A stretch of DNA of 37,688 nucleotides, from the NCBI GenBank assembly GCA_003130845.1, contig QEXW01000142.1:1-37688 (forward strand), given 5' to 3'. This document shows, in pieces, positions 1-37,688 of the stretch; the first letter of the stretch is position 1, and the number at the start of each line of letters is the position of its first letter. A model generated the notes under the pieces. It saw only the letters and a program-made list of their open reading frames with translations. It made no database searches and was not told the DNA's origin. Source of the DNA: Anaerolineae bacterium (lineage in GTDB: Bacteria; Chloroflexota; Anaerolineae; Anaerolineales; Villigracilaceae). The translations under genes and the position numbers were made by a program.

Positions 1-1515
1 GAGACCATGCTCGTTGACCGCCACATCATAAATGCGCCGCGCCACTTCCAGTTTGCGCTCGCGCGTCTTGGCCATGCCTTGCTCGTCAATCGTCAGGATG
101 ATGACGGCGGCATTGTGTTCCTTCGCCAAGCGAAAGACCTTATCGGCTTTGGCGCGTCCGCCCTCGAAGTGTGTCGAGTTGATAAGACAGCGCCCCGGCG
201 CGGTTTTCAGTGCTACTTCAAGCACATCCAGCTCGGTGGTGTCAATCACCAGCGGCAGTTCGATGCCCGCCGTGACCAGTTTGCGCACCACCTGACGCAT
301 CAGATACGGTTCATCGGCGCGTTCGGTGACAGCAACGGAAATATCTAAACCATGCGCGCCGTTGGCGATTTGGTCCTGCGCAATCGTCAAAATAGCGTCC
401 CAATCCTCGGCCAGCAACAGGCGCTTAAAAGCGCGGCTGCCCTGGGCATTTAGCCGTTCGCCAATCAGGAAAGGCGGCGGGTCCTGGTGCATATCATAGG
501 CGCGCACCCCCGAGGCCAAGCGCGGCAGATTCAAAATGGGGCGGGGCGGGCGGGGGTGTCCACGCAATTTTTCCACCAAGACCTTGAGATGCGCCGGTGT
601 CGTGCCACAACATCCGCCCACCACCGAGATATGGTGCTTGGTGACGAATTCGTACAACGCCTCGGCAAAGGGTTCTGGTTCGAGCGGATAAACCGCCTGC
701 CCATCCACATTGAGCGGCAACCCCGCGTTGGGAATGCAGGAAACCGGCAAGCGAGAATTCTCACCGAGGATGCGAATCGGCTCGCGCATGTGTTCGGGGC
801 CGGTAGAGCAATTCAGCCCGATGACGTCAATCGGCAAGCCTTCGAGAATGGCAAGCGCCGCTTCAATGTCTGTGCCGAGCAACATGCGTCCGCTGGTATC
901 CAGGGTGACCTGCGCCTGAATCGGCAACCAAGTGCCGGTCTCCTCAAAAGCGCGCACCAGGCCATGAATAGCGGCCTTGACTTCCAAAATATCTTGCGAG
1001 GTTTCAATGAGCAAGACATCCACCCCACCACGAATCAACCCCACGGCTTGCTCACGAAAGACATCGGCAAGTTCATCAAAAGAAATATTGGAGAGTTCCG
1101 GGTCATCGGCGGAGGGCAGTTTGCCGCTGGGGCCGATGGAACCGGCCACGAAGCGCGGCTGACCGGTCTGCTCGGCGTACTCATCCGCCAGGCGGCGGGC
1201 CAGTTGCGCAGCAGCCATGTTGATTTCAATGACGCGCTCGGCCAAGCCATATTCGGCCAGCGTCAGGCGGTTCGAGCGGAAGGTGTCGGTTTCCAGCACG
1301 TCCACGCCCACTTCCAAAAACGAGCGATGAACCTGCTCGACGGCCTGGGGATAGGAAATGACCAGGTAATCGTTACAGCCGTTGTATTGTTCTCCGCCGA
1401 AATGTGCGGCGGTGAGATTTTGCTTTTGCAAACTGGTGCCCATCGCTCCATCGAAGATGAGAACGCGCTCGGCAAGGGCATCCAGATAGCGGCGATTGGT
1501 GTAGGAACGGGTCAT
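1..1515 (-). CDS. metH: Cobalamin-dependent methionine synthase, N-terminal 505 residues (partial, runs off left edge)
   Basis: The minus-strand frame is open from the ATG at 1515 to the window edge, so the C-terminal part (rest of the pterin domain, and cobalamin and reactivation domains if present) is not visible. Residues 1-320 form the homocysteine-binding barrel: a start FDGAMGTSLQ near 21-30, GLNCSTGP with Cys236, and GGCCGTTP with Cys302/Cys303, the three zinc ligands that activate homocysteine in this family. From about 348 the pterin-binding domain begins (IGERLNAQGS, 351-360; family pattern IGERxNxxGS), which binds methyltetrahydrofolate. MetH transfers methyl from folate via cobalamin to homocysteine in the cytoplasm. 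The start is supported by AGGAG seven bases upstream. A shorter two-domain homocysteine methyltransferase is possible since the end is missing. Divergent from the regulator at 1636. Confidence 0.9.
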   Translation of the reverse strand, partial: MTRSYTNRRYLDALAERVLIFDGAMGTSLQKQNLTAAHFGGEQYNGCNDYLVISYPQAVEQVHRSFLEVGVDVLETDTFRSNRLTLAEYGLAERVIEINMAAAQLARRLADEYAEQTGQPRFVAGSIGPSGKLPSADDPELSNISFDELADVFREQAVGLIRGGVDVLLIETSQDILEVKAAIHGLVRAFEETGTWLPIQAQVTLDTSGRMLLGTDIEAALAILEGLPIDVIGLNCSTGPEHMREPIRILGENSRLPVSCIPNAGLPLNVDGQAVYPLEPEPFAEALYEFVTKHHISVVGGCCGTTPAHLKVLVEKLRGHPRPPRPILNLPRLASGVRAYDMHQDPPPFLIGERLNAQGSRAFKRLLLAEDWDAILTIAQDQIANGAHGLDISVAVTERADEPYLMRQVVRKLVTAGIELPLVIDTTELDVLEVALKTAPGRCLINSTHFEGGRAKADKVFRLAKEHNAAVIILTIDEQGMAKTRERKLEVARRIYDVAVNEHGL

Positions 1516-1553
1516 GCATATACTCCTGAGTGCTCACGCAGATAGGCGTGAAT

Positions 1554-1582
1554 AGTATAAGCGTATATTTTATCATCTTGAC
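1554..1582 (-). promoter_or_regulatory. Possible metH promoter, weak -35
   Basis: On the minus strand a TATACT -10 (1554-1559) lies 17 bases from GTCAAG (1577-1582), a poor -35. An inverted pair CACGC/GCGTG at about 1535-1550 would fall in the leader. The -35 positions of this and the divergent plus-strand promoter overlap, so the two genes could share control. Confidence 0.3.
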
Positions 1583-1605
1583 TTTGATGGCAGGGTGAAT
1601 AGAAT
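1578..1605 (+). promoter_or_regulatory. Promoter of the winged-helix/PBP regulator
   Basis: TTGACT (1578-1583), a 16-base spacer and TAGAAT (1600-1605) match the sigma-70 consensus well. They predict a transcript starting about 25 bases before the ATG at 1636. Confidence 0.55.
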
Positions 1606-1635
1606 GATGTTAAGTTTTTTCTTAACAGCGCTGAG

Positions 1636-2619
1636 ATGAATACACTTCTGCCTCTCACTTCGTTTGAACAAATCAAATTGCTTTCCGATCCACGCCGGCT
1701 ACAAATTTTGCGCCTGCTCATGGCACAACCGGCAACACTCAGCCAAATTGGACGCGCGCTAGACAAGCATCCCGCCTGGGTTCAGCACCATATTCGGACA
1801 TTAGAACGCGCTGGTCTTGTAGAAGTAGCAGAAGTGCGCGCCAATCCCGGCCTGGTAGAGAAATTCTATCGTGCCAAGGCCAGCGGATTCATCGTGCAAC
1901 AAACAATCCTACCCCACACTGACCAATTAACGCTCTTATTTTCTGGCAGTCATGACCTAGCATTAGAACTGCTTGGGCAACAACTTTCAGCCCGCATAAA
2001 ACTGCTCGTTCAACCCGTAGGCAGCCTCAATGGATTAGCCCATTTGCGTATCGGGCTATGCCAATTTTCTGGCATACACTTGCGCAATGAAGAAGGTGAA
2101 TATAACGTCCCCTTTGTCAGAAAAATGTTTGCCGACCAAGCAGTGCGGGTGGTGACCCTGGCACACCGCACCCAGGGCTGGATGACCGCGCCGGGCAACC
2201 CGTACAACATTCAAACTGTCACAGACTTGCTCCAACCAGGGGTGCGGTTTGTCTACAGGAATCGCGGCTCTGGCACGCAACTCTGGCTAGCCAACGAGCT
2301 ACAGCGCGCCGGAGTTTCGGCTACATCACCGCTCGGGAACGAGCAAACCGTTTTTACGCACACAGAAGCCGCCGCGCTAATTGCACGAGGCCAGGCCGAT
2401 GCGGCGCTTGGGCTAGAAGCAGCAGCCTGGCAGCTTGGTTTGGGCTTTGTACCGCTATTTCAGGAACGGTATGACCTGGTCATACCAGAAGAGCAAATCA
2501 CCACCCTGACTCCTGTGCTCGATGCGCTTCACTCCGCCGCGTTTCGCCAGGCAGGGCGCAACCTAGCCGGATACGAGTTTAACCACACCGGTAAAGAATG
2601 GGCGCACTCTCTTCAATGA
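1636..2619 (+). CDS. One-component regulator: ArsR-type winged helix fused to a PBP-like substrate-binding domain
   Basis: Residues about 10-65 form an ArsR-like winged helix (LSDPRRLQILRLL, then the recognition region ALDKHPAWVQHHIRTLERAGLV). From about 110 to 320 there is a periplasmic-binding-protein-like domain of the COG1910/PBP_like type: RNRGSGTQLWL, a helix with ALIARGQADAALGLEAAA, and FVPLFQERYDLVIP. In known proteins this second domain sits beside ModE-type helix-turn-helix segments and is thought to sense molybdate or a related small ligand. There is no signal peptide, so both domains are cytoplasmic, consistent with a ligand-responsive transcription factor. The ligand and targets cannot be read from sequence; no Mo transport gene is nearby. 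Divergent from metH and convergent with the gene ending at 2642. Confidence 0.75.
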   Translation: MNTLLPLTSFEQIKLLSDPRRLQILRLLMAQPATLSQIGRALDKHPAWVQHHIRTLERAGLVEVAEVRANPGLVEKFYRAKASGFIVQQTILPHTDQLTLLFSGSHDLALELLGQQLSARIKLLVQPVGSLNGLAHLRIGLCQFSGIHLRNEEGEYNVPFVRKMFADQAVRVVTLAHRTQGWMTAPGNPYNIQTVTDLLQPGVRFVYRNRGSGTQLWLANELQRAGVSATSPLGNEQTVFTHTEAAALIARGQADAALGLEAAAWQLGLGFVPLFQERYDLVIPEEQITTLTPVLDALHSAAFRQAGRNLAGYEFNHTGKEWAHSLQ

Positions 2620-2641
2620 GATTCCAACAAACATGCGCCGC

Positions 2642-3064
2642 TTACCAGGTTTTGACACGCGTCGGCGTAATTTTAATCAGCAGGTTCTCTGGCGAATCGA
2701 GCCAGCTCTGTGGCTCAGGGGCTAGCACACCCTCTGCCCCCAAATATTTGGCATAAATACGCTGTGCACGCTGGCGAACTTCAGCAAACGGTGCGCGCAC
2801 CAGTTCTGCACGTCCCTCGATGGCAACAGCGGAGAGCGTTTCGCGCCCCTGTTCGATGTCAATCACAATCGCACATTTGGGGTTGCGTTCCAAGTCTATT
2901 ACTTTGCGAGTAGATTGAAACGAACTGACCCACACCAAACCATCTTCCAACAAAAACCAAACCGGCACAACGTGCGGCTGTCCATCTGGAGAGGCGGTTG
3001 CCAAGCGTCCAAGCAGCGGTCGGGCCAGAAAAGATTGTGCTTCAGGAGAAAATTGAACAGTCAT
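2642..3064 (-). CDS. Pyridoxamine 5'-phosphate oxidase-like, flavin/F420-binding fold protein
   Basis: A 140-residue split-barrel protein. Seen: FLARPLLGRLATASPDGQPHVVPVWFL near the N-terminus, then VWVSSFQSTRKVIDLERNPKCAIVID and VAIEGRAELV, the classic strand pattern of the PNPOx-like superfamily that includes F420-dependent reductases and FMN-binding proteins. The start is placed at the ATG at 3064: an upstream ATG at 3166 would run through a perfect inverted repeat and overlap the preceding gene, and the added residues look non-coding. Substrate and cofactor (FMN, F420 or heme) cannot be decided. It lies 76 bases downstream of the gene ending at 3141 on the same strand and may be read with it. 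Confidence 0.75.
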   Translation of the reverse strand: MTVQFSPEAQSFLARPLLGRLATASPDGQPHVVPVWFLLEDGLVWVSSFQSTRKVIDLERNPKCAIVIDIEQGRETLSAVAIEGRAELVRAPFAEVRQRAQRIYAKYLGAEGVLAPEPQSWLDSPENLLIKITPTRVKTW

Positions 3065-3079
3065 AGAGTTTCTGCCAAG

Positions 3080-3124
3080 CCACAGATTACGCAGTGAACC
3101 AAAAATCCGCTGCGTAATCTGTGG
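3080..3124. repeat. Perfect 15-bp inverted repeat with 15-base loop
   Basis: CCACAGATTACGCAG at 3080-3094 is the exact reverse complement of 3110-3124. It fills the gap between two minus-strand genes and ends 15 bases before the ATG at 3064. No T-run follows on either strand, so it is not a standard intrinsic terminator. Palindromes containing 'cacagattac' resemble dispersed intergenic repeats seen in several bacterial phyla (from memory, not searched). Confidence 0.85.
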
Positions 3125-3140
3125 AAAATTGTAACATGAC

Positions 3141-4403
3141 CTATTTGTGTAAATTGCGAGCAGCAATGAAACTCATGCCGCGCTCCGTTAACATGCGGGC
3201 GGTGGAGTTGCAGGCATCCACTTTATCAAGGAAGTTCTGTTTCAAGTGCTCCCAATCCCCGCTGGCGATAATTTCCTCTTTCGTACGGAAGTAGTCAAGA
3301 ATATCCGAAGGATGCGCCCGGGTTTGTTCTACTTCGGGCAAACCACCTTCATGCTTGGCGCTGATGTTGGCCACATGGTCGGCCAATTGCATCAGTTCAG
3401 CGCGGCGGTCATACGGTTGAATAACAATGCTCTTCCACGTTTCGGTAATGTGATGCTCAAAGCGCACCACCTGTTCAAACCCCAACGTTTTGCGAAATTG
3501 GGCAGTAATCTCTAGCGTGCGGTTATTCACCGAGTTCGACCAGTTGAAACCAATCAATGGGGTTGTGCCATCTTTGCGGCTAAACAATTTGGCCGCAGTC
3601 AAAATCCACAGGGCGTGGTAGGGATTATCAGAACCAAAGAAAACCGAAATTTTGAAGTTAATATCTACGCCCAATTTATAAAGCAAAAAACCAAGCAAAA
3701 TCGTGCCGGCGTTAAAGTTCAGAACATGCTGCACACCGTAGTTAGTGTAATAGTATAGAAACTCATCCAACCATTGCAGGGCATGTTCGTTGGGTTGACC
3801 AATGCCACCAAAGTAGCCGGTAATCGTCGCCGGGCCGCCCAGGTGCGGATTAGAGCCGTCGGTTCCCTTCGTATCGAGCGTCTCTACGAACGAAGCACCG
3901 ATGATGTCGAGCGCCGCCACAATCGCAGGCAAGTCACCATCGGCTTCGGCTTCTTTCATCTTTCGTACAGCGATAAACCGTCCTGGCACCAGGGTGCGGT
4001 TTTCAATCGCGCGTTCGCACATTTCTCGAATCCAAGGGAAGTACTGCAAAGCAGAAACTTCAAGCGTCACCGCAAAGTCATCAGAAAAATCCACCGCTGT
4101 GGCATGTTCGCCCAACACAGCACGCCGATATTCGGCCACTGAAACAAAGGCTCCCTGGTCGCGCTGTTCTATCAGCCATTTTAGGTCTGCTAAATGGCCA
4201 GGAGCACGTTCTTCAACCAAACGCATCAGGTTCTTGAGTTTGCGAGCTTGGCGATGCTTGCGGTTAATTTCCTTGGGGGTGCCATATTTTTCCACCACAG
4301 ACAAAAAGTCACCCATCACTTGCAAATTGCCATCCAACAGAATGGCATTGATGGCTTTGAGACGGTCTTTTGGAATTTCCAGTTTTTCGAGAAGTTTGCT
4401 CAT
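3141..4403 (-). CDS. Conserved-looking 420-residue protein of unknown function, probably cotranscribed with panB
   Basis: I do not recognise the family. It is a soluble protein with no signal peptide or clear membrane span. The N-terminal ~120 residues are charged and helical. The middle (about 165-300) is glycine- and aromatic-rich, with a stretch GTDGSNPHLGGPATITGYFG, then WLDEFLYYYTNYGVQHVLNF, FFGSDNPYHALWIL and GFNWSNSVNNRTLE, which could be successive strand/loop elements of an alpha/beta barrel enzyme. A His-His pair (FEHHITET) follows. The last ~100 residues are helical and charged. It starts 52 bases after the panB stop on the same strand, so a role linked to pantothenate or C1 metabolism is possible, but that rests on position only. 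The ATG at 4403 is the first in frame. Confidence 0.7.
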   Translation of the reverse strand: MSKLLEKLEIPKDRLKAINAILLDGNLQVMGDFLSVVEKYGTPKEINRKHRQARKLKNLMRLVEERAPGHLADLKWLIEQRDQGAFVSVAEYRRAVLGEHATAVDFSDDFAVTLEVSALQYFPWIREMCERAIENRTLVPGRFIAVRKMKEAEADGDLPAIVAALDIIGASFVETLDTKGTDGSNPHLGGPATITGYFGGIGQPNEHALQWLDEFLYYYTNYGVQHVLNFNAGTILLGFLLYKLGVDINFKISVFFGSDNPYHALWILTAAKLFSRKDGTTPLIGFNWSNSVNNRTLEITAQFRKTLGFEQVVRFEHHITETWKSIVIQPYDRRAELMQLADHVANISAKHEGGLPEVEQTRAHPSDILDYFRTKEEIIASGDWEHLKQNFLDKVDACNSTARMLTERGMSFIAARNLHK

Positions 4404-4455
4404 AGCATTTGCCTTTCATTGCACAAACTTAGGCTTGTCTCTTTCGTGCTGACCG

Positions 4456-5382
4456 TTATTTCTTGTCTTCTTTCCTTTTGCCCTTTTTCTTCTTTCCTTC
4501 CTCAACGGTCTCGGCCACCGGACTGTTTCCCAGCAATTTTTGTAATTCAGCATATTCGTCATCGCTCATCCCAAACCAGTTTTCCGGCTGAGGGAATTGC
4601 CGACCGATGACTTCTTCTCGATATGCCTTTAAACCATCCAGAATAACCTGCCCGGCGTTGCCATAGACCTTTGCCATTTTAGGCTTAAATTTGGGATACA
4701 ACCCAAACATATCATGATAGATAAGTAACTGCCCATGCGCATGAGGGCCAGAACCAAGACTCATGATGAGACAATTTTCTGCCCGCTCGGTGATAAGTTT
4801 GCACAAACGGTCTGGCACCATCTCCAGCAAAATCATAAAGGCTCCGGCCTGTTCGAGCGCTTTGGCATCATCCATAATCTTTTTTGCCATGGCTGCGCTC
4901 TTGCCCTGCACACGAAAACCGCCCAGTGCTGCCACCGATTGCGGGGTTAGTCCAAGGTGTCCAATGGCGGGAATGCCAGCATCCACAATTGCCCGGATAC
5001 GGTCAGCCATCGCCACTCCACCTTCGAGCTTAATCGCATCACAACCGGCCTCTGCCATAAAACGTCCCGCATTGCGGACAGCACTCTCAACCGAAGGCTG
5101 ATAAGTCATATAAGGCATATCGCCAACCACAAACGCTGTCGGCGCGCCGCGGCGCACAGCCTGCGCATGCCGAATCATATCGTCCATTGTCACCGGCAAG
5201 GTGGAATCGTAGCCAAGCATGGTCATGCCCAAACTATCGCCAACCAGAATCATCTCGATCCCAGCTTGTTCTTGCAAATACGCAGTCGGGTAATCGTAGC
5301 AAGTGAGCCAAGTGATGGGTTCGCCACGCGCAGCCTTATCGAATAGATAAGGCAAAGTGATTTTCTTGCGGGTTTCGGTCAT
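4456..5382 (-). CDS. panB: 3-methyl-2-oxobutanoate hydroxymethyltransferase (ketopantoate hydroxymethyltransferase)
   Basis: Catalyses transfer of a hydroxymethyl group from methylenetetrahydrofolate to 2-oxoisovalerate, the first committed step to pantothenate and CoA. Family residues are present: TCYD (27-30), the metal-binding VGDSLG (Asp49) and VVGDMPY (Asp88), DAIKLEGG (Lys118, Glu120), GHLGLTPQS (141-149) and the proposed general base Glu187 in LLEMVP. The protein is about 40 residues longer than typical PanB because of a C-terminal extension ending in a lysine-rich tail. The loop usually read as GxxxDGQ is GPHAHGQ here, with Asp replaced. The start has AAGGAGG at ideal distance. The other pantothenate genes are not in the window. 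Downstream is the unknown gene at 4403. Confidence 0.93.
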   Translation of the reverse strand: MTETRKKITLPYLFDKAARGEPITWLTCYDYPTAYLQEQAGIEMILVGDSLGMTMLGYDSTLPVTMDDMIRHAQAVRRGAPTAFVVGDMPYMTYQPSVESAVRNAGRFMAEAGCDAIKLEGGVAMADRIRAIVDAGIPAIGHLGLTPQSVAALGGFRVQGKSAAMAKKIMDDAKALEQAGAFMILLEMVPDRLCKLITERAENCLIMSLGSGPHAHGQLLIYHDMFGLYPKFKPKMAKVYGNAGQVILDGLKAYREEVIGRQFPQPENWFGMSDDEYAELQKLLGNSPVAETVEEGKKKKGKRKEDKK

Positions 5383-5431
5383 TCAGGCCTCCTTTTTGGG
5401 TAATCGCGCAGGTTTCAACCTGTCTTGTTTC

Positions 5432-5460
5432 AGTATAGAACAAATACAAATATCGCGCAA
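5432..5460 (-). promoter_or_regulatory. panB promoter
   Basis: On the minus strand TTGCGC (5455-5460) is separated by 17 bases from TATACT (5432-5437), giving a leader of roughly 45 bases to the panB ATG at 5382. Confidence 0.5.
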
Positions 5461-5481
5461 TTGACGAAAATCACTTGCCCC

Positions 5482-5510
5482 TTGCCAAGTCCTGCCAGAA
5501 CAGATAGAAT
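5482..5510 (+). promoter_or_regulatory. Promoter of the marR-ABC operon
   Basis: TTGCCA (5482-5487), a 17-base spacer and TAGAAT (5505-5510) form a good sigma-70 site reading toward the MarR gene. It lies back to back with the panB promoter. The predicted start near 5517 falls beside the palindromes at 5520-5545. The implied leader is about 220 bases and contains an intergenic repeat. Confidence 0.5.
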
Positions 5511-5519
5511 CAGTTTCAA

Positions 5520-5545
5520 TAGTTAACTATTTTTAAAGTTAACTA
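5520..5545. promoter_or_regulatory. Twin palindromes, candidate MarR operator
   Basis: The 8-bp palindrome AGTTAACT occurs at 5521-5528 (extended to TAGTTAACTA) and again at 5537-5544, centre to centre 16 bp. They sit at and just after the predicted transcription start of the marR-ABC operon. MarR dimers typically bind short palindromes of this size overlapping their own promoter, so autoregulation is the simplest reading. Confidence 0.5.
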
Positions 5546-5567
5546 ACTTCAGTCGCCACCTGTGATT

Positions 5568-5670
5568 CTCGAATCGCTTTCGGGCGGGTTTTGTTGCCAA
5601 CGCCGATAAGACGTCAAGATTCTCACACTTTTTCTTTGCGTCTCTGCGATTTTGCAACGTGTCAACTTGG
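5568..5670 (+). repeat. Intergenic repeat, copy A
   Basis: This stretch aligns with 12278-12406. Shared blocks are GAATCGCTTTCGGG, GTTTTGTT, CAAGATT, CTTTTTCTTTGCG, TCTCTGCGA and TTTTGCAACGTG, in the same order and orientation. Copy A lacks about 20 bases present in copy B. It has no coding potential and lies in the predicted leader of the MarR gene. The 'tttgcg/tctctgcg' core resembles widespread intergenic repeats (from memory). Confidence 0.8.
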
Positions 5671-5738
5671 TTTAACTATCTCAAAACCAAAGTCATGATT
5701 AACCTTGCTCAGAGACACAATGCCACAAAAACCCCCTC

Positions 5739-6191
5739 ATGTCTCCTGCACCTGAAATTAACACACTCATCGAAAAATTTTGGGAAAGCATCCCCCCCAC
5801 TTGGCGAGAGACGCGCAACACCATCCGACAGATTGCTGTCGAACAATTCGGGATGACGGTAGGACAATTCCAAGTCTTACGCCGCATTCGCAAAGGGGTA
5901 GATAGCGTCAGCGCGCTAGCCGAAGCCAACCGCATCAGCCGCCCGGCAGCCAGCAAGGCCGTCGAGGCATTGGTTCAAAAAGGCTTAGTTTCGCGCCTAA
6001 TCGATTCACGAGATAGACGCCATGTGCACCTGACGCTCACCTCAGAGGGGAATCGCCTGCTTGAAGCAATCTATGCCCAAGCCGAAACGTGGTTGAACCA
6101 GAAGTTTCAACGTCTCACGGCGGAAGAACGCACCACCCTGCTCAATGCAATGCACATTTTACAAAACACATTTGATGACACTCGCTCATGA
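5739..6191 (+). CDS. MarR-family transcriptional regulator
   Basis: A 150-residue protein of normal MarR length. The winged helix spans about 30-100: MTVGQFQVLRRIRKG, SVSALAEANRISRPAASKAVEALVQKGLVSRL, and the wing DSRDRRHVHLTLTSEG with the usual DxRD(R)R pattern that touches the DNA minor groove. The flanking N- and C-terminal helices would form the dimer interface. Its stop overlaps the start of the ABC exporter gene by four bases (ATGA), so the two are translationally coupled; regulators so placed usually repress the exporter until its substrate or a related compound binds. No clear ribosome-binding site precedes the ATG at 5739, so the exact start is less certain than the gene. Likely operator: 5520-5545. 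Confidence 0.88.
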   Translation: MSPAPEINTLIEKFWESIPPTWRETRNTIRQIAVEQFGMTVGQFQVLRRIRKGVDSVSALAEANRISRPAASKAVEALVQKGLVSRLIDSRDRRHVHLTLTSEGNRLLEAIYAQAETWLNQKFQRLTAEERTTLLNAMHILQNTFDDTRS

Positions 6192-7990
6192 ATCAACATC
6201 CCCTGCTCCGCCTACGCTTTGCCATCCGTCCCTATTTGCCACAAATTGCCGTCAGCATGCTCAACCTGACAGCGCTGACCGGACTAAGTCTATACATCCC
6301 TGCCATCATCCGCGACGTGATTGACGAGGGGCTGCTGCGCGCCGAACAAGGGTTTTTAGTGCGCGCTGCGTTACTCCTCTTAGGCTTAGGGTTGCTCACC
6401 GCTGCACTCAACGGGTTTCAACGATATCTGTCGGAATGGATTAGTGGCCACATCGGTTACGATATTCGCAACCGCTTGTACAACCACATCCAAAATCTCT
6501 CCTTTTCGTTCCATGACCATGCCCAAACCGGCCAACTTATCTCGCGCTGCATTGAAGATGTTCGTTCCGTGCAACAGTTCATCGGCAGTTCGATAGTCGA
6601 ACTTTCACAATTGATTTTGCTCTTGTTCGGCGCAATGTGGGTGATGCTAACCGCCAACTGGCAGTTGACGCTGATTGCCATTCTGCCGATTTTCCCGCTC
6701 ATTTGGATGACTTTCGACTTTGGCAATCGAATTACCGCGCTGTTTTTTAAGGTTGATACCGCCCTGGGCGACTTATCTTCTCGCTTGCAAGAAAACGTGA
6801 CCGGCGTACAAGTCATTCGAGCATTTGCACGCGAAGAGCATGAAATGCAGCGCTTTGATGAAAGCAACCGCGCCTACTATCAAGCCCGCATTCGGGTCAT
6901 CAACACGTGGTCCAAAGTCATGCCGACCACCGATTTCCTCGTCACACTCTGTACGATTCTGATTTTGTGGTTTGGCGGACAAATGGTTTTGCAAGGAAGC
7001 TTGACTGTAGGGGAATTGGTCGCTTTCAATGCATACGTGCTGATGCTTGCTACGCCCGCACAGCAACTGACCTGGCTCGTCAATGCTGCCGGTGAAGCCG
7101 CTGCTGGCGCGCGACGCGTGTTCGAGGTGCTGGATACGCCTATTGAAATCACCTCCCCACCCCAGGCTGTAAAATTACCCGTCCTGCGAGGTGAAATTGA
7201 ATTTCGGGATGTCTCGCTAACCTATCAAGATGAGAAAAAGGCCTCTCTACGCAACATCAACCTGCATGTACAGCCCAACCAGTTAATTGCACTGATTGGG
7301 CCAACCGGCAGCGGAAAAACTTCCCTGATTCATTTGATTCCACGCTTTTATGATGTTTCGCAAGGGGCAATTCTGGTAGATGGCGTGGACGTGCGCTGTG
7401 CCGAATTAAGCAGCCTGCGCCGCCAAATTGGCCTGGTACTACAAACTTCACTCCTATTTTCAGATACTATCCGCGCCAACATCGCGTATGGCTGCCCAGA
7501 AGCCAGCGAAGAAGAGATTATAGCCGCCGCCCAGGCCGCGCAAGCGCATGAGTTTATCATGAGTTTCGAAAAAGGATATGACACCCTGGTAGGTGAACGT
7601 GGTGTCACACTTTCGGGCGGTCAACGCCAACGCGTGGCCATCGCGCGCGCCCTGTTAATGAACCCGCGCATTTTGATTTTGGACGATTCCCTGTCCAGCG
7701 TAGATACCCAAACCGAACAACTCATTCAGCGCGCACTCGACCGGTTGATGGAAGGCCGCACGACCTTTGTGATTGCCCACCGCCTCAGCACGGTTCGTCG
7801 GGCCGATAAGATTATTGTCATGGACAAGGGGCAAATCGTACAAATGGGAACACACAATGAGCTGTTAGCGCAAGGCGGTTTATATCGCGAAATTCACGAT
7901 TTACAATTGGTAAACGCTGCCTGGCGCGAAGAAGAAACAGAATTGCCACACCCAGAAAAACCCGTTTATCACACGAAAGACTTAGGATAA
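6188..7990 (+). CDS. ABC exporter half-transporter (fused membrane and ATPase domains), degenerate catalytic site
   Basis: A 600-residue type IV ABC exporter: six predicted membrane spans in residues ~15-305, then a nucleotide-binding domain with Walker A GPTGSGKT (371-378), Q-loop LVLQTSLLF, signature LSGGQ (475-479), Walker B ILILD (Asp499) and H-loop AHR. The residue after the Walker B Asp, normally the catalytic Glu, is Asp500 (DDSLSSVD). This substitution is typical of the degenerate-site partner in heterodimeric exporters such as BmrC/BmrD and TM287/288. A second half-transporter would be expected, but none lies in this window. The MarR gene in front and the exporter architecture suggest drug or lipid-like compound efflux; the substrate cannot be read. 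Four-base overlap with the MarR gene. Confidence 0.9.
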   Translation: MNQHPLLRLRFAIRPYLPQIAVSMLNLTALTGLSLYIPAIIRDVIDEGLLRAEQGFLVRAALLLLGLGLLTAALNGFQRYLSEWISGHIGYDIRNRLYNHIQNLSFSFHDHAQTGQLISRCIEDVRSVQQFIGSSIVELSQLILLLFGAMWVMLTANWQLTLIAILPIFPLIWMTFDFGNRITALFFKVDTALGDLSSRLQENVTGVQVIRAFAREEHEMQRFDESNRAYYQARIRVINTWSKVMPTTDFLVTLCTILILWFGGQMVLQGSLTVGELVAFNAYVLMLATPAQQLTWLVNAAGEAAAGARRVFEVLDTPIEITSPPQAVKLPVLRGEIEFRDVSLTYQDEKKASLRNINLHVQPNQLIALIGPTGSGKTSLIHLIPRFYDVSQGAILVDGVDVRCAELSSLRRQIGLVLQTSLLFSDTIRANIAYGCPEASEEEIIAAAQAAQAHEFIMSFEKGYDTLVGERGVTLSGGQRQRVAIARALLMNPRILILDDSLSSVDTQTEQLIQRALDRLMEGRTTFVIAHRLSTVRRADKIIVMDKGQIVQMGTHNELLAQGGLYREIHDLQLVNAAWREEETELPHPEKPVYHTKDLG

Positions 7991-8016
7991 TAGATTCTGT
8001 TACACCCACCAAAAAG

Positions 8017-8415
8017 ATGAATACGAAACCATCTAGGTTTGCGGGGATTCTGCGCTGGCTGCCTGCACTGATTCTGATGGCGGTCATCTTTGCTCTGTCT
8101 TCCACACCTTCCACCGACCTGCCCAACTACGGATTTTGGGATGCGCTGGTGAAAAAAGGCGGACATGTTGCCGGCTATACCCTGCTTTCGCTCTCGTACT
8201 GGTATGGCTTGGGTTTCGACCCCCAAAAAGGGTGGCTTGCTTGGCTCTTGGCTGTGCTTTATGCGATTACAGATGAAGTTCACCAAGCGTTTACGCCAGG
8301 ACGCACCCCATCCGCCACCGATGTATTGGTGTTTGATGCCTTCGGCGCTCTGCTTGGGTGCGCCATAGGGCGCTTGGTGCAAAAGCACACAAAACCAGCG
8401 GTCTTTCACTCTTGA
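8017..8415 (+). CDS. VanZ-like membrane protein
   Basis: A 132-residue integral membrane protein with about four predicted spans (residues ~12-28, 48-65, 70-85 and 105-122). Seen VanZ-family motifs are KKGGHVAGYTLLSL (family: KxxHxxxYxxL) and TDEVHQAFTPGRTPSATDVLVFDAFGALLG (family: DExxQxFxPGRxxxxxDxxxNxxG). VanZ gives low-level teicoplanin resistance in enterococci by an unclear mechanism; most VanZ-like proteins, including this one, have no known role. It begins 26 bases after the ABC exporter stop and could be part of that operon; a separate promoter-like TATAAT follows it. Confidence 0.82.
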   Translation: MNTKPSRFAGILRWLPALILMAVIFALSSTPSTDLPNYGFWDALVKKGGHVAGYTLLSLSYWYGLGFDPQKGWLAWLLAVLYAITDEVHQAFTPGRTPSATDVLVFDAFGALLGCAIGRLVQKHTKPAVFHS

Positions 8416-8431
8416 AGAAGAATTGGGCTGT

Positions 8432-8437
8432 TATAAT
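8432..8437 (+). promoter_or_regulatory. Consensus -10 element before the PhnD-like lipoprotein gene
   Basis: A perfect TATAAT lies 44 bases before the ATG at 8481. The -35 region (around TCTTGA, 8410-8415) is weak. It would start the 8481-12099 transcript near 8444. Confidence 0.4.
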
Positions 8438-8480
8438 TTGAAAGCACGTGACCCGATACGTTATATTTTTAGGAGCATCT

Positions 8481-9425
8481 ATGCGTCTTCCTTTGGTTGT
8501 CCTTCTTCTCACCTTGCTCACCGCTTGCACGGCGCTCGCTCCCTCTCCCAATGCATCCAACACCCCTACCAACACAGAGACTTCCTCCAACAGCCGGCTG
8601 CTGGTGATAGGTGATATTTCGGATGACCCCGCCGAGGTCATCGAAGGCACACAACCCCTGGCTAATTACCTCGCAGCCCGCTTAAGTGCCTTCGGCATCA
8701 GCAGCGCTCAGGTGCGGGTGGCTAAAAATACAGAAGAGATGATTAACTTGCTCAAAAACGGTGAGGTTGATCTCTGCTTCGATAGCACCTACCCTGCAAC
8801 CTTAATCAGTGACGCAACAGGAGCAAAAATTATTCTGCGGCGCTGGAGATTCGGTGTGGAGGAATATCACGCCGTCATTTTTGCAAGCAAAGCCAGCGGC
8901 ATCACCCGACTCGAAGAATTGCCGGGCCATATCGTAGTGATGGATGCACCCTACTCCACCTCGGGTTTTCTACTTCCTGCCGTTCATCTGCTGGAAAACA
9001 ACTTACGCCTGAGCGGCAAAAAGAGTTACACTGACCAAGTGGCCCCGGATGAAGTTGGCTTTGTGTTTAGCTACGATGATGAAAATACGCTGCAATGGGT
9101 CTTGAGCGGATTGGCCCCAGCCGGCGTCACCGATGATTATCACTTTGACAAGGCCTTCCCCAAAGAAGCCGTAGAACAATTGGTCGTGCTTGCCCGCACG
9201 GAAAGCACGCCTCGGCAAGTTGTGCTGGTCAGGCCAGGACTCGAAGAGGCGTTGGTGCAAGCCATTAAGCAAATTTTGGTTGAAATGGACGAAACAGAAG
9301 ACGGAAAAGCCGCCCTGAAACCCTTCCAAACCACCCAGTTTGACGAGTTTCCCGAAGGAATAGAAAGCGCACTGGCTCGGATGCGCTACATGGCAGAAAT
9401 GGTAAAAGGACTGCCCCTGCCGTAA
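8481..9425 (+). CDS. PhnD-like substrate-binding lipoprotein
   Basis: A 314-residue lipoprotein. The start is the ATG at 8481, five bases after AGGAG; it gives a clean signal peptide with lipobox LTAC and Cys16. An earlier ATG at 8448 would spoil the signal sequence. After a Ser/Thr/Asn/Pro-rich linker the mature part has the features of the PhnD/phosphonate-binding family (COG3221): LANYLAARLSAFG, an NTEEMINLLKNGEVDLCFDSTYPATL segment, IVVMDAPYSTSGFLLP, and GAVTD-like GLAPAGVTDDYHFDK. No ABC permease or ATPase accompanies it. The next gene, 12 bases on, is a membrane nucleotide cyclase, so it more likely feeds a ligand signal to that cyclase than serves transport (inference). Confidence 0.8.
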   Translation: MRLPLVVLLLTLLTACTALAPSPNASNTPTNTETSSNSRLLVIGDISDDPAEVIEGTQPLANYLAARLSAFGISSAQVRVAKNTEEMINLLKNGEVDLCFDSTYPATLISDATGAKIILRRWRFGVEEYHAVIFASKASGITRLEELPGHIVVMDAPYSTSGFLLPAVHLLENNLRLSGKKSYTDQVAPDEVGFVFSYDDENTLQWVLSGLAPAGVTDDYHFDKAFPKEAVEQLVVLARTESTPRQVVLVRPGLEEALVQAIKQILVEMDETEDGKAALKPFQTTQFDEFPEGIESALARMRYMAEMVKGLPLP

Positions 9426-9437
9426 CCGCCATAGACG

Positions 9438-10826
9438 ATGTCACGTTTTATCACCAACCTTTCTTTACGTACGAAAATTTCCGCGCTCATGACGCTGCTT
9501 GTGCTAGCAGCGGTTTCGGCACTGAGTCTACTCTCCATTCAGCGAGAACGAGCCAACTTCCAGCGTGAATTGGCCGAGCAAGCCGACTTGTTTCTCGAGG
9601 TCACCTCGCTCACCTTGCGCGATCCACTCTACCGATTGGAGTTAGATGAGATTCGGGATTTGGCCACAACGGTTAGCGATAACCCCGATATTACTCGGCT
9701 GGTTATTTACGACCACAACGGTAAGATATTGGTGGATTCATCCAACCCAACATTGCAATTTTCGCAACAAATTGACCCCCTCGGTTCTCAGTTACTTAAC
9801 CTTCGCCAAGGAGAAATATACCGCAACTGGTTATTGGACGAATACATTTTTGGTCAACCGGTCATTTTAGGCAATCAGGTCATTGGGGCCGTTGCCGGCG
9901 GCATGTCTACCCGTCCGCTCGATGAAAAAATTCAAACCATCACCACGCAAGGTATTTTGCTGGCGTTGCTCACTTTGCTAATCGGCAGCATATTGACCAT
10001 TGCCCTAGCACGGTATATCACCATTCCCCTGAACGATTTGAGCAGGGTTGCCGCCCGTCTTTCAGATGGCGATTTATCGGCAAGGGTACAGATTAAGTCG
10101 CAGGATGAAATTGGCCGGCTAGCACAGGCATTTAATGAAATGGCCGATGGTTTACAAGAGCGCGAGTGGCTGCGCGACATGTTTGGCCGCTTTGTCAGCC
10201 AGGAGGTAGCCGAAGCCATTCGCGCCGGCCAAGTGAAATTGGAGGGTGAAAACCGGGTCGTATCGGTCTTGTTTTGTGACATTCGCGATTTCACCGATTT
10301 TTCCGAACGACATAGCCCGCAAGAAGTGGTGGCTATGCTCAATGAATATCTGCCACTGGTGGTGCAATCGGCACAAAAATATGGTGGCATGGTTAATAAA
10401 TTCGGTGGCGATAGCACACTCATCATTTATGGCGCACCGCATGAGATCAAAGACAGTGCCTACCAAGCAGTGATGACTGCCTTAGAAATTCGTGACCAAC
10501 TTCGTTCCTTCAACCAATTGCGGCAGATCAGAGGCGAAGTTCCCCTACGCGTAGGCGTTGGCATCAACACCGGCGTAGCCCTAGCAGGCGCCGTTGGCCC
10601 ACGAGAACGACAGGAATACACCGTGGTTGGCAACACCGTCAACTTAGCCGCACGGATTGATGGGCTTAACAAACAATACCCCCAGCATGATATTCTCATC
10701 AGCGAATCGACCTACCAAGCCCTGAGAGAACATCAGAACAAATTTGATATGCTCTCGCTGGGCAAAATCTACATCCGAGGCAAGGCAGAACCGGTTGAAA
10801 TTTGGTCTGTGATAGGCAGAAAATAG
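9438..10826 (+). CDS. Membrane class III nucleotide cyclase with HAMP domain
   Basis: 462 residues: membrane span ~12-32, an extracytoplasmic domain ~33-170, second span ~172-192 (LLALLTLLIGSILTIAL), HAMP ~193-245, and a class III cyclase catalytic domain ~270-460. The two metal-binding aspartates are in LFCDIRDF (Asp281) and KFGGD (Asp325, after Lys321). Thr395 occupies the base-selecting position, and VNLAAR supplies transition-state Asn402 and Arg406, so the site looks active and ATP-specific. It would make cAMP in response to a periplasmic signal, plausibly the adjacent PhnD-like lipoprotein. It is 33 bases upstream of a lone receiver gene. No cAMP-binding protein is evident in the window. 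Confidence 0.9.
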   Translation: MSRFITNLSLRTKISALMTLLVLAAVSALSLLSIQRERANFQRELAEQADLFLEVTSLTLRDPLYRLELDEIRDLATTVSDNPDITRLVIYDHNGKILVDSSNPTLQFSQQIDPLGSQLLNLRQGEIYRNWLLDEYIFGQPVILGNQVIGAVAGGMSTRPLDEKIQTITTQGILLALLTLLIGSILTIALARYITIPLNDLSRVAARLSDGDLSARVQIKSQDEIGRLAQAFNEMADGLQEREWLRDMFGRFVSQEVAEAIRAGQVKLEGENRVVSVLFCDIRDFTDFSERHSPQEVVAMLNEYLPLVVQSAQKYGGMVNKFGGDSTLIIYGAPHEIKDSAYQAVMTALEIRDQLRSFNQLRQIRGEVPLRVGVGINTGVALAGAVGPRERQEYTVVGNTVNLAARIDGLNKQYPQHDILISESTYQALREHQNKFDMLSLGKIYIRGKAEPVEIWSVIGRK

Positions 10827-10859
10827 CCTGTCGGCTAAGGAAAAAACGGGAGGCCGGCA

Positions 10860-11252
10860 ATGAAAAAAATTCTTTTGGTAGAAGACATTCCCGATACCGT
10901 AGAGCTGGTTCGACGGGCATTAGAAGCCAACAACTATGCCATGATTCATGCACCCGATGCCGAAACCGGCTTACAAAAAGCACTCGAACATCATCCCGCG
11001 CTCATCTTGTTAGATTTGGGCCTGCCAGATTACGATGGACAAACCTTAGCCGGCTGGCTACGCGCCGAGCCATCTTTGCAACACATCCCCATCATTGCAT
11101 TCACGGCCTGGCCCCAGGAGACCGCCCGGGCGATGGTGACAAGCTATGGCTGCGATGGCTACATCCCGAAACCGATTGTACGAGTAAAAGAGTTCATCGA
11201 ACAAATTGGAGCCTTTTTGGCCCAAACATCGCAGGGGGGCAATGCTCACTAA
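10860..11252 (+). CDS. Single-domain response regulator (receiver only)
   Basis: 130 residues comprising one CheY-like receiver: acidic pair Glu8/Asp9 (LLVEDIPD), phosphoacceptor Asp52 (LILLDLGLPDYDG), Thr82 (FTAW) and Lys104 (YIPKPI). It has no output domain. GGGAGG precedes the ATG. It sits between the cyclase and the GNAT gene, whose start overlaps its end, so all are probably one transcript. No kinase is in this group; the nearest is at 12636. Confidence 0.92.
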   Translation: MKKILLVEDIPDTVELVRRALEANNYAMIHAPDAETGLQKALEHHPALILLDLGLPDYDGQTLAGWLRAEPSLQHIPIIAFTAWPQETARAMVTSYGCDGYIPKPIVRVKEFIEQIGAFLAQTSQGGNAH

Positions 11253-12099
11253 TTCCATCCAACTCATCCCGGCCAGCCGATTTACCGTCGAACAACTGAC
11301 CGCCATCTACAACCAAACGCGGATAGATTACCTGGTTCCCATGCCCATGAACGCGCGGCGGTTGCAGGAATATATCACCGCTTATGATGTCAGCCTAGAA
11401 CACTCGTTGGTTGCCATGCAGGGAGAGGACCTGCTCGGCGTGGCCATGCTTGGCATTCGTAAAAACCGCACCTGGATTACACGCCTGGGCGTCTTACCCA
11501 ACATTCGGCGCGGTGGCGTAGGGCAAGCGCTCATGACCGGTCTGCTTGAAAATACAGCACGACTAGGTATTTCCTTCATCATGCTTGAAGTGATTAAAAA
11601 CAATATTCCCGCGCATCAACTTTTTCTCAAACTCGGCTTTCGAGAAGTCGGTGAGCTGCTCATTTTGCGCCGTCCGCCGGTCCTGACACCAACCGAACCG
11701 GTGATTGCCGATGCCCAGCGCCTGGAAGATGACGATGCCCGTCGCCTGATTCGGCGTGGACGTGGCACCATGCCTTGGACCAATCAATCCGAAACTTTTT
11801 TCAATATTCAAGATGTCTGCGGCCTGACCGTGACTCTGCCTGACGACAGTCGAGGCTGGCTCGTGTATCAACGCCAAAAATTCACCCTCACCCGTTTTGC
11901 ATATCAAACCGAAAGCGGCAACCCGGTCCACGTTGCGCAGGCCTTTCTCTCTCATCTCCATTCTCAATACCCCCGGCTCGATACACATTTGGAGAACATC
12001 CAAATCAATGACCCCCACCTCCCCGCTTTTTATGCAATGGGGTACGTGGAATCATTTCGACGAATCGAAATGTGGCTGGGCGACCCACCACCCGAATGA
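11242..12099 (+). CDS. GNAT acetyltransferase, with second degenerate GNAT-like lobe
   Basis: 285 residues. The N-terminal half is a GNAT fold: TRLGVLPNIRRGGVGQALM carries the acetyl-CoA pyrophosphate-binding RxxGxG/A signature, followed by FIMLEVIKNNIPAHQLFLKLGF. The C-terminal half ends with NDPHLPAFYAMGYVESFRRIEMWL, which resembles the last helix/strand of another GNAT domain but lacks an RxxGxG loop. The ATG at 11242 follows a GGGGGG ribosome-binding site and overlaps the receiver stop by 11 bases; the earlier ATG at 11206 has no such support. The acceptor substrate is unknown. Co-expression with a cyclase and receiver suggests a regulated acetyltransferase, as protein acetyltransferases are cAMP-linked in some bacteria (analogy only). 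Confidence 0.82.
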   Translation: MLTNSIQLIPASRFTVEQLTAIYNQTRIDYLVPMPMNARRLQEYITAYDVSLEHSLVAMQGEDLLGVAMLGIRKNRTWITRLGVLPNIRRGGVGQALMTGLLENTARLGISFIMLEVIKNNIPAHQLFLKLGFREVGELLILRRPPVLTPTEPVIADAQRLEDDDARRLIRRGRGTMPWTNQSETFFNIQDVCGLTVTLPDDSRGWLVYQRQKFTLTRFAYQTESGNPVHVAQAFLSHLHSQYPRLDTHLENIQINDPHLPAFYAMGYVESFRRIEMWLGDPPPE

Positions 12100-12635
12100 A
12101 ACCCAAAACGTATCTAGCTAGCCACCAGACAGTCTTAAAACGCCAAGAAATACGAACAACAAGCGTGTTTTGTGAAGAAAGCCTAGAAAATCTTCGCGTT
12201 TTCGCGTAAATCCGTATCCAAAAAACAAAGCATCGGGTATCTAGAAATACAATCAACTCAATTTTCTACCTTTGGCTCTTGAATCGCTTTCGGGTAAGTT
12301 TTGTTAATCCAACAGTAATCAGAGGCCAAGATTGTTACGCTTTTTCTTTGCGGTCTCTGCGACGTTGCGTTAAAACCCGTGCAAATTTTGCAACGTGGCG
12401 CTTGGGTCATATTAAGCCTCTGCCTTTCACCTGGCACGAGTTGACATCATACCGAAATGAAAAAAATGAACGATTGAGGACGAAATCATGTAGAATTCAC
12501 ATATAACCCTTCAGCGCTGCACAGCATCAGCAGAAAATCTCGCGCCACTCCCTGCTTATGCACCTCTGTCAACATGGCAACGCCCTTGAAGAAATCTCTC
12601 ATCTTCGCACTCTCAACTCATGATGCCGGGCTTAA
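12100..12635. other. 536-bp intergenic region
   Basis: No convincing gene. It is less GC-rich than its surroundings. It contains repeat copy B (12278-12406), a TTGACA hexamer (12441-12446) without a good -10 at the right distance, and an unexplained segment 12100-12277 with 'cttcgcgttttcgcg' but no strong hairpin. The promoter of the kinase at 12636 must lie here or upstream. Confidence 0.6.
12278..12406 (+). repeat. Intergenic repeat, copy B
   Basis: Second copy of the element at 5568-5670, same orientation, with an extra internal block (about 12366-12385, including GCGTTAAAACCCG). It lies upstream of the histidine kinase gene. No terminal inverted repeats or coding frame are seen, so it looks like a non-autonomous intergenic element rather than an insertion sequence. 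Confidence 0.8.
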
Positions 12636-15308
12636 ATGACTGACAAAACCAATCTACCCCTTTGGCACAGATTAAACCACACCTTAACCAACCAAAGGCG
12701 CCTTGGCATCGCCGGCGCACTCACCCTAGCGTACTTCCTAGCATTGTATAACCTACTCCCTTTGGGAGCACTGCATAGCATGATGCTAGTGGTCATTCCG
12801 GTGGCCGTGATGGGCTGGTTTTGGGGACCGTTAGCAGGGACGTTTGCAAGTGTCATAGGTGTAATCATCAACGCCTTGCTGATTTTTGCAGTCTATGAGC
12901 AGCGTGGATTGGTCGAATTTCTAATGGCCTGGCCGGGCAATTTGCTGGTTCTGCTCAGCGGCTACAGCGCCGGATTGCTCGGAAAACAAATTTCTGAACG
13001 AACGCGCTTAAATTTAGAACTCAGTTCACGCGATCGATTCATACAAATTCTTGGGCTAATAGCGCGTGATATGCTCGATACCTCTAGCCTTGAGGAAAGA
13101 CGTCTACGGCTAGCAGAACACCTAAAAAGTCTGCTTCTGGCAGATTACATCCAACTGTTTTGGTGGAACAACACACAAGGCAAAATCGAATTGCTTGCCA
13201 GCACAAATTCTTCCCAACCATCTGAGATACCGTTCGTTCTGGAAGAAAAACAAGCCAGTTCTAGTTCGTTATGCATCGAGCCCAATCAACTCGCCATTCT
13301 TGGAGTATCGCCTGCTCCGCGCATTTTATCCCTAAACACGCTCACCAACCTAGAAATGCCCTCTGGCGCGCAGCTCGTCTTGCCCATTGTTGCCGGCCAG
13401 CACCGGCTTGGCATGACATTAGCGGGCTTTGAACAGCCTCGTCGGCTTGCAGGAGATGAGATTATCTTTGTGCAGATGGCTTGTTTACAAGGTGCGCTGG
13501 CTCTATTGGCAATCGAACAAGAAGCACAAATCCAAAAACAACTCAAAGAGGCGCAAACCTTAGTTCAAATTGAACAAGCACTCAGCAAAACAGAAATCGT
13601 TGGGCTGCAAACGCTGTTGCAATTAATTGTTACCTCAACGCAGAAATTAATTCCCGCCGCAGAAGAAGTGGTCTTACATCTGATTGACACGGACAATCAA
13701 TACCTGATTCCTCGTGCAGTGATAGGCAAGCAAACCACACCCAGCAAACGCTCCAATCTACGGCGAGGAGAGGGCATTGCTGGGCTAGCCATTGTCACCG
13801 GACAGAGCATTTACGTGCCCGACGTGCAAACCGATAGCCGCTTTGTGCAAAAAAATGAACCAATCCAATACAAGTCATTGATGACGGCACCGATTAAGAA
13901 AAGTGACCACCAAGTATTGGGAACCATCAGCATTGATAGTCGCTCATCGCACGCCTTCACCGCAGACGATGAGCGACTGCTAAATGCGCTGAGTGTACAT
14001 GCCGCCATTGCCATCGAAAACGCTCACTTGCTCGAAACCGCTCAACAAGATTTACAGGAAATTCGCGCCTTACACTACATGGGCAGTGCCTTGGCAGCCA
14101 CCCTCGAGCCAGATGAACTCTTTCGCGACACGACCAAACTCCTCAGAGAATTGTTCGGTTTTTACCACATTCAGATTTTTGTCACCGACCCACACAAAAA
14201 CAAACTAGTCGTGCGCGCCGCCAGCGGAGAGCATGCAGAACAGATTCTAAAAACCGGCCACGAAATCGAAATCGGCGCCGGCATTATCGGACATGTGGCC
14301 GAAATTGGCGAACCGTTTGTAACCAACAACGTCGAAAACGTGGTCTTTTACCTGCGTCATCCTTTACTGGTGGAGACGCAATCGGAAATGGCAGTGCCTA
14401 TCAAAGCCGGCAACCAAGTCTTAGGCGTGCTCGATATTCAAGAAAAGCCGCCTCGCCAGTTTTCGATGCGACAAATGAATCTGATGGCAGCGGTAGCCGA
14501 CCAACTCGCTGTGGCCCTTCAAAAAGCCAACCTATACCAAGATTTGCAAATTGCCCTACAACAAGAAAAAGAAATGCGTTCGCAACTCATCCGCAACGAA
14601 CGCCTGATCTTGGCCGGACGGCTGCTGGCATCGGTTTCACACGAGTTAAACAACCCCTTGCAAGCCATCCAAAATGCACTGTTCCTACTCAAAGAAGAAG
14701 AACAACTCTCAGAACAAGGCAAAAAAGACTTGGCCATCATCCTGGCGGAAACCGAACGAATGGCTTCGCTGATTGGTCGCTTACGCGCCACCTACCGCGC
14801 TGCCCAGGCAGAAGATTTTCAGCCAACGTTGCTCAATGAACTGATTCAAGACGTTTATGCACTGACTTCGACCTACATGCGGCACAAAAGCATTCGTTTC
14901 ACATTTCATCCCGACCTAAACCTGCCGACCATCTCCGTCATCCCCGATAAAATCCGCCAGGTTATACTAAATCTGGTAATGAACGCCATCGAGGCCATGC
15001 CACAAGGCGGCGCATTAACTGTTTCCACACGCTACTTGCCCGAACAATCAGAAATCTTAATGACATTCGCCGATACCGGACCAGGCATCAACCCCGCCAT
15101 TCAAGACCGCATCTTCGAACCGTTTGTCACCGACAAAGAAACTGGCACCGGGCTCGGCCTAACCATTACAGCAGATATTGTGCAACAACACCACGGTAAG
15201 ATTCGGGCTGAAAATTTACCCACAGGAGGCGCGCTGTTCGAGGTGCACCTGCCATGCGGAGAGCGGAATGACAAACAATTTGAGCGGCCATATCCTCGTC
15301 ATAGATGA
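12636..15308 (+). CDS. Membrane GAF-containing sensor histidine kinase
   Basis: 890 residues. The N-terminus has about four membrane spans in ~20-125. Cytoplasmic GAF-like segments follow: a weak one (~145-290), a clear one (~305-465) with RRGEGIAGLAIVTGQSIYVPDV, and another (~475-640) with IGAGIIGHVAEIGEPFVTNNV. The HisKA helix pair carries the phosphorylated His669 in SHELNNPLQA, and the ATPase domain has an N-box (NLVMNAIEAMPQGG), DTGPGI and TGLGL. It is a complete kinase of the NtrB-like NNPLQ subtype. It overlaps by 41 bases the response regulator at 15268, its obvious partner. The signal is unknown; GAF domains bind small molecules or chromophores. Confidence 0.93.
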   Translation: MTDKTNLPLWHRLNHTLTNQRRLGIAGALTLAYFLALYNLLPLGALHSMMLVVIPVAVMGWFWGPLAGTFASVIGVIINALLIFAVYEQRGLVEFLMAWPGNLLVLLSGYSAGLLGKQISERTRLNLELSSRDRFIQILGLIARDMLDTSSLEERRLRLAEHLKSLLLADYIQLFWWNNTQGKIELLASTNSSQPSEIPFVLEEKQASSSSLCIEPNQLAILGVSPAPRILSLNTLTNLEMPSGAQLVLPIVAGQHRLGMTLAGFEQPRRLAGDEIIFVQMACLQGALALLAIEQEAQIQKQLKEAQTLVQIEQALSKTEIVGLQTLLQLIVTSTQKLIPAAEEVVLHLIDTDNQYLIPRAVIGKQTTPSKRSNLRRGEGIAGLAIVTGQSIYVPDVQTDSRFVQKNEPIQYKSLMTAPIKKSDHQVLGTISIDSRSSHAFTADDERLLNALSVHAAIAIENAHLLETAQQDLQEIRALHYMGSALAATLEPDELFRDTTKLLRELFGFYHIQIFVTDPHKNKLVVRAASGEHAEQILKTGHEIEIGAGIIGHVAEIGEPFVTNNVENVVFYLRHPLLVETQSEMAVPIKAGNQVLGVLDIQEKPPRQFSMRQMNLMAAVADQLAVALQKANLYQDLQIALQQEKEMRSQLIRNERLILAGRLLASVSHELNNPLQAIQNALFLLKEEEQLSEQGKKDLAIILAETERMASLIGRLRATYRAAQAEDFQPTLLNELIQDVYALTSTYMRHKSIRFTFHPDLNLPTISVIPDKIRQVILNLVMNAIEAMPQGGALTVSTRYLPEQSEILMTFADTGPGINPAIQDRIFEPFVTDKETGTGLGLTITADIVQQHHGKIRAENLPTGGALFEVHLPCGERNDKQFERPYPRHR

Positions 15309-16077
15309 CGAACCCACCTTGCGGCATACGCTGGCACGCATTTTGCAACGCGCCGAGTTTCAGGTCACCACAGCGGCCAGCGGGGTAGAAGGCCAGGCGT
15401 TACTCAAGCAACAAAACTTCGACCTGGTCTACCTGGATATTCGCTTGCCCGATATGAGCGGCATGGAAGTGTTACGACATATCCATACCATACAGCCTGA
15501 ACTGCCTGTCGTCTTGTTTACTGGTCAACCCGATCTAAACTCTGCGCTCGAGGCCCTGCGCCAAGGGGCGATAGACTATTTACTGAAACCGCTTCAACCG
15601 GAAGAAATCCTGCAACGCACCACAGCCATTCTCAACCGACAGGCACGCGAGCGTCGTAAACGCCAGATTCGAGAACAAATCGCCGCCCTCGAAAGCGAAC
15701 TCCAGCGGCTAGAAAGAGATGAAGAGCCTTCCGAAAAACCAGCACCCCACCTCGAAAATACGGAAGAGCGCTTTCTAACGCGCGGTAAATTTACCCTCGA
15801 TTTACACGCCCGCCGCATCCGCTTTGATGAGTGTGAAATCAGCATGCCACCTGCCTCGTTTGATTACCTGCTGGTGCTGATGCGACACGCCCCCAACGTA
15901 GTCAAATATCAAACGCTAGTCTCCGAAGCCCAAGGGTATCATGTTGATGTCCGCGAGGCGCAGGAGTTGGTCAAATGGCATGTGCACCAAATTCGGCAAG
16001 TGCTCGAACCAGATGAACGAGCACCTCGCCACTTGATTAATGTGCGCGGCATTGGCTACCGGTTTGTTGCAGACTGA
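15268..16077 (+). CDS. OmpR-like response regulator (receiver, coiled coil, winged helix)
   Basis: 269 residues. The receiver (~8-120) has Asp13/Asp14, phosphoacceptor Asp57 (VYLDIRLPDMSG), Thr/Gly FTGQ and Lys in YLLKPL. A charged coiled coil follows (~128-165, REQIAALESELQRLERDEE). The C-terminal ~170-269 is a winged-helix Trans_reg_C domain: FTLDLHARRIRFDECEISMPPASFDYLL and the terminal HLINVRGIGYRFV, the hallmark of the OmpR/PhoB class. The long coiled coil between domains is less usual and may set the dimer geometry. The start at 15268 was chosen because the receiver begins right after it; the upstream frame overlaps kinase coding sequence. It is the partner of the kinase at 12636. Confidence 0.92.
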   Translation: MTNNLSGHILVIDDEPTLRHTLARILQRAEFQVTTAASGVEGQALLKQQNFDLVYLDIRLPDMSGMEVLRHIHTIQPELPVVLFTGQPDLNSALEALRQGAIDYLLKPLQPEEILQRTTAILNRQARERRKRQIREQIAALESELQRLERDEEPSEKPAPHLENTEERFLTRGKFTLDLHARRIRFDECEISMPPASFDYLLVLMRHAPNVVKYQTLVSEAQGYHVDVREAQELVKWHVHQIRQVLEPDERAPRHLINVRGIGYRFVAD

Positions 16078-16078
16078 C

Positions 16079-16105
16079 GCAGGGCGAGAGAGAATCTCGC
16101 CCTGC
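16079..16105 (+). terminator. Hairpin after the kinase/regulator pair
   Basis: A perfect 11-bp stem, GCAGGGCGAGA (16079-16089) with 16095-16105, and a 5-base loop, two bases after the stop. It is followed by 'aaactttt', a short T-run, so termination may be partial. Confidence 0.65.
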
Positions 16106-16172
16106 AAACTTTTACCAACCATTTCCGCCTGTTACCAACTGCACTGCGAGAAATATTCGGCACAATAAGAAC

Positions 16173-17534
16173 ATGGCGACAAATACTCTTTCATCAACTC
16201 AGGATGTCATTCAAGCACGCGTTCTCATCGTAGACGATAATCCGGGCACAGCAGAAACCCTGGCACGTGCCGTTTCACGCATCAGTTCCAAATTGCACGT
16301 TCTCTCAGCCACCAGTGCAGAAGAAGCCCTGAAACAACTCGATGGCGAAGGAGTGGACCTGGTCATCAGCGATATGATGATGCCAGGCATGAATGGGCTG
16401 GAATTGATAGACCGCCTGCGCAGATATGCCCCTGGCAACCAGCTATACTCCATCCTAATAACCGCCTATGAAGTACCAGGCCTGCGCGAAAGCGCCCGGC
16501 GCATGAAAGTCAACGATGTCATCATCAAACCGTTTTCACCAGAAAAAATCTGTGAAATCGTTCGTCGTGCGCTAGAACGCACACAACCCATTCCATCTCT
16601 GCCTTCCACGGCGCTCCCCTCCAAAAGCCCACGCCCCACCTATCACCTGCTGCTGGCAGATGATAACCCCAGCAATATTTCTCTGCTCTTGCGGTATCTG
16701 CAAACCGAAGAATACAAAATCACAACCGCCAACAATGGCCTGGAAACCCTTGAAAAACTGCAAGCCGAACCACCCGATTTGCTCCTGCTTGATGTAAACA
16801 TGCCGGTGATGGATGGGTTCCAAGTGCTGGAAAAAATGCGTGCTACCCCCATACTGGAATATATCCCGGTCATCATCGTAACTGCCGCTCGCCTTGACCC
16901 GGTAGATATACAATATGCGCTCAACATGGGTGCCGATGATTACATCACCAAACCTTTTGACCGCCGTGAACTGCTCGCCCGCATCCGCACCCGCCTGCGC
17001 GTCAAGAAAGTAGAAGACGAACTCCGCCGCCGCAGTCAGTATCTTGAATTTCTTCTAGAGATGGGGCAGGAATGCCATCAACAAAACTTGGACACTCACC
17101 GTCTGAATTTCTTTCTGCGCCGTCTTTCCGAGGTTCTGGCTGTTCCGCGTGCTTACCTATGGGCAAAAATTGGCGAACAGGTCATTTTCTCTCGTTACGC
17201 TTCATCCAATCTGGAAGAAGAGAAACAGCCCCCAGCCCAGTTGTTCTCTATGCTCGATAAATTCCAAGAACGGCCCGAAGGCTGGCTTGTAGAGGATGTT
17301 CGTAACATACACGATTGCGTTTTCCCGACTGACCAACTGGTTCGTTCGATGGTGGTCGTTCCGCTTTGCGTTGCAAGCCGCGTTACTGGGCTACTTGCCC
17401 TTTTAAGCGAGCAGCCTGGCCATTTTGACACGGATGCGTTTGCACTCGTGCAGAGCATTGCCGGCATATTTTCTCTGTCTTTGAACTATCAAGAGTTTTT
17501 CCAGATAAATTCTGGAAAGGAGATGAAACGATGA
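16173..17534 (+). CDS. Tandem-receiver protein with C-terminal GAF-like domain
   Basis: 453 residues with three parts. Receiver 1 (~15-135) has Asp21/Asp22, phosphoacceptor Asp67 (VISDMMMPGMNG) and Lys119 (IIKPF). Receiver 2 (~155-280) has Asp163/Asp164, Asp207 (LLLDVNMPVMDG) and Lys in YITKPFDRREL. Residues ~300-445 form a GAF-like domain (LNFFLRRLSEVLAVPRAYLWAKIG ... VVPLCVASRVTGLLALLSEQPGHFDTDAFALVQSIAGIF). No DNA-binding, cyclase or kinase output is present, so it may act by protein contact. It is first in the nine-gene row 16173-28735; its stop overlaps the next start by four bases after AAAGGAG. Confidence 0.9.
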   Translation: MATNTLSSTQDVIQARVLIVDDNPGTAETLARAVSRISSKLHVLSATSAEEALKQLDGEGVDLVISDMMMPGMNGLELIDRLRRYAPGNQLYSILITAYEVPGLRESARRMKVNDVIIKPFSPEKICEIVRRALERTQPIPSLPSTALPSKSPRPTYHLLLADDNPSNISLLLRYLQTEEYKITTANNGLETLEKLQAEPPDLLLLDVNMPVMDGFQVLEKMRATPILEYIPVIIVTAARLDPVDIQYALNMGADDYITKPFDRRELLARIRTRLRVKKVEDELRRRSQYLEFLLEMGQECHQQNLDTHRLNFFLRRLSEVLAVPRAYLWAKIGEQVIFSRYASSNLEEEKQPPAQLFSMLDKFQERPEGWLVEDVRNIHDCVFPTDQLVRSMVVVPLCVASRVTGLLALLSEQPGHFDTDAFALVQSIAGIFSLSLNYQEFFQINSGKEMKR

Positions 17535-18091
17535 AACACACGTTTTTGTTTTCCCTCTTGCTTTTGGGTTTGATTCTGCTTCCTGCCTGCGTTCCATCGG
17601 GGGAAGCCTACGAGCGTGTGACTCAGAGTGCGTTCCAGCCTGGAGATGCTATCCCTGCCCCTGTTGGAGAGGTCATTCTCACGGTGACGGGGAAAATTGG
17701 CGCAAAGAACAGTGGCGATGCACTCTTGCTGGATATGAACACACTCGAAAAATTCGGCCTGGTGCAGTACGTTTTGAACGACCCGTGGCTGAAGGAAAAA
17801 GTGACCTACAAAGGCGTATTGATGAGCGATTTTCTAAAAATCATCCAGGCCGACCCGGACGCGGAGAGCGTTCATTTCGTTGCACTGGACAATTACGAAG
17901 TGGACATCACCTTGCAGGAAATCCGCAAATGGCCGATTTTGCTGGCGACTCAGTCCAATGGAAAATACATGAGCGTCCAGGAAAACGGCCCCACCCGTAT
18001 CATTTTCCCCTTCGATCAGTTCCCAGAGATTGACCAGGTGACTTACCGAGATCTGATGATTTGGAACATTGCCTCGATGGAGGTGCGATGA
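17531..18091 (+). CDS. Lipoprotein with molybdopterin-oxidoreductase-like fold, no cofactor cysteine
   Basis: 186 residues. A signal peptide ends in the lipobox LLPAC (Cys20), so it should be anchored outside the cytoplasmic membrane. The mature part resembles the Oxidored_molyb (sulfite-oxidase/YedY) beta-alpha fold in compact form: VILTVTGKIG, VTYKGVLMSDFLKII, VHFVALDNYEVDITLQEI, ILLATQSNGKYMSVQENGPTRIIFPFDQFP. The cysteine that holds molybdenum in true enzymes is absent; the lipobox Cys is the only one. Such stripped proteins occur next to signalling genes in other bacteria, where a sensory role is suspected. It overlaps both neighbours by four bases; the next gene encodes a membrane sensor with an outside helical domain, its likely partner (inference). 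Confidence 0.75.
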   Translation: MKHTFLFSLLLLGLILLPACVPSGEAYERVTQSAFQPGDAIPAPVGEVILTVTGKIGAKNSGDALLLDMNTLEKFGLVQYVLNDPWLKEKVTYKGVLMSDFLKIIQADPDAESVHFVALDNYEVDITLQEIRKWPILLATQSNGKYMSVQENGPTRIIFPFDQFPEIDQVTYRDLMIWNIASMEVR

Positions 18092-19845
18092 ACACTCCTT
18101 CTCCAGCCCGCTGGCGGCCCAACCGATATCAGATTGTTACCATCAGCCTGGCTCTAGCGATTGCTCTGGCGTTTTCTGTGTTTGCTTTCCAGGATTTCCG
18201 TCAAGGCCAGTTGGCCTTTCGGGTCTTCAACGATGAAATCGAAGTGTTGACCACGCTGGCAAACATCCAGCGCCATCAAGCGCTCATGTTTGCGCAAACG
18301 TTAGCCTGGCTGGATGACCCTGCGGCAGGCAAGACTGAAATCGAAAAACAGCGCACGTTTCTGGCTTCCCAACTGCGGGTGTTACGCCCTCTGGTGGCAA
18401 ACGAGCCGGAAATCGAACAAAGAATCAATAATTTGCAAGCCGCTTTGCAGGAATACGATAGGTTGGTGGAATCGCTGGGCGAATCTCCTTCGCCTCAGGC
18501 GCGCGCGACAGCCCGACCACAGTTGATAGAATTACTCCGCCGTGTAGACGAAGCCCTGGTCAAACGCGCTTACGATGCCCAGGAACGTTCGTTCGTCCTG
18601 GATTTTGGGAACTTACTGCGTAACCAGGAACGAGCCCGCGCGTTACTGTTTGGGGTCAGTATTGCGTTCATTCTTCTGGTGCTGTTTGCTAGCGGCTTGT
18701 ATCTGCGCAGCGAGCGAAATACGTTCAATTTGCGTCAGCGTCAGATCCAAGAATTGCAGGCGGCAGTCAACGATCGCACCCGCGCCTTGGAGCTTGCCGC
18801 GGGAGTCAGCCAGCGGATTGCCGCCATCCGCGAACAATCTCAAATAGTGGTGGAAGTCGTCGAACAACTCAAACAAACCTTCAATTACTACCACGCGCAC
18901 ATTTATCTATTCGATGAGAACCGGGAAAATCTGCTCATGGTTGGTGGAACCGGTGAAGTCGGGAAAACCCTGCTGGAGCGCGGCCACAAAATCCCGCGCG
19001 GACGAGGCTTAGTCGGGCGCGCCGCCGAAACTAGTCAACCCGTTCTGGTCCCTGATACCGTAGCTGACCCAGCCTGGCTGCCTAACCCGCTCCTGCCAGA
19101 AACCCGCGCCGAAGTGGCCGTTCCGATCGTTGTGGGTAACCGCGTTCTCGGTGTGCTGGATGTGCAAAACAACCAAGTAGGCAGCCTGAGTGAACTGGAT
19201 GTGTTGCTCATTTCCACAGTGGCCGACCAGGTGGGCATCGCGCTGGAAAATATCCGTTCCAACCAAGTTGTTGAACGGCTGCTGCAAGAATATCAACAAC
19301 TCATCGAAACTTCCCCCGCGGCAATTGGCATTTTGGATGCACAAACCGGTGTCTTTGTGCAAGCCAACCCGCAAATGCTTGAGATGTTTGAACTTACCCC
19401 TGCAGACGTAGGACAGGTCGGACCAATTATGCTCAGCCCCGAACGTCAACCAGATGGTCGCCTGAGCCAAGAAGCCGCCATAGAGCACATTACACTCGCC
19501 CTACAGCAAGGTAAAAACACCTTTGAATGGGTGCACCACACACGCAGCGGGCGCGAGTTCCGCGCAGAAATCCACCTCACGCCTGCACCCAACAGGGAAG
19601 GACGTCCAATGCTAAACGCCATTATCACCGACATTACAGCACGCTATGAAGCCGAACAACAAGCCCGCCGGCGTGCCGAACGTGAAACGGCCTTGAACCG
19701 TCTGACCCAAGCTATTCAAGGCGCGCTCTCAGTAGAAGAAGCGCTACAAATTACTGCACGCGAGTTAGGGCAGGTGCTGGGGCGAAAACCTGTTCTCGCC
19801 GCGCTTCAATCGACTTTGCTCTCGTACGATAAGGAAGACCAATGA
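18088..19845 (+). CDS. Transmitter-less membrane sensor: helical periplasmic domain, GAF, PAS, truncated GAF tail
   Basis: 585 residues. Membrane span ~15-36, an extracytoplasmic helical domain ~37-180, span ~183-205, a coiled coil, then a GAF domain ~230-395 (FNYYHAHIYLFDE ... RGRGLVGRAAETSQPVLVPD ... AVPIVVGNRVLGVLDVQ) and a PAS domain ~400-520. The protein stops soon after ETALNRLTQAIQGALSVEEALQITARELGQVLG, which reads as the first ~40 residues of another GAF domain. There is no HisKA, ATPase, GGDEF or cyclase domain. The same kind of ending recurs in the next two genes. The ATG at 18088 overlaps the previous stop (ATGA). It would need to pass its signal to a separate kinase, most plausibly that at 24431. 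Confidence 0.87.
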   Translation: MNTPSPARWRPNRYQIVTISLALAIALAFSVFAFQDFRQGQLAFRVFNDEIEVLTTLANIQRHQALMFAQTLAWLDDPAAGKTEIEKQRTFLASQLRVLRPLVANEPEIEQRINNLQAALQEYDRLVESLGESPSPQARATARPQLIELLRRVDEALVKRAYDAQERSFVLDFGNLLRNQERARALLFGVSIAFILLVLFASGLYLRSERNTFNLRQRQIQELQAAVNDRTRALELAAGVSQRIAAIREQSQIVVEVVEQLKQTFNYYHAHIYLFDENRENLLMVGGTGEVGKTLLERGHKIPRGRGLVGRAAETSQPVLVPDTVADPAWLPNPLLPETRAEVAVPIVVGNRVLGVLDVQNNQVGSLSELDVLLISTVADQVGIALENIRSNQVVERLLQEYQQLIETSPAAIGILDAQTGVFVQANPQMLEMFELTPADVGQVGPIMLSPERQPDGRLSQEAAIEHITLALQQGKNTFEWVHHTRSGREFRAEIHLTPAPNREGRPMLNAIITDITARYEAEQQARRRAERETALNRLTQAIQGALSVEEALQITARELGQVLGRKPVLAALQSTLLSYDKEDQ

Positions 19846-21926
19846 TGAAAAACAGACCGTCTCTTCCCTTCCTGTCAAATATCGCTTCTCTGCGAAGTAA
19901 ACTCTTATTTAGTTTCCTGGTCATTGCAGGCTTTGCCATTCTCGTCTCCGGCTACTTTTTCTACAACCGCACCCAGCAAACCCAAAACTTCTTGCAGAGC
20001 GAGTTGCAAAGAAACGTGCGCCAACAATCGAGCCAGCAACTCAAAAGCACGATTAACACCGAAGCACAAGTCTTTGACCAGTTTTTTACTAATTCAACCT
20101 CTATCCTCACCCGACTTTCCAGTTACCAAACTGCTATATCCTCTCAGCAAGCAGTACTCGGAGATGGAGAATACTGGAATGCCCAAGAAAAATTAATTAC
20201 ATTTCCAGATGGTCAGGTAGGCAATGCCGCCACCGATACGGCTTCTATCTTCATCCCAAACACCATTGCTGTCACCGATGCCATGCTCGCTGAAATGAAC
20301 CTAAACATTTACCTGGATTTTGCGGTACCGTCTATTTTGAAAAATACACCCGATATTGCTTCCATCTACTTCATCAGCGAGCAAGGTTACACGATTTACT
20401 ACCCCAACATTGAACTGGCCAAAATTGCACCACCCAACTTTGACCCACGCACGCAACCGTATTACCGCTCAGCTCAACCAGACCAAAACCCGGAAAAGAA
20501 ACCCGTCTGGGGCGAACCGTACCAAGATACCGCCGGTGCCGGCCTGATTGTGACCGGTTCCATGCCCGTTTATGATGAGAGCGGCAAGTTTAGGGGAGTA
20601 CTTGGTATAGATGTCCAGCTGGAAAAAATCACCCAAGCCGTCGAAAAAATCCGCGCAGGAAAAACCGGTTTTGCTTTTCTGATTGATCGCTACGCGCATC
20701 CGATAGCCATGCCACAAATAGGATACGATCTGTTTGACCTGGTGCGCGAAGCCATTCCGCCTGGTGAACCCCTTCGACAAACTATGTTTGGGCAAGTCTC
20801 CGGTGATTTTTCCAATCTTTTGCTCGAAATGACGATTGGCAAAACCGGTGTCAGCACAATTTCTATCAAAGGGACACCTTATTACATGGCTTACACCTCG
20901 CTACCCACAACCGGTTACAGCCTAGCAATAATCGTGCCAACAGTGGAACTGGACGAGCCATTCCTGGCCGCACAAAACCGACTGGTTACTAAAACGCAGA
21001 CCACGCTACAATTCTCCATGGTGGTTGCACTGGGCATTTTCTTCGTAGCCGCCGTCATCAGCCTAATTCTTGGGCAAAGCATTGCCGGCCCACTGGTCCG
21101 GTTGACCGAGACAGCACGTCAAATTCAGACTGGTAACTTCCAGGTGCGGGCCGAGGTTGAAACCAATGACGAAATTGGCACGCTCGCCAGCGTATTCAAC
21201 AACATGACCGAACAAATACAACGTTCGTTTGTTGAACTAGAACATCGCGTAGCGGAACGTACCAAAGCCTTACAAATTTCACTAGAAGTCAGCCGTCAAC
21301 TTTCGGTAGTGACTAGTCCGCGTCAATTAGCAACCAATGTGGTAGAACAACTCCAATCTGCCTTTGGATACTACCATGCCCACATCTACTTCTTTGACGA
21401 AAAAGAGGAAAATCTGGTCATGGCGGGTGGCACGGGCGAGGCCGGTGCGGTCATGCTCGCCGCCGGGCACAGCATCCCGCGCGGACGCGGCCTGGTAGGG
21501 CGTGCCGCAGAGACCAAAGCCCCCGTCCTGGTTTCCGATGTAACACAAGCCATCGGCTGGCTGCCTAACCCCTTGTTACCCCAAACCCAATCCGAAGCCG
21601 CAGTGCCTATTATGAGCGGCGAGAAAGTGTTGGGCGTGCTAGATGTGCAACAGAATCGCGTGAATGGCCTGACCGAAGATGATGTTATCCTTTTGCAATC
21701 TATCGCCAGCCAAGTAGCGATTTCTCTACAAAACGCCCGTGCTTACGAACAATCGGCCACACAGGCCGAAATGGAAGCGGCTGTGAACTACATCAGTCAA
21801 CGCATCCAGCGCGCCGGCACTGTAGAAGAGACGTTACAGACGGCCATTCGGGAGTTGAGTCAAGTGCTGGGTGCCAAGCGGGCAGGCATCAAAATCGGCG
21901 CTCCGCAAACAGAACGACAAAACTAA
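19842..21926 (+). CDS. Transmitter-less membrane sensor: Cache-like domain, HAMP, GAF, truncated GAF tail
   Basis: 694 residues. Membrane span ~12-38, a large extracytoplasmic dCache-like ligand-binding domain ~40-375 (YYRSAQPDQNPEKKPVWGEPYQD, PVYDESGKFRGVLGIDVQLE, GKTGFAFLIDRYAHPIAMP), span ~388-415, HAMP ~415-470 (NDEIGTLASVFNNMTEQI), a coiled coil and a GAF domain ~490-645 closely similar to the one in the previous protein. The chain ends with the same stub (AAVNYISQRIQRAGTVEETLQTAIRELSQVLG). No catalytic output domain exists. Cache domains in chemoreceptors and kinases bind amino acids, organic acids and similar nutrients. It overlaps the upstream gene by four bases. Confidence 0.9.
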   Translation: MMKNRPSLPFLSNIASLRSKLLFSFLVIAGFAILVSGYFFYNRTQQTQNFLQSELQRNVRQQSSQQLKSTINTEAQVFDQFFTNSTSILTRLSSYQTAISSQQAVLGDGEYWNAQEKLITFPDGQVGNAATDTASIFIPNTIAVTDAMLAEMNLNIYLDFAVPSILKNTPDIASIYFISEQGYTIYYPNIELAKIAPPNFDPRTQPYYRSAQPDQNPEKKPVWGEPYQDTAGAGLIVTGSMPVYDESGKFRGVLGIDVQLEKITQAVEKIRAGKTGFAFLIDRYAHPIAMPQIGYDLFDLVREAIPPGEPLRQTMFGQVSGDFSNLLLEMTIGKTGVSTISIKGTPYYMAYTSLPTTGYSLAIIVPTVELDEPFLAAQNRLVTKTQTTLQFSMVVALGIFFVAAVISLILGQSIAGPLVRLTETARQIQTGNFQVRAEVETNDEIGTLASVFNNMTEQIQRSFVELEHRVAERTKALQISLEVSRQLSVVTSPRQLATNVVEQLQSAFGYYHAHIYFFDEKEENLVMAGGTGEAGAVMLAAGHSIPRGRGLVGRAAETKAPVLVSDVTQAIGWLPNPLLPQTQSEAAVPIMSGEKVLGVLDVQQNRVNGLTEDDVILLQSIASQVAISLQNARAYEQSATQAEMEAAVNYISQRIQRAGTVEETLQTAIRELSQVLGAKRAGIKIGAPQTERQN

Positions 21927-21948
21927 TTTCTGCCGCAGGAACGAACGT

Positions 21949-24420
21949 ATGAAAACTTCTTTCTCGCCTCGACGTATGTTTGCAGCACTGATAAGCGCAC
22001 ATCCCTCGCTTACTTCGCCAATTGAGCGCCGCAAAGCAGAGTTAATCGCCGCCTTATCGCTCGGCTTGTCGGTCATTTCTGCCTTTGGGGGCATAGGCAC
22101 CGCCTTGCGCACCGGGTTCGATATTCGCGCGATGGTCACGCTCTTGATGGCAGCTATCGCGCTGGTTTCCTATGGGTTGAGCCGCTCCCCTCGCTATACC
22201 TATGGGCAAATCCTATTGATTGCAACCTTGGCGCTTTCGGTCTTCATCGTTACCCCGCTCTCCATTTACCAATCGCTTGTTGCCCTCCTCAGTGTCGCAA
22301 TTACCTTGCTTATCACCAACTTGCTCGACTTGCGACAGATGGCTGTCTTTACGGCAATTATCCTGGTTGGTTTTATTGTATTGCGCCCCATCCTCTTACC
22401 TGGAATTGCCGGACAAGAAGCCTTCCTCATGCAAGTAGGTATGGTGGGAATTGGTATTTTCCTCCTGTTTTTTGCCTGGCACCGCCAAAGCCTAGAACAA
22501 CTTCGCCTGAACGAAATTCTACAAGCGCAAAACGCACTCGAAGAACGTAACCGCGCCTTGCAGATAGCACAACAGGAATTAAACAAACGCTTTGCCGAAA
22601 TTCAGCTCGCCGGCGAAGTTGGACGCGCCGTCTCACAGGTGCGCGCGCTCGATGAACTGCTCAAAGATGCCGTCGAACGCATCCGCGCCCGTTTCGACCT
22701 GTACTACGTGCAGGTGTACCTGGTAAACCCCGCCCAAACACACCTGGTGCTAGAAGCCGGTACAGGAGAAGTCGGCACAACCTTGCGGGCGCGCAAACAC
22801 CAACTGGCGCTTAATACCGGCTCGATTAATGGACGCGCCGCCGTCGAAAAAAAGCCGGTGGTGATTGCCAATACAACCCAAAGCGCCGTCTTCAAACCAA
22901 ACCCCCTCTTGCCCAAGACCCGTGCCGAAATGGCCATACCGCTTATAGTTGCAGAACGAGTAGTAGGCGTACTCGATATGCAAAGTGAACAGCCGGGCGG
23001 CCTAACAGAGGAGATGTTGCCCGCCTTTGAAGCGCTCGCCGGCCAACTCGCAGTTGCCATTCAAAACGCCAGGCTCCTCACCGAGGCCGAACAAGCCCGC
23101 GCCGAAGTGGAAGCCTATGCCCGCCGCCTGGAGCGCACGGGCTGGCAAGAATATTTGGATAGCATCCATCGCCCAGAACAGATTGGTTACCTGTGCGAAC
23201 AAGACCAAATCCTACCGCTCGAAGCCGAGACGGCTCTCCCACAAGAAAACACGGTGATGACGCCCATTCAAGTTGGGGGTGAAGCACTGGGTACACTCGC
23301 GGTAGAACTTCAGGCAGAGGAGCAAACCCCACAGGCCAGAGAACTCGTCCGCGCAGTTGCCCGCCAAGTGGCTGAACATCTCGAAAACCTACGCCTGCTC
23401 GAAATGGCAGAGCGTTATCGCCAAGAGGCCGAACAAGCCGCCCGCCGTCTCACCCTCAGTGGCTGGCAGGAATACTTACGCTCCAGAACAGACCAACCGC
23501 TCGGCTATTTCTACGACCTAACACAGGTCAAGCCGATCGAACAGGTGAATACACTGACCGCTAACTCCGCTCTGACCATCCCTGTTCAGGTGCGTGATGA
23601 AACCATCGGCAAATTAAGCGTCCTGGATGTAGACCCCAACGACCAGGAACTATATGATTTGGTGCACAGCGTAGCCACACGCTTGAGCGAACACATCGAA
23701 ACCCTGCGCCTGTTGGAAGAAACCCAGCGCGGTCAGCTCGAACTCGACCGGCGCGCCCGCCAGCTGGCAGCCGTTTCCGAAATTACGACCATCTCTTCCC
23801 GCGAAACAGATGTCAATCGAATGCTGGAAATCGTGGTACATTTGACCCAGCGCAAATTTGGCTTGTATCATGCCCACATTTTCACCTACAACCCTGCCAA
23901 TCGGCAGCTCTTGATTGTGTCATGTGGTTGGAAAGAAGGGGATGAACATGAAGGAACGCATGGTACAACGACAATTGCCATAGACCAAGAACAATCCCTG
24001 GTCGCCCGCGCCGCCCGCACGCGCCAGCCGGTGCTGGTTAACGATGTGCGCTCCGACCCGGGCTGGCTGCCCAACCCACTCCTACCAGAGACTCGCGCCG
24101 AACTGGCCGTTCCGCTGCTGATTGGTGACGAAGTGCTGGGCGTGCTGGATGTGCAATCGGAGCGTATCAACGCCTTCAGCGAGGAAGATGTCAACATCCA
24201 GGTCACGCTTGCTGCACAGGTGGCCACCGCCCTGCAAAATGCCCGCAACTACGAGCGCGCCCGCCGCCAAGCCGAACGCGAAGCCTTGCTCAACGCCATC
24301 AGCCAGAAGATTCAAAGCGCCACTTCGGTCGAAGCCGTTTTACAAATTGCCGCCCGCGAACTCGGCCATGCCCTGCGCGCCCCACGCGCCATTGCACAAC
24401 TGAGTCTAAAAGATTCGTGA
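21949..24420 (+). CDS. Transmitter-less membrane sensor with two full GAF domains and two mini-GAF modules
   Basis: 823 residues. Around six membrane spans fill ~20-185 with little outside loop. A coiled coil leads to GAF 1 (~205-375), two ~100-residue modules (~387-487 and ~497-590) beginning ARRLxxxGWQEYL and containing GYxxxxxQ...P, then GAF 2 (~605-770, RAARTRQPVLVNDVRSDPGWLPNPLLP) and the stub ALLNAISQKIQSATSVEAVLQIAARELGHAL. No kinase or other output domain is present. The start was placed at the ATG at 21949; the longer reading from 21871 overlaps the preceding gene by 56 bases and adds non-hydrophobic residues. The two modules also occur in the kinase encoded next, ten bases downstream. 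Confidence 0.87.
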   Translation: MKTSFSPRRMFAALISAHPSLTSPIERRKAELIAALSLGLSVISAFGGIGTALRTGFDIRAMVTLLMAAIALVSYGLSRSPRYTYGQILLIATLALSVFIVTPLSIYQSLVALLSVAITLLITNLLDLRQMAVFTAIILVGFIVLRPILLPGIAGQEAFLMQVGMVGIGIFLLFFAWHRQSLEQLRLNEILQAQNALEERNRALQIAQQELNKRFAEIQLAGEVGRAVSQVRALDELLKDAVERIRARFDLYYVQVYLVNPAQTHLVLEAGTGEVGTTLRARKHQLALNTGSINGRAAVEKKPVVIANTTQSAVFKPNPLLPKTRAEMAIPLIVAERVVGVLDMQSEQPGGLTEEMLPAFEALAGQLAVAIQNARLLTEAEQARAEVEAYARRLERTGWQEYLDSIHRPEQIGYLCEQDQILPLEAETALPQENTVMTPIQVGGEALGTLAVELQAEEQTPQARELVRAVARQVAEHLENLRLLEMAERYRQEAEQAARRLTLSGWQEYLRSRTDQPLGYFYDLTQVKPIEQVNTLTANSALTIPVQVRDETIGKLSVLDVDPNDQELYDLVHSVATRLSEHIETLRLLEETQRGQLELDRRARQLAAVSEITTISSRETDVNRMLEIVVHLTQRKFGLYHAHIFTYNPANRQLLIVSCGWKEGDEHEGTHGTTTIAIDQEQSLVARAARTRQPVLVNDVRSDPGWLPNPLLPETRAELAVPLLIGDEVLGVLDVQSERINAFSEEDVNIQVTLAAQVATALQNARNYERARRQAEREALLNAISQKIQSATSVEAVLQIAARELGHALRAPRAIAQLSLKDS

Positions 24421-24430
24421 GCAAACCACC

Positions 24431-26290
24431 ATGAGCGAAAACCGGCTGAAAAAGCGCCTGCAAAGCCTGTTCGAGGACATCGAAAACCTGGCCTCGCATC
24501 CCAACCCGGATGTAACTCTGATGCGTCGGGAATTAGATTCATTGCGCGCACGGGTTGCGGAAATTGAAACCCAGGTGGACCAATGGCAGGCTTCACTACA
24601 CTACCAACAAGTTGCCCGGCGGTTGGGGTCCTCTCTCTCTGCCTCGCTCTACGAAAAAGAACAAGTTGGGTTCGCCTGGATTAATGGCAAACTGGAACCC
24701 CTACGCTTGGCGCCGCTCTCTAAACTGGATGTGCAACGCGTCCTTTACATGCCCCTCACGGCTGAAAACAAATCCATTGGCGCCATCGTCGTTGAGCCAC
24801 CTGCAGAAAAAGATACCTGGCACTCCGATGAAAGCACACTGGTCGAATCGCTGGCTCGGCAGGTCTCGCTACAAATTCAGAATCTGCGCTTGCTCCAGGC
24901 AGCCGAACGCGCCCGCGCCGAAGCACAGGCCGCGACCCGCCGTTTCGCCCATGAAAGTTGGGCTTCCTTTCTCGATGCCATTCACCAAAACGAGCGAATT
25001 GGCTATGTGTACGACCAGGCCAGCGTTGAACCCTATACCGACCCGGCGCCCTCCGAAACCGGCATACAAGCCACCGTTTCTGTGCTAGAACAGCAAATTG
25101 GCCGCATCGTCCTCGAACAAGACCCCGCCAATCCCCTCAGTGAAGAAGACCAAGCCCTGGTCTCAGCCGTTGCCCGCCAATTAGGACAGCAAGTAGAAAA
25201 CTTGCGCTTGCTGGCCGATGCCGCCCGCGCCCGTGCTGAAGCCGAAGAAGCCACACGCCGCCTGACGCGCGAAAGTTGGAAGGGTTACACAGAGAAAAAA
25301 GAAAAACACTCCCTCGGTTTTCTCTATGACTCGAACCGCGTCACGCCACTCGAAGAAGTGCCCCAAAATATCACATTGGCAAAGCCCCTGGTTGTGCGCG
25401 GCGAGCCGATTGGCGAATTGGCCATTGCTGGACTAGATGAAGTTTCTCCCGAAATGGCCGCTCTGATGGATGCCATCGCGGCGCAAACCAGCCTGCATCT
25501 GGAGGCCCTGCGTCTGACCGAAGAACTGCAACGCCGCGCCGAAGAATTACAAGAACTGGACCGGCTCAAATCGTCTTTTCTCGCAAACATGAGCCATGAA
25601 TTGCGCACGCCATTGAACTCCATTTTAGGTTTTACGGACGTCATGCTAGAAGGGATTGACGGCCCACTGACCGAGTACATGGAAAACGACTTGCGCTTGA
25701 TTCAAAAGAACGGTCAGCACCTGCTCTCTCTCATCAACGACGTATTAGATATGGCCAAAATCGAATCGGGCCGTATGAACCTGCACCCCGAACGGTTCAA
25801 CTTGTACGACCTGATTCAAAATGTGATGAATATCACCTCCGCGCTGGCCAACGCCAAAAACCTAACCTTATTCATCGAACCAGATACCGACCCGGCGCTA
25901 GAAATTACCGCCGATGAAACCCGCATTAAACAAGTCCTAATCAACGTGGTCAACAACGCCATCAAATTCACCGAAAGCGGTTACATCTCTATCCATGCTG
26001 CTTGCACCGGCGATGATAAAATACTCATCACCGTCAACGACACCGGCATAGGCATCCCCGCTGACCATTTAGAGAAAATCTTCCAAGAATTTTCACAGGT
26101 AGATACATCCACCACCCGCAAAGTAGGCGGCACGGGGCTTGGGCTACCCATCAGCCGCCGCCTGGTAGAATTGCATGGCGGGCGCATGTGGGCCGAAAGT
26201 GCCGGTATCCCCGGCGAAGGGTCCACCTTCTACATTGAACTGCCCATCCAAGCCAAAATCACCGAAATCGTTGAAAAGAGAGTCAGATAG
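24431..26290 (+). CDS. Soluble histidine kinase with three mini-GAF modules
   Basis: 619 residues with no membrane span. An N-terminal coiled coil (~1-60) leads to three consecutive ~100-residue modules (~60-160, ~167-262, ~272-365), the last two starting TRRxxxESWxxxxxxxxxxxxxGYxYD or a close variant. A short coiled coil joins them to HisKA with His389 in MSHELRTPLNSILGFTDVM, and to an HATPase domain with NVVNNAIKF, DTGIGI and GGTGLGLPISRRLVELHGG. It is the only complete kinase in the 16173-28735 row and is flanked by three sensors lacking transmitters and by receivers lacking kinases, so it probably collects the sensors' signals and phosphorylates the neighbouring receivers (inference from order and domain content). 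Confidence 0.92.
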   Translation: MSENRLKKRLQSLFEDIENLASHPNPDVTLMRRELDSLRARVAEIETQVDQWQASLHYQQVARRLGSSLSASLYEKEQVGFAWINGKLEPLRLAPLSKLDVQRVLYMPLTAENKSIGAIVVEPPAEKDTWHSDESTLVESLARQVSLQIQNLRLLQAAERARAEAQAATRRFAHESWASFLDAIHQNERIGYVYDQASVEPYTDPAPSETGIQATVSVLEQQIGRIVLEQDPANPLSEEDQALVSAVARQLGQQVENLRLLADAARARAEAEEATRRLTRESWKGYTEKKEKHSLGFLYDSNRVTPLEEVPQNITLAKPLVVRGEPIGELAIAGLDEVSPEMAALMDAIAAQTSLHLEALRLTEELQRRAEELQELDRLKSSFLANMSHELRTPLNSILGFTDVMLEGIDGPLTEYMENDLRLIQKNGQHLLSLINDVLDMAKIESGRMNLHPERFNLYDLIQNVMNITSALANAKNLTLFIEPDTDPALEITADETRIKQVLINVVNNAIKFTESGYISIHAACTGDDKILITVNDTGIGIPADHLEKIFQEFSQVDTSTTRKVGGTGLGLPISRRLVELHGGRMWAESAGIPGEGSTFYIELPIQAKITEIVEKRVR

Positions 26291-26292
26291 TC

Positions 26293-27960
26293 ATGTCCAA
26301 ACCAGTTCACTTGGAATGCACCGCTTGTGGTCATCATCAGCCCTATCAACCCTTTGCCCCCGTGCGCTGCGAACAATGCGGCTCGCAATGGCTCGAAACG
26401 CGCTACGACTACGCAACGTTCAAGCGGGAAATTTTACGCGGACTGCCCGGACGTCCTTGGAACATGTGGCGTTACCAAGATGTCTTACCGGTAGAAAACC
26501 CGACCAAACTGGATTTATACCCCGCCGGTGGCACCCCGCTATGGCTCTCACAACGCTTTGCACCTGCCCTAGGACATGCAAACGTTTATATCAAAGATGA
26601 ACGCTACGGGCCAACCAGCTCCTTCAAAGACCGCCAAGCCGCTGGCGCCGTAGCTGCCATGCTCGAAAATGGCATCAAAGAAGCGGTGATTGCCTCCACC
26701 GGCAACGCCGCCGTAGCCTATGCCGCTGCCTGCGCGCGCGCCGGCATCAAACTCTGGGTGTTCATGACCAGCCTCGTGCCGCAAGAAAAACTGCGCGAAG
26801 CCGCCCTATTTGGGGCTGAAGTCATTCGCGTCAGCGGCAACTACGACCAGACCAAACAAATTGCCGCGCAATTTGCCCAACGCCGCCGTCTGCTGCTCGA
26901 CCGAGGGGCGAACTCGATCCCAGCACGCGAATCGATGAAAACGATTGCCTATGAAATTGTCGAGCAACTCGGCTGGCGCGCCCCAGATTGGTATTTGCAA
27001 GCCGTCAGTGGCGGCATGGGGCCGATTGGCGTGTACCAGGGCTTTGAGGAACTCTTGCGCATGGGGTTGATTGACCGCATCCCCAAACTCGCCATCATCC
27101 AGGCCGAAGGCTGTGCGCCAATGGTGCGCGCCTTCAAGGCCAGAAAATCCATTGCCGACCCGGTCATCCCCGATACCTCCATCATCATCCTTTCCACAGG
27201 CGACCCGGGCGCCTCGTACACCCATCTCTGGGAACTCAGCCAGAAATATGGTGGGGTCATGGAATCCGTCAGTGATGCCCAGGCCTTCGATGCCATGCGT
27301 TCCCTCGCCAAAAGCGAAGGCATGGCCGTCGAACCCGCCACCGCTGTCGCTTTTGCCGGGCTAGAAAAACTGCTGCGCGAAAAGGTCATCCAACCGGATG
27401 AACTGGTTGTCGTCAACTGCACCGGCCATACCTTCCCGGTAGAAAAACATGTCCTGGGCGACCAATGGGCTGTAGATGTCCACCTGAGCGAAGGCCAAGC
27501 ACCCGCCCCGCGCGAGGGCCTGCAAGCCGCGCTCGAAAACCTGGATGAAAAAGCCACCACCGTTCTCCTGATTGACGACAACGATGACGATTCGCTGCTC
27601 ATCCGCCGCATTCTCGAAGCCCGCAAATCCTACCGCGTCTTCCGCGCCCGCGATGGCTGGGAAGGCCTCTCGATGGCGCGCCAGAAATTACCCGACCTAA
27701 TCATCAGCGATTTGACCATGCCCGGCATAGATGGATTTGGCCTAGTGGAAGAGTTAAAACTCGACCCGCGCACAGCGCACATCCCGATTGTCGTCGTCAG
27801 CGCCAAAGACATCACCAACGAAGAACGGCAACGCCTAAGCGGCCACATCCAAGCGCTCTACCAGAAAGGCTCACTCACCCCACGCAAATTCGTCGAACAG
27901 GTTGTGCAGACCATCGAAGAAGAAAAAAGCGGCGAAAAAGGAGCCAAAAAGAATGGGTAG
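26293..27960 (+). CDS. Threonine-synthase-like PLP enzyme fused to a C-terminal receiver domain
   Basis: 555 residues. Residues 1-405 form a fold-type II PLP enzyme of the ThrC family: N-terminal zinc ribbon (Cys9, Cys12, Cys26, Cys29), Schiff-base Lys112 in SSFKDRQA, the STGNAAVAYAAACARAG substrate loop, the phosphate-cup SGGMGPIGVYQGF and STGDPGASYTHLWEL. Threonine synthase converts O-phosphohomoserine to threonine; related members act on other amino acids, so the exact reaction is open. Residues ~420-540 are a receiver: LLIDDNDDDSLLIRRIL, phosphoacceptor Asp473 (LIISDLTMPGIDG), Ser in VVVSAKD and Lys in LYQKGS. The frame is continuous with no stop or frameshift at the junction. It starts three bases after the kinase stop and overlaps the next receiver gene by eight bases. 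Confidence 0.92.
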   Translation: MSKPVHLECTACGHHQPYQPFAPVRCEQCGSQWLETRYDYATFKREILRGLPGRPWNMWRYQDVLPVENPTKLDLYPAGGTPLWLSQRFAPALGHANVYIKDERYGPTSSFKDRQAAGAVAAMLENGIKEAVIASTGNAAVAYAAACARAGIKLWVFMTSLVPQEKLREAALFGAEVIRVSGNYDQTKQIAAQFAQRRRLLLDRGANSIPARESMKTIAYEIVEQLGWRAPDWYLQAVSGGMGPIGVYQGFEELLRMGLIDRIPKLAIIQAEGCAPMVRAFKARKSIADPVIPDTSIIILSTGDPGASYTHLWELSQKYGGVMESVSDAQAFDAMRSLAKSEGMAVEPATAVAFAGLEKLLREKVIQPDELVVVNCTGHTFPVEKHVLGDQWAVDVHLSEGQAPAPREGLQAALENLDEKATTVLLIDDNDDDSLLIRRILEARKSYRVFRARDGWEGLSMARQKLPDLIISDLTMPGIDGFGLVEELKLDPRTAHIPIVVVSAKDITNEERQRLSGHIQALYQKGSLTPRKFVEQVVQTIEEEKSGEKGAKKNG

Positions 27961-28333
27961 AAACATCTTGTGCATTGAAGATAATCCAGATAACATGATG
28001 CTCTTCAGGCGCGTTTTAGAGGCTTCTGGGTTCCAAATACTACAAGCCTTCAATGGACTCGATGGTTTGAAAATGGCCCAAAGCGAGCCGATAGACTTGA
28101 TTTTGCTCGACATCAACTTACCCGACATTGACGGCTACGAAGTCACCCGCCGCTTTCGTCAGAGCACACATCCTAGCGCCGCCCATTTGCCCATCTTGAT
28201 TATCACCGCCAACGTACAAAAACGAGATGTGGACCAAGCCATGGCCGCCGGCGCCACCGAATTTATCACCAAACCCATCGATATTTTTGCATTGTGTGAT
28301 AAAGTAGAAGAGTATTTATCTGCGTGTAAATAG
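27953..28333 (+). CDS. Single-domain response regulator, first of a tandem pair
   Basis: 126 residues, receiver only: Glu9/Asp10 in CIEDNPDNMM, phosphoacceptor Asp53 (LILLDINLPDIDGYEV), Thr in IITAN and Lys107 (FITKPID). The ATG at 27953 overlaps the end of the enzyme-receiver gene by eight bases and has AAGGAG upstream; a longer reading from 27902 adds only a lysine-rich stretch from the overlapping frame. It is closely similar to the next protein, with identical EDNPDNM and LILLDINLPDIDGYEV blocks, so the two arose by duplication. The DivK-like style suggests a shuttle or sink receiver. Confidence 0.92.
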   Translation: MGRNILCIEDNPDNMMLFRRVLEASGFQILQAFNGLDGLKMAQSEPIDLILLDINLPDIDGYEVTRRFRQSTHPSAAHLPILIITANVQKRDVDQAMAAGATEFITKPIDIFALCDKVEEYLSACK

Positions 28334-28354
28334 GCACGCGAGGAGACTCCTAAA

Positions 28355-28735
28355 ATGGGAAACGTCGTCCTATACATTGAGGACAATCCCGACAACATGT
28401 TGCTCGTCAAACGCGCCCTCGAATCGCGCGGCTACCGCCTTTTACAAGCCACCACCGGCTTACAAGGGGTGGAGATGGCCGAACGCGAAAATATAGATTT
28501 AATCTTGCTCGACATCAACTTACCCGATATTGACGGTTACGAAGTGGCACACCGCCTGCGGCACAGCAAAAAAACCGCCCTAGCATACACCCCCATCATT
28601 GCCATCACCGCCAACGCCCTCAAAGGTGACGCCGAAAAAGCCCTGGCCGCCGGCTGCGACGTTTACATGTCTAAACCCATCAACATCCGTGAACTCTGGG
28701 CACAAGTGGAAGGCTTTCTCCCCTCGCCAGGATAA
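28355..28735 (+). CDS. Single-domain response regulator, second of a tandem pair
   Basis: 126 residues, receiver only: Glu9/Asp10 in YIEDNPDNML, Asp53 in LILLDINLPDIDGYEV, Thr in AITAN and Lys107 (YMSKPIN). GAGGAG precedes the ATG. It is the last gene of the row and is followed by a strong terminator. Compared with its twin, the alpha4-beta5 surface differs (AEKALAAGCDVYMSKPINIRELW versus VDQAMAAGATEFITKPIDIFALC), the face that usually contacts partners, which hints at different targets. Confidence 0.92.
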   Translation: MGNVVLYIEDNPDNMLLVKRALESRGYRLLQATTGLQGVEMAERENIDLILLDINLPDIDGYEVAHRLRHSKKTALAYTPIIAITANALKGDAEKALAAGCDVYMSKPINIRELWAQVEGFLPSPG

Positions 28736-28761
28736 TCTCTCCTACCCACATACAAACCCTG

Positions 28762-28811
28762 ACGCCAGACCGCCCATTCAGTTGAAACCAGGTCTGGCGT
28801 TTTATTTTATT
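28762..28811 (+). terminator. Rho-independent terminator closing the sensor/receiver row
   Basis: A 10-bp perfect stem, ACGCCAGACC (28762-28771) with 28791-28800, a 19-base loop, and the run TTTTATTTTATT directly after it. Confidence 0.85.
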
Positions 28812-28884
28812 GCTTGTACCCCGCTGATAAGCACAGAGTACTTCATCTCACTGATTGCGCCTAACTTTTTAGCCAAACTCTGGC

Positions 28885-28913
28885 TTGACGCCCTTCCCCG
28901 AAGCATGTAATAT
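28885..28913 (+). promoter_or_regulatory. Promoter of the carbohydrate gene group
   Basis: TTGACG (28885-28890), a spacer of exactly 17 bases and TAATAT (28908-28913), 34 bases before the ATG at 28947. An AGGAG ribosome-binding site lies between. Confidence 0.65.
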
Positions 28914-28946
28914 CACCCCGAATCTACCCCTCGCAGGAGCAATCAA

Positions 28947-29828
28947 ATGAACACTGGCGATTTTAACGGCTGGTCAACCCGCATCATCGAAAACCATTTC
29001 CTACGGCTAGAAGTTCTGACCACTTCCCCCCGCATTGTGCGGCTGTTTCCCTTTGGCAAAGCCAACCTATTTGCCGATTTGGGCAACGAATATAACGAAA
29101 CCCCCTACGGACTGTTCTACTTCCGGGGCGGACATCGTTTGTGGCACGCGCCCGAAGCCATGCCGCGCACCTATATTCCCGATAACGAAGGCGCGGTCAT
29201 CAGCGCAATCCCCAACGGCGTGCGCATCGAACAACCGGCTGAACCCTGGACGCACATCGCAAAAAGCATCGAAATTCGCTTAAACGAAAACCAACCGCAA
29301 GTTATCCTGCAGCATGAAATGCGCAACGATGGCCCTTGGACGGTGGAATTTGCCCCCTGGGCGCTGACCATGTTCCGCCTGGGCGGTGTGGGCATCTTCC
29401 CCCAACCGGTAGGGAATGCCGACCCGGCCGGTCTGCTCGCCAACCGCCAACTCGCCATCTGGCCTTATACCAAACTGGATGACCCGCGCCTGACCCTGCG
29501 CGACGACTTCATCCTGCTACGCGCAAGTGGCGGCCTGCCCCCCGTCAAAGTAGGTTACTTCAACCCACACGGCTGGCAAGGCTATTATTTAGAAGGGACG
29601 CTGTTCATCAAACGCTTCGACCCGCTGCCCGGCGCCAATTTCCCCGATGGCGGCTGCAACACCGAAACCTACACCAACCATCAATTCATCGAACTAGAAA
29701 GTCTCGGCCCTCTCACCCGCGTTGCCCCCGGCGAAACCATCACCCACACCGAAACCTGGGAACTATATCACGGCTTAGAACACCCCCTCATCCCCCCTGC
29801 CCTGGCAGATGTGATACAACAAAATTGA
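28947..29828 (+). CDS. Galactose-mutarotase-like beta-sandwich protein (DUF4380-type)
   Basis: 293 residues, soluble, no signal peptide. The strand-rich pattern fits the aldose-1-epimerase-like superfamily: early NHFLRLEVLTTSPRIVRLFPFGKANLFADL, FRGGHRLWHAPEAMPRTYIPDN (position of the family's substrate-binding region), ILQHEMRNDGPWTVEFAPWALTMF and a final ETITHTETWELY. It resembles proteins annotated DUF4380, whose activity is not established; it could be a mutarotase or a carbohydrate-binding protein. It begins the group that contains an alpha-L-fucosidase and a ROK sugar kinase, which supports a sugar role. Recognition is from motif memory, so family assignment is moderate. Confidence 0.65.
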   Translation: MNTGDFNGWSTRIIENHFLRLEVLTTSPRIVRLFPFGKANLFADLGNEYNETPYGLFYFRGGHRLWHAPEAMPRTYIPDNEGAVISAIPNGVRIEQPAEPWTHIAKSIEIRLNENQPQVILQHEMRNDGPWTVEFAPWALTMFRLGGVGIFPQPVGNADPAGLLANRQLAIWPYTKLDDPRLTLRDDFILLRASGGLPPVKVGYFNPHGWQGYYLEGTLFIKRFDPLPGANFPDGGCNTETYTNHQFIELESLGPLTRVAPGETITHTETWELYHGLEHPLIPPALADVIQQN

Positions 29829-29852
29829 TGTTACCTGCTTAGGAGCCAAACA

Positions 29853-30338
29853 ATGGACGCACTCGAAGCCATTCGCACACGCCGCAGCATTCGTAAATTC
29901 ACCAGCGCAGCCGTGCCTAAGGCTGACCTAGAAACCATCGTAGATGCAGGTCGTCTGGCCGCTACCGGCCACAACGAACAACCGTGGGATTTCATCGTGA
30001 TTACAGAACCGACGACCATTATGCAATTTTTACCCGCCGCACCCTGGATTATCCAAGCAGCAGCAGTGATTGCCGTCGTTCTCGACCCCAAAAGCCGCTG
30101 GTGGGTGGAAGATGGCGCCGCCGCCATTCAAAACATGTTGATAGCCAGCACTGCGCTTGGTTACGGCGCGTGCTGGATTCAGGGGGATGTGATTCCACGC
30201 GAAGAACACTTTAAGACTTTACTGAATATTCCTGACGAAAAACGTCTGATGGCCCTCATCCCAATTGGCGTTCCCGCTGAAAGACCAGAACGTGAAAAAA
30301 AGCCGCTGACACAAGTCATTCACTGGGAAAAATTTTGA
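29853..30338 (+). CDS. Nitroreductase-family FMN oxidoreductase
   Basis: 161 residues, the short form of the family. Seen: the N-terminal MDALEAIRTRRSIRKFTSAAVP with the FMN-binding Arg-Arg-Ser, then AGRLAATGHNEQPWDFIVI (family: A.SA.N.QPW.F), DGAAAIQNMLIASTALGYGACWIQGD and the C-terminal LIPIGVPAE. Such dimeric enzymes reduce nitro groups, quinones or other acceptors with NAD(P)H. Asn-Glu-Gln-Pro replaces the common Ser-x-x-N-x-Q-P run only slightly. It is preceded by AGGAG, lies 24 bases after the mutarotase-fold gene and 10 bases before the fucosidase gene. The link to sugar use is unclear. Confidence 0.88.
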   Translation: MDALEAIRTRRSIRKFTSAAVPKADLETIVDAGRLAATGHNEQPWDFIVITEPTTIMQFLPAAPWIIQAAAVIAVVLDPKSRWWVEDGAAAIQNMLIASTALGYGACWIQGDVIPREEHFKTLLNIPDEKRLMALIPIGVPAERPEREKKPLTQVIHWEKF

Positions 30339-30348
30339 AAGGAAAACG

Positions 30349-31668
30349 ATGGAAACCTCGCTCCACCCCCGCATCGCAGCCCGCAACGAACGCACCCAGT
30401 GGTTTCGTCAAGCGCGCTTTGGCATGTTCATCCATTGGGGACTGTATGCCATCCCGGCACGCGGCGAATGGGTCCGCAGCCATGAACGCCTCAGCAATGA
30501 AGACTACCAACCATACTTCGATGAATTCCATCCCACCTGCTACGACCCGCAGGCCTGGGCTGCCCTGGCGCGCCGCGCCGGAATGCAATATGCCGTACTC
30601 ACGGCCAAACATCACGACGGCTTTTGCTTGTTTGACAGCCAGCTGACCGATTACAAATCCACCAACACTCCCTGCCGGCGTGACTTGGTGCGGGAATACG
30701 TAGATGCCTTCCGTGCCGAGGGGCTGCGCGTTGGTCTGTACTACTCTCTACTCGACTGGCATCATCCAGATTACCCCGCCTATGGCGACCGCTTTCACCC
30801 CATGCGAGATAACCCACAATACAAAAACCGCACCCAAGATTTTAACCGTTACCTAGAGTACTTTCATGGCCAAGTGCGTGAACTGCTCACAAACTACGGC
30901 CCCATTGACATCATCTGGTTCGATTTCTCCTACGACCAAATGAGCGGCGAAACCTGGCGCGCCACTGCGCTGGTGGAAATGGCGCGCACCCTGCAACCCA
31001 ACCTGCTCATTGACAACCGCCTCGATGCTTCGGGCGACACCAATCGCAGCATCGAAAGCCTAGAACCACCGCCCTACTGCGGCGATTTTGCCTGCCCCGA
31101 ACAAATCATCCCCCCACAGGGGTTGACCGATGAAGTCGGGCGGCCTGTCCCCTGGGAAGCCTGCCTAACCCTCAACAATCACTGGGGCTACTGTGCCGCC
31201 GACCACGACTACAAATCACCCCGCCAGGTGATTCGTGCCTTGGTGGAATGCGTCAGCAAAGGCGGCAACATGCTACTGAATGTCGGCCCAAATGCGCACG
31301 GTGAAATCCCGCCCGAATCTGTCGAAATCTTAGAACAGGTAGGAAAATGGATGCGCCACAACGGCGAAAGTATCTACGGCTGCGGCCAAGCCCCCTTACC
31401 CAAACCGGAATGGGGACGCTACACCCAAAATGGGAACATGCTCTACGCCCACATCTTTGAGCGCGGCATTGGCCCAATCAACCTGCGTGGGCTAAACGGC
31501 AAAATCCGCAAAGCGCGCCTACTGGCCGATGGCTCAGAAATCAAACTCAGCCGCCCCTGGAATGTTCATGACTACCCACAAGATGCTTTCATCGAGTTCC
31601 CCTCCGCACACTTGCCGGATGAAACCGATACAGTTGTCGCACTCGAACTCGAAGCGGAGTCTCTTTAA
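30349..31668 (+). CDS. Alpha-L-fucosidase (glycoside hydrolase family 29), intracellular
   Basis: 439 residues. The GH29 barrel is evident: FGMFIHWGLYAIPARGEWV (24-42), YAVLTAKHHDGFCLFDS (81-97), VGLYYSLLDWHHPDY, and the nucleophile Asp192 in IDIIWFDFSYD (family: WFDG/N). Also present are NNHWGYCAADHDYKSPRQVIRALVECVSKGGNMLLNVGP and a C-terminal beta domain. The enzyme removes alpha-L-fucose from glycans by a retaining mechanism. There is no signal peptide, so it should act on imported oligosaccharides in the cytoplasm. No sugar transporter is nearby. It lies upstream of the ROK kinase and downstream of the mutarotase-like and nitroreductase genes on one strand. Confidence 0.92.
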   Translation: METSLHPRIAARNERTQWFRQARFGMFIHWGLYAIPARGEWVRSHERLSNEDYQPYFDEFHPTCYDPQAWAALARRAGMQYAVLTAKHHDGFCLFDSQLTDYKSTNTPCRRDLVREYVDAFRAEGLRVGLYYSLLDWHHPDYPAYGDRFHPMRDNPQYKNRTQDFNRYLEYFHGQVRELLTNYGPIDIIWFDFSYDQMSGETWRATALVEMARTLQPNLLIDNRLDASGDTNRSIESLEPPPYCGDFACPEQIIPPQGLTDEVGRPVPWEACLTLNNHWGYCAADHDYKSPRQVIRALVECVSKGGNMLLNVGPNAHGEIPPESVEILEQVGKWMRHNGESIYGCGQAPLPKPEWGRYTQNGNMLYAHIFERGIGPINLRGLNGKIRKARLLADGSEIKLSRPWNVHDYPQDAFIEFPSAHLPDETDTVVALELEAESL

Positions 31669-31726
31669 ATCTGATGATAAAATCAGCCCGCAATTTTTAC
31701 TTTCATAAGAAAGGTCTCATGACAGC

Positions 31727-32764
31727 ATGAACAATTCAAGAGCCGTTTATATCGGCACCGACAGTGGCGCAACGACTTCCAAAACCGGCGGTGTGTGGAG
31801 CGATGGCACCACCATTTCGACCAAATTGTTACAAAAATCCACCAATGCCCACCTCGGCACACAAGCGGTCATTCGCGGCTGGGTGGAGGGAATTGACGAG
31901 TATCTTGCACAAAATGGTCTGGTGTGGGACCAAGTGCAAGGGGTAGGCTTGGCCATCCCCGGCCCCTACCAACGCTATGGCGTGTTAGACCGCTCCGCCA
32001 ACCTGCCCCCTAGCTTCGAAGGGTGGGATGTGCACACCGAATATAGCAGCGCACTGGCCGAGCGCGCTGGCCGAGCCGTCCCGCTTGTCGTTGGCAATGA
32101 TGGCAACTACGGCGGTGTGGCAGAAGCGCAGCGCGTGCGCGGCAACGGTAACAGCACCGTGCTGATGCTGGCGCCCGGCTCTGGGCTAGGAGCAGCGTAT
32201 ATTGACAGCCATGGCTTGCCTTTAGAGGGCGATACCTTAGCCGGCATGGAAGGCGGACACATGCCCGCCCCTCTGCAACTGCTTGGCGCAAAGCCCTATC
32301 CGTGCGGCTGCGGCAGAGATTGGGGCTGCTTTGAAGTATATACGACCATTTCGGGCTTACCCTACCTGCTAGCCGAAAAACTAGAAAAATATCCCGACCA
32401 CGAACTGGCCAAATCGAGCGCACCGATGCGCGAAAAAGTCTTGGCTTTGCGCAGCCTAGCACAGCGCGGCGACCCCTTAGCCATTGAAATTTTTGACTTC
32501 CAAGCACGCGCGATGGGATTGCATGTCGCCAACCTGGCCATTGCACTCGACCCGACCTTCGTCGTGATTGGTGGCGGCTTGATGGACCCCGAGGCCACAA
32601 CCGAAACCTTCCGTGAACGCTATCTACGTACCATTCGCGAAACCGCTTTGCCCTACCTGTGGCCGTCACAACGCGCCCGCATCACGATTGTCCCCGCCAT
32701 CCTGGGTGACCTATCGCAAGCGATTGGCGCCGCGCTGGTGGCGCTCTATAAAGCAAGGTCATAA
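31727..32764 (+). CDS. ROK-family sugar kinase
   Basis: 345 residues with an actin-like ATPase fold. Seen: N-terminal phosphate loop YIGTDSGATTSKTGG, GVGLAIPGPYQ, catalytic Asp125 in VVGNDGNYGGVAEAQ, and the ROK zinc site with His178 (GGHMP) and Cys193, Cys195, Cys201 (PCGCGRDWGCFEVY). The usual ROK TxGxGxG loop reads APGSGLGAA, a mild departure. No N-terminal helix-turn-helix, so it is a kinase rather than a NagC/XylR-type repressor. The sugar may be glucose, N-acetylhexosamine or similar. Start choice: the ATG at 31727 overlaps a three-codon frame (ATG at 31719, stop at 31730) that sits closer to the AAAGG ribosome-binding site. Confidence 0.88.
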   Translation: MNNSRAVYIGTDSGATTSKTGGVWSDGTTISTKLLQKSTNAHLGTQAVIRGWVEGIDEYLAQNGLVWDQVQGVGLAIPGPYQRYGVLDRSANLPPSFEGWDVHTEYSSALAERAGRAVPLVVGNDGNYGGVAEAQRVRGNGNSTVLMLAPGSGLGAAYIDSHGLPLEGDTLAGMEGGHMPAPLQLLGAKPYPCGCGRDWGCFEVYTTISGLPYLLAEKLEKYPDHELAKSSAPMREKVLALRSLAQRGDPLAIEIFDFQARAMGLHVANLAIALDPTFVVIGGGLMDPEATTETFRERYLRTIRETALPYLWPSQRARITIVPAILGDLSQAIGAALVALYKARS

Positions 32765-32801
32765 TTCCTGCCAACCAAGCACATACCCTTTCTCTTAAGC
32801 A

Positions 32802-32828
32802 AAAAGCCCGGTTTGATGCCGGGCTTTT
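32802..32828. terminator. Bidirectional terminator between convergent genes
   Basis: Perfect stem AAAAGCCCGG (32802-32811) with 32819-32828, a 7-base loop, and T-runs on both strands. It serves the ROK kinase from the left and the fumarase operon from the right. Confidence 0.88.
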
Positions 32829-32839
32829 CGATTGCAGCA

Positions 32840-33466
32840 TCAGTACGGCTGAGCCAGCAAATCTTCAAGCACTTTCTTCGAAGCATCATCAACCAGTGCG
32901 TGCTGGCTGCCACCGTGACTGTCCATCGTCACCACCACCGGAAAATCTTTCACTTCAATCACCCACATCGCTTCAGGAACACCAAATTCCAATTTGAACA
33001 CATCCAACACCTTGTTTACACGCTGAGCAATGTACGAAGCCGCACCGCCTATCGCGTGCAAATACACCCCTGGCGTTTCCTGGCAGCCTTGGAGCGTTTT
33101 TGCGCCCATGCCGCCCTTGCCAATCACGCCCTTAATGTTGAAATGCTTCATCACATCGGCCTGATACGGCTCTTCGCGGATACTGGTGGTCGGCCCGGCA
33201 GCCACAAAGGTGTACTGGCCCTGCTCATCCTTACGCACCACAGGGCCACAGTGATAAATCACACCCCCATTGAGCAGCTTCTTCAGATTTTCATAAACGT
33301 ACAAATCCTCATCCTTGGGGGCCCTGGTCTTCTTGATGAACGTCTCGACCATCCACTTATGCGCCGCATCTCGCCCGGTAACCATCACGCCATTCAGCAA
33401 CACCGGTTCACCCACGCGCAATTCTCGAATCACATCATCTTTGGCTGGCAAATTGACTACGCGCAT
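32840..33466 (-). CDS. Class I fumarate hydratase, beta (C-terminal) subunit
   Basis: 208 residues matching the C-terminal half of class I fumarases: LRVGEPVLLNGVMVTGRDAAHKWM, GGVIYHCGPVV, FVAAGPTTSIREEPYQADVMKHFNIKGVIGKGGMGAKT and YIAQRVNKVLDVFKLEFGVPEAMWVIEVKDFPVVVTMDSHG. With the alpha subunit encoded just upstream it would hydrate fumarate to L-malate in the TCA cycle. The related L-tartrate dehydratase beta subunit (TtdB) has the same fold and cannot be fully excluded. It follows the alpha gene by 43 bases on the same strand. Confidence 0.9.
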   Translation of the reverse strand: MRVVNLPAKDDVIRELRVGEPVLLNGVMVTGRDAAHKWMVETFIKKTRAPKDEDLYVYENLKKLLNGGVIYHCGPVVRKDEQGQYTFVAAGPTTSIREEPYQADVMKHFNIKGVIGKGGMGAKTLQGCQETPGVYLHAIGGAASYIAQRVNKVLDVFKLEFGVPEAMWVIEVKDFPVVVTMDSHGGSQHALVDDASKKVLEDLLAQPY

Positions 33467-33509
33467 ATCAACGCTCCTTTACGTATATCGGATGCCCACT
33501 GTCAACCGT

Positions 33510-34385
33510 CTAGTCGTACAGCACTTCCTCGCCTTTCACCACCATCTTGCGGCGACGATAGGCCCAGCACATGTACGAAACCGACACAAAATAACTGGCC
33601 GGCAGACGGTGCAGCCCGGTGATTTTGGTATCTATGACGGTCGTCTGTCCGCCAAACCCCATCGGCCCAATCCCCAACTGATTGGCCTCGTTGGTCAAGC
33701 GTTCTTCCAGAGCGGCCACTTCCGGGTCAGCATTACGCTCACCAATTTTTCCGAATAAAATCTCTTTGGATTTGATGTACGAAGAGCCTCGATCCCCACC
33801 AATGGCAACGCCCAAAATACCCGGCGCGCAACCTTGTCCCTGTGCTTTTTGCACCGCATCAAGCACCACCTTGCGCACACCGGCCAAATCGCGCCCGGCG
33901 CCCAAGCGATTGTCAGGGAGCGAGTACTGCGCCCCAACGTTCTCACACCCGCCCCCCTTAAGCATCAGTTCAATGGTCAGGGGTTGGTCAGCATCCACTT
34001 CCTCGAAGTGAATGTAAGGAAAATCATCACCGCCCAGATTATTCCCCGTATTCTTGTCATAGAGCGCATCTACCGCATTCGGGCGCATATACGACTTTTT
34101 GGTAGCAATTTCCATCGCATCCCGAATCATCTGGCGCAATTTACGGGTACTCCAGCCTTCAGGATAACGAACGTAAAAAATGGGCGTGCCGGTATCCTGG
34201 CAAATCGGTGTAGCGTTCTGCCGCGAGAGTTCGACATTTTTGAGAATGGTTTCCAACGCGCCGCGCGCCGCCGAACCAGGGGCTTCCTTTTCCACCGCCG
34301 CGCGCAAACGGTCCTCCACATCTTTTGGCAAGTCCGTAGATGTGCGGCGAATAAATTCGACAATTTCATTCGTCAAATCGCGCAT
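33510..34385 (-). CDS. Class I fumarate hydratase, alpha (Fe-S) subunit
   Basis: 291 residues matching the N-terminal half of class I fumarases, which carries the oxygen-sensitive 4Fe-4S cluster. The three cluster ligands are seen: Cys62 (PICQDTGTPIFYV), Cys147 (KGGGCENVG) and Cys186 (GQGCAPGILGVAIGGDRGSS). The ending IGPMGFGGQTTVIDTKI and HRLPASYFVSVSYMCWAYRR is typical. An AAGGAGGT ribosome-binding site precedes the ATG. Two-subunit forms occur in archaea, thermophiles and many anaerobes, in contrast to the single-chain FumA/FumB of E. coli. Probably one operon with the beta gene. Confidence 0.92.
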   Translation of the reverse strand: MRDLTNEIVEFIRRTSTDLPKDVEDRLRAAVEKEAPGSAARGALETILKNVELSRQNATPICQDTGTPIFYVRYPEGWSTRKLRQMIRDAMEIATKKSYMRPNAVDALYDKNTGNNLGGDDFPYIHFEEVDADQPLTIELMLKGGGCENVGAQYSLPDNRLGAGRDLAGVRKVVLDAVQKAQGQGCAPGILGVAIGGDRGSSYIKSKEILFGKIGERNADPEVAALEERLTNEANQLGIGPMGFGGQTTVIDTKITGLHRLPASYFVSVSYMCWAYRRRKMVVKGEEVLYD

Positions 34386-34490
34386 GGTACCTCCTTTGGG
34401 ATGCCTTTATCATACACCAGGATAGTTTCACGCGCCAGTTTTGCGCAAAAACAACACCATCCAGCGTAAGACAACCTCGTTTTTAAGAAA

Positions 34491-34517
34491 TCTCCCTCTC
34501 ACGCATGGAGAGGGAGA
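34491..34517 (-). terminator. Terminator after the pyrophosphatase gene
   Basis: Perfect 10-bp stem TCTCCCTCTC (34491-34500) with 34508-34517 and a 7-base loop. On the minus strand it follows the pyrophosphatase stop by six bases and is followed by TTTCTT. Confidence 0.65.
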
Positions 34518-34523
34518 GCCATC

Positions 34524-36845
34524 TTAACGCCCGAAGAGCATGAGCAGCAAACCCTGCCCATTACTAAAGGCCACAATCAAGCCAGCAAAAACCACCGAGA
34601 CCATAGACATTAACTTAATCAAGATATTGAGCGAAGGTCCGGCAGTATCTTTGAAGGGGTCACCAACCGTATCACCGACCACCGCGGCTTTGTGTGCATC
34701 CGAACCTTTGCCGCCGTGTTCCCCCCCTTCAATATATTTTTTGGCGTTATCCCACGCACCGCCAGCATTTGACATCGTCAAGGCCATCGAAAAGCCCGAT
34801 GCCAACGCACCCACCAGCAACCCCAGCACTCCGGCAACACCGAAAACAATGCCGGTCAAAACCGGGATGACAATGGATAACAACGCCGGGTCTATCATCT
34901 CACGCTGCGCCGCGACCGTGCTAATTTCTACACAGCGAGCATAGTCAGGCTTAGCTTTGCCTTCCAAAATACCGGCAATCTCACGGAACTGGCGACGAAC
35001 TTCATCCACCATGCCACCGGCGGCACGTCCAACCGCGCTCATCGTCATAGCAGAAAAGTAAAACGTGGTGGCTACGCCTGCAAATACCCCCACCAACACC
35101 GCCGGGTTAAGCAAAGTGACATTATAGAAAGACATGAACTGCTGAATGGTCATTTCCGTCACCTTGACAATTTGCCCATCAACCAAAAGGGTATCTACCC
35201 CACGCAGTTCATGCAAAACCAGACGAATCTCTTCCAAGTAAGCCGCCAGCAAAGCCATGGCTGTCAAAGCAGCCGAGCCAATCGCAAAGCCTTTGCCAAT
35301 CGCGGCAGTTGTGTTGCCCACTGCATCAAGTTGGTCAGTGCGATGACGCACCATCGGATCCAGTTTAGACATTTCGGCATTACCGCCGGCATTGTCAGCA
35401 ATCGGCCCATAGGCATCGGTTGCCAGGGTGAACCCCAACGTCGAAAGCATACTCACCGCTGCCATACCCACCCCATATAAGCCGAGCAGAATGTTGCCAG
35501 CCCCACCAGACATATAGAAACTGATGACAATCCCAATCACCACCACGGCCACAGGCAGACCGCCAGAGCGCATCCCCACCGCCAAGCCTTCAATCATCGC
35601 TGTTGCCACACTGGTACTGGCATGGCTGGCAATGCTGCGCGTCGGCTCAAAGGCGTGCGAAGTGTAATATTCTGTCAGTTTACCCACCGCAATCCCCACT
35701 GCCAAACCGGTGAGAACCACCAACCACAAATTAATGGGGTTCGGAATTCCGAGTATCAGAAAGAGTGGCAGAGAGAGAACCGCAATCCCAACTGAGCTAA
35801 TATACAGGCCTCGGCTCAAGGCTGCAATCAATTCGCCTTGCGTGGCATCCTCTTTGGAACGAACGACAAAAATCGCCAGAATCGACAGCAGAATACCCAC
35901 CGCTGCCAGGGCAATTGGAGCGGCGATGTAAATCATCCCCATCTCTAAGGGGGTCTTACCGCTGAGCAATTCTGTGCCTTTAAAACCAACCGTCGCCACT
36001 CCCAACGCAGCAGTCGCCAGAATAGAGCCAGCGTAGGATTCATACAAATCCGCCCCCATGCCTGCCACATCACCGACATTATCGCCCACATTATCGGCGA
36101 TGGTCGCCGGGTTACGGGGGTCATCTTCAGGGATGTTGGCTTCCACTTTACCCACCAGGTCAGCACCTACATCTGCAGCCTTGGTGTAAATGCCGCCACC
36201 AACACGCGCAAATAGCGCTTGGGTCGAGGCGCCCATCCCAAAGCTAAGCATAATGGCCGTAATTTGTGGCAGGGGATTTTCTGCCAAACTAATAAAGTTG
36301 GTTGGAAAGAGAATAGGGAAGACGTTATACAGTAGGAGAAACCAAACGGTGATGTCCAGCAACGCAAAGCCTACCACCACCAATCCCATCACTGCCCCGC
36401 CACGCAGAGCAACTTGCAAAGCACTATTCAGGCTTTGGGTAGCGGCAAAGGCAGTGCGCGCCGAAGCATTGGTCGCAGTCTTCATGCCGATGAATCCACA
36501 CAGGCCAGAGAACAAACCACCCGTTAGGAATGCAAATGGCACAATCGGGTTCTGCAGGTCGAAGAAGGCCAACACCAGAAAGATGGCAAACAACACACCA
36601 AACACCACCGCGACCACACGGTATTGCCGCCGCAAATACGCCATTGCCCCCTCCCGTACCGCCTGGGCAATTTCTTTCATGCGGTCGTTACCTTCACTCA
36701 ATTGCATCAATTGGCGATATAAGAGAAAAGCAACACCGAGCGCAATCAGCGCAGTCATTGGCCCCAGCCACCACAGCCACGGCAATGGCGGCCGAGCGGC
36801 ATTTGCCGCCCCTTCGAGCAGATATGAAGAAAGTGTGATGTGCAT
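34524..36845 (-). CDS. hppA: Membrane-bound ion-pumping pyrophosphatase, K+-dependent type
   Basis: 773 residues, about 16 membrane spans. Pyrophosphate hydrolysis drives H+ (or Na+) export or vacuolar-type transport. Seen: DVGADLVGKVE and DDPRNPATIADNVGDNVGDVAGMGADLYESY, the PPi/Mg binding loops, DAYGPIADNAGGNAEMS, and the C-terminal SNAGGAWDNAKKYIEGG and GDTVGDPFKDTAGPSLNILIKL. GNTTAAIGKGFAIGSAAL has Ala where K+-independent enzymes have Lys, so this is the K+-dependent type; whether it pumps H+ or Na+ is not clear. The ATG at 36845 is chosen because GGGAGG lies seven bases before it; a TTG further upstream would itself overlap that site. Monocistronic by its own promoter and terminator. 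Confidence 0.95.
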   Translation of the reverse strand: MHITLSSYLLEGAANAARPPLPWLWWLGPMTALIALGVAFLLYRQLMQLSEGNDRMKEIAQAVREGAMAYLRRQYRVVAVVFGVLFAIFLVLAFFDLQNPIVPFAFLTGGLFSGLCGFIGMKTATNASARTAFAATQSLNSALQVALRGGAVMGLVVVGFALLDITVWFLLLYNVFPILFPTNFISLAENPLPQITAIMLSFGMGASTQALFARVGGGIYTKAADVGADLVGKVEANIPEDDPRNPATIADNVGDNVGDVAGMGADLYESYAGSILATAALGVATVGFKGTELLSGKTPLEMGMIYIAAPIALAAVGILLSILAIFVVRSKEDATQGELIAALSRGLYISSVGIAVLSLPLFLILGIPNPINLWLVVLTGLAVGIAVGKLTEYYTSHAFEPTRSIASHASTSVATAMIEGLAVGMRSGGLPVAVVVIGIVISFYMSGGAGNILLGLYGVGMAAVSMLSTLGFTLATDAYGPIADNAGGNAEMSKLDPMVRHRTDQLDAVGNTTAAIGKGFAIGSAALTAMALLAAYLEEIRLVLHELRGVDTLLVDGQIVKVTEMTIQQFMSFYNVTLLNPAVLVGVFAGVATTFYFSAMTMSAVGRAAGGMVDEVRRQFREIAGILEGKAKPDYARCVEISTVAAQREMIDPALLSIVIPVLTGIVFGVAGVLGLLVGALASGFSMALTMSNAGGAWDNAKKYIEGGEHGGKGSDAHKAAVVGDTVGDPFKDTAGPSLNILIKLMSMVSVVFAGLIVAFSNGQGLLLMLFGR

Positions 36846-36879
36846 CAACAGCCCTCCCAATTGGCGAATGAATTTTTTA

Positions 36880-36908
36880 GCGCGAAGAGTATAAAAAACT
36901 CTACGCGC
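36880..36908. promoter_or_regulatory. Interrupted dyad in the hppA leader
   Basis: GCGCG-a-AGAGT (36880-36890), a 7-base A/T loop, and ACTCT-a-CGCGC (36898-36908): two 5-bp arms on each side with one symmetrical A-A mismatch. It lies between the predicted promoter and the ribosome-binding site and could be an operator or an mRNA hairpin. Confidence 0.45.
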
Positions 36909-36921
36909 ACACGAACAACGT

Positions 36922-36951
36922 ATTTTACAAGCCGCGCAAGCCGAACGTCAA
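36922..36951 (-). promoter_or_regulatory. hppA promoter
   Basis: On the minus strand TTGACG (36946-36951), an 18-base spacer and TAAAAT (36922-36927), about 75 bases before the ATG at 36845. Confidence 0.5.
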
Positions 36952-36968
36952 GCCAGAGCAGCGCGGTC

Positions 36969-37406
36969 TTATCCGTTTCTTACAGAGTGATGCCCACTGC
37001 GGCACAGTTTCTCCCAAGCACCTTGCCAAGGGCGCCCCAAGCGGTGCCCTGCGGGTACCTGGACTTTAACCAATTTGTGTGCCGTCTGCGTCATCACCAA
37101 AGCCACACCTGCCCAATCCTCGGTCAACAAGGCCGTTTTCATCTTCTCGGCATATTGGCCGCACCACAGCCAATCCATACGGAATTTATCCGCCTTCACC
37201 CAGTAACCGCGCTTTTCCCAAGCGGCCACTGAAACATCAATCCCTTCCGCAATTTGCGCCAGCGCCAAAGAAATAAAGGCTGCTAGGTCACGGAATTCTG
37301 GCCCTGGTTCCGTCTGTTTGGCAAGTTCACGAATGGCAAGCACAATGCTTTTGGTGAGTTGAGTCCGCTCCTTACCCGCCGAATCGGGATGAATTACTCG
37401 TCCCAT
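36969..37406 (-). CDS. Uncharacterised 145-residue protein
   Basis: I do not recognise the family. The protein is soluble and mostly helical: LTKSIVLAIRELAKQ, EFRDLAAFISLALAQIAEGIDVSVAAWEKRGYWVKADKFRMDWLW, YAEKMKTALLTEDWAGVALVMTQTAHKLVKVQ. The many Trp/Tyr residues in the middle and regular helix spacing suggest a small helical bundle. The ATG at 37406 has AGGAG six bases before it, and codon use fits the neighbours, which supports a real gene. It lies upstream of hppA on the same strand but that gene has its own promoter, and divergent from the tRNA-Leu gene. Confidence 0.75.
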   Translation of the reverse strand: MGRVIHPDSAGKERTQLTKSIVLAIRELAKQTEPGPEFRDLAAFISLALAQIAEGIDVSVAAWEKRGYWVKADKFRMDWLWCGQYAEKMKTALLTEDWAGVALVMTQTAHKLVKVQVPAGHRLGRPWQGAWEKLCRSGHHSVRNG

Positions 37407-37513
37407 CCAAATCTCCTGGTAGTGTTAGATTTGACAGCCCGCCGATTATACCTTACACTTGAGCAACGCCCCACAATTTTTCAATTCATCGAAAACTATT
37501 GCATATTTCGCGG

Positions 37514-37519
37514 TATAAT
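37514..37519 (+). promoter_or_regulatory. -10 element of the tRNA-Leu promoter
   Basis: A perfect TATAAT ends 12 bases before the tRNA 5' end. The -35 region is poor (GAAAAC-like at 17 bases). Confidence 0.45.
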
Positions 37520-37531
37520 TTCCCCCCGCCT

Positions 37532-37613
37532 GGGGACATGCTGGAACTGGCAGACAGGCATGACTTAGGATCATGTGCCGCAAGGCGTGAGGGTTCGATT
37601 CCCTCTGTCCCCA
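37532..37613 (+). tRNA. tRNA-Leu (anticodon UAG)
   Basis: 82 nt. Acceptor stem GGGGACA pairs with TGTCCCC (37606-37612), discriminator A37613. The anticodon arm is CATGA-CTTAGGA-TCATG, giving anticodon UAG, which reads CUN leucine codons. A long variable arm (GCCGCAAGGC) marks a class II tRNA, and the T arm is GAGGG-TTCGATT-CCCTC. CCA is not encoded directly after the discriminator. Confidence 0.95.
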
Positions 37614-37648
37614 CACCACACGCAATTTACCAGAAAGGAACGTTGGCA

Positions 37649-37688
37649 TTGAAAATTGAAACTCACCCTCTTGAAGACCATCAGATGA
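37649..37688 (+). CDS. tig: Probable trigger factor, first 13 codons (partial, runs off right edge)
   Basis: After an AAAGGA ribosome-binding site, a frame starting with TTG at 37649 (or TTG at 37643) reads (M)KIETHPLEDHQM and is open to the window end. This matches the usual opening of trigger factors (MKIExxxLEDHQxxL), the ribosome-bound prolyl isomerase chaperone. Only 13 codons are visible, so the call rests on that motif and on its position after tRNA-Leu. Confidence 0.5.
   Translation, partial: MKIETHPLEDHQM

Follow-up and report, generated by a model that had tools for sequence, protein, structure and literature searches.

The window, by which we mean the whole 37,688-nucleotide stretch of an Anaerolineae genome that was analyzed, carries on its forward strand a gene (26293..27960) that runs from ATG to stop in one frame and encodes a protein of 555 amino acids, in which a threonine-synthase-like PLP domain is fused to a receiver domain. 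The first-pass annotation had claimed that one uninterrupted frame joins a ThrC-type PLP domain to a complete receiver, and this was borne out: both Pfam domains score above their gathering cut-offs, PALP at residues 78–378 (26524..27426; E 7.9e-69, 232.6 bits versus 35) and Response_reg PF00072 at residues 424–512 (E 1.2e-15, 58 bits versus 30.2). Along the protein we find a zinc-ribbon-like segment with the cysteines C9, C12, C26 and C29 (26317..26379), which may bind zinc; the fold-type II PLP domain with the PLP lysine K112 within SSFKD, the STGN loop at 135–138 and SGG at 239–241; a linker helix at residues 407–421 (27511..27555; EGLxAALxxLDE), defined by the secondary structure of the model and by conservation; and finally the complete receiver at residues 422–545 (27556..27927) with D428/D429, D473, S503 and K525, delimited by Pfam, conservation and model. 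When residues 1–59 were searched alone, weak zinc-finger and zinc-ribbon matches appeared (E 0.015 or worse). The AlphaFold model of the monomer (m0821b6cf9e4c) is of moderate quality (pLDDT 77.1, pTM 0.73), with residues 379–399 and 401–408 below a pLDDT of 50 and the stretch 379–408 largely unreliable. The modelled receiver consists of five alternating strands and helices, and the PLP domain fits the structures of threonine synthase and of CapA2. The best structural matches by VIA-align were 2c2b (plant threonine synthase, Z 37.4), 9k3c (CapA2, named a cysteate synthase, Z 35.1) and 2d1f (Z 34.0).

All genes around the fusion discussed here lie on the same strand and were assigned with Pfam. 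Directly upstream is a soluble sensor histidine kinase (24431..26290) with partial GAF domains, HisKA and HATPase_c and an N-terminal KRLQSLFEDI box within 24431–24500, which we presume to be the cognate kinase. The adjacency of the fusion to the kinase stop codon had been noted before with a spacing of 3 bases; the adjacency stands, the gap to the fusion ATG is 2 bases. Two lone receivers follow, as had also been described: receiver A (27953..28333), whose ATG still lies within the fusion gene (8 nt of overlap), and receiver B (28355..28735). Upstream of the kinase, three kinase-less proteins are encoded, a GAF-PAS protein (18061..19845), a dCache-HAMP-GAF sensor (19842..21926) and a sensor with GAF domains (21871..24420). 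By eye, all three appear to end with the initial helix of another GAF domain, and the GAF match of the kinase covers the last part of the profile alone (GAF_3 positions 76–129 of 129); it is conceivable from these sequence ends that a split GAF links the sensors to the kinase. In the frames of the window after the lone receivers (beyond 29828 read by eye) we saw no unfused PALP protein and no GNAT acetyltransferase. Promoters and terminators predicted in 24200–29100 showed no clear excess over shuffled sequences (4 versus 2.9 and 3 versus 6.4, respectively).

The fusion is not confined to this assembly, a concern that the first-pass annotation had raised. Among 400 Chloroflexota genomes surveyed with matches at E up to 1e-60, 115 genomes gave a match, and full-length fusions from 42 of the 400 occupy the first 57 places, with about 46–47% identity or more to the window protein (down to E 2.1e-158). 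Unfused proteins begin right below them (E 7.8e-71, 39% identity or less). We re-read the frames for all 57 places, 56 in stretches of the respective genomes plus the window itself, and every one covers both domains. The genome from which the window comes contains a second full-length fusion paralogue (contig C87, 53% identical), and among the matches listed, this genome and 24 of 24 others of the same family carry the fusion. The 20 genomes listed without a match all belong to other families (265 further ones without a match are unlisted). In a second scan over named genomes, the best 80 of 572 relatives are all named as Chloroflexota, and 80/80 cover both domains; they include four named Herpetosiphon species, among them H. 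aurantiacus DSM 785. More distant fusions may exist beyond these best 80 of 572. That the fusion is an artefact of assembly or gene calling has next to no probability left: the fused paralogue within the same genome speaks against it, and the same uninterrupted fusion at 57 places in 42/400 genomes and at 80/80 of the best named-genome loci, including the complete genome of H. aurantiacus DSM 785, led us to reject this reading.

The survey places and the best 80 of 572 named-genome relatives together form 136 loci, of which 114 are left once redundancy is removed at 97% identity. With the window we obtain 115 non-redundant proteins, namely 70 of type I, to which the window belongs, 35 of type II and 10 of type III. 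All ten type III proteins (L064, L167 and L170–L177) have two tandem receivers after the PLP domain; L064, counted here, has an over-extended N terminus. Invariant in 115/115 are Cys9, Cys12, Cys26 and Cys29, Lys112, Ser-Thr-Gly-Asn 135–138, Ser-Gly-Gly 239–241, Gly-His-Thr 378–380 and, in the receiver, Asp429, Asp473 and Lys525. At position 503, 82 proteins have Ser and 33 have Thr; position 428 is occupied by Asp in 98 proteins and by Glu in the other 17. The earlier assignment of Asp473, Ser and Lys as a phospho-competent site is thereby confirmed, and the suspicion that relatives might have lost the phospho-acceptor proved unfounded, because the Asp is kept in every protein. With 71 invariant positions among the 392 of the catalytic part (1–392) compared with 8 of 124 in the receiver, and with a median identity of type II proteins to the window of 54.7% in the catalytic part and 41.3% in the receiver, the enzyme part appears to be under the stronger constraint. 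This better conservation between types argues against a decayed enzyme. In a tree of receivers, a branch with a support of 95/96 sets one group apart from the lone receivers and from the first receiver of the hybrid kinases. This group contains the fused receivers, the second type III receiver and, from the type II hybrid kinases, the last receiver. Weak support is common among the inner branches of this tree, and its row L062_HKr2 is mis-cut and duplicates L062_HKr1. This topology is compatible with a single origin of the receiver fusion.

We then compared the neighbourhoods across all loci with enough flank, the window left out, using mechanical frames labelled by BLAST against exemplar proteins; the values are raw rates. 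A histidine kinase lies directly upstream of the fusion in 65/65 type I, 33/35 type II and 5/9 type III loci, giving 103/109 in total (more than 2 kb of flank). By the criterion used, the loci lacking an adjacent kinase are L068 and L093 (type II) and L170, L171, L174 and L176 (type III). The question of whether the architecture always lies beside a kinase is thus answered with a near-constant linkage. A lone receiver follows within 300 nt in 64/65 type I, 0/32 type II and 6/10 type III loci, and an unfused PALP protein lies at most 1.2 kb downstream in 29/56, 0/31 and 1/9, respectively. A GNAT acetyltransferase is found in 9/56 type I loci, never together with the unfused PALP. Type II loci have their own partners: an EamA transporter within 300 nt in 27/32 (type I 0/65, type III 0/10) and a ParA-family ATPase upstream in 28/34 (type I 3/53, type III 0/9), which in 26 of the 28 type II loci immediately precedes the kinase. 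One of the unfused PALP neighbours was scored and is a clear PRK08197-type protein with 577.5 bits to NF006050 (cut-off 303), while two EamA proteins matched 2A78, the carboxylate/amino acid/amine transporter model, weakly with 44 and 50 bits versus 230.

Several further observations concern these neighbours. PRK08197-type unfused PLP enzymes can be seen after the fusion and the lone receiver, for example at L042:11365-12552 in a type I locus. The genome of the window encodes a further four-Cys PALP protein on contig C120 (L010:4975-6276; 266 bits to NF006050, cut-off 303), near frames that by eye resemble PAPS/APS reductase and class V aminotransferase, surroundings that are perhaps related to sulfur amino acids. 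With a loose pattern searched in the first 60 residues, an N-terminal box like KRLxxLFxDI is present in 50/65 type I, 27/33 type II and 0/5 type III kinases. The N terminus of ParB/Spo0J activates ParA, and the kinase box resembles this ParA-activating segment. As judged from gene order and motif, the type II kinase is possibly a sensor kinase positioned by ParA.

Is the fused PLP domain a threonine synthase? The first-pass annotation took it for a ThrC-type enzyme, and its cysteines and its Lys112 were found as claimed; the role in threonine, and hence amino-acid, synthesis is less well supported. With 172.5 bits the window protein scores just over the cut-off of the thrC model TIGR00260 (167.1), and it stays below that of the PRK08197-type model NF006050 (252.1 versus 303). 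Other fusions fall below the thrC cut-off, with 166.9 bits for Herpetosiphon and 147.9 bits for one type III protein. The fusions share with ThrC and the PRK08197-type proteins the fold-type II PLP domain, the lysine and the STGN loop, and with the unfused PRK08197-type proteins also the N-terminal four-Cys segment, yet the identity to the listed bacterial threonine synthases is just 27–32%. The five solved threonine synthases 2zsj, 1uim, 2d1f, 6cgq and 1e5x have NSxNxxRxEGQKT and a GNxGN loop in common and, unlike the fusions, have no C-terminal receiver. These canonical residues presumably hold the phosphate of O-phosphohomoserine (Asn154, Ser155, Arg160 and Asn188 in T. thermophilus). In the fusions the motifs are replaced by DxG...E(S/A)MKT and SGGxGP: across the 115 proteins the first stretch reads D203-x-G205 ... 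E213-(S/A/G)-(M/F)-K-(T/V), the canonical Arg gives way to Ala, Ser, Gly, Cys or Pro in 115/115, and the place of the loop is taken by S-G-G-x-G-P, again in 115/115. EGxK is kept in 5/5 unfused controls and absent from 114/115 fusions. Residue 204, which is Asn or Ser in 5/5 controls, is Arg, Met, Lys, Leu, Ala or Gln in the fusions. The controls themselves are not uniform: three have the canonical Arg, and GNxGN is found in one, the strong ThrC of the window's own genome. L097, although well over the TIGR00260 cut-off with 277.6 bits, has neither the Arg nor GNxGN, and three other controls lack GNxGN as well. The fusions hence depart from the canonical motifs further than any control, but parts of the motifs vary in unfused, named threonine synthases too, so that the motif argument is not absolute. 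In a tree of catalytic domains (34 of the 115 fusions and 6 unfused rows, of which the long branches may be misplaced), all fusions fall to one side of a branch that measures 2.69 changes per column and has a support of 100/100, and each type likewise falls to one side of a branch (I 100/99, II 82/82, III 97/99).

The pathway genes were inspected in the fusion genomes as well. A second, unfused thrC, which had been suggested as something to look for, is present in the genome of the window (contig C33, 308.4 bits), and such a strong ThrC with at least 262 bits to TIGR00260 accompanies the fusion in 36/42 genomes. The six others are G064, G072, G387, G128, G192 and G011. All of these but G128 contain weaker unfused TIGR00260 matches over 167.1, reaching up to 229.6 bits, making another threonine synthase possible in five of the six. 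The homoserine kinase model TIGR00191 was matched in 13 of the 21 fusion genomes checked (of 42), in 11 of these 13 right beside the strong ThrC, and was not matched in 8; among the latter are all six genomes without a strong ThrC, for a model that also misses 3/14 control genomes. No TIGR00191 match was obtained in Herpetosiphon (G034, G110) either, where a strong ThrC is present. The alternative homoserine kinase models TIGR00938 and TIGR02535 gave nothing over cut-off in 11 genomes and matched 1/14 and 7/14 controls, with sub-cut-off matches of TIGR00938 in G011, G034 and G110 and of TIGR02535 in G011 and G192. Aspartate kinase TIGR00657 was over cut-off in 6 of 11 fusion genomes checked and in 14/14 controls; it was not found at that level in G064, G072, G128, G192 and G248. 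Four genomes (G064, G072, G128 and G192) thus keep the fusion with strong ThrC, homoserine kinase and aspartate kinase all undetected. In G248, thrB is found along with a strong ThrC and no aspartate kinase was detected, which indicates that such absences may reflect incomplete assemblies or divergent enzymes and are no proof.

The reading as a threonine synthase regulated by phosphorylation can still point to the TIGR00260 score just over cut-off, to the fold match with plant threonine synthase 2c2b and to the unfused proteins that pass TIGR00260 and stray in part from the canonical motifs too. We nevertheless hold it to be improbable, and we rejected it as the best reading, because the motifs of the solved enzymes are replaced, because most fusion genomes have a separate strong ThrC, and because the fusion persists where homoserine kinase and aspartate kinase are undetected. 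On this evidence, "threonine synthase" is probably the wrong name for the fused PLP domain.

The known systems closest to the fusion include the response regulators with enzymatic outputs, such as CheB and those of the PleD/GGDEF, HD-GYP and PP2C type. These outputs act mostly on signalling molecules or proteins, namely cyclic di-GMP, receptors and phosphoproteins. Like them, the fusion has the complete phospho-acceptor residues, an enzyme joined to the receiver and a histidine kinase encoded next to it; it differs in that the output is a PLP metabolic enzyme and is placed N-terminal of the receiver. The known kind would be the response regulator with enzymatic output, and the new element would be the class of output. 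The likeness to cysteate synthase and CapA2 (9k3c), which aligns from residue 1, is a structural one: the identity is 24%, the 9k3c chain of 435 residues has no receiver, and with 131.2 bits versus a cut-off of 324.9 the window protein falls well short of the cysteate synthase model TIGR03844. Cytoplasmic signalling clusters positioned by ParA are known from PpfA/TlpT of Rhodobacter. Type II loci are similar in that a ParA-family ATPase is paired with a kinase having a short basic-hydrophobic N-terminal box, but no chemoreceptor was seen, and the likeness is one of gene order and motif alone. In the open-licence literature, outside of which most subscription journals lie, we found no description of a ThrC-receiver protein or of a PLP metabolic enzyme as response-regulator output, in line with the first-pass annotation, which had proposed a candidate for an undescribed system.

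The reading we favour, with a confidence somewhat above even, is a response regulator with a PLP-enzyme output that acts on an amino-acid-like substrate, probably not O-phosphohomoserine, and is under the control of the kinase encoded next to it. Input to this histidine kinase would come from the kinase-less sensors upstream, and the kinase would phosphorylate Asp473; the receiver would then, via the conserved helix, alter the activity of the threonine-synthase-like PLP domain on its putative amino-acid-like substrate, and the neighbouring lone receiver would share the kinase. Such a phosphorylation-gated PLP enzyme is favoured by the combination of kinase linkage with a receiver and a PLP site that are both intact. 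The partner genes, which are a second PLP enzyme, the acetyltransferase and the EamA transporter, fit the chemistry of small molecules better than a supply of threonine. We infer that phosphorylation controls the enzyme, be it by activation or by inhibition.

In the main rival reading, the PLP domain would serve as a ligand sensor, in which binding of an amino acid or PLP tunes how readily the receiver accepts phosphate and thereby reports a metabolite to the kinase and the lone receivers. Sensors of the MocR/GabR type reuse PLP enzymes, the lone receiver that follows the fusion in nearly all type I loci puts another acceptor at hand, and the presumed substrate site is bordered by altered motifs. 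Against this, not one of the 115 proteins deviates in the PLP lysine, the STGN loop, SGG or GHT, and several of the neighbouring genes encode enzymes and transporters, which suits catalysis. We consider the sensor rather unlikely on balance. Alternatively, the receiver could be a docking domain alone that ties the enzyme to the kinase and sensor cluster for localisation, with phosphorylation being no catalytic switch. The ParA-family ATPase encoded upstream in most type II loci makes such a positioning plausible; a pure dock, however, would be expected to lose some of the phospho-acceptor Asp, the acidic pocket, the Ser/Thr and the Lys, all of which are kept in 115/115 proteins, and we give the docking domain a low probability.

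Returning to the phosphorylation-gated enzyme, one may speculate that it is part of a stand-alone two-component system for the synthesis and export of a small molecule, leading from the sensors over the kinase complex and the PLP enzyme to an amino-acid-like compound and its dedicated EamA-type transporter; in type II, the kinase complex may owe its position in the cell to a ParA ATPase of its own. We regard this extension as unlikely. If it were true, the response to a signal would be a metabolite, made within seconds and without transcription, perhaps for communication between the cells of filamentous Chloroflexota. In practical terms, the models used here would name the fusion family threonine synthase or leave it unnamed, which is probably misleading, and with Herpetosiphon aurantiacus DSM 785 a cultured host with a complete genome makes the system testable. 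The fusion and its adjacency to the kinase suggest that the signal switches the enzyme directly and not through gene expression. If a metabolic PLP enzyme is indeed the constant fusion partner of the receiver, two-component signalling would be able to control the flux of a small molecule directly.
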